The notes under the pieces: generated by a model | Database searches by the model: none | Told to the model about the DNA's origin: nothing | What the model saw: only the letters and a program-made list of their open reading frames with translations | Origin: Rhizophagus irregularis | Taxonomy: Eukaryota > Glomeromycota > Glomeromycetes > Glomerales > Glomeraceae | Reading direction: 5' to 3' | DNA: 64,000 bases | NCBI RefSeq assembly: GCF_026210795.1 | Contig: NC_089451.1 | Location: 1,534,001-1,598,000, forward strand | Shown here: piece by piece, positions 1-64,000 of the stretch | How the letters are laid out: each line of letters opens with the position of its first letter | Position numbering within the stretch: position 1 is the first letter of the stretch | Made by a program: the position numbers and the translations under genes

Positions 1-3000
1 TTTAGTTGGTAAGTTATAAGTTATTTATTTTAATTATATTGTTACTTATTTATATAATATTTATATATAATTTAAATTAACTAAATTCTTTATTTAAAAA
101 ATTATTTAATAATATAGAGCGTAAGTTATTTATTTAATTCCATTGTTACATATTTATATAATATTTTTATATTTTTTACATAATTTTAACTAATAAATTC
201 TTTATTTAAAAAATTATTTAATAATATAGAGTGTGAGTTATTTATTTAATTCTATTATTACTTATTTATATAATATTTATATATAATTTAAACTAACTAA
301 ATTCTTTATTTAAAAAATTATTAAATAATATAGTTCGTAAGTTATTTATTTAATTCTATTATTACTTTATTGTTATAATATTTATATATAATTTAAACTA
401 ATTAAATTCTTTATTTAAAAAATTATTTAATAATATAGGGAGTAAGTTATTTATTTAATACTATTATTATTTATTTGATATTTATTTATAATTTAAACTA
501 ATTAAATTCTTTATTTAAAAATTATTTAATAATATAGGGTGTAAGTTATTTAATTAATTTTATTATTACTTATTTATATAATATTTATATAACTTAAACT
601 AACAAAATTTTTTATTTAAATAGGTTGTAAGTAATAAGTTATAAGTTATTTATTTAATTCTATTATTATTTGTTATATAATATTTATATATAATTTAAAT
701 TAACTAAATTCTTTATTTAAATAGATCGTAAGTTATAAGTTATTTATTTAGTTCTATTATTACTTATTTACATATAATATAAATTAACTAAATTCTTTAT
801 TTAAAAAATTATTTAATAATATAGAAGGTAAGTTATTTATTTAATTCTATTATTACTTACTTATATAATACTTGCATATAATTTAAATTAACCAAATTCT
901 TTATTTAAATAGATCGTAAGTTATAAGTTATTTATTTAATTCTATTATTACTTATTATAATATTTACAATTAATTAAAACTAACTAAATTCTTTATTTAA
1001 AAAATTATTTAATAATATATATAGGGAGTAAGTTATTTATTTAATTACTTATTTATATAATATTTATATATAATTTAAATTCTTTATTTAAATAATTTTG
1101 TAATTTCTTTTACTAGTTGGTAAGTTATAAATTATTTATTTAATTCTATTATTACTTGTTATATAATAATTTAAACTAACTAAATTCTTCATTTAAAAAA
1201 TTATTTTGTAATTTCTTTTAGTTGGTAAGTTATTTATTTAATTCTATTATTACTTATTTATATAACATTTGCATATAATTTAAATTAACTAAATTCTTTA
1301 TTTAAAAAATGATTTAATAATATAGAGGGTAAGTTATTTAATTCTATTATTACTTTATTTATATAATACTTATATATAATTTAAACTAACCAAATTTTTT
1401 ATTTAAATAGATCGTAAGTTATAAGTTATTTATTTAATTTTATTATTACTTATTTATATAATATTTACATATAATTTAAATTAATTAAATTCTTTATTTA
1501 AATAGATTGTAAGTTTATTTAATTCTATTATTACTTATTTATATATTACTTATTCATATAATTTACATATATTTAAATTAACTAAATTCTTTATTTAAAT
1601 AGATCGTAAGTTATAAGTTATAAGTTATTTAATTTCATTATTACTTATTTATATAATATTTATATATAATTTAAACTAACTAAATTCTTTATTTAAATAG
1701 ATTGTAAGTTATAAGTTATAAGTTACATAATTCTATTATTATTTATTTAAATAACTAAATTCTTTATTTAAAAAATTATTTAATAATATAGGGGGTAAGT
1801 TATTTATTTTATTCTATTATTACTTATTTATATAATACTCCTATGTAATTTAAATAAATAAATTAACTAAATTCTTTATTTAAATAGATGGTAAGTTATA
1901 AGTTTTTTAATTAGTTCTATTATTACTTATTTATATAATATTTACATATAATTTCAATTAACTAAATTCTTTATTTAAATAGATTGTAAGTTATAAGTTA
2001 TTTATTTAATTCTATTATTACTTATTTATATATTACTTACTATTTATATAATATTTACATATAATCTAAACTAACTAAATTCTTTATTTAAATAGATCGT
2101 AAGTTATAAGTTATTTATTTAGTTCTATTATTACTTATTTATATAAAAGTTTATATATAATTTAAACCAACTAAATTCTTTATTTAAAAAATTATTTAAT
2201 AATATAGGGGGTAAGTTATTTATTTATTCTATTATTATTTTATATAATATTTATATATAATTAATATTAACTAATAACTAACTAAATTCTTTATATAAAA
2301 AATTATTTAATAATTTTAATAATATAGAGTGTAAGTTATTTATTTAATTTATTTATATAATATTTATATATAATTTAAACTAATTAAATTCTTTATTGAA
2401 AAAATTATTTGTAATTACTTTTAGTTGGTAAATTATGAGTTATTTATTTAATTCTATTATTACTTATATTACTTATTTATATAATATCTATATATGATCT
2501 AAACTAATTTATTTAAATTATTTTGTAAATTTCTTTACAGTTCGTAAGTTATAAGTACTTATTTATATAATATTTATATATAATTTAAACTAACCAAATT
2601 CTTTATTTAAAATTATTTAATAATATAGAGCGTAAGTTATTTATTTAATTCTATTATTACTTATTTATATAATTTTATATATAATTTAAACTAACTAAAT
2701 TCTTTATTTAAAAAATTATTTAATAATATAGGGGGTAAGTTATTTACTTAATTCTATTATTACTTATTTATATAATATTTACTTATAATTTAAACTAACT
2801 AAATTTTTCATTTAAAAAATTATTTAATAATATAGATGGTAAGTTATTTATTTATAATATTTACATATAATTTATACTAACTAAATTCTTTATTTAAAAA
2901 ATTATTTAATGATATAGAGGGTAAGTTATAAGTTATTTGATTTTATTATTACTTATTTATAAATATTTACATATAATTTAAATTAATTAAATTCTTTATC

Positions 3001-4700
3001 AAAAAAATAATTAATAATATAGAGAGTAAGTTATTATTTAATTTTATTATTACTTATTCATATTACTTATTTATATAATATTTACATATAATCTAAATTA
3101 ACTAAATTCTTTATTTAAAAATTATATAGAGGGTAAATTATTTATTACTTATTTATATAATATTTATATAAAATTTAAACTAATTAAATACTTTATTTAA
3201 AAAATTATTTAATAATATAGAGTGTAAGTAATTTATTTAATTCACTATTACTTATTATTATATAATATTTATATATAATTAAATTAACTAATTCTTTATT
3301 CTTTATGTAAATAGATCGTAAGTTATAAGTTATTTACTTAATTCTATTATTACTTATTTAAACTAACTAAATTCTTTATTTGAAATTATTTAATAATATA
3401 GAGCGTAAGTTATTTATTTAATTCTACTTATTTATAATATTTATATATAATTTAAGCTTAATTAAATTCTTTATTTAAATAGATTGTAAGTTATAAGTTA
3501 TTTATTTAATTTATTATTACTTATTTATATATTACTTATTTATATATTACTTATTTATATATCACTTATTTATATATTACTTATTTATATAATATTTACA
3601 TATAATTACATTATTTTGTAATTTCTTTTAGTTGGTATGTTATAAGTTATTTATTTAATTCTATTATTACTTATTTATATATATTTTAACTGAAACTAAC
3701 TAAATTCTTTATTTAAAAATTATATAGAGAGTAAGTTATTTATTTAATTCTACTATTACTTATTTATATAATATTTATATATAATTTAACTTATTTAAAA
3801 AATTATTTAATAAACAATAATATAGGGAGTAATTTATTTATTTAATTCTATTATTACTTATTTATATAATGTTTGCATATAATTCATATAATTTGAACTA
3901 ACTAAATTCTTTATTCAAAAAAATGTTTAATAATATAGGGAGTAAGTTATTTATTTATTGCAGTTTTCAGAATTCTGTGTACATTGTGATGATTGGGTGA
4001 TTATGATTGCAGGATGATTAATCTAATAATTTTTTATTAGATGATCTATAGGGGGTAGCACAATTTTGAAAAGTGTGATAATTCTATTATTACTTATTTA
4101 TATAATACTTACATATAATTTAAACTAACCTAAATTCTTTATTTAAAAAATTATAAATAATATAGAAAGTAAGTTATTTATTTCTATTGTTACTTATTTA
4201 TATAATATTTAGTATTTACATATAATTTAAGCTAACTAAATTCTTTATTTAAAAAATTATTTATAATATAGAGTGTAGGTTATTTATTTAATTCTATTAT
4301 TACTTATTTATATTATATTTACATATAATTTAAATTAATTAAATTCTTTATTTAAAAACTTAATAATATAGGGAGTAAGTTAACTATTTAATTTTATTAT
4401 TACTTATTTATATAATATTTACATATAGTTTAAACTAACTGAATTCTTTATTCTTTATTTAAATAGATGGTAAGTTATAAGTTATTTATTTAATTTATTA
4501 TTATTTATTTATATAATATTTACACATAATTTAAACTAAATTCTTTATTTAAAATTCTTTATTTAAAAAATGTTTAATAATATAGGGTGTAAGTTATTTA
4601 TTTAGTTCTATTATTATTTATTTATATAATATTTATATATAATTTAAACTAACTAAATTCTTTATTAAAAAAATTATTCAATAATATAGCTTGTAAGTTT
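1..4700. repeat. AT-rich satellite array, about 90-104 bp units
   Basis: The whole stretch is a head-to-tail array. The long unit reads roughly gtaagttatttatttaattc, tattattacttatttatata, atatttatatataatttaaa, ctaactaaattctttattta, then an aaaattatttaataatatag block of variable ending. A shorter unit replaces the last block with aaatagatcgtaagttataa. A third variant contains ttttgtaatttcttttagtt. I estimate about 45 copies. Copies differ by small indels and substitutions, so the array is not freshly homogenised. No open reading frame is sustained. It runs directly up to the 5' end of the kinase fragment at 4942 and is interrupted once by a MITE at 3958-4078. The role is unknown; no telomere-type repeat is visible. 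Confidence 0.95.
3958..4078. mobile_element. TA-flanked MITE copy 1 (Tc1/mariner-like, non-autonomous)
   Basis: A 121-bp non-satellite insert sits between two TA dinucleotides (3956-3957 and 4079-4080). Removing it with one TA restores the satellite consensus tttatttaattctatt exactly. The ends are imperfect inverted repeats: ttgcagttttcagaattctg at the left, and the reverse complement of the right end reads tcacacttttcaaaattgtg (15 of 20 match). The same ends bound the element at 29590-29760. TA duplication is typical of Tc1/mariner-class elements, but no transposase is present, so the class is inferred. Confidence 0.85.
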
Positions 4701-4941
4701 ATTTGTTTTTTTTATTGTTATATATTTTATAAATATTTATTTGTTAATTATATCCTTTCATATAAAATTTCTTTACTTTAGTTAGTAAGTTGTGAAATAT
4801 AGGTTATTATTATATATATTTATGAAAAAACTAAGACATATTATATTAAATTTCTATTTAAATTTTAGAGTAAGTGTTGTTCAATCTTAAATTTTTAATA
4901 TAAACTTTAATAGTAATTTTAATTATTTAAATTTATTATAG

Positions 4942-6212
4942 ATTTGGAAAAAGTGGAAATACAATTATAGACAATTTTATTCTTGAAGCAAATTTACTAT
5001 GGATTCCTTATGATAAATTTAAGAATGTTGAATATCTTGATAAAGGAGGATTTGGTACTATATACAAGGCTATTTGGTTTTATAATAATAAAGATAATGA
5101 AGTAACCCTTAAACTTCATAATAATTTAAGTGAAAATTTGAATGAATTTTTGAATGAAGTATGATAATATATTATTTATTTTTTTTTTAATTTAACTTAT
5201 AATTTATTTATATTAATATATTATTATTATTTTATAGTGGAAATATCATAATAGTTGTTTATCATTAGATATTATCTATTTTTATGGGTTTACAAAAGAC
5301 CCAGATACTTTGAAATATATGGTGGTAATGAATTATGCAAACAAAGGTAATTTAAGAGGAAATTTAACAAGAATAGTCAAAAGTAAATGGTATCAAAAAT
5401 TATATATGTTATTTGAAACTATTTCTGGACTTAATAATATACATAGGCAAGAGCTTATTCATTGTGATATTCATGATGGTAATATTTTAAATCATGATGA
5501 AAGTAAAATTTATATTAGTGATTTAGGGTTATGTAAACCTGTAAAATCATTTTTGAAAAAATATGATATTTATGGTGTTATGCCATTTATGGCACCTGAA
5601 GTTTTAAGAGGCAATCCTTATACTCCAGCTAGTGATATATATAGTTTTTCTATGATTATGTGGGAATTTACATCTGGAACACCACCATTTAATAATAGAG
5701 CACATGATATTCAACTTACTTTAAGTATTTGTAAAGGTGAACGTCCTGAAATTATTGAAAATACTCCACAATGTTATGTAGAATTGATGAAAAAGTGTTG
5801 GGATGAAACCCCATTAAAAAGACCATCTTCTGAAGAAGTGTTAAATATTATTAAAGAATGGATATCCCTTCCATATGATATAAAAGTTGAAGATGTTAAT
5901 GAAAAATTAAAATACAATATTATGGAATTTGTAAATGCACCAATTGGGCATAACAATAATCTTGCTACTGAATCTCATTCACAGGCATATTATAAAAGTC
6001 GCTTAATTGATTTTACTAGTAAACAATTGAATGAAATTCTTGAAAATGTAGATTTACAAGCTTATTATTCAAGCCAATCTACTAGTGGAAAAGTGAACAA
6101 AATTCTTGAAAGTGAAGATTCACAAGCTAATGTAAAAATGAATGAAATGCTATTAAGTACTAGTGAAGATTTGGATGATTGTATAGTTAATTTGGATTCA
6201 TTAGGTACGTAA
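4942..6212 (+). CDS. 5'-truncated TKL-type protein kinase
   Basis: Exons are 4942-5158 and 5238-6212, with a GT..AG phase-0 intron at 5159-5237. The reading starts inside the family signature (SGNTIIDNFI, WIPYDKF) and covers the glycine loop DKGGFGTIYKAIW, the VAIK-type lysine in VTLKLHNN, a catalytic loop HCDIHDGN (HRD changed to HCD, Asp kept), DLG in place of DFG, and MAPEVL. It ends in a low-complexity tail with repeated LNEILE / VNKILE / MNEML segments. The Cys-rich N-terminus and NWT motif of its paralogues are missing, because satellite DNA abuts the first exon. A consensus donor gtaagt at 4870 follows an ATG at 4822, but its phase does not fit. The last codons read TTAG before GTACGT, so a further 3' exon is possible. 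Kinase class is confident; expression and completeness are not. The ATG at 5310 is internal to the domain. Confidence 0.75.
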
Positions 6213-6830
6213 TATCTGATAGTATATAAAAAGAATTAATTTTGCAAATTATTTATGTGTTATTAATTTGATTTATTTATTTATTTAAATATTAAACCAG
6301 ATAAAAAATAACCATTTATTTTGTGTTTTTATAAGAATTTATAGTTTTTTTTGGGTGATATTTGGTGTTATACATTTAACAGAAATTGTTGCTTAGATTT
6401 ATTTAAACACTGGGACTAGAATACTAGTAAAATATTTACAAGATTCTTAGTTTGTAATTTAAATAATTCCTTTTTTTTTTATATTTTATCCATATATGTA
6501 TTCTCTTTTTTTAGAATTATTTAAACACTAAGGCTAGAGTAGTAAATATTTTACAAATTTCTTAGTTTGTAATTTAAATAAATTTTTTTTAACTTTTCCA
6601 ATTATTAAATATAAATTATCAAAGTAATAATATAAGTATATAAAACCATTTCCAATGCATAAAATTAAAAATAAATAATATCAAATTTTTTATACTTATT
6701 TCAATGGTTAATTGTATTTAATTTATATTATTGACTTTATATTTTTGATATTATTTAAATTTTAAAACCTGAAAAAATATTCTCAATTTTTTTAAGAAAT
6801 TATATTATTAATACAAGACATTTATTACAA
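6213..6830. repeat. 3' flank of kinase with about 80-bp tandem duplication
   Basis: Two related blocks, roughly 6391-6480 and 6511-6595, share ttatttaaacactnngnctagagt, atattttacaa and tcttagtttgtaatttaaat. Each block is preceded by an acceptor-like ttag, so they may be duplicated candidate terminal exons of the upstream kinase. The same flank is recognisable after the kinase pseudogene at about 47820-47930. The remainder is AT-rich with no gene visible. Confidence 0.6.
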
Positions 6831-7006
6831 CTAGAGATCACATTGCAGTCTCAGCTCAGTTTTTTCATGCAAACTGAGAAACTAAATTTTTTATATTGGG
6901 TTGAACTCAGTTTCTGAACTATTTTGTTTTCTTAAACTCAGTTTATTTATTAAATTAATAAAATTTACAAATGTTATTAGTTGCATAAACTTGATTAATG
7001 AATTTA

Positions 7007-7320
7007 TTATAGTAAAAAAAATAAAATCCAAATTAGATTTACTACATTTTTTTTCAATCCATGATTTGCTGTTTCTGGATTAAGACAATTTCTTGTTTTA
7101 GTATTAATATTACCTACTACAGAAAAAGCCTGTTCACATGCCACACTCATTGCTTGTATAGCTAAATAATCACACAAAATCTTTGCTAATGCTGGAAATT
7201 CATGCTTCATGGATTTCCACCAATCAAAGAAATGGTTTTGTATTTTCATCAACCTGTAATGCCAAATATCTATCCGATTTATCTGAAATATTTGGAACAG
7301 AACTCGTAGTACTTGCTAAA
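7007..7320 (-). pseudogene. hAT transposase C-terminal dimerisation domain, broken
   Basis: On the minus strand the reading gives WWKSMKHEFPALAKILCDY, then LAIQAMSVACEQAFSVVGN and TKTRNCLNPETA. This is the hAT family C-terminal dimerisation signature (W..., L..A...L.IPATS...ER.FS..G.., R..L.P). The residues just before it (NISDKSDRYLALQVDENTKPF) lie in another frame, so a one-base indel near 7228 breaks the gene. Nothing recognisable of the catalytic region is attached. The decayed remains of a hAT element are more likely than a host gene. Confidence 0.8.
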
Positions 7321-7329
7321 GAAATATCT

Positions 7330-9569
7330 AGAAGTGTAAACATTTTTCAATCTTTGAAAATATTAATAAGGAATCTCATCTTCTTCAACATTATGATTTT
7401 CAGGAATAGTTACATGATGGTAATTGGTTAATAAAGAAGTTACTGCAGAAATAGCTTCAAGTTGCTGATGTTCCAACTACAAAGAGAGAGAGTTTGTATC
7501 AGGAATCAAGAACTGTTGATTAATTAATTAATTATACTCCAATACATTATATTATTTTTCAGAAATTACATGCCTTAAAGCTGGTATGAATAAGTAATAA
7601 AACTATTGTAAAATAACATAAAAGTGTTAATAAACTTATGGTACTTGCTAGTTTGGATAAAAATTTAGCTTTTATAGGACTTAAGTTTATAAAATATTTG
7701 TTTAATCAAATACTGTAAGTTAGGTTCTATAACCCATTTAAAATATAAACTATGTTATTTAAAATGAAAATGAATGATAATTATTATAAACTGTCATTGT
7801 AAAAAATCATAAGTCTATAACTAGTTTAAAAATTACTTTAAAGAATCGATTATGCTTGTTTTAATACATGATCCGTCTGATCTGATCTATTTCATATTTA
7901 TCATATCATAATTAAGGAAATTTGCTGATTGACCTTCTTGACTACGATAACCAATCTTTAAACTAATACATTTCCGGTTAATTAAAATTTTAACTGGATT
8001 TTTATTCTGATGGATTAATTTCGCAGTTCGGGTGATAAAATCAAAATAAAATATTTTTTTGAATAAATATATGCTTTTAAGTTAATTCTAAGGTATACTG
8101 TTACACAAAGTAACGAAAGTATTACATAAAGCGCAATAGGAACAATAATAATTTTTATTTGTTTTTATTATATAGTAATTTGATAAATACTTGGTTTAAG
8201 CCAAAATACAATAAATTGTTTCTTAGTAATATTGATAATACCTGTTATGGGATCTCACTTTATACAATAACTTTTTTTTATGTAAAATATGAATTAATTA
8301 AAAATATACAATTTTCATAAAAAATTTTTATTGAATCTTAAAATACTTTTATAATATTCGAAGCTATTGTTCTGTATAAATTTTTAACATCTTACTTTAG
8401 AAATTATACAAATTAAAATTATTATACAGATAAGAAATAAGTTTTTTTGCTAGAAAAATGAGTTTTTTACATTTTATTTTACATTAAACGATTTTAAAGT
8501 TTCGCAAATGTTCAATTGATAGTCTATCAGGTGATTTCTTGAATCCGCCGATGTGAATCTTATACTAAGATTTCTAAATACTAGGTTAAGCTATGATAAC
8601 ATTAGTTAATTTTGTTTATAGAAAGTTTGTATTAAATATGAGAATTTTTTAAGTTTTTTTTCCGATAAAATCATGTCTTGGCTCAGCTCCAAGCTACCTT
8701 AAGGCTTGGTTGGATTAGCTTAAAGTTGGCTCTAAACGAGCTGAGTTTTATGCGTATTGCTTGATATTAAATTACAAAAATTATATTTCACACCACCACA
8801 GTTATATATGATTTATGTATTTTTTTATTTGTTACCCTTACTTTTTATTATATGTTATTAATAGTCTAGCTGAGCTGATTCTATTAATTTAATAATTATA
8901 TTTCACATCAAATTGATTAATGCTGTAGCATATACTTCACTTATATTCTTATAAGTTTTATGATTTTTTTTTTCATTTCACAAAATTTCTAGTACAAAAA
9001 AAATATAGTATTATTCAAATTCTTTTTTCTGACCACTTTTAAAGATACTGAGCAATTTTAATTAGTACAACTTGTTTAGTTTAGACTATAGTTTTTGTGA
9101 AATCACATATTATGGTTTCAGCACCAGTGGTGTATGTCATTTTTAAAATGACTTTAAATTAGAATAAATACATTAATAAGTTATTACAAAATTTTTAAGT
9201 AAAATTATTTATACAACAATTTTTAAATCTTATCATATTTTTTAGGATAAAATAATACACAAAAAATTTTATTTATATCAAAAATATAATATAATAGATC
9301 ATTAAAATTTAAAATCCTGTTTAGCGTGATTCTCACTAATTTAATTATATAAAAAAAAAAATGCTATTCCATTAATTCGGAAAAGCAAAAAAAAAAAGTA
9401 AAATGAAATAAATACAAGCAAATCAAATACTATATTTCAAAATACGCTTAATAAAAGTTAACACTAAACAGAATTTTAAACTTTAATGGTGTAAAGAAAA
9501 AAGAAAAATTTGAAAAATAATGATGTTTTATCAAAAATGTTATACTGCAAATACTGTAACATAGTAATG
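7330..9569. other. Gene-free AT-rich stretch
   Basis: I see only AT-rich sequence with homopolymer runs and short stop-rich frames. No domain, RNA gene or clear repeat was recognised. Confidence 0.5.
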
Positions 9570-12500
9570 CTAACTTAAGGTGTTAATTACTTTCGAATTA
9601 TTATCATTATAAAAGCCCATTTCTGCACTTTTAAAATCTCTATTTGAATCTAAAACAAAAAAAAATAAATCAATAAATAAAATAATATATTAATTTAGAT
9701 ATGGATAAAAAAACAATATTACTAATAATTCTTCAACAAATTGGATAAATTTAACCTTAATCAATATTCAATTAAGAAATATCAATTCGATAACATTCTA
9801 AAGATTCTATTTAATAAATAAAAAATTTATTAGTATCTTTAACAAATGATTTATATTTATTATTAATTAATACCTGAAAATTCCTTGCTTATTATATTAT
9901 CATTTTGTTCGTAATAATCATCAGAATTTTTTGGTTCAGGAAGATTATTGAAATTGAGTAACCTACTTTCATACGATAATCCTAAATTAGTTAAAGGTAT
10001 GGTGCTATTTGGTGAGTTGTTGTTAATATTATCTGCATCTTCAATTTGTGTTCGCAATACTACTGTTTGTTTATCACTTGGGTTACATAGCCATGTATAT
10101 AAAATATTATCAATTTCTTCTGTTTTTGGCCGTTTTGATGGATCGGAATCTAAGCATCTTTTAATTAATTGTACAATTAATTGAGGTACTTTAATATTAA
10201 ACCTTGGTCTAAGTCCTTTACAGATTTTTATTGCTAAAATTTCATCATGGCTAATGTTATCATATGGGCGTAATCCAGAAATTACTTCATACATAATTAT
10301 ACCAAAACTATAAATATCAGCAGCCTTGGTATAATTTTTTCCTCTTAAGATTTCAGGAGCTATGTAAGGTAAATTACCATAAATTGAATTTTCTGATGCA
10401 TCATAATTTGCAGGTTTGCATAATCCCATATCAGTTATAACTGTTTTATATTTAAGCTTTAATATATTACCAATATGCAAATCACGATGAAATAATTCCT
10501 TATTATGGATACATCTAAGTCCAAGCATAGCATCTTGTAAATAACCAATATTTTTGTCCCAATTTAATCTACTATAATGTTTATCCAAATAATCTCGTAA
10601 ACTTCCATCTTCTGCATAATCTAAAATCATCATATAATCTTTTGTCTTTGGGTCCTGAGTTATTCCATAAAATTCAATAATAAAATTATTGTTTATTTTT
10701 CCTTTATTATGTAACATAATCTATATGAAAGTAGGGTTACAAATATATTAGTAAAATTAACAATTTCAAATTTAAATATTTAAATAAATTAATAAAATTA
10801 ATATACCTCATTCATAAATTTTAAGGTAACATCTTTTGAATTATTTAAACTTTTTAGAGCTATAACCATATTTTTATTATTTCTTTCCCAATTTTGATAA
10901 TATTCATCCCATTTATCCATATACCCATCAATCCAATTTGCTTTATATATTTTGCCAAATCCTCCCTTTGTAATATATTTAATATCATACAATCTATCAT
11001 AAGATATCCATTCTAATGCTTTTTTAAATACTTCATAATTTTCATGAACTGATAACTGAGTATCTTGAATAAATTTATCAATATTATCATTATCACTAGT
11101 CCAATTTTCAAAATTTTGTTGAAAATGAATTGCATTACATATGTAATTACATTTTTTACATTTACCATATTTATCAATATATTTATAATACAAAACCTTC
11201 ATATAATTATTTGTTTCAGGATTTTGAGTTATTCCATAAAATTCATGATCTGTTTTAATCTAATAAATGTAGTACTATTAGTAAAATTAAGAATTTCAAA
11301 TTTTCATTAAATAATAAATTAATTATACCTCTTTCATAAATTCTAATGTAATATTTTTTGGATCATTTAATATTTTAAGTATCACAATCATATTATTACT
11401 ATTTCTTTTCCAATTTTGATTTTCGTCATCCCATTCATAAATACATCCATCAATCCAATTTGCTTTATAAGTTTCACCAAATCTGCTTTTTATAATGTTA
11501 TTAAATCTATCATATGGTATCCATTCTAATGCTGATTTAGCATTATTATGAGCTGATAACTGAGTTTCTTGAATAAATTTATCAATATTATCATTACCAC
11601 TAGTCCAATTTTCAAAATTTTGTTGAAAATGAATTGTATTACATATATAATTACATTTTTTACATCTATTATTCAGAACCATCATATAATTATTTGTTTC
11701 AGGATTTTGAGTTATTCCATAAGGTCCATTAATCTACAAGTATAATAACATATATTAGTAAAATTAAGAATTTCACATTTTCATTAAATAATAAATTAAT
11801 TATACCTCATTCATAAATTCTAATGTAATATTTTTTGGATCATTTAATATTTTAAGTATCACAATCATATTATTACTATTTCTTTTCCAATTTTGATTTT
11901 CATCATCCCATTCATAAATACATCCATCAATCCAATTTGCTCTATAAGTTTCACCAAATCTGCTTTTTATAGTGTTATTAAATCTATCATATGGTATCCA
12001 TTCTAATGCTGATTTAGCATTATTATGAGCTGATAACTGAGTTTCTTGAATAAATTTATCAACATTATCATTACCACTAGTCCAATTTTCAAAATTTTGT
12101 TGAAAATGAATTGTATTACATGTATAATTACATTTTTTACATTTATTATTCAGAACCATCATATAATTATTTGTTTCAGGATTTTGAGTTATTCCATAAT
12201 ATTTATGATCTGTTTTAATCTAATAAATATAGTATTAGTAAAATTAAGAATTTCAAATTTTAATTAAATAATAAATTAATTATACCTCATTCATAAATTC
12301 TAATGTAATATTTTTTGGATCATTTAATATTTTAAGTATCACAATCATATTATTACTATTTCTTTTCCAATTTTGATTTTCGTCATCCCATTCATAAATA
12401 CATCCATCAATCCAATTTGCTCTATAAGTTTCACCAAATCTGCTTTTTATAGTGTTATTAAATCTATCATAGGGTATCCATTCTAATGCTGATTTATTAT

Positions 12501-15500
12501 GAGCTGATAACTGAGTTTCTTGAATAAATTTATCAATATTATCATTACCACTAGTCCAATTTACAAAATTTTGTTGAAAATGAATTGTATTACATGTATA
12601 ATTACATTTTTTACATCTATTATTCAGAACCATCATATAATTATTTGTTTCAGGATTTTGAGTTATTCCATAAGGTCCATTAATCTACAAGTATAATAAC
12701 ATATATTAGTAAAATTAAGAATTTCACATTTTCATTAAATAATAAATTAATTATACCTCATTCATAAATTCTAATGTAATATTTTTTGGATCATTTAATA
12801 TTTTAAGTATCACAATCATATTATTACTATTTCTTTTCCAATTTTGATTTTCATCATCCCATTCATAAATACATCCATCAATCCAATTTGCTCTATAAGT
12901 TTCACCAAATCTGCTTTTTATAGTATTATTAAATTTATCATAGGATATCCATTCTAATGCTGATTTAGCATTATTATGAGCTGATAACTGAGTTTTTTGA
13001 ATAAATTTATCAATATTATAATTACCACTTGTCCAGGTTACAAAATTTTGTTGAAAATAAATTGTATTACATGTATAATTACATTTTTTACATCTATTAT
13101 TCAGAATCATCATGTAATTATTTGTTTCAGGATTTTGAGTTATTCCATAAAATTCATGATCTGTTTTAATCTAATAAATGTAGTACTATTAGTAAAATTA
13201 AGAATTTCAAATTTTCATTAAATAATAAATTAATTATACCTCTTTCATAAATTCTAATGTAATATTTTTTGGATTATTTAATTTTTTAAATATCACAATC
13301 ATATTATTACTATTTCTTTTCCAATTTTGATTTTCGTCATCCCATTCATAAATACATCCATCAATCCAATTTGCTCTATAAATTTCACCAAATCTGCTTT
13401 TTATAGTGTTATTAAATCTATCATAGGGTATCCATTCTAATGCTGATTTAGCATTATTATGAGCTGATAACTGAGTTTCTTGAATAAATTTATCAATATT
13501 ATAATTACCACTTGTCCAGGTTACAAAATTTTGTTGAAAATGAATTGTATTACATGTATAATTACATTTTTTACATCTATTATTCAGAACCATCATATAA
13601 TTATTTGTTTCAGGATTTTGAGTTATTCCATAAAATTTATGATCTGTTTTAATCTAATAAATATAGTATTAGTAAAATTAATAATTTCAAATTTTCATTA
13701 AATAATAAATTAATTATACCTCATTCATAAATTCTAATGTAACATTTTTTGGATCATTTAATATTTTAAGTATCACAGTCATATTATTACTATTTCTTTC
13801 CCAATTTTGATTTTCATCATCCCATTTATAAATACATCCATCAATCCAATTTGCTCTATATATTTCACCAAATCTGCTTTTTATAGTATTATTAAACTTA
13901 TCATAAGGTATCCATTCTAATGCCCTTTTATATACATCATAGTTACTAACATGAACTGATAGCTGAGTATCTTGAATAAATTTATCAATATAATCATTAC
14001 CACTAGTCCAATTTTCAAAATTTCGTTTAAAATGAATTGAATTACATGTATAATCACATATTTTACATTTATCATTCAAAACCAACATATAATTATCTGT
14101 TTCTGGATTTTGAGTTATTCCATAAAATTCGTGATCTGTTTTAATCTAATAAATATACTATATCAGTAAAATTAAAGATTTCAAATTTTCATTAAATAAT
14201 AAATTAATTATACCTCATTCATAAAATTTAATGTAACATTTTTTGGATCATCTAATATTTTAAGTATCACAATCATATTATTTCTATTTCTTTTCCAATT
14301 TTGATTTTCATCATCCCATTCATAAATACATCCATCAATCCAATTTGCTCTATATATTTCACTAAATCTGCTTTCTATAGTATTATTAAACATATTATAA
14401 GGTATCCATTCTAATGCCTTTTTATATACATCATATTTACTAATATGAACTGATAGCTGAGTATCTTGAATAAATTTATCAATATAATCATTACCACTAG
14501 TCCAATTTTTAAAATTTCGTTGAAAATGAATTGTATTACATGTATAATTACATTTTTTACATCTTTCATTCAAAACCAACATATAATTATTTGTTTCTGG
14601 ATTTTGAGTTATTCCATAAAATTCGTGATCTGTTTTAATCTTATAAATATACTATATCAGTAAAATTAAAGATTTCAAATTTTCATTAAATAATAAATTA
14701 ATCATACCTCATTCATAAATTTCAATGTAACATTTTTTGGATCATTTAATATTTTAAATATTACAATCATATTCTTATGATATCTTTTCCAATTTTGATT
14801 TTCATCATCCCATTTATAAATATACCCATCAATCCAATTTGTTCTATATATTTCACCAAATCTGCTTTTTATATTGTTATTAAATCTATCATAAGGTATC
14901 CATTCTAATGCCTTTTCATATACTTCATAGTTATCATGAACTGATAGCTGAGTATATTGAATAAATTTATCAATATAATTATTACCACTAGTCCAGCCTT
15001 CAAAATTTTGTTGAAAATGAATTGCACTACATATATAATTACATTTTTTACATTTATTACTCAAAACCATCATATAATTATTTGTTTTCGGATCTTGAGT
15101 TATTCCATAAGATCCATTAATCTACAAGAATAATAATATATTATTAAAATTAAGAATTTCAAATTTATATTAAATAATAAATTAATTATACCTCTTTCAT
15201 AAATTCTAATAGAATGTTTTTTGGATCATTTAATATTTTAAGTATCACAATCATATTATTTCTATTTCTTTTCCAATTTTGATTTTCATCATCCCATTTA
15301 TAAATATACCCATCAATCCAATTTGCTCTATATATTTTACTAAATCTGCTTTTTATAGTGTTATTAAATGTATCATAAGGTATCCATTCTAATGCCTTTT
15401 TATATACTTCATAGTTATCATGAACTGATAGCTGAGTATCTTGAATAAATTTATCAATATAATCATTACCACTAGTCCAGTCTTCAAAATTTTGTTGAAA

Positions 15501-16075
15501 ATGAATTGCACTACATGTATAATTACATTTTTTACATTTATCATTCAAAACCATCATATAATTATTTGTTTTCGGATCTTGAGTTATTCCATAAGGTCCA
15601 TTAATCTACAAGTATAATAACATATATTAGTAAAAGTAAGAATTTCAAATTTTCGTCAATAAATTAATTATACCTCTTTCATAAATCCTAATGTAATATT
15701 TTTTGAATCATTCAATATTTTTAGAATCACAACAGTATTGCCATTTCTTTTCCAATTTTGATTTTCGTCATCCCATTCATAAATACATCCATCAATCCAA
15801 TTTGCTCTATAAGTTTCACCAAATCTGCTTTTTATAGTAATATTAAATCTATTATAAGGTATCCATTCAAATGCTGATTTAGCATTATTATGAGCTGATA
15901 ACTGAGTTTCTTGAATAAATTTATCAATATTAACATTGCCACTAGTCCAATTTTCAAAATTTTGCTGAAATTTTATTGCGTTACATATATAATTACATCC
16001 TTCACATATTTTATTTAATTCGTTAACATGTGAAGGCTTAATTAAATTCTTGATGCCTTTGATAAACGAGTCCAT
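9570..16075 (-). CDS. Kinase with eleven tandem N-lobe exons and one C-lobe
   Basis: Minus-strand exons: 16075-15674, 15605-15192, 15121-14708, 14639-14214, 14145-13720, 13653-13240, 13170-12757, 12684-12286, 12219-11806, 11733-11329, 11259-10807 and 10720-9874, then a terminal exon at 9806-9772 or 9649-9570. Exons 1-11 are all divisible by three, all end at FM(N/K)E before a gtata or gtatga donor, and start phase 0 after a tag or aag acceptor. Joined, they read about 1,527 residues without a stop. Each repeat carries C-x2-C-x3-C, NFENWTSGN, ALEWIPYDRF, a glycine-loop remnant KSRFGETY, NWIDG and the lysine in VILK. Only exon 11 has an intact GGFGKIY loop. Exon 12 gives FYGITQDPKTKDYMM, HRDLHIGN, DMG and APEIL, a complete C-lobe. 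Repeats 2-11 begin with the exon-12-like YGITQNPETNNYMMVL and then switch to the Cys-rich start of exon 1, so they are chimeric duplicates. The product is predicted to be about 1,820 aa. Whether one transcript uses all exons, or they are alternatives, cannot be decided from sequence. The start ATG at 16075 opens MDSFIKGIKNLIKPS and lacks the chimeric start. Confidence 0.75.
10807..16075 (-). repeat. Tandem exon array, 11 units of 465-494 bp
   Basis: Distances between successive exon starts are 470, 484, 482, 494, 492, 483, 486, 465, 486 and 474 bp. Introns (about 62-80 nt) are conserved as well as exons. Two exon-start types occur: ING(P/S)YGITQ (exons 2, 3, 8, 10) and IKTDHEFYGITQ-like (exons 4, 5, 6, 7, 9, 11). 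The intron sequence around 11731-11790 recurs almost unchanged at 12682-12741, which indicates a recent two-unit (951 bp) duplication on top of older single-unit copies. Confidence 0.95.
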
Positions 16076-16339
16076 TAAGTTTTTTGTATTACGAATGAAT
16101 TCAAGATTAAAAAGCGACTGAAAAAAAATTTAACCTAGAAAATAAGGATTATATAAGAACAATACTTATGTATAATTATTTGTTGTACACAAACAATGTT
16201 GTACGTAGTTGGACAAGAAGGTTAGCACAGTTCTGTTGTCCAGGTCTGACAAAGATCAGCTCAGTGCTGACAATGAGTCTGACAAAATTGTTAGCAAGGT
16301 TTTAAATTTAAAAAAAAAATTTTAATTTATTTTTTTATT
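16076..16339. other. Upstream region of the tandem-exon kinase
   Basis: AT-rich with a less AT-rich patch at 16195-16305 in which gtctgacaaa occurs twice and gttagca twice. The likely promoter of the minus-strand kinase lies here, but no defined element can be assigned. Confidence 0.4.
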
Positions 16340-17220
16340 ATAGGTAAAGTTTTTCTTTGATAGAATTACTTGGGAAATTTTTATTAATAGAAAGATTTTT
16401 TTTTTGATAAAAATTTCGTTAGAGTTCGGCAGAGAATTTTTCTATTGATAGGGGAATTTCATTTAATAAAGGAGTTTTTTTTTTTGATGGATAATTTTAT
16501 TGGAAAATTTTTTTAAATAGGAGAGATTTTTTTTTTTTGATAGAGAATTTCGTTATAGAATTTTGAGTTTTTTTTTTCTCGTTGAGAATTTTTTTTTATA
16601 GAAAATTCATTTGAGAATTTTTTAATGGGGAGGATTTTTTTCTTGATTGAAAAAAATCTTTTTAGCAGGGGAGATTTTTTTTTTTTTGATAGATAATTTC
16701 GTTAGTAAATTTTTTAAACAGGGGAGATTTTTTTTTTTTGAAGAATTTCGGTAAAGGATATTTTTTAATAGGAGGGAAGTTTTTTTGATATAGAAATTCT
16801 TTTAAGAATTTTTTTTATTGGATAAGAATCCTTTTTGATTTTTTTTTTTGATTTTTTGATGGAAGATTTTCGTTAGAAATTTTTTCCTTTAATAAGGAAT
16901 ATTTTATTTGATTGAGAATTTCATTTGATAATTTTTCTTTAATAAGGGAGTTTTTTGATAATTTTGTTGGTTGATAAATTTTTTTATATGTAAGTCTTTT
17001 TTTGATGAAGTATTTCATTTTAGAAGTCATTTAATAGAAAATTTTATTGAAAATGATTTTTTTAATAAGGGTATCGAGAATTTTAGCTTGAAGTTTTTTT
17101 TTTTTTAAATAAAGAATTTCGTTAGAAATCCTTTATTTTCACGAAAAATTTATTGGAATATTTATTGGAAAAGTTTTTGCAATTATTCTTTTTTTAATGA
17201 ATATTATAAAATAAATGGTT
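16340..17220. repeat. T-rich minisatellite
   Basis: Degenerate units of roughly 50-60 bp alternate the blocks gagaatttcgttagaaattt, tttaataggggagatttttt and a poly-T run followed by gat. There are about 16 copies, with strong T bias on the plus strand. No gene is seen. Confidence 0.85.
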
Positions 17221-17337
17221 TGCTAACAATATAAAATTAAAAAATTTGCCCAATTTACTGTTATTCAGATTCTATCATGATTTTTCTTAATTTTATCTTA
17301 ATCTTATTAATGCAATTAATTGGTTTAATATCTTTAT

Positions 17338-17602
17338 CCCTATAAAAAAAGAATGTCCGGAAATTGTAGCTAAAAACGTCCGGAAAATGTTTATTTGTCT
17401 GGAATATGTCCGGAATATTGCAATATTCCGGACGTTGGAAAATTTCCATTTTCCAGAAAATGTCCAGAAAATGTCTAGGAGGGTTCAGACCCAGCGTCCA
17501 GAAAGTGTCCGGAATATTGCAATTTTCTGGACGTTTTCCGGACACACTGACATTTTCCGGATGTTTTTAGCTACAATTTCCGGACATTTTTTTTTTACAG
17601 GG
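17338..17602. mobile_element. MITE with 52-bp terminal inverted repeats
   Basis: The left end begins ccctataaaaaaagaatgtc and continues with cggaaattgtagctaaaaac. The right end, reverse complemented, begins ccctgtaaaaaaaaaatgtc and continues identically for about 52 bp with a few mismatches. TAT directly flanks both sides (17335-17337 and 17603-17605), a candidate 3-bp target duplication. The interior is full of tccgga and tccaga words and contains a perfect 26-bp palindrome at 17408-17433 centred on ttgcaa. There is no transposase, and the superfamily is not assigned. Short reading frames here are only the palindrome read in two directions. Confidence 0.85.
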
Positions 17603-18728
17603 TATTAATTTTATTCTTAGTATATGGTTTCGGACTTTTTTAATTTTTAATCAGGAATATTTTTTTTATATTTATAGAATATATGATTTCGGTGCAAATT
17701 TATTTATGCCAACCATTAGCAATTTGGCTGATTGCAAATATATTATTTACCAATAATTAATTGTTTGGTCTTATTATCAGTAATTTTGCTCAATTATTTT
17801 TCAATGTACAAATTATAGTTGTGACTTTTCCCTGTTGAATTTAATTATAGGAATGATTAAATTTAAAATATTATAGGTGAATTGAAATATTTGAATTCTT
17901 TATCACAAGGAATGTAGAAAATACATGATTGATCTATTTTAAAATATTGTCATTTTATACTAAGAAATAACTAGTGTGATATAAACTTTTCAACCATAAC
18001 ATAATTTGTTCAACTTTTTTCTCTGCTTTAAATCAAAAATCAAAAAATAATATACAATTATTTAAATTTACTATTATCAATTTACATAAACTGATACGTT
18101 AACCGCATTGTAATATTTAGTATTAATTGAAAGAAATTTCTGAGGGTTAAAAAGTGAAATTTTAGAAAAATATTATTGAAAAAATGGTAAATTAGAATAA
18201 ATTCTATTTTTTCACATTAGTATTCGGTTTTATAAATAATATAGAAGTCATGATAAAATAATTAATAACTTAATATTTTGCGTATTTTTGCAGAATTTTC
18301 AATATCAGGTGTCAATTATGCGTACTACTCATATAAAAAGTCTCTGCGTACAGCTCATAGTAAAAAAAATTTTCGCCACCTGACCCTTATATATATATCT
18401 CTGGGTCCTATCTGAATAATATGTTGATTTAAATATGTAACATATTACGAAATCACACGACGCTAAAATTTACTACGCTTCAATAAAACATGGCGAAATA
18501 CCTAGTCATTTTTCCTATTATCACTTAATAAATTAATACTTAATAAATATTAATTTTAAACAGTTTAGTCTCGTCATAGAAAAAATTGCAATTCAATTGA
18601 TTATAAAAAGCTGACGTTGGATGGATTGGCATGATACCGAATTCGGAGCTTCGGCCGAATAATGTTTATTTTGGTCATTAATTTCACGTGATATATGTGA
18701 ATGTCATGTGCCAATGAGAAACAGCTGT
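17603..18728. other. Gene-free stretch
   Basis: AT-rich intergenic DNA. I recognise no domain, RNA gene or clear repeat. Confidence 0.45.
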
Positions 18729-18742
18729 ATGAATGTGGGAAA

Positions 18743-19404
18743 GCGTCTACGTTCCCTATTGATCTGACCAATCATTAGGACGCAGGTTCGATCCGCATAG
18801 CCAACGGAATTTAAGAATATTACTGCGTGCGCAGTCACCAACTGCGTTGAAGATCCCGTACCCATAATGGGTAGCTGAAATGATGCCTATCGATGGTGAG
18901 GTGATAGCAGAGATCATTGGTAGACTGAGATGGCAGGATCATAATGTCTGGATCCTTCCAAGGCCTTTAGTTTAATGGGATTATCTTGGTACCCGGAGGA
19001 CCCACATTGGGATACAATGGTGCAGGCGGGGGCACCAACCACAAAAGCCGTATGGCAGGTGGTCAACCAATTTAATCCTTACACCGAAAGGGGTGGGCTA
19101 TTGGCTGAGGTGTTGCTAAGGTGGTTAGGAAGGGAGCTAGGCAAGAGCATCTCCCCAGTTTCACACTGCGGTCAGCCCCAAATACCAAAAAATACCTACT
19201 GATGTAGGTGGTCCGGGGTGGGTTTAGGGTGTCCCTAGTTGGGCCACCCTAAATCTCTGATCGAAGAGTGGGGTCCCGTAGGGGATGACGAACAAAGGTC
19301 TATACACATATATTAGTCTTAAGTATTTTCGAACTCTTTCTTCTTCTATTTGTAATAGCCTGGGTTTTAACACTCTTTTAGTAATAAAATAAATAAATAA
19401 ATAA
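18743..19404 (+). mobile_element. tRNA-derived SINE-like retroposon, full length
   Basis: The 662-bp segment is strikingly GC-richer than its surroundings. It carries a Pol III B-box match ggttcgatcc at 18785-18794 near its 5' end and ends in a repetitive aaataaataaataaataa tail. It is flanked by a perfect 14-bp direct repeat, atgaatgtgggaaa (18729-18742 and 19405-19418). B box, A-rich tail and a 14-bp target duplication are the marks of LINE-mobilised SINE insertion. An A box is not clear. A short open frame inside (18975-19202) matches nothing I know and is probably not coding. The perfect duplication suggests a fairly recent insertion. Confidence 0.85.
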
Positions 19405-19418
19405 ATGAATGTGGGAAA

Positions 19419-19806
19419 AAAAAATTTGAAGTTAGAAATATTTCATATTAATTTTATTAGAAAAAATTTAAAGTTAGCCTCAAAACATGGAAATTATTTC
19501 ATGTTGCTTAGACACATGATGATATCATACTATTAACAAACACTCCTCTAAAAATTTATCATCGTAACAAAAATTTACTATAGATATGCTTCATTAAAAA
19601 AAAATGACACTTAAAAAATTGCAAACATTTTTAATTTTTAAACTTTTTTTTCAATTTTATTTATTATATAAATATAAACATAATATTTAATCACAATAAA
19701 ATAAATAATATAAATAAAAATATATTAAAGTATATAAATAAAAATAAAATCTTATCATACTTTAAGTATGCTATCTATCTAATAAAAAAAAATTTTTTTT
19801 TCATAT
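19419..19806. other. 3' flank of the PB1/UBA gene
   Basis: Very AT-rich sequence with poly-A and poly-T runs, presumably the 3' untranslated region and terminator of the minus-strand gene. No other feature is seen. Confidence 0.4.
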
Positions 19807-21126
19807 TTATAAATTATAAGGTTTACTCTCTTCATTATCCACGTGCTTAATTTCGTCATTATTTGGCTTTTCTTCGTTTATAACGATCCCGTTTCGCTTC
19901 TTTGAAGATTTCTCGTTATCGTAATACTCATTAACCTGCTGATTACGTAACAATAATTCAATTACACGTTCAAGATTTCCATTGTAACGTTTTAATAAAT
20001 CCTCATACAAAGCATTATTTGAAGAATCGAATCCCATGGAGTGTAAAGTTGAGAGTTTTTCATTTAATTGTTCTTGAGTAAATGTTGGTTGATTATTATA
20101 ACATTGAGGATAGAAAAGGTTGGAGTTTTTACCGCAAGAAAATCTTGATCTATGATTATATTTATCTTTGTTACATCTGTTAGTTTTTGCAGATGCGGAT
20201 GTGGAAGCTTCAGAATTTTTGTTGCAAAAATCTGATTGTTGTTGTTTTGAGCAACAGGAAGGTTTTGAATTTTCATTGCAAGAGTTAGGTCCACATTGGC
20301 GAGAACTGAAGTGATAAGCGGATGGACAACCATACCCATTAAAAAAAGCTGAACGATGAAATTGTGGACGTCCATAGGAATTAAACGGACTAAATGGGAA
20401 ATAACGTGGACCACCGAATAATCCATCAAATAATCCAAATCTAGGTCCAAATCCAGATCCAAATCCAGATCCAAATCCAGGTCCAAATCCAGGTCCGAAT
20501 CTTGGTCCAAAGAAAGTTTGACGAGCCCATGGATATGAAATTACGAAAATGATTTCGTCATCATCGTCATCTTCATTTTCTTTATTTTCATTTTCCGGTT
20601 GCGCTTTATTTTCATTGGTACTTTCAGGGCGCTGCTTCTCAGATTCCTTTTCTTTTTCTTTATTAAGAAGAGGAGTAGATTGACCATCTTCTGGTTCTTC
20701 TTCTTCTATAGTAACATGTTGATAATAAGAAGGTGGTCTAGATTCAACATTTTCTTCTTCAAGTTCAGTAGTTTGTTGCTGATTTTGTTGTATTGAAGAG
20801 AAATCGTCAACATGGTTATTATTAACTTCTACATTTGAATTAACCACATCATTATCATTTTCGTCTTCAAAAATAAAATTTTCGACTGTACTCAAGATAA
20901 GTTTAATAGGTCTACTGGAAGATTGTTGATCAAGAATTTCCTTAAGTTCCAAATCACTTGAAAGAGTAATTACGTCACCATCTTCATCATTGTAAGAGAC
21001 AATAAGGGAAGAAGTAGTTGGAATATTGTAAAGTAATCGTAATTTAGATTCTAATTCTACCCAATTTGGAGAAGCAATATTGAAGCGACGGGAAATTGAA
21101 TTATAAGTGACTTTAATTGTTGCCAT
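19807..21126 (-). CDS. PB1-UBA domain protein, p62/SQSTM1-like architecture
   Basis: Single exon, 439 aa. Residues 1-80 form a PB1 domain with both interaction surfaces: a basic beta-1 strand (ATIKVTYNSISRRFNI) and an OPCA acidic motif (DEDGDVITLSSDLELKEIL). An acidic, disordered linker follows, then a conserved EII.VI..PW motif. Next is a Gly/Phe repeat (FGPGFGPGFGSGFGSGFGP, about 200-225), then a Cys-rich segment (CGPNSC, SCCSK, FC) where p62 has a ZZ finger that is not recognisable here. A C-terminal UBA follows (about 352-396; LSTLHSMGF, YNGNLERVIELLL). The tail ends KPYNL. PB1 plus UBA in one chain is typical of polymerising ubiquitin-binding selective-autophagy receptors; that role here is inference. 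It is divergent from the paralogue at 21947. Confidence 0.85.
   Translation of the reverse strand: MATIKVTYNSISRRFNIASPNWVELESKLRLLYNIPTTSSLIVSYNDEDGDVITLSSDLELKEILDQQSSSRPIKLILSTVENFIFEDENDNDVVNSNVEVNNNHVDDFSSIQQNQQQTTELEEENVESRPPSYYQHVTIEEEEPEDGQSTPLLNKEKEKESEKQRPESTNENKAQPENENKENEDDDDDEIIFVISYPWARQTFFGPRFGPGFGPGFGSGFGSGFGPRFGLFDGLFGGPRYFPFSPFNSYGRPQFHRSAFFNGYGCPSAYHFSSRQCGPNSCNENSKPSCCSKQQQSDFCNKNSEASTSASAKTNRCNKDKYNHRSRFSCGKNSNLFYPQCYNNQPTFTQEQLNEKLSTLHSMGFDSSNNALYEDLLKRYNGNLERVIELLLRNQQVNEYYDNEKSSKKRNGIVINEEKPNNDEIKHVDNEESKPYNL
20395..20515 (-). repeat. In-frame minisatellite coding the Gly/Phe segment
   Basis: Tandem 12-bp words of the type ggtccaaatcca (plus strand) encode G-F-G-P / G-F-G-S on the minus strand. 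In another frame the same repeat reads as Asp-Leu runs, which explains a spurious overlapping frame. The copy number probably varies among alleles (inference). Confidence 0.8.
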
Positions 21127-21946
21127 TTTTTATTTAAAATAAAAAATTTTAAATTTTTGTGTTAATATAGAAGAAAAAAATGATTTTTATTTTCTTTTTT
21201 TTTTGAAAATTTGATTGAAATTGTTGATTTTTACTACAAGAATTTTTAACGGCATTTTATAGTTTTTTTTATCATATATTGTATATTATGATGGCGAAGT
21301 AAAAAGAAGAGAAAAAGAAAAAAACGTAATCAAGATTTGCTGTTCATTTTCGTATATATGCATTCGTCATATAGTTGTATTAAAATTTTGATGACGTTCC
21401 TAAATTCGTAACTATTCTGAATGACAAATCTCATTCTGGGTTATGCTGGATTAATCTTCAATTTGCCGAAATTGCCGAAATTTATCCGAATTACTGCGCC
21501 AACTACGGTTTATTTAATTTATCATAATTTTTGACTTACCATTTAAGGGAATAAAGGATGAACTCTAAAATTGAACTATACGTAAAATAGTGCATAAGTC
21601 GTACATGATTTGTGATTGTAATTGCTGAATTGTTGCCCCTATAATCGTATTACGTATACCAAAAAAAAAAAAATTGAAATATTTTATATTTTGAATCCAT
21701 ATTTACGAGACAACGTAATCAAATTGAATTGTTAATTTTGTAAGGCGTAAGCGTTATGAAAAGAAGAATAACGAACAATTATAAAAAAATTATAAAAAGG
21801 CGTTGACTGAAAGGAAAGGTTTTTCATTTAAAAAAAAAAAATTAATTTTAATCAAAGAAAAAAAAATATTTTTTTACCTTCAATAAATATTTCGTTAAAA
21901 TAACTTATTTTCCCCCACAATAAAAATAATTTAAAAAAAAAAAGAT
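21127..21946. promoter_or_regulatory. Shared divergent promoter region of the PB1/UBA pair
   Basis: The 820-bp gap separates two head-to-head paralogues starting at 21126 (minus) and 21947 (plus). Poly-A stretches precede both ATGs. The words ttgccgaaattgccgaaatt and atccgaatt near 21460-21490 resemble spaced GAA/TTC modules, but I would not call a heat-shock element without data. Co-regulation is an inference from geometry. Confidence 0.5.
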
Positions 21947-22978
21947 ATGGCGAATATTAAAGTAACATATGGATCAATTTCTCGTCGTCTTACCATTTCT
22001 TCTACCACAACTTGGTCAGAAATTGAAACTCAATTTCGTAATTTATTTAATATACCTAAAGAATTTCAAATTATAGTATCTTATACAGATGATGAAGGTG
22101 ATGTTATTACACTTTCGAGTGATTTAGAACTTCAAGAAGTTCTTTCAAATAATTCCAATAATGCTATTAAATTTATTTTAACTACTTCAATCATGAATAA
22201 TTTGAATGATGATAATAATGTACTTGATGATAGAGAAAAATCGACTGATACTATTATTGATGATGAAACCTCAAATTTAATTAATGGCGTATCTTCCATT
22301 CAAATTGAAGATCCAAACAATGATAAAACTACCTCTAAATATAAACATGTTACCATAACCGATGAAATCGATGATCCTCTTTTTAATCAACAACAAGAAA
22401 CTATAGGAGAAAATTCTAAAAATGCCACGGAATCTAATAATAATGATAATGTAAAAGAAAAAAATCCTTCAGTTGAAGAAAATCAGGAAAATCAGGAAAG
22501 TCAGGAAAGTCAGGAAAATAATGATTATGAACCTGAAATTATTGTGATCATCACAAGAAATCCTTGGTTACATAGAAGACGTGAAAGATTTGGAGGATGT
22601 AATCCATATTATTCTTGTCACACCTTTGGAGGAAGATCCCATTCTGGTGAAAATACCCATGGATGTAATCGTAACGCTAATTCTCGTGGTTATGGATGCG
22701 GTAGATATTATCGTAGACGTCAACAAATTTCACCCGAAATTGTAGCTGAAAAGATTAATACTTTACATTCAATGGGATTTTTTAATGATAATTTAGAAGA
22801 ATTGGTAAGAAAATATAATGGTAATCTTGAAGCAATTATTGAAGTTTTATTATTTAATCAACAAAATGAGCAAAATAATGAAAATGTAAATAAGCAAGTC
22901 GTGAGAGAAGAAAATAACGAAAAAGATCAACCCATGGAAATCGAGGAAGAAAATAATAAACCTTATGTTTTAAAGTAA
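21947..22978 (+). CDS. PB1-UBA domain protein, paralogue of the neighbour
   Basis: Single exon, 343 aa, in head-to-head orientation with its paralogue. It has an N-terminal PB1 (ANIKVTYGSISRRLTI; OPCA DDEGDVITLSSDLELQEVL) and an acidic linker with a repeated Q-E-N/S-Q-E-S stretch. The conserved EIIVIITRNPW motif follows, then a Cys/Gly/Arg-rich segment (CNPYYSCHTFGG, CNRNANSRGYGCGRYYRRR), and a C-terminal UBA at about 262-306 (INTLHSMGF, YNGNLEAIIEVLL). The tail ends KPYVLK. It lacks the Gly/Phe repeat of the minus-strand copy. The shared EII.VI...PW segment between otherwise divergent linkers suggests a functional short motif. Function as a ubiquitin-binding scaffold or autophagy receptor is inferred from architecture only. 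Confidence 0.85.
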   Translation: MANIKVTYGSISRRLTISSTTTWSEIETQFRNLFNIPKEFQIIVSYTDDEGDVITLSSDLELQEVLSNNSNNAIKFILTTSIMNNLNDDNNVLDDREKSTDTIIDDETSNLINGVSSIQIEDPNNDKTTSKYKHVTITDEIDDPLFNQQQETIGENSKNATESNNNDNVKEKNPSVEENQENQESQESQENNDYEPEIIVIITRNPWLHRRRERFGGCNPYYSCHTFGGRSHSGENTHGCNRNANSRGYGCGRYYRRRQQISPEIVAEKINTLHSMGFFNDNLEELVRKYNGNLEAIIEVLLFNQQNEQNNENVNKQVVREENNEKDQPMEIEEENNKPYVLK

Positions 22979-23325
22979 ATGCATTGTAAAAAAAAAAAAT
23001 AAAAAATAAAAATTTTTTTTAGTAAATATTTTTTACAAACATAGATTTTTTTTTAGAAAATTTATTATTTTTTTTATTTATTTATACAGTATATGTATAT
23101 GTTTTTTTTTATAAAAATATCATTATTATGTAATTTTTCATTATCATAAATAAATACACTCATTAATAGTTAAAATGTACACTTGGCGTAAACATCGCAT
23201 AATTCGCATATGGTGCTATTTAAATATATTAGTCATGGAAATCGATTTTTTTTTTCGATTAAATCTTCGATAATAAATAATTTTTTTTTTTTGATTAAAT
23301 AATCTTCGATAAGTTACTCATCAGG
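22979..23325. other. 3' flank, no gene
   Basis: AT-rich with poly-T runs. The sequence tttttcgatta..aatcttcgata is repeated at 23246-23275 and 23281-23312. No gene is seen. Confidence 0.4.
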
Positions 23326-23812
23326 ATGAAACTAGTAAACCAAGAATATCTTCACTCGATAGGTCTTCTCTTTTCTTTAGGTCTTCTCTTTATTAGGTCT
23401 TCTCTTCGGTTCCCTTTTTTACGGTATGTAGGTTGGGAGCGTGGGTTGTGTATGGGGTGGTGGGTGTATGTTTGTGTATTCCCTCGCTCTTCTCCCGTTT
23501 TACCTCTTTTCTTTTCCCTCTACCTTTCCCTTATTCACTCACTCTTTCCACTTCCTCTCCCCTTATTCCCTCGTTATTCACTCGCTCTTTCCACTTTCCC
23601 TTTCCCTTATTCTCTCGCCCTTTCTACTTTTCCTTTCCCTTATTCCCTCGCTCATTATACTTTCCCCTTCCCTTCCTTTCCCTTTTCCTTATTCCCTTAC
23701 TTTTTCTTCCCTTTCCCCTCTCACGCTTTCCTCTTTCCCTCTCTCCTTCCCTTTCCTTTCCCTTGTTCCCCGTTATTTCCTCTTTCTCCCCAACGCCGGT
23801 GATCAGGTGACA
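23326..23812. repeat. Polypyrimidine C/T minisatellite
   Basis: From about 23470 to 23790 the plus strand is almost pure C/T. Units of about 35-40 bp read ttattcactcgctctttcca followed by ctttccctttccc. A short prelude at 23359-23412 repeats taggtcttctcttt three times. All three plus frames are open simply because stop codons need purines; I reject them as genes. A long homopyrimidine tract can form triplex DNA. Confidence 0.85.
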
Positions 23813-25542
23813 AAAGTTTTTTAAAAGACTTGGTTAAGTCAGCAACAAATAGTTACAGCTTGTTTCATTTTTATTAAATAATGAATTTAAGAATAAATTT
23901 CATATTTAATTTCTCATCTATATGATTATTCAATTTTTTATTTTTGCAAATGTATTAATTACTTGGTCCAAAGATTATTAATTAGTAAATCTAAATTTTA
24001 TTGAGATTCAATATATGGATAAAAACTCTGATTAAGGCCAAGTATTATAATGTTGAACCCAAAGATAAAAACGAAAAGACTACTTTTTCTTGAAATTTAT
24101 TTTTTCTATTGATAGCAACAGCATAACTTAAGCTTCGCTCGACTAACATGTGATTAAAATTTCTCATATACTTCTCATTAAGTTAGATGTTTATAATTTA
24201 ACGTTGACCAACCTCGATTTTAACTACACCTATCATGGAGCTGCTTATCAACCATCAGTGGCTCCGCCTTTATTGGCTCTTTATCTTCTTTTTTATCACG
24301 TGATGATGGTTGATCGGCTGGTGGCAGCCTTCTCTTAATCTTATTTTTCTGCGTCTGGATTTCCTTGTAGAGGTTATTTTTTTTCTCCATATGTATATAT
24401 TTAGATCAAATTAGTTAGTTTTTTTTTATTCTTGGTGCATCCGTTCGGGCGTGGGTTCTAATCGATTCCATTTTTACGACCAAGGAGGCAACCCCCTGTT
24501 CCGCAAGGGCAGTTTGGGTTTTGGTTATCTGCCAAGGTTAAAGTAAAATTTAAAATTAAATCAGGCCAAAATTAGCAAGTGGCTAGTGTAAACCAAAATT
24601 AAAGTAACGTCTCAGCCTCAGCCAGAATTAAGATCACATGACTCAAGTGGATGACAGTCATTTGTGAATGACATGTGACATGCTATCAATGTCATTTCTG
24701 TCATTTCATATCATTTGTCAACGCTGAATGTAAAGTACTTGTATCGTAAAAAAAAAAAAAATATTATCACACGTCGTTACGCCGAGTTCAAAGAGTACTG
24801 TTATTGAGTTGTTAATGAGCAAAGTTTACAAAATTAATATATCTTGGACGATTGGAAGCATAAATGCACATCATTGCATTAGAGAGCTGGATTCCGTTTC
24901 CATTATGGCCCGTAATAGAGACTTCCAACTTCGTACTGTTTATATCAATCATTAACTTTCTAAATCAATAATAACATGTATTGTACATTGTCACTTAATC
25001 GGTCAAGTTGATTTTGGTCGATCATCCCAATGAGTAATTCGATCGCGGCTTTTTTAGGGAAAATAAATACCATGTTTATTTATTTTATCTTTTTTTATCT
25101 TGGCGCGAATGGTAAACACGGAAATAATAATTTTTAATGGTTCGTTTATTTAAAAATACATAAGTTTATTAGGACGTAAAATTTATTTGAAATTCTTATC
25201 TCTCTTCTTAATAAATAGTCGCTCTTTGACTATCGTAATTAAATTGATCGTAGAAAGCAAAATAATAATATCATATTTAAATTACGGTCATTTATTAAAA
25301 AAGTAACGTTAAATAAAATTTAAATTATAACAAGAAAACAGACACTTAATTTGAAAATATAATAAATTCTTGAAAATAAAAAATGTAGTAACAATATATT
25401 CTTTTATAACTTATTATAAAAAATTTTATATATTATCTCCACCTTTAAATTCGTTATTTAAAATCTCTAAAAAAAAAATAGAAATTGGTAAAAATTAAAT
25501 ATCATATATTAAGTATGAACAAAAAAAAAATTGTTATGAAAG
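23813..25542. other. Gene-free stretch
   Basis: Mostly AT-rich. A GC-richer patch at 24436-24535 (gggcgtgggttctaatcgat, gattcc) could be a SINE fragment with a degenerate B box, but neither end is definable. A 10-bp inverted repeat, tcaaccatca / tgatggttga, lies at about 24248-24316. At 24640-24720 the words gtcattt and gacatgt recur several times. No gene is recognised. Confidence 0.4.
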
Positions 25543-27115
25543 TTAAAAATTACCATCTTTGTTAAATTTCAATTGAGAAATATCAATTTGTTGAGATTCT
25601 ATTTATAAAATAAAATTTATTTAGTATAATTATTAAACGTTCATGAATATATATAAACCTGATCATTAAATATATACCTAAATATTCCATAGATACTATA
25701 TTATCGTAATGTTCATAATAATCATCTGAATTTTTTGGTTCAGGAAGATTTTCAAAATCAAGTAATCTACTTGTATAAATAGCTTCTGAATGTGTTTTAT
25801 ATGATAATTCTAAACTAGTTGAGGGTATTCTATTAGTTGATAATTTCTTATTGATTTCATCAGCTTCTCTAATTTGATCTTGTAATTCCGTTTGATTATT
25901 AAACCCAACCCACCATTGCATTAAAATTTTTTTAATTTCCGTTGCTGTTGGTCGATTTAATGGATTTGCATCTAAACATCTTTTAATTAAATGGACGATA
26001 AGTTGAGGCACTTTAATATTAAACTTTGGTCTATATCCTTGACAAATTTTTATTGCTAAGTTATTATCATGGCTTAGATCATGATATGGAGGTAATCCAG
26101 AAATCATTTCGTACATAATTATACCAAAACTATAAATATCGGAAGCTTCAGTATAATTATGTCCTCTTAAAATTTCAGGAGCTATATAAGATAAAACACC
26201 ATATACTTTTTCTTTTGTAATTTCTGACGCATTGTAATTTGCAAGTATACATAATCCCATATCGGTTATATAAATATCTCTAATAAAACTATCCGTAAGA
26301 AGTATATTTCCAACATGCAAATCTCGATGAATTATTTTATTATCATGAATATGATCAATTCCAAATGCAATTTTACATAGGTAATGGATCTTATCATACC
26401 AACTTAATTTATTATAATATTTATCTAAATAATTCCGTAAACTTCCCTTTTCCGCATAATCTAAGACCATCATATAATCTTTTGTTTCTGGATCTTGAGT
26501 TATTCCATAAAGATTAATAACACCAGCACCAATAGTATTAAGAGTTAGTTTGTGATGTGATACAATCTACATTTATCGAAATCAAATATATTAGTCGAAA
26601 TAAAAATTCTGTATATTAACCGAAAATCAAATTTATACCTCACTCATAAATTCCAATGAAAACTTTTTTGAGTTATTTAACTTTTTAAGAGCCACATCTT
26701 TATTATTTTTTCTTATCCAATTGTTATGTTTTTTACTCCATTTGTCTATAGGTCCATCAATCCAATTTGCTTTATACACTTTACCAAACCCACCTTTTGC
26801 AATATATTTAATATTATGAAATCTGTCATATGGTATCCATTCTAATGCTTTCTTCGTTTCATAATGATCTGATAACTGAGAATCTTGAATAATTTTGTCA
26901 ATATCATTATTTCCACTAGTCCAATTCTTAAAATTTTGTTGGAACCGTTTTGCAATGCAAATTTCATTGCATTCTTTACATATTAATTCGTCAATATCAA
27001 CTGATGAAGTGATTGATCTTTCTTTATACATTGAAGATTTGTTTAAAAGATTTAAAATTAGAATAAATGTGAAAGTGAAATAATGTTTGATGCGGGATAA
27101 ATACGACAAAGTCAA
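25543..27115 (-). CDS. TKL-type protein kinase, apparently intact
   Basis: Exons 27115-26639, 26566-25678 and 25598-25543 join in phase (0, then 1) through GT..AG introns of 72 and 79 nt, giving about 473 aa. The N-terminus may start at the first Met or at MYKERSITSS. C-x2-C-x3-C (CKECNEIC) is followed by NWTSGN, ALEWIPYDRF, an intact glycine loop KGGFGKVYKANW and VALKKLNN. Exon 2 continues LYGITQDPETKDYMMVLDY, then the HRDLHVGN catalytic loop, DMG (DFG variant), IAPEIL, DIYSFGIIMYE and the distal RCLDANPLNRPT motif. The last exon encodes ESQQIDISQLKFNKDGNF. All catalytic residues are present, so it is probably active. It is the template by which the tandem-exon locus and the pseudogenes were parsed. 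Confidence 0.9.
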
Positions 27116-27320
27116 GTGACTCGACTAAAAAGACTACTGATTTAATAAATCGATAGAAGAATGTAACGTGTTATTTATATACTTTTTTTTTATCTTTATT
27201 AGAAGATATGAACATAAAAAAAAGAATGAAATTGATGTATTTATATTATTTTTTCTTTATTCAAATTTAGTTTGGGGATGGAAAGGAGGATTGGGAGAAA
27301 ATAATTTTTTGCCGATGTGG

Positions 27321-27477
27321 CCACATATATATACTTAAATGGAAGTATCATCACATGACTTTATTTGACAATATAATCCTTTTCTTTATTGAGTTTAAGA
27401 AGTTATCATTTAATATCGGAATTGGAAAAAAAGTAATTATATCCATATATATACATATTTAAATGGAAGGATCACAA
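27321..27477. promoter_or_regulatory. Repeated upstream motif of kinase genes
   Basis: ccacatatatatacttaaat followed by ggaagtatca occurs at 27321-27350, and a second version, atatttaaatggaaggatca, at 27455-27474. A third copy, ccaatatatatttaaatgga, lies at 52261-52280, upstream of another minus-strand kinase relic in the same relative orientation. It could be a conserved promoter block carried with the gene family, including the TATA region. Confidence 0.5.
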
Positions 27478-28160
27478 AAAAATTTTTCACCTGATACTGA
27501 TCGTCACACTATTTATGCTATTATTCAATTTTCTAAATTGTCATAATTTTCAGATCGATCAATTCCGTGAATTCCGTGAAAGCGTCATTTATATTCCGCC
27601 TCTGAGCCTATACTTGCCGCAGGACCTGACGTTTGTCGTACACTTAGGCTAAATTGATAGCAATGTGACTTGACTCATGATTGTACGTTAATTAATATCA
27701 AAATAAAAGTCTTATAGTACATAACATAAAGATAAAATACAGCGTATAATAACATAAATTTATTATTAAATATACTATAGAACTTTGAATATAAATTTTT
27801 TGTTCTAATAAAGTGTACAGATCAAAGTTTACTGTTATAAAATCTAATAATACTGTACAATATATGTATTTTATTTTTATTTTACGTTACATCATACATA
27901 TTTTAGTCTAAGATTTTTATATACCCTTGTATGAAGGATGAAAGACGAAGGCTTATATTCAATTAATACTCACTAATGCATAATTTCAGCCAAAATCAAA
28001 TGATTGTCACTAAAATTTCCTTTTTCGGAAATTCATATGGCCCATTTCATAATTTCCTTTTAGGATTTGTGAAACATCGTGTGACTTCTATTTTGATTTT
28101 GTATATCTTCAATGCTTCATAGCTTGTCCATTAACCTCTACATATGGCCATACAATGGCA
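27478..28160. other. Gene-free stretch
   Basis: AT-rich intergenic DNA with no recognised gene. ttccgtgaattccgtgaa near 27560-27580 is a short direct repeat. Confidence 0.4.
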
Positions 28161-28451
28161 AGCCGAAGCAGACAAACCCGCGCCTGTTTTCAACAAAAAT
28201 TTACCGCTTATTTAACATTTATTATGCAATATTTAGCATTTAATAGACGCATAATTTAGCGTATCACAAAATGTTTACTATTTTAAGAAATCTAGACTGT
28301 TTTGTAATACAGAAAAAGTGAACAAAAATTTGATGTACAAATTAAACGCTTATATTATAATTATATGTTTGTTAAATGCTAAAAGTCGCATAATAGGTGT
28401 GAAATAAGCGGTTATCATGTTGAAATAGGCGCAGATTTGTCCACTCTGGCT
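28161..28451. mobile_element. Foldback / MITE-like element with about 80-bp inverted arms
   Basis: The left arm (28161-28242; agccgaagcagacaaacc, cgcgcctgttttcaac, accgcttattta, attatgca, tttagcattta) matches the reverse complement of the right arm (about 28373-28451) at roughly 75-80 percent with small gaps. The loop is about 130 bp. No target duplication or coding capacity is evident, so the termini are approximate. Confidence 0.7.
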
Positions 28452-29220
28452 GTAAATACGACTACTAAAATGGGGTGGATAAATATGGGAATCTCCCAAT
28501 CCCACCGGACTGCTTATTTATTACACGGTTCTGAATTGGTGCGTAAATATTGCTGGCCAAAATTATTCAGTATTGGTCTACTACATATTCTGTCGCACCT
28601 TTTTTATTTTTATTTTTATTGATTTTTAATGTCTATGGCGCCAATTTCATCGTTATTATAATAATAAATACTACTAGTAAATAAGCACTATAAAATACTA
28701 GCATGAAATTAATGAATAAATACAATTGCTTTAAATGTATGTATTGTATATATAAACTATGCAAATCAAAATAGATAAAAGACCGGACTTCAGGACCGAT
28801 GACGGGGAATGCCGATAATTTATAATCAATATGGAAGTGTAATTGTCCGGAGAGAAGCGTAAGACTATCTCCGGTACGATCATTCACAAATTTGTGTTAT
28901 TCAGTGACGGACTTTAACGGTTTTCGTTTTCTTTGTATATCTAAATATATAATTTAGGCAAGAAGACAATATTTATTATTCTATATCCTTTCTTAGTTAA
29001 TATACAACCCTCCATTTTTAATTATTATTAAAAAGAATTATAATTATATTGACTGTAGAAAGTTAAAAAAAAAAAGGCATATTTAAAATTACAAGCTTAT
29101 ATATTTTTTGGACTTAAACCTTATTTTTTAAAAAAATAAACATTAAACAGGGTTTTAAATTATGTTCTTGAAGGATAATAAATCAAAGATTATTAATTTA
29201 AATATTCTATAGTATGATAA
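28452..29220. other. Gene-free stretch
   Basis: The less AT-rich patches at 28452-28600 and 28780-28915 contain no recognisable domain or RNA gene. The rest is AT-rich. Confidence 0.35.
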
Positions 29221-29356
29221 GGGCAGTGACATTTATTATGTAATATTTTAGGGGGTGGGATATTTGAAGGTCATATAACATATAAGATTTTACATATTAC
29301 ATGGGTGGGGTATGGGCTTATAATAAATGGATATTACGTAATAAATGTTACTGCCC
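29221..29356. mobile_element. PIF/Harbinger-like MITE, intact copy
   Basis: The 136-bp element has terminal inverted repeats of about 26 bp: gggcagtgacatttattatg continuing gtaatat at the left, and gggcagtaacatttattacg on the reverse complement of the right end (two mismatches overall). It is flanked on both sides by TAA (29218-29220 and 29357-29359). A 3-bp TWA target duplication is typical of PIF/Harbinger elements. A second, left-truncated copy lies at 35313-35458. Confidence 0.85.
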
Positions 29357-29440
29357 TAAAGTAAATTCGTCTTTAGATTTATTTTTATAATACCTTTTTT
29401 TTTATTCGTAATATAATTTAAATCATTATTTACGTTAGTA

Positions 29441-30060
29441 TTCAATTGAGAAATATTGATTCGCCGAGATTCTATTTTAATGTAATAAATTATTAGCATT
29501 TATTAAGATTAATCAATATTTTCATGGATGTGATGTTATCATATTTTTTCATAATAATCACCAGAATTTTTTGGTCAGAAAGATTATTATTGCGCTTTTC
29601 AAAATTATGCTACCCTCCTATACTGATAAAAAAATCATTAAATTACAGGTCGATTATCGGACAAAAACCGGACAATGTTGTCCTGTAATCGTCCTTGTAA
29701 TCGGCCTGTAATTATAATCACTCAGTAATCATAACGTACACAGAATTCTGAAAACTGCGATAAAATCAAGTAGTCTACTTGTATAAATAGCAACTTTATG
29801 TGTTTCATAGGTCAATGCTAAACTAGTCGATGACGTACCAATAATTTATTGTTTTCTTCTGTTTCTTCAATTTGCCTTGTAATTCCGTTTGATTATCAAA
29901 CTCAAACCAACATTGCCATATGTTTTTAATGCATTTGCATCCAAATATTTATTAATATATTGATAATTGAGTAACTTGAATAAATTTATCAATATAATTA
30001 TTGCCACTCGTCCAATTTTTAGGAACCGGATTGCATTACAAAGTTTTACTGTACTTTGTT
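29441..30060 (-). pseudogene. Kinase pseudogene split by a MITE
   Basis: Read on the minus strand: CNAIRF and NWTSGNNYIDKFIQVTQLS (N-terminal exon) are joined by deletion of almost the whole catalytic domain to KYLDANALKTYG, which matches RCLDANPLNRPT of the intact kinase. The tail follows (YTSRLLDF-like DNA at 29763-29800, then the GDYYEKYDNI equivalent at 29530-29585), then the terminal exon equivalent ESRRINISQLN at 29441-29471. Frames change several times. A 171-bp MITE (29590-29760) interrupts the tail-coding sequence. Confidence 0.8.
29590..29760. mobile_element. TA-flanked MITE copy 2, inside a kinase pseudogene
   Basis: The ends ttgcgcttttcaaaattatg and (reverse complement of the right end) tcgcagttttcagaattctg are inverted repeats of each other and match the ends of the copy at 3958-4078, in opposite orientation. 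TA flanks both sides (29588-29589, 29761-29762). The interior contains repeated tgtaatcgtcc words that are also found at 33642-33725. Excision on paper gives continuity with the paralogous kinase tail. Confidence 0.85.
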
Positions 30061-31965
30061 TAGTTTGTTTTGATACATATATGAAACTTAACCTTATAAT
30101 CCAAAAATGAACATTAGAATGAAAAACAAGATAGCCAAAATACAGTACTTTTCTTCTTAACACCTTATTTATGTATGATAATAACTAAAATTGGAATTTT
30201 TAAAAAAATCACTTCCTTTTTACCTTAATATGATTAAATCGCATAAAAGTGAAACGTAACACAACAATTGAAAATTCCGCAGTAAAAAATTTGCGATATC
30301 CGAACAATAATATATTCTTATCCCCTGTAAAAAATTTTATCCGTAGTTTCTGTAGAAACTCCGTGAATATGATGACACATTTTACTAAAATTCTAAAAAA
30401 TTTGGATAATTTCCATGTTTCAAGATTATAAATTCCGTGAATATGATACATTTATGGAAATAACATGGAACGAAAAACACAGAATAAATTTTTATAGGAC
30501 TTTGATGTCTAATTATTTCATAGTACAGCGCGTTCATTTATTTCCACTAAATGAAAAATCATTAAAAAATTCATTATGGCATTCACCCAAACGATAACCA
30601 TAATAAAAAAACTAAAACATTAACAACAAAAATAATAGCAATAATATAAGTACAGTCATATCATAAAATTCGGATAGTGGCGATAATTTTGGGCAGTGAT
30701 ATTGGTCCCAAAGACACGGCTTTTAGGGACCAGGCCGGATCCGACTGATCCCATCCTATTGTATGGTTAAATCCTTTAAGTTTTTTTATTAAAAGGAACC
30801 AACATTCCTTCCACGTACTTGAATTCATTAATAATTATTATATTGTACCATATAATCAGTGTGAAATACATTAACTAAATTTTTGGCGATGACAACATCA
30901 AATGTTGTTACGTACATATACTGTAGGTACACAAATATTTTTTACAAAATGGAACCCAGAAATATATTTATAGGATTACTTTTTAACACTAGTGTACATT
31001 TTATATTTGGATAAGGATTATAATAATGTTATCTAATAGGTTAGAATTGATCATTTTGGAAATTAAAATAACCATATCTGGGGAACAGACTGAAGTGAGT
31101 ACTAACTTTTCACTTATTTTAGATTGTTACACGATTTAAATTATGTTTATACTCTAAATAAAGTTTGGAATATCGCCGATGATTTTCTACAGATTAGGTT
31201 AAATATTACGAATAAGCAACACCATGTGATCAAAGGTCACTTTTAATTTGCGTGGGATTCTCATGAAAACCTAGTGAAAATCCATGCGTGCGTGTCATGT
31301 ATGTATAGTTAATTTTATTTGGTTATCGGGAATTGAAAGATATAATTACGATACGTATAATAATTTGTACCATACCTAGTCATTTTAGGATTAAATAAAC
31401 TTTATATAATAAGTGTAATTAATTGTACAATTTATGATTGGATATTCATTACGTCTTTATAAAACGTGGATCAAATTTTCGGTTTATTTTTTTGTATTAC
31501 TTAAACATCACGTTACTTTTACCCAATGATTGATCCAATTAGATAATGTGTGTGTATTGATTATTGTTACAATGATGAAACGATTGGTTTTTTTAGATAT
31601 ATATGTATATAAAAAAAAAATTTTAATGATGATGATTAATCATGAATTAATAAAATTCCAGAAAAAGTTATTTAAAAAAATATTATGGCAAATAATTTTC
31701 CTTTCCTGGATTTTCTTTTTTTTTTCATTAAAAAAATATTTTTAATATAAATATATATATACATATATATATGAAACTTTGTATATATATATATACATAA
31801 ATACATATAAAAATTTTAAATTTTTTTTAAAATTAAAACAAATAAACTTGAATATCGTTTTTTGTCATACTTATTATTCGGAATCCCTTTTTTTATAAAA
31901 ATATATTTTTATATTTTTCTTTCTTTTTTTTTAAAAAAAAAATTCTTTTTTTTTCAAATTTACAA
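30061..31965. other. Gene-free stretch
   Basis: AT-rich. ccgtgaatatgat occurs twice (30360-30375 and 30432-30446). A short inverted pair, ggtccc / gggacc, lies near 30692-30722. An AT-dinucleotide microsatellite spans about 31747-31800. No gene is recognised. Confidence 0.4.
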
Positions 31966-32361
31966 ATGAATTCTCTTGAATTATTTTTTCAAAAATTATA
32001 TCAATATGAAGTGGCAAAGAAAAATAATCAAGGAAATGGCCATGCACAAGTAGTTGAATCTCCTATACTTGATATGAACTTTGATTTTTCTGATGCACCT
32101 CCAGCGACCGTAAATGAACAAAAAGAAAATGGAAAGGATGAAAAGGAGAAAATAAAAGAAAAACCAAAAAAATCATCTATTCGTAAGGTCAACCCTCCTA
32201 GACCAATTAAGAAGAGACCTATCGAAGTAAGCAAAGTTGAACCACCACCAAAAGTATCATCGAAAAGAATGAAAAGGATTAGAAATAATTTACGTATCGA
32301 TATGGTTGGTTATGAACAAAGGCATTATGCTATTCGTTCAAATTCTACCAAACGAGGATAA
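31966..32361 (+). CDS. Small basic hypothetical protein
   Basis: A 131-aa single-exon frame, richer in GC and codon structure than its flanks. The N-terminal 20 residues look amphipathic (NSLELFFQKLYQYEVAKK). A short acidic/aromatic segment (LDMNFDFSDAPP) follows, then a Lys/Glu-rich stretch, Pro/Lys-rich motifs (NPPRPIKKRPIEVSK, EPPPKVSSKRMKRIR) and a C-terminal NNLRIDMVGYEQRHYAIRS. The Lys/Arg clusters could serve nuclear localisation (inference). I do not recognise the family. An in-frame stop ends it, with poly-T flanks on both sides. Confidence 0.65.
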   Translation: MNSLELFFQKLYQYEVAKKNNQGNGHAQVVESPILDMNFDFSDAPPATVNEQKENGKDEKEKIKEKPKKSSIRKVNPPRPIKKRPIEVSKVEPPPKVSSKRMKRIRNNLRIDMVGYEQRHYAIRSNSTKRG

Positions 32362-33276
32362 AAGAATGTTTTTATGAAAAAATTATTTTCTTTTATATAT
32401 ATTTTTCTTGTAAGAAAATTTAATTTTTTTTTGAATAAACGGAATACAATATGAAGAAAAAGACTTTTTTTAAATTATTTTATTAATATTATAAACACAA
32501 ATCGTAACCCAATTTTCTTAAAAAATTATAAATTATTGGACAATAATAATTTGATATACGAAATATGAATTTTATAATTAAGCCTTTTAAGTATTATTAA
32601 TTTTTTTGAATAAATGAAACAATCAATGTATTAGAATTATGAGTACAATAACAAAAAGATAATATGATTATCTTAAGTTAGTATATGTAAGCAAAGTTTA
32701 TCCATAAAGTTGCAAAAGATTTACTTTGTAGGCTTGATTTTCTTGATTTTCAATGCATGCTTTAATTAATCCTAAGGAATTTTCTATGTAACATACCGTA
32801 CATATTGTAAAACAAACTATGAAAATCGTCGTAAGACGTTTCAGATATTTATATATACTGTATATTATCATCTATAAGAAATATATGAAATATGTGAAAC
32901 TCAATTTCGCAATATGGAAATATGGAATTTTTTAATTATTAATTTTCAAATTTATTATGTTACCTATTTCATTTTATGAATAAAATTTTATTATATTTTA
33001 TATATTTTTTAACGAACACAATGATCTGCAAAGGACAAATAAAATTCACATTTATAAAATTACTTTTAATAGAATGTCGGCCACTCGATTTGAATGTTAT
33101 GAGGGAGAAATATTAAATCATCACTTAAATCGTTAAATATTACTTATTAATTAGACTTCAGCCTATTTTTTTTTTTTTAATGATGAAATGATATAAATTA
33201 AAAAATAATTTGATATTCTTTTTTTTTCCCACAATTTTTTATCATAATTCTTGTTTCGCTTTAATCAAGTTCAAAT
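32362..33276. other. Intergenic, no gene
   Basis: AT-rich spacer between the small basic protein gene and Rpb4. No feature is supported. Confidence 0.4.
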
Positions 33277-34178
33277 ATGTCAGAAGGAATTTCGAGGATT
33301 AAGAGACAATATCCACCTGAAGAAGAGGACGCAAGTCGATTAAAATTCAACGAAGGTAAAGTTTACGACTAACTTTTTTTTTTTAAAAAAAAAAGTTGAA
33401 TACTATTAGTCTATTATAAATACACATATTTTTTTATATATAAAAAAAGAATTTAAAAATGGAACTGTTTCCGAATTTTCTTGTTTGAGTTTATCTGAAG
33501 TCGCTATTATGTTGGAACAAACGAAATTGGGAAATCCCGAAAATCATGGGGCGTAAGTATTAAATTTATTATTTTATATTTTATATGTTCCTAAATATTA
33601 TCGCTGTTTTCATTAATTACAAATTACTTAATAAAATAAAATTACCAGATTCAGAACGATTACCGGACATTTTGTCTTGTAATCGTCCTGTAATCGTCCT
33701 GTAATTATTATAATCACCCACTAATCAAATGTTTAAAAAATTAAGGATTGTTGATAAAATGATAGATTATTGTAAGACTTATCGAACGTTTAAAGACAAA
33801 GAAACTGTACAAGAAATTCGTAGGTAATACTGTAAATTTATTTTATTTATATACTGTAATAATAATAATTTAAATAATCTTAATTTCTCATTAAATAGAA
33901 CCTTGAATAAGTACGAACTGCATGAGTATGAAGTTTCCCAATTAATTAACTTGATTCCTGGTAGTGTCGAAGAAGCATTATCTTATATTCCCAGGTAAAC
34001 AAAATCATGTAACAAACGCCAAGAGTCGATCAGGCAGAAATGATCAACATTCGCTATGTCATATTCACTGTATTAAAACGTTCTATATTTTATTTGCAGC
34101 TTGAGATCAAAATTTTCAAATGAAAAAATTAATGAAATTATTGAAGATGTTAACGAATTAAAGAAATATCAAGGGTAG
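33277..34178 (+). CDS. RPB4: RNA polymerase II subunit Rpb4
   Basis: Five exons (33277-33355, 33450-33552, 33746-33823, 33899-33994, 34100-34178) join in phase to 144 aa. All introns are GT..AG (94, 193, 75 and 105 nt). The N-terminal half (DASRLKFNEEFKNGTVSE, LSLSEVAIMLE) and C-terminal HRDC-like half (YRTFKDKETVQEIRRTL, LHEYEVSQLINLIPGSVEEA, YIPSLRSKFSNEKINEIIED, LKKYQG end) follow the Rpb4 pattern (R/YxFKxxE..., L..FE...L..L.P...EEA...IPSL...). The related Pol III subunit Rpc9 lacks the IPSL and LRK(F/Y)Q ending, which favours Rpb4. Rpb4 pairs with Rpb7 as the Pol II stalk. Intron 2 is enlarged by a repeat fragment. Confidence 0.85.
33642..33725. mobile_element. MITE fragment in Rpb4 intron 2
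   Basis: The sequence attaccagattcagaacgat, ggacattttgtcttgtaatc, tandem gtcctgtaatc words and taattataatcacccactaatc match the interior of the TA-flanked MITE at 29640-29735. Neither TIR is recognisable, so this is a truncated or diverged copy. It accounts for most of the extra length of this 193-nt intron. Confidence 0.65.
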
Positions 34179-35312
34179 AACTTTCATTTCAAAGAATTCA
34201 TAAATATTAATTTTAAAATTGGCTTTTGCTATAAGTAAATATTCGTTATTGAAATAAAATTATATTGAGTCCAAGTCATATTACAAAGTGAAATGATTTT
34301 CCCATTGTCATAATTGGGCAAATTAAACTTATTTAGGAAAGAAATGTGACACAATAGGAATTCGAATTAGTAATCCGATTTTATAAATAATATATTTTCA
34401 ACTGCGGGAAACAGATTTCCCATTTTTAACATTTGAAAGGATAGGTAGGATTGTTGGCTGCTACTTATTAGGATTGCGTCGGATACTAATATCCTGAACT
34501 TTTCATGAGTAAGTAATTTATTATACTTGATATATAAAAGTATTAAAGGCACGTAAGTATAAAATTAAGTAGGATTAAATAAAGAAAATCAGAAATATAG
34601 ACGATGAAAATTTGTTTGTAACATTAGAAATTGTAGAATAGGAAAAAATGTAAATAACATATATATAATTTGTTAGCGTATCTATATATATATACCAATA
34701 GTAATATAGAACAAAGTACGAAATTATGTATTTTTTTTATTTACAGATAAAGTATTATTAGATGATACCAAATTTAATAGGATAATTAGTTCCTTATTAA
34801 AACTATAATAAAAGAGAGCTCAATGTGGCGATCATTATGTGGTGTACATAGCAACGCTACATTATTACTGTGATACTTGATCTTTGTTTTTCCAAATGAT
34901 CAATTCAATAATTAAACTTGCATAAAAAGTTATATATACTCATATTAAATCTTTAGAGCATAAAATATACTCCCCAAATTCGTCTTAATTTCTTCTTCAA
35001 TAATTCATTTCTTTCTCTTTTTCCTAAAAATAAATGATGTATATTTTATATATCGCGCGAACGAATATAAAAAAATCTTAAATACACAACTTATTGATAT
35101 AAACAAGTCGCTATTATATCTTTAAAACCATTATTTAAATTCGATTTATGTTAGAGATACAGTATGTGAAAAATTTTATTTTGTTTTTTTTTTAATGAAA
35201 AGATTTATCCTTTCCTAATCTCCGCTAATCCTAATTTCCTCTAATTCCAAGTTGTGTATTTTTTATTTATCATATATTTGTTACTTTTAAAAAAATAAAA
35301 ATAATTTAAATA
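34179..35312. other. Gene-free stretch
   Basis: AT-rich spacer downstream of Rpb4. No recognised gene or structured repeat. Confidence 0.4.
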
Positions 35313-35458
35313 TATTTTATTATTAATATTTTAAGGGGTGGGGTAAAGAAAGGTCTTAATATATACAGTGTAACATAAGATTTTATATATTATGTGGGTG
35401 AGGCCGTGAAGGTTAAGACTTATAACAAATGGATATTACATAATAAATGTCACTGCCC
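35313..35458. mobile_element. PIF/Harbinger-like MITE, left-truncated copy
   Basis: From aatattttaaggggtggggt through aaatggatattacataataa to the terminal atgtcactgccc, this matches the intact MITE at 29221-29356. The right end is followed by TTA, consistent with a TWA target site. The left gggcagtgac terminus has been lost or has diverged. Confidence 0.75.
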
Positions 35459-38139
35459 TTATTAATTTTCTCTTTCTTACAAAATTATGCAAAGCCCAAA
35501 GACAAAGCCACTACAAAAGCCACTACCAAAGCCATTAAACAAATACAAATACAAAAACATTACAAAGCCACATATTATTCCATCTTACCTCATTTAAAAA
35601 AGTATTTAAACAACCATAAAATTTTTTTCTGATCAAACTTTTCCCTTCTCCCCCTTTTTAGATTAGATTTTTTTTTTTTTTCCTTAAAAAAATAAGGAAC
35701 TTACATTCCACAAATAATATGTAATTCCAATTAATGAAAGTATACTTTAATCATATTTTATACAACATATTACCATATATTGCTGACCACAATACCTCCA
35801 TATATATACCTCCTCTTTTTTCTGAAAAAATCTCCAATTTCTTTTGATTTTACTATTTGAACAATCTAATGTCTTAAAATACTATTAAAATACTAGTAAA
35901 TACTATCAAAACACTAGTAATACTATTTATATATATCAATATACTAGTAAATACTATTAAAATACTAGTAGATAATTAAATAAATTCATACAATATATTA
36001 AAATGAATACTTTTAAATATGAATTCATTCAAATACTATTTCATACATATTGTATATTGTAATATAAAAAGGAATTTTTTTACTCATTATTATTAAAAAT
36101 TCATTTGGTTTACATTTAGAAACATTCTTTATTTATGAAGGAATTTTCTTAAGAACACTTGAAATCACTTCTATACATATACCCTTTTCATATTTTGTAA
36201 TAATACACATGTAATATAAGCATTACACTAATAATGTATCATGCAAATATTTATTATATTACTTAAAAAAAGCCAAATTAACGAATGGCTGAAGTGGCTA
36301 TTCAATAGGATTGAAATAAACACTTCAAATTTCACAAAAACATTAAAATATTTTACAGATATTATCAAAGTATTTTAATTTCTAAATAAGATATATTCTT
36401 TTAAAAAAATCATATATATTAATTATAACTTGTAGTGTTAAAATTTTATTAAGAGAAGTGTCAAGTAGAAAACAACTTGGGCACAAAAAATTGAAATACT
36501 CTTCTGCATTGATGATGAGACCACAATAAAAAACAAAAAAATGATAAACGGATGTTTTTGTCTTAATATTTCAAGATAATTTATATAATATTCTCCACTT
36601 ATGAAATATTTCAGCTCAGAAATGTTATGTTGATAAAGATCCACAAAATTTGATGTCAATCTCACTAAACATAAAATTTTTCAAGAAATGAAAAACTAAA
36701 TGAAATTATATATTAAAAGTCTAAAATAAATAATAAATATAATAATAATATTTTAGATTTTGAAAATAGAACTTGTTCACTTTTATTAATCATATTTGAA
36801 ATACTACCTCTTCTTGATATTAATATACATGATTTTAACAAATCAAACCATTTAATTATCAATAGATAGATTTTTTGAATCAGCATTTGTCTTACTATCT
36901 TCCTAAACATTAGCAAAAGTTCAGAAATAATATTGCAAGAAATTTACATCTTATTAGACACTTCTGAAATATTATTGATCACTCTATTTGCTATCCACAA
37001 CCTATAGTATTATCAGTAAAAATGTTCACAAACTAGTCATGTAAATTCATAAGTTAGGATTTGACAAATTGAGTATTTGAGTTATTAAGAAAAAAGCAAA
37101 AAAAGTAAATACTGAATAATTGGTATATATTTAAATATAACAAAAGTATATATCTGATTTGATGACACTATGTCTTTTGAGGAGAAAATCTTTTTACCAA
37201 GATTCAAGCCAAGACTAATGACTTAATTTAAGATTTTAATTAAATTTTCACTCATATTTGAGTTCAGACATTTGGTTCCTTGTAAGTTACAAAACACTCT
37301 TACAAGTTTGTTTGAATAAATATGTTAGATAACATCACTCTTACAGTCTTACTGTGACTTCACCCTAAAATATATGAACAGGAATATATACAAACTGGAA
37401 TATATACAAACTGATCTTTATTATAGCAATGGTTCAATTTATTGATTATACTTGAATTATGGGATGATATTGCATCATTACATTCATGTATACTTTATTA
37501 TGAATAAATATTTTTATCAGATCCTATTCAGAAATTTTAGATTGAATAGAAATTGCCACCTTTACTTACTGTGGAAAAGCTATTATGATTCATTAATTTA
37601 TACAGTGGAAATCAAGAACAAAGGATATTAGCCTAAAGTGCAACTAGCCAATAGCAGCAGCAATAACATATGGTGGTTATAATATTTAATGATGAGATAA
37701 CAAAATAAATCAATACTAAAGGAAATTTTCAAATTTAAATAAAATTATTATACTAAAAGAATAATTGTTATATTTTAATTTCAACATGCATAAGATCTGA
37801 AATCAACAGAAGTTTACAAAGAAACTGTCAGTCTGATAATTAGATCAATAATATTATTAATTAATACATTTATTATAATATTAATAACACTAATATACAA
37901 ATGCCTCAATGCAAGTAATATATTTCTACTTATAAAACTTGTTGAGAGGCATATTTTTACTTATGAAACTTCCTATGATAGCAATTTTCAAAATAATCAC
38001 TAGGACTATTATTTTTATATTTTTCTTATATTATAATTATAAAATTTTTATTTAGTTTACAAATATTTATTGTTTAAATTTAATGTTAAAAAAAAAAAAT
38101 ACATGGCTAATATCAAACTTTTAGACTTTTAGTAGAAAT
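35459..38139. other. Gene-free stretch
   Basis: AT-rich. A small block at 35880-35975 repeats aatactagtaaatactatt. At 35500-35560 there is an aaagccactac / caaagccatta repeat. No coding signature is seen. Confidence 0.4.
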
Positions 38140-38329
38140 GGCTTACATAATAGAGCATTAATTAGGATTTAATAAAGAACAGTTGTTGAAGGGTATGTAT
38201 TCGAAAACCCATATAATTACACTATTCGTAAATATCAACATTTAACAACATGAACTTCATTAATGAATATACACAATTCACAATCTTTATGAAGCATTGA
38301 TAAATACTTTGAATGAGATAAATATTCCT

Positions 38330-38398
38330 GAATTGTTATGGAAGGATCCTGTTGCTAGATAATGTTCCTGAATTGTCATGGAAGGACCCTATTGCTAG
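38330..38398. repeat. 39-bp tandem duplication
   Basis: ttcctgaattgttatggaag, gatcctgttgctag is followed immediately by ttcctgaattgtcatggaag, gaccctattgctag. The two copies differ at four positions. Confidence 0.8.
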
Positions 38399-38399
38399 T

Positions 38400-39514
38400 A
38401 AAAATAGTGTATAATTTATTTAAATACATTTATAGATTATTAATGGTATTATTACATCTTAATAACAACTTTGTATCTTTTATTGTTTCTTTCGAAAATT
38501 GATTGAAAAAATTATTTCATACAAAAGGAACTTAAAATATGCTATAGATGTAAATAATACTAAAGAAATACATTGGGAGTTTTACATCAAATTTACAAAC
38601 TTATTAATACAAAATAAACTGAGATTTCAAAGCAATATTGATTATTTTCATGATACAATTTCAAAATTTATCAACTTTTTGAGAAATGTGGAATATTTTA
38701 TTGATGCAGCAAATAAAATTAATTTAATTCAATTCTATAATGATCAGTTATAAAAGTTTTAAAAAGTACTGTATATTTCAAATTTTTAATATATTTGGAT
38801 GAAATATTTTGGAAAAAAATTATACATGCTTTGGATATTTTTAGAGATAAATCATATTTATATACAGATATAAGTATTAAAAATTATAGATTATTCCTGT
38901 ATGATAATTGAATACAATAATACATCTTCTTTATAAGATTTCTAAAATTATAGAATTAATGGCATCTTTGTTACTAATGAAAGCAATACAATACAAATAG
39001 TTATCAAAGATTTCTTTATTAATCACAGTAATAATTGGGTTATTACTTGAATTTCTTAAATACAGGAAAGAAGTTGATAATTTTAATTAATTATTTCAAT
39101 AATATAATTAAGAAAGGCTTTAAATAATGCTAGTACGCTTTGCAATATTGAAGAAGCAATTATTAAAAATCATGAAGAATTAATCATTCATAAATTGCCA
39201 TCATGAGGGATATTAATAAGCTTTTTTGGTCCATATCCCTCTATGGCTCTAAAAATTATTCTCTTCTTTAAAAAAACATATCATAGTTTTTTTTTTATTT
39301 CTTTTATTACATACAAAATTATTCTTCAAAATATTAAAATTAAATGACCTTACTTTTATTTTTATTACATACAAAAATATTCTTTAAATATTAAAACTAT
39401 ATATAACCTTACTTTAATTAATAATATTAAACTTACCAGTTTATATTACACTAAAGAATAGATAGAAATACTAAATAATAGTCAATTGTAAAATAGTACT
39501 CAACTGACTACATA
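38400..39514. other. Stop-rich stretch with one unplaced frame
   Basis: An 84-codon frame at 38499-38753 (plus) contains FRNVEYFIDAANKINLIQFY-like sequence but has no family I know and poor context. It may be a relic of the adjacent transposon. Confidence 0.3.
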
Positions 39515-40050
39515 ACTAATTACTCAACATCTCTTCTTGACCTACTCAACCAACTGTCCAAACTTCTTTTTTCAACAAAAAATGTATAACTGGATTATAA
39601 ATGAAATATACAATGACAGTACTGTGCACTCATGCTTCTTTTAAACTTTTAAACTAGAAGTATTCATACTTATCACTAATTAAAATCCAGTTTTTAATAA
39701 TAATCTTTTAAACTTTTAAAATAGAATGGTTGTTTAATAAGCTTTAAACAATTTTAATTATACTGATTTTCTCAGACTTCCAAATAAGATATAAGAATAT
39801 TATCAAAAGATTTTGGATATAAGTACTTTTCAGCACCATGCCATCTTTTTTTTATGAGAAGTGATGTTGAGGCACTTAGAGTGAACTTCCAATCAGCTAC
39901 TTGCAATAGCCAAATTATTTTTCCAGATGATACTAATTACTTAACATCTTTTCTTAACCTACTCAACCAACTGTTCAAACTTCTTTTTCAACAAAAAATC
40001 AAATATGGAGTTGGGATTATAAATGAAATATACAATAACAGCACTAAAAA
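39515..40050. repeat. About 110-bp direct duplication
   Basis: ctactcaaccaactgtccaa with following acttctttttttcaacaaaa and ggattataaatgaaatatac (about 39530-39620) recurs at about 39945-40045 with small differences. The pair is separated by about 310 bp, within decayed transposon territory. Confidence 0.7.
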
Positions 40051-40148
40051 TATGTTAACGATCTTATTTGTAGTCTTAAATCATTGTCTGATAGTATAAA
40101 TATATTTCTTCAATGTAATTATCAGTACATTACACTAAATTAAGTAAT

Positions 40149-40330
40149 CATGAAACATACAGCTCAACTTTTAGCAAAGAAATTGAAAAAATGCCTACAG
40201 GAATAGGATCTAGTAAATTTATAGCTATTGTTATAGACAATGCATCTAATAGTACATTTATATTTAATAATTGTTATGTAGCACATTGTATAAATCTGAT
40301 TACCAAAGATATAATTCAAATTGGGGTCCA
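40149..40330 (+). pseudogene. hAT-type transposase fragment
   Basis: The plus-strand frame reads HETYSSTFSKEIEKMPTGIG, SSKFIAIVIDNASN and CYVAHCINLITKDI. These match the hAT transposase core (..kf.aiVtDNaSN..., C.aHciNLi.kDi) including the catalytic-region DNA.N and the Cys/His motif. Frames on either side are closed by stops and no dimerisation domain follows in phase. It is a relic of a hAT element distinct in position and strand from the one at 7.0-7.3 kb. Confidence 0.7.
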
Positions 40331-42540
40331 TTTGGTCTTAAATCCTTTGACACTTTTCTTATGATTGCCATTAATTTTAATATTTCATTGGAATGAACAT
40401 GATGATCCCAAAAGTTTCTGTTGTCTAGTTGCTTTTGAAGATTATGAAGGAAGAGAATTATGATTTCCTCACTGAATGTAATTTCTTTTCTCTAAAAGTG
40501 CAAACTGATGAAAAAGATAGTGAAAATAATACAAAAGGAATTAGACATAGCATCATATATTTTATTCATACTACTTTTTTTTACCATAATAATTATAAAG
40601 CTGAAATAGAGTGTGATAAATGGGCGAATTATTTTTATTAATAGAATTAGTAAGAAAATTTTTTATAATGCAAAAGACAAAAATTCTAGAATCAAATTAT
40701 TTAAAGCTAATTCAAATCAGATTAATATTCCTTTTGCATCAACTGATCAAAATGACAATATTAATAATAATCTATAATTTAATAACCATTAGACATTTTT
40801 AAATTTAGCATATGCTAGAAAAAAACTAAAAAATGAAGGTTTTTTAAATTTTAGGATTAAAATTTAAAAGACCATTGATTACATTTTATATCAAATAATT
40901 TGTTTTGTAAAGATAATATAAAGATAATATAACTTTCTTTAATTTGATGGAAAATAATGAACTTGGAACATTAAAAGTAATCCTTAGCAGCAATGATGTC
41001 GTAGAAGAAAAAGAAGATGATGACACCTATTTCTTGAAAAAATTTAGTTAAATAACTGATTTTTTAATTGATCTGCCCAATTATCACATATACTTAAAAT
41101 TCATTACTCAAATTAAAGTAAAAAAGAGTTTAATATATTGGCTGTATATAATTGATTCAATATTAAATTTAGATTCTAAATATCTTCAACTTATAACATA
41201 TATAAAATTAGAGTTAAAGGGAAGACTATTACAAATCAGACAAATGTTAAAATTATCAAATATAGTTTACATAGATTCAAATCAGTTGATTTATCTCTTA
41301 CTCTTAATGTGGTTACATTTACAAAATCTTAACAAAAATTGGTATATTGTCAATATGTTCCCAAATATAGATGTAAATTTTTTTAAATTGTCATTTTTCA
41401 CTGCATATAAAAGTTGGCTTAAGATTATAAAAATAGGAAAAATGATTTCAAAAGAACAAGGATATAAAATCTATTAAGAAAAAGAATTTGCTAAGTGAGA
41501 ATATCTTAAACAAGTATATGAATCAGCAGGATGTTACTTCCTAGTAGAATATGCTGATTCTTCAAAATATTATTATGATAAAGAAGATTCTCCAAGATAT
41601 GAAGATTCTATTCTTATGGATGAAAATTAAATTAATTAATCATCTTAATGAATTGCAAATTATAATAATATATATAATTAATTATGTTTTTAATTGAGGT
41701 ACTATTGAGATACTCTTTCCTCCACTTCTGAGAAAAATATGTGAGAAAGATTTGAAAATGAATTAGAAAATGTAAGTGTTCAAAGACTCAGGTTTGATCA
41801 TCTATCAAGATAAAACTGACTCTATACCATTTTTTAAATTTTAAACTAAAGAGAGTGAAGGGATAATGGATAGTTGTAAAGAGATAATAAAGAGCTAATG
41901 GATGGTGATTTAGATAATGATGATATATATAGAAAATGGTTAAATGATTCTAATAAGATTCAAATAATGACAGTCAGAGGAAAAGATGTAAAAAAAGACA
42001 ATTTTCAATGGATAATGAGTTGAGTACAATGAATTAGAATGCACATTGGAAAAATCAAGAAAAATAACAATACATTTGGGTATTATAACTACCAAAAAAA
42101 AAATATATAAGTATTCAAATGAAATGTAAAAAGTGTTAGCATTAAAGGATATGGAATTATAATATTTAATTATTTTGTGCAGATATAATGGAAAAGAAAT
42201 TAGACTAATATGAACACAATTAAAATCCAAAGAAGCCAATTATTGTTGTGGTTGTTTAAACCAATCAGATTAGAAAATACAGTTACAAATTATAGAAATT
42301 ATAGAATTGGAAATTTCGTTCTCTCCTCTCTCATCTTTATTTTTGCTACTTTTTTTACACCATTTTTATAATATGCTATTCCATTTTACAAAATGTTAAA
42401 TGAAGAATTAAAGTTGAAATGTTATGTAAAAAATTGTTTCAACAAAAATGGAGAAAAATGAAAATAAACAACCACCAATAATGAAAAAATGAAAATCATC
42501 CAAAAAAAAGTAAATTTTCTCATCATATTTTAAAATATGA
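40331..42540. other. Decayed, stop-rich region, probably transposon remains
   Basis: Short blocks with coding-like composition (for example YESAGCYFLVEYADSSKYYY near 41515-41580, followed by an acidic run and a stop) alternate with stops. No further domain is recognisable. Confidence 0.4.
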
Positions 42541-42589
42541 TTTCATTTTGTATTTTTCTTTCATCATTTTTTTAAAAAAAAGATTTTTT

Positions 42590-43000
42590 TGTATTTTCAT
42601 GTTATTTTATTTTTCAAAAAAGAAACTTTTCATTTCTATTTTAACCCCTCATTTTTAGAGGAGAATATGCATATTTTTTTATTTCTTACACACACATACA
42701 TATAAGTAGTAAATGTCACTAGAAATTAACTGAAAAAATCAATCCAAGATATTTTTCATATAAAAATTTTATTTAACAATATACCTATTTTATTAGTATA
42801 GTAAAAATTATTATAAGGCATATTAATTATGAAAGACCATTTAAGAATCTATTTTTTTTTAAAAAAAAAAAACTTTTCCATTTATATTTTTCTCATTTTT
42901 TAAAAAAGAAAAATCACTATTATCATTATATGCAAATTTTTATTTCTTATACATACATGCATATAAGTAGTAAATGTCATCAGTAAAACAAATCAAATGA
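42590..43000. repeat. About 150-bp degenerate direct duplication
   Basis: aaaaagaaacttttcatttc ... atgcatattttttta, then tacatataagtagtaaatgt (42615-42720), is repeated as aaaacttttccatttatatt ... atgcaaatttttatttctta, then catataagtagtaaatgtca (42868-42980). Confidence 0.7.
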
Positions 43001-45040
43001 TTAATTAAAATGCACAACTTGTATGTTACTGGCAGAATCTGTATTACAGTTTATTTAAAGAATTTCAACAAAAACATAATCCTATAAAGTTAATTAAATT
43101 AGATCTTAAAAAAGAATTTGATAATATAAAAGAACGACATAATAATTTAGTTTTATTAATAAATAAACAATCCTTTACAGAAAATCCAAATTAGAAGAAA
43201 TTGAATTTTTAAAAGAAACTATTTTAACCTAAGAACTCAAATTATAGAATTAGAATTTGAACCAATTTACAATACAATTTTTTGCAAATACCATCTGATG
43301 GAAAGGTCAAGGTTTGGATATAGATTTCAGTTCCATGGAAAACATGGATTTATTTTAATATAAATTTACTAATTTGTTGAATAATATTTTAATAAATAAC
43401 TCAATTTTAAATTGTTTATCTGGAAGATTTGCTGAAAAAACTTGAAGTACTTTCTGGAGTGGCAGCAACAAATATTCTCAAAACATAACAGAGAGAAAAA
43501 TATACTAAAATATACTATATGTATCACTGCTGATTAACATTATTATAATTGTTCATAAATAATGATAGGAACAATGCCTGAAAATCCTGGTATTTAGACC
43601 AATTTTCAGAGATTCACTTAATGAAGGCACTTCCTTTTGGAAAGACTGTTTGAATTTAAATGCAACAAAAAGGTTATAAACTCATGTATGTTGAGTACTC
43701 ACAATTGTCCTGTACTAAATGAAAAGAGATGGATGATTTAAATAATACAGAACTTTTAGGATGGAAGATACATTTAAATGTCATTACAAAAGGCAAGAAT
43801 GAAATACATAGTTACTATCATTTACAAAATTTTTGTGTACTATATCTAATTTTTATAAATAGGAGTCAGTTAAACAAAAATCCAAAGAAATTTTATCATT
43901 TTTAAAATCACACGATTTAATGGACAACTCATCTCCTAGCAACATATGGGAAGCTTTGAATCAAAGCTTCCACAAAACCTTTGGTTATAAGGATAAAAGC
44001 ATCCAAAAATCCTCTACTAAAACCATTGATAATTATAACATTTAGCCAAGGTTCCAGTACACCCAGTAGGAGAATATGATTTAGCCTCTCCTTACCAGAG
44101 TAATATTTTTTAATTTTTGTTCTCTTGTTCTCAGTGGGAGGGCTGAGATTTTTTTTTTTATTTTGTGGTGTTAAAGGAGAAAATTAGATAGTTAAGCAAT
44201 TCACAAGATTTACTGTACCACAAAATGATTGACATATTGTAATATATATTTCTATTTCTTATATTTCTTATAATGTTTATATTTATTTTATTATATTTAT
44301 TTCTTTTATTTCTTTTTATAAGTATACCATGTATTTGTCTCAATATGAGATAGATTTGAGGGTAATTGTAATAGTTATTGATATACTTATAGCTAAATAA
44401 AAATACAATTTTAATCTACAATTAAAAACTGTCTTTTTGTATATAGGATTTCAAGTATCCCCTTGAAGCTATTCATAATTCACTGCTCGATGGACTGAGC
44501 TGGTGAACAGTAGGAGGGCCAAAGGGCTTTTTTTTAAGTCTAAATTTTTCTTTGATAGGAGGTAATTTTTTTTCCAAAATTTGTAAAAACTTTGCTGATT
44601 TTACGAGTTTGTTATTTATACTGGCTATGAATATTCCTTTGGCTAAAAATCCAACATGACTCTGGTTTTTAGAATATCATTATTGTCAATATGTCTTTAC
44701 TATACTATGTGTCCTTATCAAAATCATGTAGGCAAGTGGAAGGTAGTTCAACAATTCAATCTCTGTAAAGAAATTAATTTTTCTATGTATTTTAGCATAG
44801 GTTATGTGATATCTTGCAAATAAATATAAAATCGTTCAACATTGTACTGATATGTATAAATCTACTAGTAAAGATTTTACTGGATTTATTAAGCTTTGAT
44901 TTTAATTAAAAAAATTTCTTACATTATCTCATTAATTATACAAATTTGGTTTTCTTTTTTTTTATTTAAATACGCGTACTTTGGGACATTACATTAAAAA
45001 TTGATATTGGAGATAATTTATATTAAATAGTACTAAATTA
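43001..45040. other. Gene-free stretch
   Basis: Coding-like but stop-interrupted segments at 43090-43440 and 43600-43750, with no family recognised. A perfect inverted repeat, ggaagctttga / tcaaagcttcc, with a one-base centre lies at 43948-43970. The rest is AT-rich. Confidence 0.4.
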
Positions 45041-45199
45041 AAAAAAATTATTTATTTTGATTGCCACTTCGTCTACCCAACACCACAAAAGTCTTCCTGA
45101 TCATGAAAAAAAATGATGAAGATTTTTTTTAAAAAAATAAAAGCAAAAATAAAAATAAAGAAATAAAAATGTTTTCTCTTCTCAGTTTATGAACCACTA

Positions 45200-45985
45200 T
45201 TTTAAAGAGAATCTTAGTCTAAAATAAAGCAAGAATGAAAAATGAAAAAATGAGAAAAAAGATGAAATTAAAGTAAAAACAAAAAAAAAACAACGAAATT
45301 AGGTGAACATCAGACGAAAAAAAGAACCAAAAAAACTGTTTCAAGTTCACTTTGATTGTTTCAAATCAACCGTACTAGCTTAAAATAAAATGAAGGTGGG
45401 AGAAAAAAGGCAAAAAATTAAAATAAAAATAAAAAATGACACCAACATAAGTAAACAAAAATAAAAGGACGAAAGACCAACAAAAAAAAAATTGTTTTAA
45501 ACTTATCTGATCGTACCTATCTTTCGAACAAAAATCTTTGAACTGTAGCCTAAAATAAAGGCGAAAATTAAATAAGAAAACAAAAAAAAAGTATGTAATG
45601 AAAAAAAATGGAGAACAAACAAGATTTTTAAACACTTGATCGAATTTTTGAGCTGTAGCCTAAAATAAAATGCAAGTGGGAAATTGAAGGCGATAAAAAA
45701 AAGAAAGAAATTAATATAAGTAATTAAAAAACTCAAAAAAGGAAAGAAAGAACAAAAAAAAAAATTTTAAACTCACATGAACATTTCAAATCGACTCGTA
45801 TCCTTCAGACTGAAATCTTTGAAATAGAACGAGAAAAAGGAGGCGAAAAATAAAAATAAGAAAAAAACAAAAAAAAAGAATAGAAATTTAAATTAATGTA
45901 AGTAGACGAAAATAAAAAGCATAAAGACAAAAAAAGTTTGTTAAATTTACCCCAGCCATAAACTGTCATTTCAAGCCATTCATTT
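45200..45985. repeat. A-rich minisatellite, about five units of 110-175 bp
   Basis: Units share the order tttgaactgtagcctaaaat, aaaatgcaagtgggaaa, ggcgaaaaataaaaataaga, taagtaaacaaaaataaaa, an A run and then tttaaactcac. Strong purine bias on the plus strand opens minus-strand frames such as 45375-45736, which I do not regard as genes. Confidence 0.8.
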
Positions 45986-47040
45986 CAAGCCAAACCATAA
46001 TCAAAAACAGAAACGAACTCTTTGAACAAACCCTAGACTACAAAATTAAGAAGAGAATTCAATCCATTAGGTGTGCTTAAAAAAGTTGTTAATACATGAA
46101 TATATTGACAACTAATATGGATGAACGCATTAAAAAAAGGCTTTTTTTATAGTAAAAATTCGATTTTACGCAAGAACTGTCTAAATAACTAACCGTTTAA
46201 GCTTAGTAAAACTTTTCTTCTCATAAAATTGCATATATTTCTGTTGTTAAAAATAATATTTTCATGCCTACTTTTAAAAAGATCTTAAAGTCTTGTTTTT
46301 TAAGAAGAATTTCTTGTATATGCAAGGAAAAAAAATAACTGCGAATAGGGAATTAAAACCGGTACATCACATGATAATCTATCAAATTACTTAATTAGTA
46401 TGGGCGCAGTAAATTAAATCATCAAAATAAAGTAACTTGAACATACATGTTAGTTAGCAATTAGTAAAATGTTTTCTAATTGAACACTGGATAGTTTGAC
46501 AGATTAACCAGCTGATTTGGCTTTTTTGTTAGTAAAATAATAAATCGTAAAATTTAATTAATCGGCCGGATAATTTGTCAGATTACGCTAAATTAAACTG
46601 GCTGATCTGTTTTTTATTAGTAAAAAAAAAATACTTTAAAATTTTATTTATAGAGAAAAATACAATTTATTTAATTTATTTAAAATTTAAGAAAAATGAT
46701 TAAATCAGCTGAATGATTTGGTGGATTGCAACGATACAACGAGACTTGAGGTTTTGATGATTGATTATGATGAACTATAATAAACTGTAATATAATTATA
46801 TAAATAGTAAATTCAGTGAAATCAGTGACCAAATCGTATAAATTTCATGGTAAAATCAGTGATCAAATCATGTAAATTCCATACGAATCCCGTGCAAATT
46901 CTGTATTTCTGTATTCAAACCATATTTAAGTGATGCGAATTGTGCATTTTTCCATATTCTTTCAACGGACTATTATGATACGTTATTTCTAAGAAAAGAT
47001 AGTATAAAAACTTTATAAAAAACGTCCAATTTTTTTATAG
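45986..47040. other. Gene-free stretch with an 80-bp duplication
   Basis: ggatagtttgacagattaac plus ttttttgttagtaaaataat (46488-46560) is repeated as ggataatttgtcagattacg plus gttttttattagtaaaaaaa (46568-46650). At 46808-46880 a short aaatcagtgaccaaatc repeat occurs. Confidence 0.6.
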
Positions 47041-47940
47041 AGTTGTATAACTTACTTCTGAAGTTAATGAGATACATAAACAAAATCTTATTCATTGTGA
47101 TTTTTATTATGGCAATATTTTAAATCATAATGATAAGAATGAGGATTAGTGATTTAGGATTATTATGTCAAACTGTACTGTAAGAGCACATGATAGTTTA
47201 AGTATTTGTAAAGGTGAACGTCCTGAAATTATTGAAACACTCCATAATGTTATATAGATTTGATGAGGAATGAAGATCCATTAAAAGACCATCATCTAAA
47301 GAAGTTTTAGATATTATTAATTAAGAAATGGATTTACTTTTCTTTTAAAATGAGAATAAAAGATATTGATAAGAAATTAAAATGCAGTATTATGGAATTT
47401 ATAAATGGCATAACAATTTTATTATTGAATTTCATTCACAAGCACATTATACAAGTCGTTTACTTGATTTTACTAGTAAAAAATTGAATGAAATTCTTGA
47501 AGATTTACCAGCTAGTATAAAAGTGAATGAAATGCTAGTAAGTGAAGATTTAAATAATTGTATAATTAAAGATTTGAAATCATTAGGTATATAATATAGT
47601 AGTATATAAAAAAACCAATCTTGCAAATTATTTATGTAAAATTAATTTTAATATTTTATTTATTTTTTGTTTAATTATTTAGATACTAAACAGATGAAAA
47701 TTATAAACTAATTATTTGTATTTTTAAAAAAAGATTTATGATTTTTATATTTGATATCATGTATTACAAAGTATTTTCTTTTTAGATTTATTTAAATATT
47801 AAGGTTAGGACAGTAAAATATTTTACAATATTTTAATTTATATTTTAAATAAATCTATTTTTTTTATACTTCCATTTATTAAATATAAATTATCAAATAA
47901 TACAAGTATATAAAAAGCCATTCCAATGTATAAATATATA
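47041..47940 (+). pseudogene. Decayed duplicate of the 5-kb kinase
   Basis: Successive segments match the kinase at 4942-6212: HKQNLIHCDFYYGNILNHN (catalytic loop, Asp kept), the DLG region, then a deletion to RAHDSLSICKGERPEIIE, KRPSSKEVLDII-like sequence with stops, and the tail SQAHYTSRLLDFTSKKLNEI ending KSLGI at 47594. The N-lobe and intron are absent, and several frameshifts and stops occur. Homology continues through the 3' flank to about 47940 (ataagtatataaaaa, ccattccaatg), so the copy arose by genomic duplication rather than retroposition. Confidence 0.85.
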
Positions 47941-48770
47941 TACCTCTACCTAGCTCCACCACCTCCTGATAATGACCAATTTCTTGGTCTTTTCGAATAA
48001 AATAAGGATTTTTTCTAATTCTTTGCAATTTTTTTCCATAAAAAAAAAATTGTTTTTCTTAGCATTTGTCATTTTATTTTCAGTTTGTCTATTATATTAC
48101 TGTATAACTCCCTTTATTTTAGAAATGTTGAAACAAATTATAATTATTGTTTTAAAAGAATATTGATAAAATTGGTAACTCTTATCATTGTATACGAAGA
48201 TCTCTGATTCCGATGACTTAAACGATGGTTCTCCTTCATCGTCTAGAGAGCATTCCATAAAATACCATTTGGGAACATCAGTAACAATACTAAACATCCC
48301 TGGATGATCATTTTCTTTTCAATAGTACGAAACCGTATGCATTTTATTCGTTTTATGAGTAATAAATTTTATTTCCCTTCCTATTTTTATATTTTACTAA
48401 TACTATTATATATGGTCTACGTTATAAGAAAATTCATTAACATGGTGTAGAAAGATCGATTTCAGTAAATATTTGGTTTAAAATAATGTGTTGCAGACAG
48501 TTTATAATTAGAAAGCTCAAATTATTCCAGCCAAAAAAAACGTGTAAATTAACAAACACATTTTAAGAGTAAATTTAAGAGGTAAGCTACTAAGAAAAAA
48601 TTATATAAATTATTATCTCAGTATCATAGGAATAGTTACAAAACTACACAAGTTTCACACATATTATTGTTTTATTATTTACATAGATATTACCCAATAA
48701 TAGTACACCGACAAATTGTAGTAAGTAATTTAGTTCAAATATACTGTACCTTACACTCTTGTTACCTTTG
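47941..48770. other. Mostly gene-free; possible minus-strand exon at 48175-48310
   Basis: A minus-strand frame reads HPGMFSIVTDVPKWYF, MECSLDDEGEPSFKSSESEI. Its composition is coding-like, with a stop shortly upstream and AT-rich DNA downstream. I do not recognise it. It may be a lost exon of a neighbour or a gene relic. Confidence 0.3.
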
Positions 48771-49391
48771 TTAATTATTGCTGATACCGCAATCAATATA
48801 GATGTAATTATCATCATAATTCTCATTGACAATGTATTCTCTTTTACTAACCATCTCGTCCACTTTATTCGTTTCTAAATCCATCAACCATTCTGTCACT
48901 TTCGAAATACTGTTTTTGATCTCATCTCTATTATTAATTATTTCACGCCCATTCATTTCAAATTCTGAGTTTATCGAAGGAATTTTACGTGACAGAATGT
49001 CGTTTCGTACTAGCTGATATGGTTCGCACAATCTGACAATTACTTCTCTACCATCCAATTCGATCAAACTCAAAATCCCATTCATTTCCGTATTTAATGC
49101 TTCCCCCTACAAATCATAATGAATGAATGAATAAATAATCTTTTTTCAATATTTTGATTTTTCTTTAATACATACCAGAAATCTTTCTTCATAAACCAAA
49201 ACTTTACAATACATGCTAAAATATATAATAATAATTTCTTTCAATAGTAAATAATTTCCTTTAATTTGAAACATAGCAATCAATCTACGTTTTGTATAAT
49301 TATCTTTCAATCTATCGATAAATCCTGCTTTTATTGCTGTATGAATGTCTCCAAACTTACGAACTGGTTGAATACCTGTATAATTTGGCAT
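48771..49391 (-). CDS. Two-exon gene of unknown function
   Basis: Exons 49391-49176 and 49106-48771 join in phase 0 across a 69-nt GT..AG intron to 183 aa. The junction reads YEERFLV-type sequence through LGEALNTEM. Exon 1 contains IQPVRKFGDIHTAIKAGFID and a hydrophobic NYLLLKEIIIIYFSMY segment. Exon 2 contains ILSLIELDGREVIVRLCEPY, an acidic/amide-rich middle and ends YIYIDCGISNN. An in-frame stop lies shortly before the first ATG, but a 5' exon spliced upstream is possible (an aag acceptor-like site precedes ACCCACAAATAAATATTGC). No family is recognised, and there is no signal peptide. Confidence 0.5.
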
Positions 49392-50656
49392 AGTTACTGG
49401 TTGAGCAATATTTATTTGTGGGTCTTATGTAGAATAATGTACCAACAATAGTAACGATAGCGCTAACGTTATTTTTGTTATTGACGGAAGTGTTATTGTA
49501 GTTTGGTGAATATTGTGAAGTATGAAGAATATTAACGTTCTTGGAGATATTTATATTCCCTTATATATTGTTTATATTGTGATTATTACGGTATCCCATT
49601 ATGACTTAATCAGTATGCAAGTTATGTATGAAAATTTTATTTATAGAGATGATTATTTCGTAATTTCTTACTATGGAATAAATCATTATATCATGACTCA
49701 AAACAGATTACTAGATTTGGATACTGCGACTGTGCCACACTATAGTAAAATTAATTTAGTCAATAAAATACCCTACTAGAATTTCATAGTAAACGGTTTA
49801 GACTTGTTGTTATATGATGCAAATAACTTTATTTGACTGAATTTAGTTTATATCTCGTCCGTCACAAACACATATAAAGTTTTATAGAAACAAAGAATAG
49901 TTAAGTTTCAAAGAGATACGCAGCAATCGTTACTTTGATTATTAATCAAAGTATTGTATAAAAATTATAAGGGGTTATTGTCGGAATAATTTTCCCATTG
50001 GTCTCACTAGTATCAGAAAAGATAGTATCATATGATTAAGTTCAATTGTAGTGATCATGAGATATTGTGAATAAATATTAATCATTGGATCGAATTGTAT
50101 ATTACGTATTAGGATAGGATCAAATTTACGCTTTTATTATATAATGTATTATCGCACGATATACAACTTATAACTATCGTAACGGTTTTTTTACTATAAA
50201 AACTATAAAAGTAATTAAGTTTATAATTGTTATCTGCGGAGCCGTGATGATCGAGTTTGATCCGTGAAATAACCGGTTTATACTACGGAGACTAACGTTC
50301 TGTATACAATTTTTAACTACCGATAGACTTTTTGCTTATCCTTTTAAGTAAACCTCACCCGTTAATAAGGAAAATCACGGACGACTAAAAAGTGTTATAA
50401 ATAAATCAGTTTTAGCACTTGATAATAAAAGCTAATACAGTTTTAAAGATTATAATAGTAAAATGCTTATTTATTTTATTTATTTATAATATTGAATATT
50501 TTGATCGTCTTTAAATAAAATTTTTATTAATATCTCAAATGAAAAACGAGAAATTATATACAAAATTTTACGATATTGGGCGGTTTTGTTGACTTTGTTC
50601 AGTCCCCCCTCCCAGTTTCAGAAAAATGGGACATATAATAGGTATTAAGTAAAGTA
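49392..50656. other. Gene-free stretch
   Basis: An 85-codon plus frame at 49522-49779 has a hydrophobic start (IYIPLYIVYIVIITVSHY) but no recognised family. Otherwise AT-rich. Confidence 0.35.
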
Positions 50657-51316
50657 GTACTGTACGGTAATATAAATTCGGAAGGACTTTAATCCTTTTT
50701 GTTCGTACGTACGTTTCTAGCAGATTGATTTTTTTTATACTAGTACGTACGAATGCTTTAAAATTTCGTACGACTTTGAATTTTCGTACAATTTTGAATT
50801 TTCGTACATGTTTTGTTTTTCTAATAAAATACTTTATGTTAAAAAATATAAATATATTAATTATACTCTTTGAAGATGAACATGAGTTTATATATTTCTA
50901 TTTCTTTAATAATATTCAGCTCTATAATAATAAAATTGACTCATAAAGTTATAATAATTATATAAACCTGTTCAAATTCAGAATTTACCAATTCAATTGG
51001 AAAGTCTTCAACATCGTAATATTCATATTTATAATTATTTTTCTTCTTCAAAGCAGTAAAGATTAAAAAGAGATATTTATGACAAATATATAACAAACAA
51101 AACGATTACAAATATATAAATTAATCAGATCAATTATGTTACTCAAATATCATGTAATTGTAACATTTTCATTATCAAAAGTTCTATCACATGATGCTAC
51201 GATATAAAATTATTAGCACGGAAAATAAAAATTTATTTTTAATAGTCCGTCTGAGTACGGAAAAATTAAAAAAAATTTTTCGAACGACTGTCCAAATTTG
51301 TAGTACCGTACAGTAC
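50657..51316. mobile_element. 660-bp TIR element flanked by TA
   Basis: The left end gtactgtacggtaatataaa (continuing ttcgga) and the reverse complement of the right end gtactgtacggtactacaaa (continuing tttgga) agree at 23 of 26 positions. TA flanks both sides (50655-50656 and 51317-51318). The interior is AT-rich without a transposase. Near the left arm, ttcgtac words recur (cgtacgtacg, then three aattttcgtac units at 50758-50810). It is probably a non-autonomous Tc1/mariner-like element. Confidence 0.8.
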
Positions 51317-51890
51317 TATTTTACTATATATTCCATATAATTTAGGCCGGAATTATGAGAATTAACCGATCACATGATATGTATATTGCTATTTATAACT
51401 CTGGCCGAAATTATGATAATTTTGGTCATGTTCCTCTGGATTGTTAATTTGTTATCCCCTATGTTATGTTAAACAAAGAATTTGCTCGGAGAGGTCTTAT
51501 CATACCAATTTGAATTATTACTGTATAACTTGTATTTAAATAATTTCACAAACTTTCATTCTGCATTTCAAAAGATTTATTCGTCAACTATATATGATTT
51601 CGCAAATTTATGTCGATCATTAGTAATCTTTTCTGATATCCGATTTTCATTCCTTAGGTGTGAACCCATTCAACACTAATATATTTTAATACATAATATT
51701 ATCCCAAAGTTTCAAATAGTTTGTTTTTTAAAATAAATTTTCTCACATAATCTTTTACTTTTATTTGACGCCACGGTCGCCACGCGCCCACGCCAGATTC
51801 CCATTTTCTGCAGATCCTTTGCAGTTTGACTCGTGGATCACGAATTAATAAATCAAACTTACAAAAATTTTGTTAATAAATTAATACTAG
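51317..51890. other. Gene-free stretch
   Basis: AT-rich, with a GC-richer patch ccacgcgcccacgccagatt at 51779-51800. No gene is seen. Confidence 0.35.
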
Positions 51891-52175
51891 ACTCATAAAT
51901 TTATTTTGATCATGTCTTTTCCAATTTTCATTTTCATTATTCAATAACTTATAGTCTAATGGGTCCATCAATCCAAATTAATTTTGCCCTATATACTGTC
52001 AAACCAGCCTTTTGTAATATATTCAATATCGTCAAATATGTCGTAAAGTATTACTCTTGATATAGAGTAATTCAATGAGATGGCTAATTCTTGGACAATT
52101 TTTAAAATTTTGTAATTTTGTTACAAATTTTGCTTATTTAATTACATTCTTCACATATCATTTTTATTTTTAATT
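51890..52175 (-). pseudogene. Kinase N-terminal exon relic
   Basis: On the minus strand, in shifting frames, I read MICEECN (Cys motif), an ITKF/KN.. remnant, TILNI, KAGLTVYRAKLIWIDGPI (degenerate glycine loop plus the family NWIDGPI) and NENENWKRHDQNKF. Stops and frameshifts are throughout. The C-lobe exon is absent. The upstream motif at 52261-52280 resembles that upstream of the intact kinase. Confidence 0.7.
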
Positions 52176-52489
52176 AACTGATAAAGTAATTTAACCTTTC
52201 TTTATTTATGAGCTTTTAAAAATAATTATTACACTAAACAAATAATAAAACTGAAAAAGGCCAATATATATTTAAATGGAATATTACAAACTTTATTTCA
52301 CGTGACGAATATCACGTTTTTTAGACTTTTCAAACGCGCGCGTAGCTAGTTGTTATACATTTTATAAATTTGATAACATGAATAATTATAGAATTAAGTA
52401 ACTATAAAAATATTTTCAAATAAAATAAATAATAAATTTCTAAAATTATAAAATAATTTTTCTATTATCATAATACCTAATTTTTTAAA

Positions 52490-54091
52490 TCACTCATTAT
52501 TAACATGACTTAATTCTAGCTTTTTGCAAATATCATTACATTTATGATTTGCCAAGAACAATTGTTTGATCCCATTTTCACCGAAATTTGTTCCCCCAAA
52601 TCTTAAAGGATCAATACAATGTATTGCTGGATCAGTTAATAAGAAATCATCATTAAGTTCAATCCCTTGAAGATCACAAACTACTAAATATCCTTTAGTG
52701 TATTCATATGTGAAGTGAACAAATGCTTCAAGAATAGGTCGAAGTTCCGTAATTACGCCGGTGTTTGCATTGAATCTTTTATACTCCGAATTTTGAAGTT
52801 TTGGTTCAATAGTATAATATTTAGTAAAACAAAAAGTATTATAACGTAAAAGTTTCACATTGAGAAAATTAACTTTGGGAATATTTTTTTGTTCTGCGAT
52901 CGAATTAAATTGTGTGGAAAGGAAATATGCAACTGTAAAGATTTCTACTGCTTCAAGATACTTTTCAAGAGGATTGTTTCGCTTCCCAATATGAAGATAT
53001 TCTTTTATTACCATATCTTTTGTCGGATCACTCTTAGCATCAAGAGCAAAATATGCGTATTTTTCAACACCTGAAGAAAATGGTTGTGAAGCAACCTTGT
53101 AGGAGAAATTTTTAGAAATGAGATTTGATTTGTCGAAGTACTTTGGATTTTTAAGTTCGTCCAGAGTTTTAGGAATATGATACCACATAACTATTCCTTT
53201 TTGTAATGAAAGAGTATTCCAATCGGGTACATTTGGATTCATAATAATTTTTTTTCGTTGCATTGAATTTATTTCATTGGAGCTGCTTACAATGGTACTA
53301 GTTAATGAAACAGCATAAGTGATAGATGATGAGGTGGCCTGAATAAATTTATTAATTAATACAAGTGGATCTCCTCCTACAAGATCAAATACTGGAAATT
53401 CCCCAATTATATCATGAAATATTTCAAGCATTTTATCAGTATGATTCGTAATTTTACCAAAAAAATAAAGAATATTATTTGATTGCATTCTTCCTAGTAC
53501 GTCTTCTGCGGTTAAACCATATGGATCACCATTTGGATAATTATCCTTCAAGTATGAAAAACGTCGACCATGTGGTGGATAATCGCAAATATGAAGAAGA
53601 ACTCTAGTACTATTTTGCCAATTCATTTGGGTTACTGCTGCATTAAGACCTCCAAGAACATCTTCCGCTAAATCGAGATTATAAATAGGAGTTACATTTT
53701 GCATATATTGTGTAAATTGCTCATACTGATCGGTGAAATCAAAAACTAGTAGACGATCAATTCCATTATCGTGGTCTCGATAGCCACAAAAACCAACTCG
53801 AAGTTTAATATTTGGATTTATATGTTTAACATAATTAGAAACCTGTAAAATACAATCTTTGGCAGCGCTAATATGAGACCCCATAGTTCCGGTGCAGTCC
53901 AAAACAAAACAAAGATCAACTTCCATTAAACGTTTGATGTCATTGAGTTTTTTGGATACAGCCTTCTCTCTTGCTTTAATTTTTAGTTCATTTACCGCCA
54001 ATGTTTTATTAGAGGTGGATGACGAAATAGAGCTTTGAATGCTTGCATTATCTGAATTTTTTTTTAAACAGAACCACTTGGACTTGGACAT
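52490..54091 (-). CDS. vWA-alpha-kinase protein
   Basis: Single exon, 533 aa. After a Ser-rich, Lys-rich N-terminus (1-55), a von Willebrand A domain runs from about 56 to 255 with MIDAS-type DCTGTM (Asp65, Thr67, Thr69), VGFCGYRDHD and GGLNAAV. The second half (about 300-525) carries alpha-kinase features: the Lys of MVIKEY, EAFVHFTYEYTKGYLVVCDL, the LTDPAIHC segment, FGGTNFGENGIKQLF and the terminal H..CN.IC zinc motif. This architecture matches vWA-alpha-kinases of the VwkA/MHCK type, which phosphorylate Ser/Thr in helical contexts such as myosin II heavy chain. The substrate here is unknown. Length and motifs suggest an intact enzyme. A broken paralogue lies at the right edge. Confidence 0.9.
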   Translation of the reverse strand: MSKSKWFCLKKNSDNASIQSSISSSTSNKTLAVNELKIKAREKAVSKKLNDIKRLMEVDLCFVLDCTGTMGSHISAAKDCILQVSNYVKHINPNIKLRVGFCGYRDHDNGIDRLLVFDFTDQYEQFTQYMQNVTPIYNLDLAEDVLGGLNAAVTQMNWQNSTRVLLHICDYPPHGRRFSYLKDNYPNGDPYGLTAEDVLGRMQSNNILYFFGKITNHTDKMLEIFHDIIGEFPVFDLVGGDPLVLINKFIQATSSSITYAVSLTSTIVSSSNEINSMQRKKIIMNPNVPDWNTLSLQKGIVMWYHIPKTLDELKNPKYFDKSNLISKNFSYKVASQPFSSGVEKYAYFALDAKSDPTKDMVIKEYLHIGKRNNPLEKYLEAVEIFTVAYFLSTQFNSIAEQKNIPKVNFLNVKLLRYNTFCFTKYYTIEPKLQNSEYKRFNANTGVITELRPILEAFVHFTYEYTKGYLVVCDLQGIELNDDFLLTDPAIHCIDPLRFGGTNFGENGIKQLFLANHKCNDICKKLELSHVNNE

Positions 54092-55337
54092 AATTTTTGT
54101 CGTAAAAAAAAAAATTATTTTAAAAAATAGTTTATTTTTTCGAAAAAAATGATGGATTTATATACACACATTTGATTAAACAAAGAAATTCTTAGAATTT
54201 AAATTGGCGGCTTGGCATTTTTTCGGCTCGGCGCTTTTCTGAATTGACATAAATAAAGATTATAAAGTTTGAATGAAATCCCAAATAGCCATTAAGATCA
54301 TAAAGATTAAATGAAATTCCAAATATAATGATTGAGTTTATAGAAATTTCCGAATTAATATAGATTAAATTTTCTAGTTATTCTTATTAGTACAGATTGA
54401 AGTAGTCTTAACAGTTAATTAATTGGTCATTATCATAATAAATAATTTTTGATTGACAAATTATGCAGAAGTGGTGCTACGACACACCCTTTTTGTTTTC
54501 GAAGATATTTAACGATAGCTGATAGATGTTTTATTTTAAGAATTTTGTTTAATGATTGGCGTATAGTAAAATGAACTTCCTAATAAGATTTGATTGAATT
54601 AATAAAAATAATGAAGATTGGCACAAAATTAGATCTATTTTTAATTGTATGACGTACAAGTTTTCAGCTATAATTAGAAAGAGAAGTTTTGGAATTCTAT
54701 ATTTACATTAAATCGACACAAAACTTTATCATAGTTCTGGCCAGTTGTACTGCCTGTGTGTCTAATTATTTTCCAAAAAGATTATCTATTATCTATTTTT
54801 TGTAAATGTACAGTAGAAAATTGACTTTCCGCTTACTTTATGTAATGAATTTATTAATATAATGACTATTTATTTTAAAAAAAGAAGGGTTGCGTCATTT
54901 AGGTAATGACCTTAATAAAGAATTCGATCACAACCATTGTACTACAAAAAATATTCGTAAGATTTTTAATTGAACCTTTCTAAAAATTAAAAAAAAAATG
55001 ATTAGTTTATGGTAATATAAAAATTATTTATAGGTATATTATTATTTTGTTTTTATTATAAAAAAATATGTACCAACTTTGGATTTTTGGTATAGCCTCC
55101 ATTCTCATCAATATATGTTTTAATATGCGTTTTTTTGTATTACCATACCATAGGAAGCTAAGACAAGCGTATCACAGGAAGTGTGATTTTAATGTAACTT
55201 TAATATAATCATCATGCACTGCACATACAAATTTTCATCCAAAATTTGGTGGTATAAATGATAATCTGATTGCACATCAATATAATGTCTATGATGTCAT
55301 AGCGATAATTTTTTGTGTCAAAGAGAACCTTTCTGGA
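54092..55337. other. Gene-free stretch upstream of the alpha-kinase
   Basis: AT-rich, presumably with the alpha-kinase promoter next to 54091. No element can be assigned. Confidence 0.4.
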
Positions 55338-55364
55338 ATGAATAGGCCTAAATCTTGGTTGCAG

Positions 55365-55526
55365 TACGTTTCACCGAAGTATATTTCGCCAAAACCCATT
55401 TCACCAAGGCCATTTCGCTTCGCTGAAGGGATATTTCGTCGAATGGGCGTTTTGTCGAATAAATATTTCGCCGAAACCTTTTCCCCTAATCGTTCATTTC
55501 GTCGAAGGACATTTCGCCGAAAATAT
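55365..55526. repeat. TTTCGCCGAA short palindromic tandem repeat
   Basis: About ten degenerate copies of (a/c)atttcgccgaa spaced 10-20 bp apart (for example atatttcgccaaaacccatt, tcaccaaggccatttcgctt, gacatttcgccgaaaatatt). The unit is itself near-palindromic (ttcgccgaa), and the run is GC-richer than its flanks. The 63-codon frame across it is a by-product. Confidence 0.75.
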
Positions 55527-57990
55527 TAGCGATTAACATAATTCCTTAATCAATATAAAGAAAATAAAAAATGTTTCGGAAAATTGATGATAAAATTAAT
55601 TTTCCTTTACTGTAATGAAATATTCCTTGTATTTCAGATTTTTCTCTGTTTTCTTTAAAGTGTGTAGATCCATTTTGGAAGAAACATAATGATTATTTTC
55701 TTCATTATTTTTTTTTTTTTTTATTCGTTTATTTTTAAAATATATGTCGTTACCAATTTGGAAATAATGGCAGCTCTTAATCGGGAGCAACCATACTCAT
55801 GAAATCATAGATATAGTAAAATGAGAATAAGAAAAAGAATGAACAAAAAATCCAATACATTTAGAAGCCACTAGATACAACATAAATTTTGTTGGATTCG
55901 TCCCAATTTTGGATCACGTGATGAATCAAGTGATCCAATTTTAAGGGTGCAAGTGGCGAAATTGGTTTTAATCAGATGATTATATAGGCTAGATAATTCT
56001 AAAGATAGTTTTCTCTTTATGTGTCGTGCTAATATTCAGATCCAAAAATTTCTAACCAATTCGACATCGCCAAACTTGTCAAATTATTATCGATTCTGCA
56101 GCACCTTCTCCAGATGATTTCCGAAAATTGAGCGTCTCATATGTTGCGGTTTAATATTAGTTCTAATAGTTCATAAATAGAGTATCTACATGTTTAACTG
56201 ATGAAATATTTTTCCTTAATATATGTCATATCTATAGTATTTTCCTCGTCCGCATAATGTTTCGTTCTTTAGTAAGTTAAATCAGACGCAAGAGAAAAGT
56301 ATTAGAACTTTTCTTTTTTTTAGACAGGGCCATTTATACATATTCATGAAATAATAATGACAAACGGAAATTTCTCACATAATAGTAATCAATTTTTAAG
56401 TTTGTATAAAACTTCTGATTTAATAAAATTATTTTAGCAAGACGCACTGAGACTGACGCATCTGCGTCACGTGATCAATGATCTAATGGCTACTCAATAT
56501 TTTTCGACCATTGTGATAAAGTCTTTTCGAAAAGTGATATAAAGGTGATATCGATTTTAACGTGAATATAATCCCAAAAATTTTTATCTCTAATTATAGA
56601 ACAATTATTTACAAAACAATATTAAAAATAAATTTTGCAACCTAAATTAACATGCACGACACGACGACACGTAATACCGAGCACTACCGAATTAAATTTT
56701 AGTACGTAAATATTTGTTATTTATATTAATTCGGAAAACTATTAATTCGGAAACTCATTTAAAGCATTTTTATGTATTAAATTAAATTTTGAGAAAATTT
56801 TTTTGTTTTATTTGGAATTTATTTTGGACGCAAATTTGTAAAAATTCTGCATAATGAAATTTTTATTATAATTCATACATTCAAATATAACTTTAAAAGC
56901 ATTAAAGAGGTATGGAAAAGTTTTGCTTAAAGGTTATTACTCAATAACAAGAAAGAATTTATTCTAATTATGGTCACCCATCTTTCGACCGATATGTTTC
57001 TTCCACGTAAATTTCACCGGAAACCGGCTAATTTTCCCCTTGGCAACAACTCTTGTATGACTAAAAATAAAAATGTAATTTCAGTATAAAAGAATGTATA
57101 AATAAAACGAACCTTTAGATAAAATGGAAAATGGAACTTACTTGAAACAAAAAAAAAAAAAATAAGCCGATTTGTTTTAAAAAGGAAAAAATGCAAAAAA
57201 AATGCTAACGTATTTCGACAAAAATGGTATAGTTAAAATGCAAACGTATTTCTACAAAAATAGTATAGTTAATAAAAAAAAGTTTAAAAATAAGCCGATT
57301 TTTTTTTAAATATGAACGAATATCAAAAACTTTGACAAAAATATATTATTATCTGCTTATATAAAGAAAAACAAAAATAGAAATAAAATCCTTATAAATT
57401 GATTAAAATTTTTATAAGAAAAATTATGCTAACTCTTAAAAGTTACCCAATGGAAATTTCCTACGATGATAATCCTAAAAACATAAATGTCAATAACTTT
57501 CCAAACTTGATGTTATAGGCTATGAGAATTAATACTATTACCATCCTCGTCAAAGTACTTATTACGTGCTGATACTAATGATTATGTTGATGTGGCTGTG
57601 AAGTAAATAATTAGATAAAAGAAATGAGTTATTCTTAGTTGTTATTCAGCCCAATAGGATCATGCAGATTATCATAATATTTTTATTAGCCATAGCATAG
57701 CAATAACACATGATTGATATAATAAAGTGGAGTAAAAAATGGCGTAAATGAATATTTTGTAGGAAAAGTTTAAATAAAGCTTATAAAGTGGATTAAAAAT
57801 GAAATTTATAGAAAGCTTATTTATGAATTATGATGCTATTAATTAATGCATGATCAAAAACGTCAGAACGATAACACACTTATTGGATGTGGGGCTATAT
57901 CGGTCCTGTAACCGATATAGTATTTACCATTTTGAACAATATACTGTATATTTTTATTCTTTTTTTTAAAATAGAATTCATCTACTTCCA
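55527..57990. other. Gene-free stretch with small repeats
   Basis: A tandem 40-bp duplication, gctaacgtatttcgacaaaa / gcaaacgtatttctacaaaa, lies at 57203-57275. aataagccgatttgttttaa and aataagccgattttttttta lie on either side of it. A 16-bp inverted repeat tgacgcatctgcgtca is at 56453-56468, and ctatatcggt..accgatatag at 57896-57921. No gene is recognised. Confidence 0.45.
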
Positions 57991-57994
57991 TATT

Positions 57995-58250
57995 ATTAAT
58001 TTAAAGTGGCGCTGTTCATTCAGATTGCGGCACAATGTAAAAAAAACGTGGCAAATTACTCTCATACGTCAATAAAAAAATAATTTTACAGATAATTGCG
58101 GCTAAAAATAATTATTAATATCAAGGCTTCTCTTCAATTGTAACTTTTAACATGCCACAATGTCAAAAACGTACTCTTGGACGTCTTTACTTCGCCCTCA
58201 TTAATGACGTAATTTTACAAATGATCGGTTAAAAATAATTATTAACATCA
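57995..58250. repeat. About 150-bp tandem duplication
   Basis: gcacaatgtaaaaaaaacgt ... cataataattttacagat.. taaaaataattattaatatc (58030-58125) is repeated as ccacaatgtcaaaaacgtac ... taattttacaaatgatcggt, taaaaataattattaacatc (58154-58250). A third partial copy, gcgcaatatagaaaaacgtg, starts at 58563. Confidence 0.7.
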
Positions 58251-58329
58251 TTTCCTCATATTTCTCTGCCTGTTCGACATTTTTAATTAAAAAAAAATAA
58301 TTTTTTTTAATTTTTATTGAAAAAACGTT

Positions 58330-58535
58330 GGGTCCCGGCATTTTACTTTTGTTTTTATATATAAAAATGCCGAAACTGTTTGTTTTAGCATTTTTTTCAA
58401 TCTTAGATGTAAAAATGCCGGAATCATTAGTTCTGGCATTTTTCTTTTTGATTTTACATGTAAAAATGCTGAAACTATTGGTTTTGGCATTTTTTTTTTT
58501 GATTTTACATGTAAAAACGCCGGAATCATTAGTCT
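58330..58535. repeat. Hairpin-forming minisatellite, three to four units of about 60 bp
   Basis: Each unit contains aaaaatgccgaaact..ttagcattttt, an inverted repeat, separated by gattttacatgt. Units alternate gccggaatcattagttctgg and gctgaaactattggttttgg, so a two-unit higher order is visible. The minus-strand frame of Lys-rich repeats is a by-product. Confidence 0.8.
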
Positions 58536-58765
58536 TCAATTATAAATTTTAACATAGCTATGGCGCAATATAGAAAAACGTGGCAAAAATACCCTTGTAC
58601 ACCTCCTCTACTTTTGCCTTCATTGATTCATGAAATAATTTGAAATAGTGATTATAAAAAATTTTTTTATATAAACACTTTGAGAAAGAGATGAGAAAAT
58701 TTCTTTTAAACAAATTAATAAACAACGAATTAAAAATTATATATATCACAATCACAAAATCAATA

Positions 58766-58970
58766 ATGAAATTCAAATGCTTATTGCTAATTTTTGCCTT
58801 TACTATTATTTTAGCGGGTAAATAAATCATAACTTTAAAAGAAAATTTTCTTTTTTTATTCATATTAATATTAAGGGTTCTTTTAATGATAATTTAAATT
58901 CACAGATGCAGCACCGGGATCATTGAAACGTGACGCGGACGCAGAAGCCGCATTAGACGATTTCTTCTAG
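58766..58970 (+). CDS. Secreted peptide precursor with KR-DADAEA processing motif
   Basis: Exons 58766-58817 and 58906-58970 join in phase 1 (GCG G | AT) across an 88-nt GT..AG intron, giving 38 aa. Residues 1-17 (MKFKCLLLIFAFTIILA) are a textbook signal peptide. A short pro-segment DAAPGSL is followed by Lys25-Arg26, a Kex2-type site. After that come three X-Ala dipeptides (DA-DA-EA), the substrate of Ste13-type dipeptidyl aminopeptidase, leaving a predicted ALDDFF hexapeptide. This order is that of yeast alpha-factor precursors, but only one peptide unit is present. Exon 2 is markedly GC-richer than its surroundings, which supports coding. Secretion and processing are inferred; the peptide sequence itself is not one I recognise. 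Too short for ordinary gene finders. Confidence 0.65.
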
Positions 58971-59936
58971 TAAATATGGTAAATGAAAGAAATGTAAGGT
59001 ATTTTATATTATTCGTATGGAAACATTGAAGGATCGAAAATTTTATTGTATATACGTAAATAAATAAAAATCTAAAAAGTTTATTGTGCAATTTTAAATT
59101 GAATCTTTGATGAGATATAAAAAAAATTAAGAATGAATAAAGTGTGAAAATTATCGTCAAGAAGTAAATAACTCTTGTATTAACAAATCCATTTCTACGA
59201 TAAAAATATCAATAATTACATCATATTTTGAATATTGTAATACAGTATTTTCTATACCTAAATATTTATCGCAGCTGGCGCTTCACATGTTTCGGTCTAA
59301 ATAGAAGATTAACTGTTTTATCTCTCCTGCTTGTTTTCCTCAAATGTAAGCTTAATTTTTGGATCTTTTGACTAATCCTTAAACAAATTTCTATCGTTTC
59401 CAAACTAGGAGACAGTTTCGGAATTTTTGTAGTTGTTTTCGGGCTTATGCAATCAGAACCTAATATTGTGAGTGATTTTTAAATTTGGGCACTCGGCTAG
59501 AAGCGCTTCTAGATTTTTATTGTTAAGTATACGATCCACAATTTCAAACTTAGTCTTTGTAAATTTGAACATGCCCTACACACTTCGGAAATGTATAGAT
59601 TTGGAACTAGATTTATTTTTCCAATAAATTTCAGAGACAAGACTTGCGCACATGTTAGTGGGTTTATATTTTTACTAAATACCTTAGTAAACTTGACTTC
59701 GGAGATACTAGTTATAGTATAAAAGTATATGAAAGTTTAATAATTGATACGCGAAACTTAATATTTATAATAATAAAGTCAATATTTAATACTACTATTG
59801 TATTGTATAAGCAGTAATTTTTTAATAATATATTTTTTTTAAGTATATGGAATTTATCAGTTATATGAAAATTAATATTTAATATATAAAAATTTAAAAA
59901 CTCCGATTATTTTTAATATTATTAATAATTTTTAAT
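58971..59936. other. Gene-free stretch
   Basis: AT-rich 3' flank of the peptide gene, then intergenic DNA. No feature recognised. Confidence 0.4.
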
Positions 59937-60083
59937 ATGGTTAAACAAGTTCTATGCACTTGTATTTGGTGCCTTCAAGAGTCAAATGGCCAAGGCAAAT
60001 CAGTCAGCGAAGCAACTCGTGCAAGACATATAATAAAACAAAAAAAAACTTGGACCAACCCAGCAGATATGCCTGTATTATAA
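59937..60083 (+). pseudogene. N-terminal fragment of a large fungal transposase-like protein
   Basis: A 48-codon frame reads MVKQVLCTCIWCLQESNGQG, KSVSEATRARHI and ends soon after TWTNPADMPVL. The C-x-C-x2-C ... G-x-x-V-S-x-x-T-x-x-x-H pattern resembles the N-terminal zinc-like motif of KDZ/Plavaka-type transposon proteins that are common in such genomes (recalled family resemblance, not a search). Nothing downstream continues it. GTATTATAATG at the end could be a donor, but no matching exon is seen. Confidence 0.45.
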
Positions 60084-61707
60084 TGTCATCTAATTACTCC
60101 TATTTCTCAGACTACTTAAGCAGTATTACCATGAGTGAATAATGTGCATCAGGATGAGATTTTCAGAGAAGTCTACTTCGTACTTTGTAAGAAATGTTAA
60201 ATTGACCAGTATAGATGTTTTTCGGTCAAAATTGGAGTCTAATCCACTCACTGCTTGGAACCGAAATTGTTGAAAATTTTTCTTCATCATGCTTAGATTT
60301 TAGGCGTTCTATAATACTTTCACGTAGTACTTGAATTGATATTGCAACTGGCGTATACAAATTTTTTGATCATGTACTGCTAAAACAATCTTTTAAATAA
60401 AATATTCATATTCATATTCATATTAATACTTTTAATATTAAATTGGAATATTAATTAAATTACTTCATTAAAATATGCAAATAAACTTTGTAGTTTTTTT
60501 TTTAATATCATAATAGAACTATGATGTGAATTCGGTAACAGAAGGTTGTCCAAAGTCTCTGAGCAAGAATGTTTAGTACGGTGCATATATTGGGTGGTAA
60601 TGACATTTTTCTTATTCTTCAATTGATTTTTTAAGTTCTAAATATATCTCCGTAAATTAATAAAGTCCAACCCACAAACGTTTTCTTTGTTAAGAGCTTG
60701 TAAGTCACTCTCGTCAGGCAGGCCCGCATCTCGCAAAAAACTGATAAATTTGCGTTTTTATCCTGTTAGTAATCACGAGCCTATATTCGATTTGCACAGG
60801 ATTTTTTTTTCTTTACAAAAGAAATTTGAAATTTGCTACAGTGCTATAAGGCTTAATCGTACTAATGAAAAACAATACTTTCAGTATCCATGAGTATTTT
60901 TCAAAAATATTAAACTTTCATTGTGTCATTCATCATAATGAATTAGTTGTATTTTGCTGACGTTCGTCCATTTGTTTTAATATTCCACGCGAATATCCAT
61001 GATAAGAATGACAAAAAAAAAGTCTTCACGATAAACAAAAAATTTTCGTGGAATATATCTTAATTCTACGTATTTGATAATAATAAAACCTTAATACACG
61101 AAAAACATTAAATTATATATGTAACTACATGTGTGTATTAAATAGGAATAATTACTTGTAAAGTTAAAAAACGCATTAATATTATATTTATTGTCATTAT
61201 TGAAAAGAAAGATACAGTTTAAGTGGAATTTTTCAAAGAACTTTATAAACAATTGGACAGAAGGGAGACGTTCGTTATCTTTTTTTTTGAACTAAAAAAA
61301 AGGATATTTTTTTATTTATAAACTTGTATATATTTATCATATAATTATTCATTTTTCATGAAGATAGTTTGCTTATTGGACATGCCGATTCGATCTCTAA
61401 AGAACGATTAGAGTTATTGAGCTCATTCCTGCGAATGCCTTTTTTGAGTTTTACTATATAATCAAATATCATAACATAATATTCATCCTTAAATTTATTT
61501 GTAAAAAAATGATTTATTAACAAAAAACAAGAATATGTTTATTTATATATTTTCGTACTCATAAAAATTATTTCATAAAGAACAACATGAAAAAAATAAC
61601 AAAGAAAAAACAAAATAAAATAGAACAATTAAAATATTATTTTTTTTTAAAAAAAAAAAGATCCAGAGCACGAAGGTATTGATATTTTGGATGTTTTTGT
61701 TCGCAAT
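60084..61707. other. Gene-free stretch
   Basis: AT-rich. atattccacgcgaatat near 60981 and tttcgtggaatata near 61041 form a loose inverted pair. No gene or RNA is recognised. Confidence 0.4.
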
Positions 61708-61864
61708 TTATTTACCGCATCCGCAGTTTCCGGAGCAATCCGTGCAAGTGCATGTGCTATATAAATTTAAAAATAAATATTTTTTTTATAAAGACGCAAA
61801 TAAAAAAAAAATTTAATAATATTTACGTGGATCCGCAGGTTTTGCAAGGGTCGGTGCTAGTCAT
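61708..61864 (-). CDS. Short metallothionein (7 Cys)
   Basis: Exons 61864-61827 and 61756-61708 join in phase 2 across a 70-nt GT..AG intron to a 28-residue protein. Cysteines fall at 7, 10, 15, 17, 20, 24 and 26 (C-x2-C-x4-C-x-C-x2-C-x3-C-x-C), with no aromatic or hydrophobic core residues. It begins MTSTDPCKTCGST and ends with GCGK. Size, seven Cys and C-x-C pairs match the small Neurospora-type copper metallothioneins, which bind Cu(I) clusters in the cytosol. Both exons are GC-rich islands in AT-rich DNA. It is probably metal- or oxidative-stress-induced as in relatives, but no response element was identified upstream. Confidence 0.85.
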
Positions 61865-63779
61865 TTTGTTATTTTTTTTTTGGATAGAAGTATTTGAAAA
61901 GGTTTAATTTTAATTTTTTTTTTTAACGTTTCAATTGTATGTAAAAAAAATCGAATGCTAAATAGGTGAAAAGTGGGTATTTTTATATTTTTTTTCGATT
62001 GATCGGCTTTTTCGAATTTTAAGTCAAATCTGAGAAAATAAGCGCTAAAATCTTTGAGTAACTGGTGAAAATAACGCATCAAGTCGTTATCAAGTTAGCA
62101 CATGGGATGGTCGCATAAAGATTGTCTATTATTGTAAGCCAAGAGGTTTATCAATCACTTAAACATTTACATGAACTACATGAAACGGTCAAGTGATTTT
62201 ATCAATATTGGCATGTATTTACTTTGAGAGTAATGTATAAAGAAAGATAAAACATGAAAAATCCGGAACGTATAATTTAGGCGCTCAAAAAGATTTGTAT
62301 CAGGAAAAAAATTATATCTCTGGTGATCTAGTGTTATTAACGCATGAGAATAGTAACGATCCTACCGTATTATTAATCGCGCAGTCGCGCATTAATCTAG
62401 CAGCGTTTTTAAAAAATAGAAAGCTAGAGCTACTTAAATATATTAAATTTTAGTGTAAATTAATTTGTTAGTTTTCTAATAAATTAAATCTCGGATAAAT
62501 TACAAAATTAAATAATAAATTAAGGTGAATTGCTCAAATTATCATTATACAACATACTGTATATATAGTGTGTTACAAAAGAAACCGGAAAATTACAAAA
62601 AAGTGTCAAAATAGTTTCCAATTTGAATAATGTTTTTCATGGTCATAAACATATTACTACTTTTTAAAAATTTTAGCCTTATATATTTACTTAAATAAAA
62701 AAGCAAGAATCAGCAATATTGAATAATTTATAGTAAAATAATGAGAAAAAAATCTTTCAAATTACAAAAATGCATTAAAATGTAATATAATTTTGAACCC
62801 TAAAGCTACATTTTGATATCTTTAAAAGTCATAGTTGTTTTCTAACTTCCTAGAAAAACTTAAAAAAATTAACTACAAATGCTTATTTCTGATTTAAAAA
62901 CTTAATATAAAAATTTATTAAATAAAAGTATAGATTAAATTCACTTGAAATTCTCAAATATTATCAAGAAGCAAACTAAAAATTTTTTTTGCAGTCTAAA
63001 ATAAGTTATGGTGCAAAATGAATTTTAATTCTGAAAATTGTAATTTTGGCACAGGCATATATTATAATGTAGTATTGTAAACTTATTATTGAAAATAAAT
63101 CTTCTATTATTTTATATTAATAAAAAGAGTTGAAAATTTTCATATGATTTGGAATTGATTATAATATATATTATTTTTAGAATACACTATCCGCTGCAAA
63201 AAAATTATTGTTCCTGCCTAAAAAACAATAGATACTGAAAATTTTGATACATTTGTGTGTAGTAACTAATAATGTAATATTTCAAGATAGATATGTGACA
63301 AATCATGACTAAAATTGTGCAATTAATTGTTTTTATAGTTATGGGTAATAAATGGGATTTTATTCATAAAAAAATTCATTTTCAAGTTAATCAGGATAAA
63401 TAACCTATCTCAAACCCTAAAAATTATATTATTTATATATAATACTAACTGTTAGTGACAAAAGCTATAGTGAAATTCAGTTTGTTACATTGCAAATTTT
63501 ATTATGTTAACGAATGTCAATCTGCGATAATGGTTTATACTAACTATTTTAAGTTAATTGAGCAAATCCAACTTGACGATTGCCTAGATCAAAAATGGTG
63601 TATACGTTCTTTAAGAATGCACTTCCAATATGCCATTCTGTGTCCGATCCTGAAGGATTTTGAAAAAAAGAATACCTTTAAACATTTTGATTAAAAATAC
63701 ATTAAACAAATCGTATAATTACCAGTATCGGCGTAAATAACAGATCCAACGCAATCATCTTTATCTATTTCAAAAAAGA
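61865..63779. other. Gene-free stretch
   Basis: Upstream DNA of the metallothionein, then AT-rich sequence. A 79-codon plus frame at 63455-63694 (CKFYYVNECQSAIMVY, DDCLDQKWCIRSLRMHF) has no recognised family. It may be a relic upstream of the broken alpha-kinase. Confidence 0.35.
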
Positions 63780-64000
63780 GTAATTATGTGGTATGGTATC
63801 CCTGGAACTCCGGATGATTTTAAAAATCCAAAATATTTCAACAAGTCGAATCTCTTTTCTAAAGTTTCTCCTTCATGATTGCTTCACAACCGTTTTCTGC
63901 AGGTGTCGAAAAATATACATACTTTGCTTTTAGTATCAAAAGTGATCCAACAAAAGAAATGGTGATGAAAGAATACCTTAGAGTTGAAGAGTGAAATAAT
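63780..64000 (+). pseudogene. Frameshifted paralogue of the alpha-kinase, cut by window edge
   Basis: The plus strand reads VMWYGIPGTPDDFKNPKYFN, then KSNLFSKVSPS and a stop. In another frame it reads MIASQPFSAGVEKYTYFAF, KSDPTKEMVMKEYL, then a stop just before the edge. These match residues about 305-375 of the vWA-alpha-kinase at 52490-54091 (MWYHIP, KNPKYFDKSN, ASQPFSSGVEKYAYF, DPTKDMVIKEYL). The frameshift near 63870 and the stop near 63993 mark it as broken. The vWA half is not recognisable upstream in the window. Confidence 0.85.

What the first reader, a model, noticed from the sequence alone, without database searches (positions are those of the whole stretch)
9570..16075. One kinase locus with eleven tandem, in-phase N-lobe exons
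Eleven consecutive exons encode the same N-terminal kinase segment, every one is open, every intron is phase 0, and only the last has an intact glycine loop before a single complete C-lobe. Translating through gives about 1,820 residues without a stop. That is improbable for decaying duplicates, given the stop-rich relics of the same family elsewhere in the window. Two readings are attractive: a giant scaffold of repeated pseudo-N-lobes, or mutually exclusive exon cassettes, since any exon can splice in phase to the C-lobe exon.
Basis: partly seen in the sequence, partly recalled or inferred. Interest (0 to 1): 0.9.

Follow-up and report, generated by a model that had tools for sequence, protein, structure and literature searches.

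The report
Kinases with tandem ATP-dead half-kinase modules
A gene of the root-symbiotic fungus Rhizophagus irregularis appears to encode one large signalling enzyme in which ten copies of half a kinase, each stripped of residues that hold ATP, precede a single copy that keeps them; the same layout recurs in many related genes and suggests a little-described kind of protein repeat.

Summary
On the minus strand (16075-9772), 13 exons read through as 1,820 residues. Exons 1-11 repeat one module: CxxC-x3-C, helical cap, kinase N-lobe. Exon 12 holds the only C-lobe. The real repeat is shifted: exons 2-11 begin with beta4-beta5 of the previous N-lobe, so each N-lobe spans an intron.

The exons look selected to stay coding. 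In 20 arrays of the same genome 105 of 114 exons are 3n long while intron lengths vary; dN/dS is about 0.6-0.7 against 1.03-1.22 in neutral simulation.

A rule emerged: the copy next to the C-lobe keeps the glycine loop (18 of 19; upstream 4 of 126) and the VAIK alanine (19 of 19; upstream 0 of 126, 3 unreadable). Four arrays fetched later obey it. In 128 annotated multi-module proteins the loop is intact in 121 last and 6 of 729 upstream modules. AlphaFold folds an upstream module as a full N-lobe.

This favours one long pseudo-N-lobe-array kinase over interchangeable catalytic cassettes. A close relative has 4 modules, not 11. Transcripts could not be examined; the array's function is inferred.

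The parts
15674..16075 (-). exon 1 (N-terminal cap copy; ATG; CxxC, helical cap, beta1-alphaC; loop SRFGE, VVILK)
   Evidence: groups with first exons of five other stretches in the tree, 92/99
15192..15605 (-). exon 2, pseudo-N-lobe module (starts with beta4-beta5)
14708..15121 (-). exon 3, pseudo-N-lobe module
14214..14639 (-). exon 4, pseudo-N-lobe module
13720..14145 (-). exon 5, pseudo-N-lobe module
13240..13653 (-). exon 6, pseudo-N-lobe module
12757..13170 (-). exon 7, pseudo-N-lobe module
12286..12684 (-). exon 8, pseudo-N-lobe module
11806..12219 (-). exon 9, pseudo-N-lobe module
11329..11733 (-). exon 10, pseudo-N-lobe module
10807..11259 (-). exon 11, the only N-lobe with the ATP-binding motifs (ITKGGFGKIYKA, VIALK)
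   Evidence: groups with last exons of eight other stretches, 88/85
9874..10720 (-). exon 12, rest of alphaC, beta4-5, complete C-lobe (HRDLHIGN, DMG) and tail
   Evidence: 94.3% identical to P0241 over 283 aa
9772..9806 (-). exon 13, end of the protein (ESLECYRIDIS; first codon shared with exon 12) and stop
   Evidence: resembles the C-terminus of P0241
10743..15998 (.). tandem DNA array, unit about 494 bp: one intron plus parts of both flanking exons

Best explanation
It is one 13-exon gene for a roughly 1,820-residue kinase. Ten upstream modules are pseudo-N-lobes: they keep the Cys motif, the helical cap, the predicted N-lobe fold and the beta3 lysine, but have lost the glycine loop and the VAIK alanine. 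Exon 11 plus exon 12 make the one kinase domain with the ATP-binding residues. Shown from sequence: open frames, splice-consistent junctions, constraint, and the last-only rule in many arrays and in several species. Inferred: the exons are spliced constitutively in series; the array lengthens and shortens by unequal crossing-over of the 0.49-kb unit; it serves as a non-catalytic platform, through N-lobe and helical-cap contacts, that binds partners or inputs and regulates or clusters the C-terminal kinase. Upstream copies are disarmed, perhaps because one catalytic centre per chain is required.
For: 11 of 11 window N-lobe exons 3n and open, 1,820-aa read-through. In 20 arrays (21 rows; L021 and L022 are two parts of one), 114 exons with both junctions auto-called: 105 are 3n; 143 introns mod 3 = 59/39/45. 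Loop intact: last 18/19, upstream 4/126; Ala: last 19/19, upstream 0/126 with 3 unreadable; beta3 Lys 19/19 and 115/126 (a recount on aligned columns). In a column scan, the only positions held by at least 15 of 16 last copies but with another majority residue in 89 internal ones are G99, G100, K103 (loop), A134 (VAIK) and S141; 42 others are at least 90% conserved in internal copies with the same majority residue in last ones, among them C34, C37, C41, W53 and beta3 K136. Later-fetched arrays: last 4/4, upstream loop 0/53 rows, Ala 1/52 readable. Annotated proteins: 128 of 140 counted; loop intact last 121/128, upstream 6/729; beta3 Lys 128/128 and 627/729; Ala last 126/128. Same-array dN/dS 0.59, nearest pairs 0.69 (0.64-0.77), below 1 in 15 of 15 arrays, two of them on one pair each; neutral 1.03-1.22. 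AF2: an upstream module folds as a five-stranded N-lobe with short alphaC.
Against: No transcript was seen; gene models may simply chain open exons. dN/dS is only mildly below 1, and exons 2-5 of the window give 1.19. Exceptions: L023's last copy has VRFG; one L019 first copy (GGFGET) and three L027 internal copies have GGFG-like loops, though without the Ala; P0034 has an upstream module with both GGFG and Ala; in the wider protein set Ala is kept in 164 of 729 upstream modules, so there only the loop rule holds. Twelve of 140 proteins were dropped because the last matched module lay over 25 residues from the C-lobe. The 128 proteins are not independent: one search found 10 pairs among those retrieved with C-lobe regions over 96% identical. 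The fetched stretches were picked for being rich in hits. The DxG motif reads DMG, so activity is not certain. The platform function has no direct evidence; the four-module model has pTM 0.49.
Confidence: 0.72

Rival explanations
1. Mutually exclusive or skipped exon cassettes: one N-lobe exon at a time is spliced to exon 12, giving alternative kinases or dead-kinase isoforms from one locus.
For: Exons 2-11 are symmetric (3n, phase 0 on both sides) and exon 1 ends in phase 0, so any of them joins exon 12 in frame; exon 12 supplies the rest of alphaC and beta4-5 for any of them.
Against: Upstream copies nearly always lack the glycine loop (4 of 126 intact; 0 of 53 rows) and the VAIK Ala (0 of 123 readable; 1 of 52 readable), so most isoforms would be dead. 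Internal exons carry a beta4-beta5 hairpin that is redundant if they are joined directly to exon 12, yet it is the most constrained segment measured (dN/dS 0.23). Introns are very short. Annotated gene models join modules in series, for example P0242 for L025.
Confidence: 0.1
2. Decaying tandem duplicates: the array is a by-product of replication slippage and is not translated as such.
For: Tandem DNA repeat with 89% matches; some arrays are broken (L030, pieces in L023, L034); dN/dS not far below 1.
Against: Neutral simulation leaves 0.7-2.2% of exons open at pS 0.085-0.09, against 105 of 114 in frame; constraint is uneven (beta4-5 0.23, CxxC-helix 0.36, beta2-beta3 insert 0.93); the columns that change are mainly those of the ATP site.
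Confidence: 0.06
3. Recognition array: the pseudo-N-lobes are a fast-evolving repeat surface for self/non-self or host sensing, with copy number and sequence under diversifying selection, like the internally conserved repeats of fungal and plant immune receptors (comparison recalled).
For: Internal copies mostly group by locus; module number differs between close relatives (11 v 4; 9 v 8 in P0069 v P0062); relaxed segments (beta2-beta3 insert 0.93, linker 0.77).
Against: No site-wise positive selection was tested; no partner known.
Confidence: 0.25

Closest known systems
Pseudokinase-kinase tandem proteins (JAK family; plant tandem kinase proteins)
   Same: Catalytically defective kinase unit(s) N-terminal to a kinase domain in one chain; a JAK structure is the first PDB match of both models, with low TM-scores to the whole model (0.40 and 0.17).
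   Different: Known ones have one complete two-lobed pseudokinase domain (recalled); here only N-lobes repeat, from 1 to about 18 upstream in the proteins seen, in the window each mainly on its own exon.
Expanded PF07714 kinase family of R. irregularis (2,533 kinases in PMC10234402; [quoted passage not shown]
   Same: Same organism and family; the passages read describe gene-family expansion and tandem gene copies.
   Different: In the passages read, no repeats of an N-lobe exon inside one gene and no last-only rule.
Exon-duplication repeat proteins (symmetric phase-0 exons)
   Same: In-phase exon repeats that extend a protein (recalled general knowledge).
   Different: The repeat is cut from the middle of an enzyme domain, and the domain boundary straddles the intron.

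Membership tests
Eukaryotic protein kinase (TK/TKL-like, PF07714) | Complete C-lobe with HRD and DxG | tested here: met
   Exon 12, PF07714 1.7e-36; HRDLHIGN and DMG in the translation
Eukaryotic protein kinase (TK/TKL-like, PF07714) | Glycine loop and VAIK lysine in the N-lobe next to the C-lobe | tested here: met
   Exon 11 GGFG and VIALK
Pseudokinase-kinase tandem protein (JAK/TKP kind) | Upstream unit is a complete two-lobed kinase fold | tested here: not met
   No C-lobe match between modules in the 20 arrays; C-lobe matches only after the last module
Pseudokinase-kinase tandem protein (JAK/TKP kind) | Upstream unit lacks ATP-binding motifs while the last keeps them | tested here: met
   with the exceptions named there
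Mutually exclusive exon cassette gene | Alternative exons are each functionally competent | tested here: not met
   Loop 4/126 and Ala 0/126 (3 unreadable) in upstream copies; judged from motifs, not by assay
Mutually exclusive exon cassette gene | One alternative exon per transcript | not testable with these tools
   No RNA reads available
In-frame exon-repeat protein | Repeated symmetric exons under coding constraint | tested here: met

The most novel reading that the evidence does not exclude
Glomeromycotina use the kinase N-lobe, freed from its C-lobe, as a tandem-repeat building block: long chains of ATP-dead N-lobes with one live kinase at the end. Arrays were born more than once (six of six internal copies in L027, and two of three in L038, group with their own last copy) and each time were disarmed at the ATP site, pointing to selection for exactly one catalytic centre per chain; array length would act as an evolvable recognition or assembly ruler.
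Probability: 0.4. Interest if true: 0.9.

Novelty: new variant of a known kind. Interest (0 to 1): 0.75.

Why it matters
The huge kinase expansion of arbuscular mycorrhizal fungi is a standing puzzle. A positional rule (the last N-lobe keeps its ATP site, the others do not) turns part of it into a testable class: large pseudo-N-lobe-array kinases. It also offers a natural series for asking what an N-lobe does without catalysis, and for watching exon arrays grow and shrink. Domain searches would tend to miss it: with Pfam-A at E up to 1, two of the three N-lobe exons tested gave no match and the third gave only matches below the families' cut-offs.

Tried and rejected
Intronless retrocopies, which would show the spliced order, were sought with a junction-spanning query; the two listed matches covering the whole query contain five stops each, as expected from reading through an intron, so none was found among the matches listed. 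Comparison of R. clarus proteins with identical C-termini but different lengths (P0001/P0003, P0006/P0026, P0008/P0031, P0052/P0117) showed segments missing inside modules; I could not tell RNA-backed splicing from differences between gene models and drew nothing from it. The 'b1-b2 (loop)' row is invalid (column range 121 wide by a string-index slip) and is not used. One search counted 3 of 126 upstream loops with a narrow pattern that missed GGFGET in L019 and left 7 Ala positions unread; one search recounts on aligned columns (4 of 126; 3 unread) and is the one used. In one search part of the 9 non-3n exons look like wrong automatic boundaries (by eye); they are left in the count. Kwon et al. 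2019 on pseudokinases is not held (the id was recalled and differs by one from that paper's); I saw it only as a citation. A term search inside PMC7586955 for fungi, fungal, N-lobe only and truncated found nothing. Paper searches: (listings and abstract starts only); none of the titles or abstract starts listed concerns repeated N-lobe exons, but most subscription papers and the bioRxiv library are not held.

The organism: two R. irregularis DAOM 181602/197198 proteins, P0185 and P0215, match fetched stretches at 98% or more over 361 and 314 residues; C12 of the assembly and a contig of R. irregularis protein OCT59_003761 have the same length, 5,132,999; a legend in PMC10234402 speaks of chromosomes 9-32, matching 32 contigs. 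That the OCT59 tag belongs to that assembly is recalled.

Full report
What is there. The window lies on contig 23 of a 146.7-Mb, 32-contig assembly. Matches of 98% or more to R. irregularis proteins in two fetched stretches and the protein hits place it in Rhizophagus irregularis, an arbuscular mycorrhizal fungus. On the minus strand, from an ATG at 16075, eleven exons of 399-453 nt, all multiples of three and all open, are separated by introns of 66-72 nt (the one before exon 12 is 86 nt) and followed by a C-lobe exon and a short last exon. The spliced frame is 5,463 nt, 1,820 residues, one terminal stop. TRF sees a 494-bp unit, 10.8 copies.

The repeat is shifted relative to the fold. Exons 2-11 begin with YGITQ..YMMVL, the beta4-beta5 hairpin that exon 12 carries just before its C-lobe, and then jump to the CxxC motif that opens exon 1's module. 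The duplicated DNA therefore runs from the hinge of one copy to the hinge of the next and contains one whole intron. Each N-lobe is completed by the start of the next exon. AlphaFold on P0128, an R. irregularis protein with one upstream module, gives mean pLDDT 79 and folds that module as beta1-beta2-beta3-short alphaC-beta4-beta5 (residues 70-151), then the kinase. A four-module fragment, P0155, shows the main elements in each module as far as the sequence runs, with uncertain packing (pLDDT 73, pTM 0.49). The PDB matches listed are kinases, a JAK first in both lists.

It is not one locus. A query with exon 11 gave 4,537 first-look candidates, of which 150 were scored; of the 150 matches listed, one is marked with a stop inside, but these are the best-scoring ones. 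A junction query gave 278 matches; 140 of the listed places group into 59 clusters on 16 contigs. I fetched 20 stretches of 10 kb. With the window they hold 20 arrays, all with a C-lobe match after the last module; one search lists 21 rows because the array of L021 runs on into L022. The stretches were chosen because they were rich in hits, not at random.

Selection. Of 114 exons whose two junctions were called automatically, 105 are 3n in length, with 18 different 3n lengths; 4 of 114 contain in-frame stops. The 143 introns fall 59/39/45 by length mod 3. Nei-Gojobori dN/dS among internal copies of the same array is 0.59 (278 pairs with pS 0.01-0.4), nearest pairs 0.69 (60 pairs; bootstrap over 15 arrays 0.64-0.77), last copies 0.46 (120 pairs); it is below 1 in 15 of 15 arrays, of which L022 and L037 rest on one pair each. 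By segment (278 pairs) beta4-5 is 0.23 and CxxC-helix 0.36, while the beta2-beta3 insert is 0.93. In the window alone the mean over 55 pairs is 0.61, but exons 2-5 give 1.19. Neutral simulation at intron composition gives 1.03-1.22; at pS 0.085-0.09 it leaves 0.7-2.2% of exons open. So these exons look translated and constrained, though loosely.

The last-only rule. I classed copies as first, internal or last (adjacent to the C-lobe), leaving out 19 fragments and 2 single units. On aligned columns: loop intact in 18 of 19 last copies and 4 of 126 first or internal ones (the first copy of L019 and three internal copies of L027); alanine of VAIK in 19 of 19 last and 0 of 126 others (3 unreadable); beta3 lysine in 19 of 19 and 115 of 126. 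The last copy without an intact loop is L023's (VRFG). A column scan of 89 internal and 16 last copies shows that the positions held by at least 15 of 16 last copies and with another majority in internal ones are two glycines and a lysine of the loop, the VAIK alanine and one serine; 42 other positions are at least 90% conserved in internal copies and have the same majority residue in last copies, including three cysteines, W53 and the beta3 lysine. Four arrays fetched afterwards gave last 4 of 4; upstream 0 of 53 rows with an intact loop and 1 of 52 readable with Ala. Among 240 retrieved proteins, 140 have a C-lobe and at least two readable modules; 12 were dropped because the last matched module did not abut the C-lobe. 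In the other 128 the loop is intact in 121 last and 6 of 729 upstream modules; the beta3 lysine is kept in 128 of 128 and 627 of 729. Ala is present in 126 of 128 last modules, but also in 164 of 729 upstream ones; in the 25 listed proteins with two or more Ala modules the loop is mostly replaced by residues such as NGLI, NSFM or DDSN. These proteins are not independent: one search found 10 pairs whose C-lobe regions are over 96% identical. The proteins retrieved bear the names of R. irregularis, R. clarus, R. diaphanus, Glomus cerebriforme, Acaulospora and Diversispora.

History. In a tree of 147 modules, nine last copies from nine stretches, including the window's, group together (88/85); six first copies group (92/99); internal copies mostly group by locus. 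That is a cap-internal-cap pattern with locus-specific expansion. In L027 six of six internal copies, and in L038 two of three, group with their own last copy (100/99 and 93/97), so arrays seem to have arisen more than once and been disarmed each time. Only 142 columns support this tree and 59 of 144 inner branches are open.

A close relative of the window gene. P0241 (854 aa, R. irregularis, 27.7-kb contig) matches exon 1 at 91%, exon 2 at 85%, exon 11 at 88% and exon 12 at 94%, and ends SESLECCRIDIS, supporting exon 13. It has four modules instead of eleven, and only its last has GGFG and the alanine (sequence). It may be the orthologue in another isolate or a near paralogue, and its contig may have collapsed repeats. 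The sequence of P0242, 99-100% identical to the first two modules of L025, joins modules in series at the kind of junction that I inferred. P0062 and P0069 (98.8% identical in the C-lobe region) differ by one module-sized block of 147 residues and by smaller gaps. None of the 292 proteins retrieved matches the window locus at 95% or more over 50 residues, so I saw no gene model of the locus itself.

How it probably works. The simplest reading is a chain: ten ATP-dead N-lobes, each with a helical cap, then one kinase with the ATP-binding residues. Short introns and symmetric exons fit constitutive splicing in series. The cassette idea predicts competent alternatives; what is seen is the opposite. 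The role of the array, a docking, clustering or recognition platform acting on the terminal kinase, is inference from the retained fold, the lost ATP site and the differences in module number.

Known context. PMC10234402 reports 2,533 kinases and Nanopore-refined gene models (passages); PMC6123716 reports PF07714 as the most frequent motif of inflated genes (passages); PMC8647823 speaks of tandem arrays of duplicate genes and of high-copy signalling genes, kinases among them, lying next to Mutator-like elements (passages). Nothing in the passages or listings seen describes tandem N-lobe exons within a gene.

Noticed in passing
window 25673-26998, minus strand: A kinase of the same family with a single intact N-lobe exon (YIAKGGFGKV, VALK) followed by a C-lobe: the one-module form of the architecture.
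   Followed up: partly
window 5271-6017, plus strand: A C-lobe match without an N-lobe module match beside it; possibly a relic.
   Followed up: no
window 16654-16959: T-rich imperfect repeats of about 51 bp 5' of the gene.
   Followed up: no
window 17338-17603; L025 7195-7489: A TCCGGA-type repeat; a related, self-complementary copy (68-87% identical in pieces; 90% inverted match to itself) lies between the two C-lobe pieces of L025.
   Followed up: partly
window 10807-15605: Two types of exon start, ING..YGITQ and IKTDH..YGITQ, each with its own intron 3' end, occur interspersed along the array, suggesting that duplication units may have held more than one module.
   Followed up: no
L030, L023 and L034: Arrays with modules split into pieces, as by frameshifts or stops, beside otherwise whole ones: examples of decay in the same family.
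   Followed up: partly
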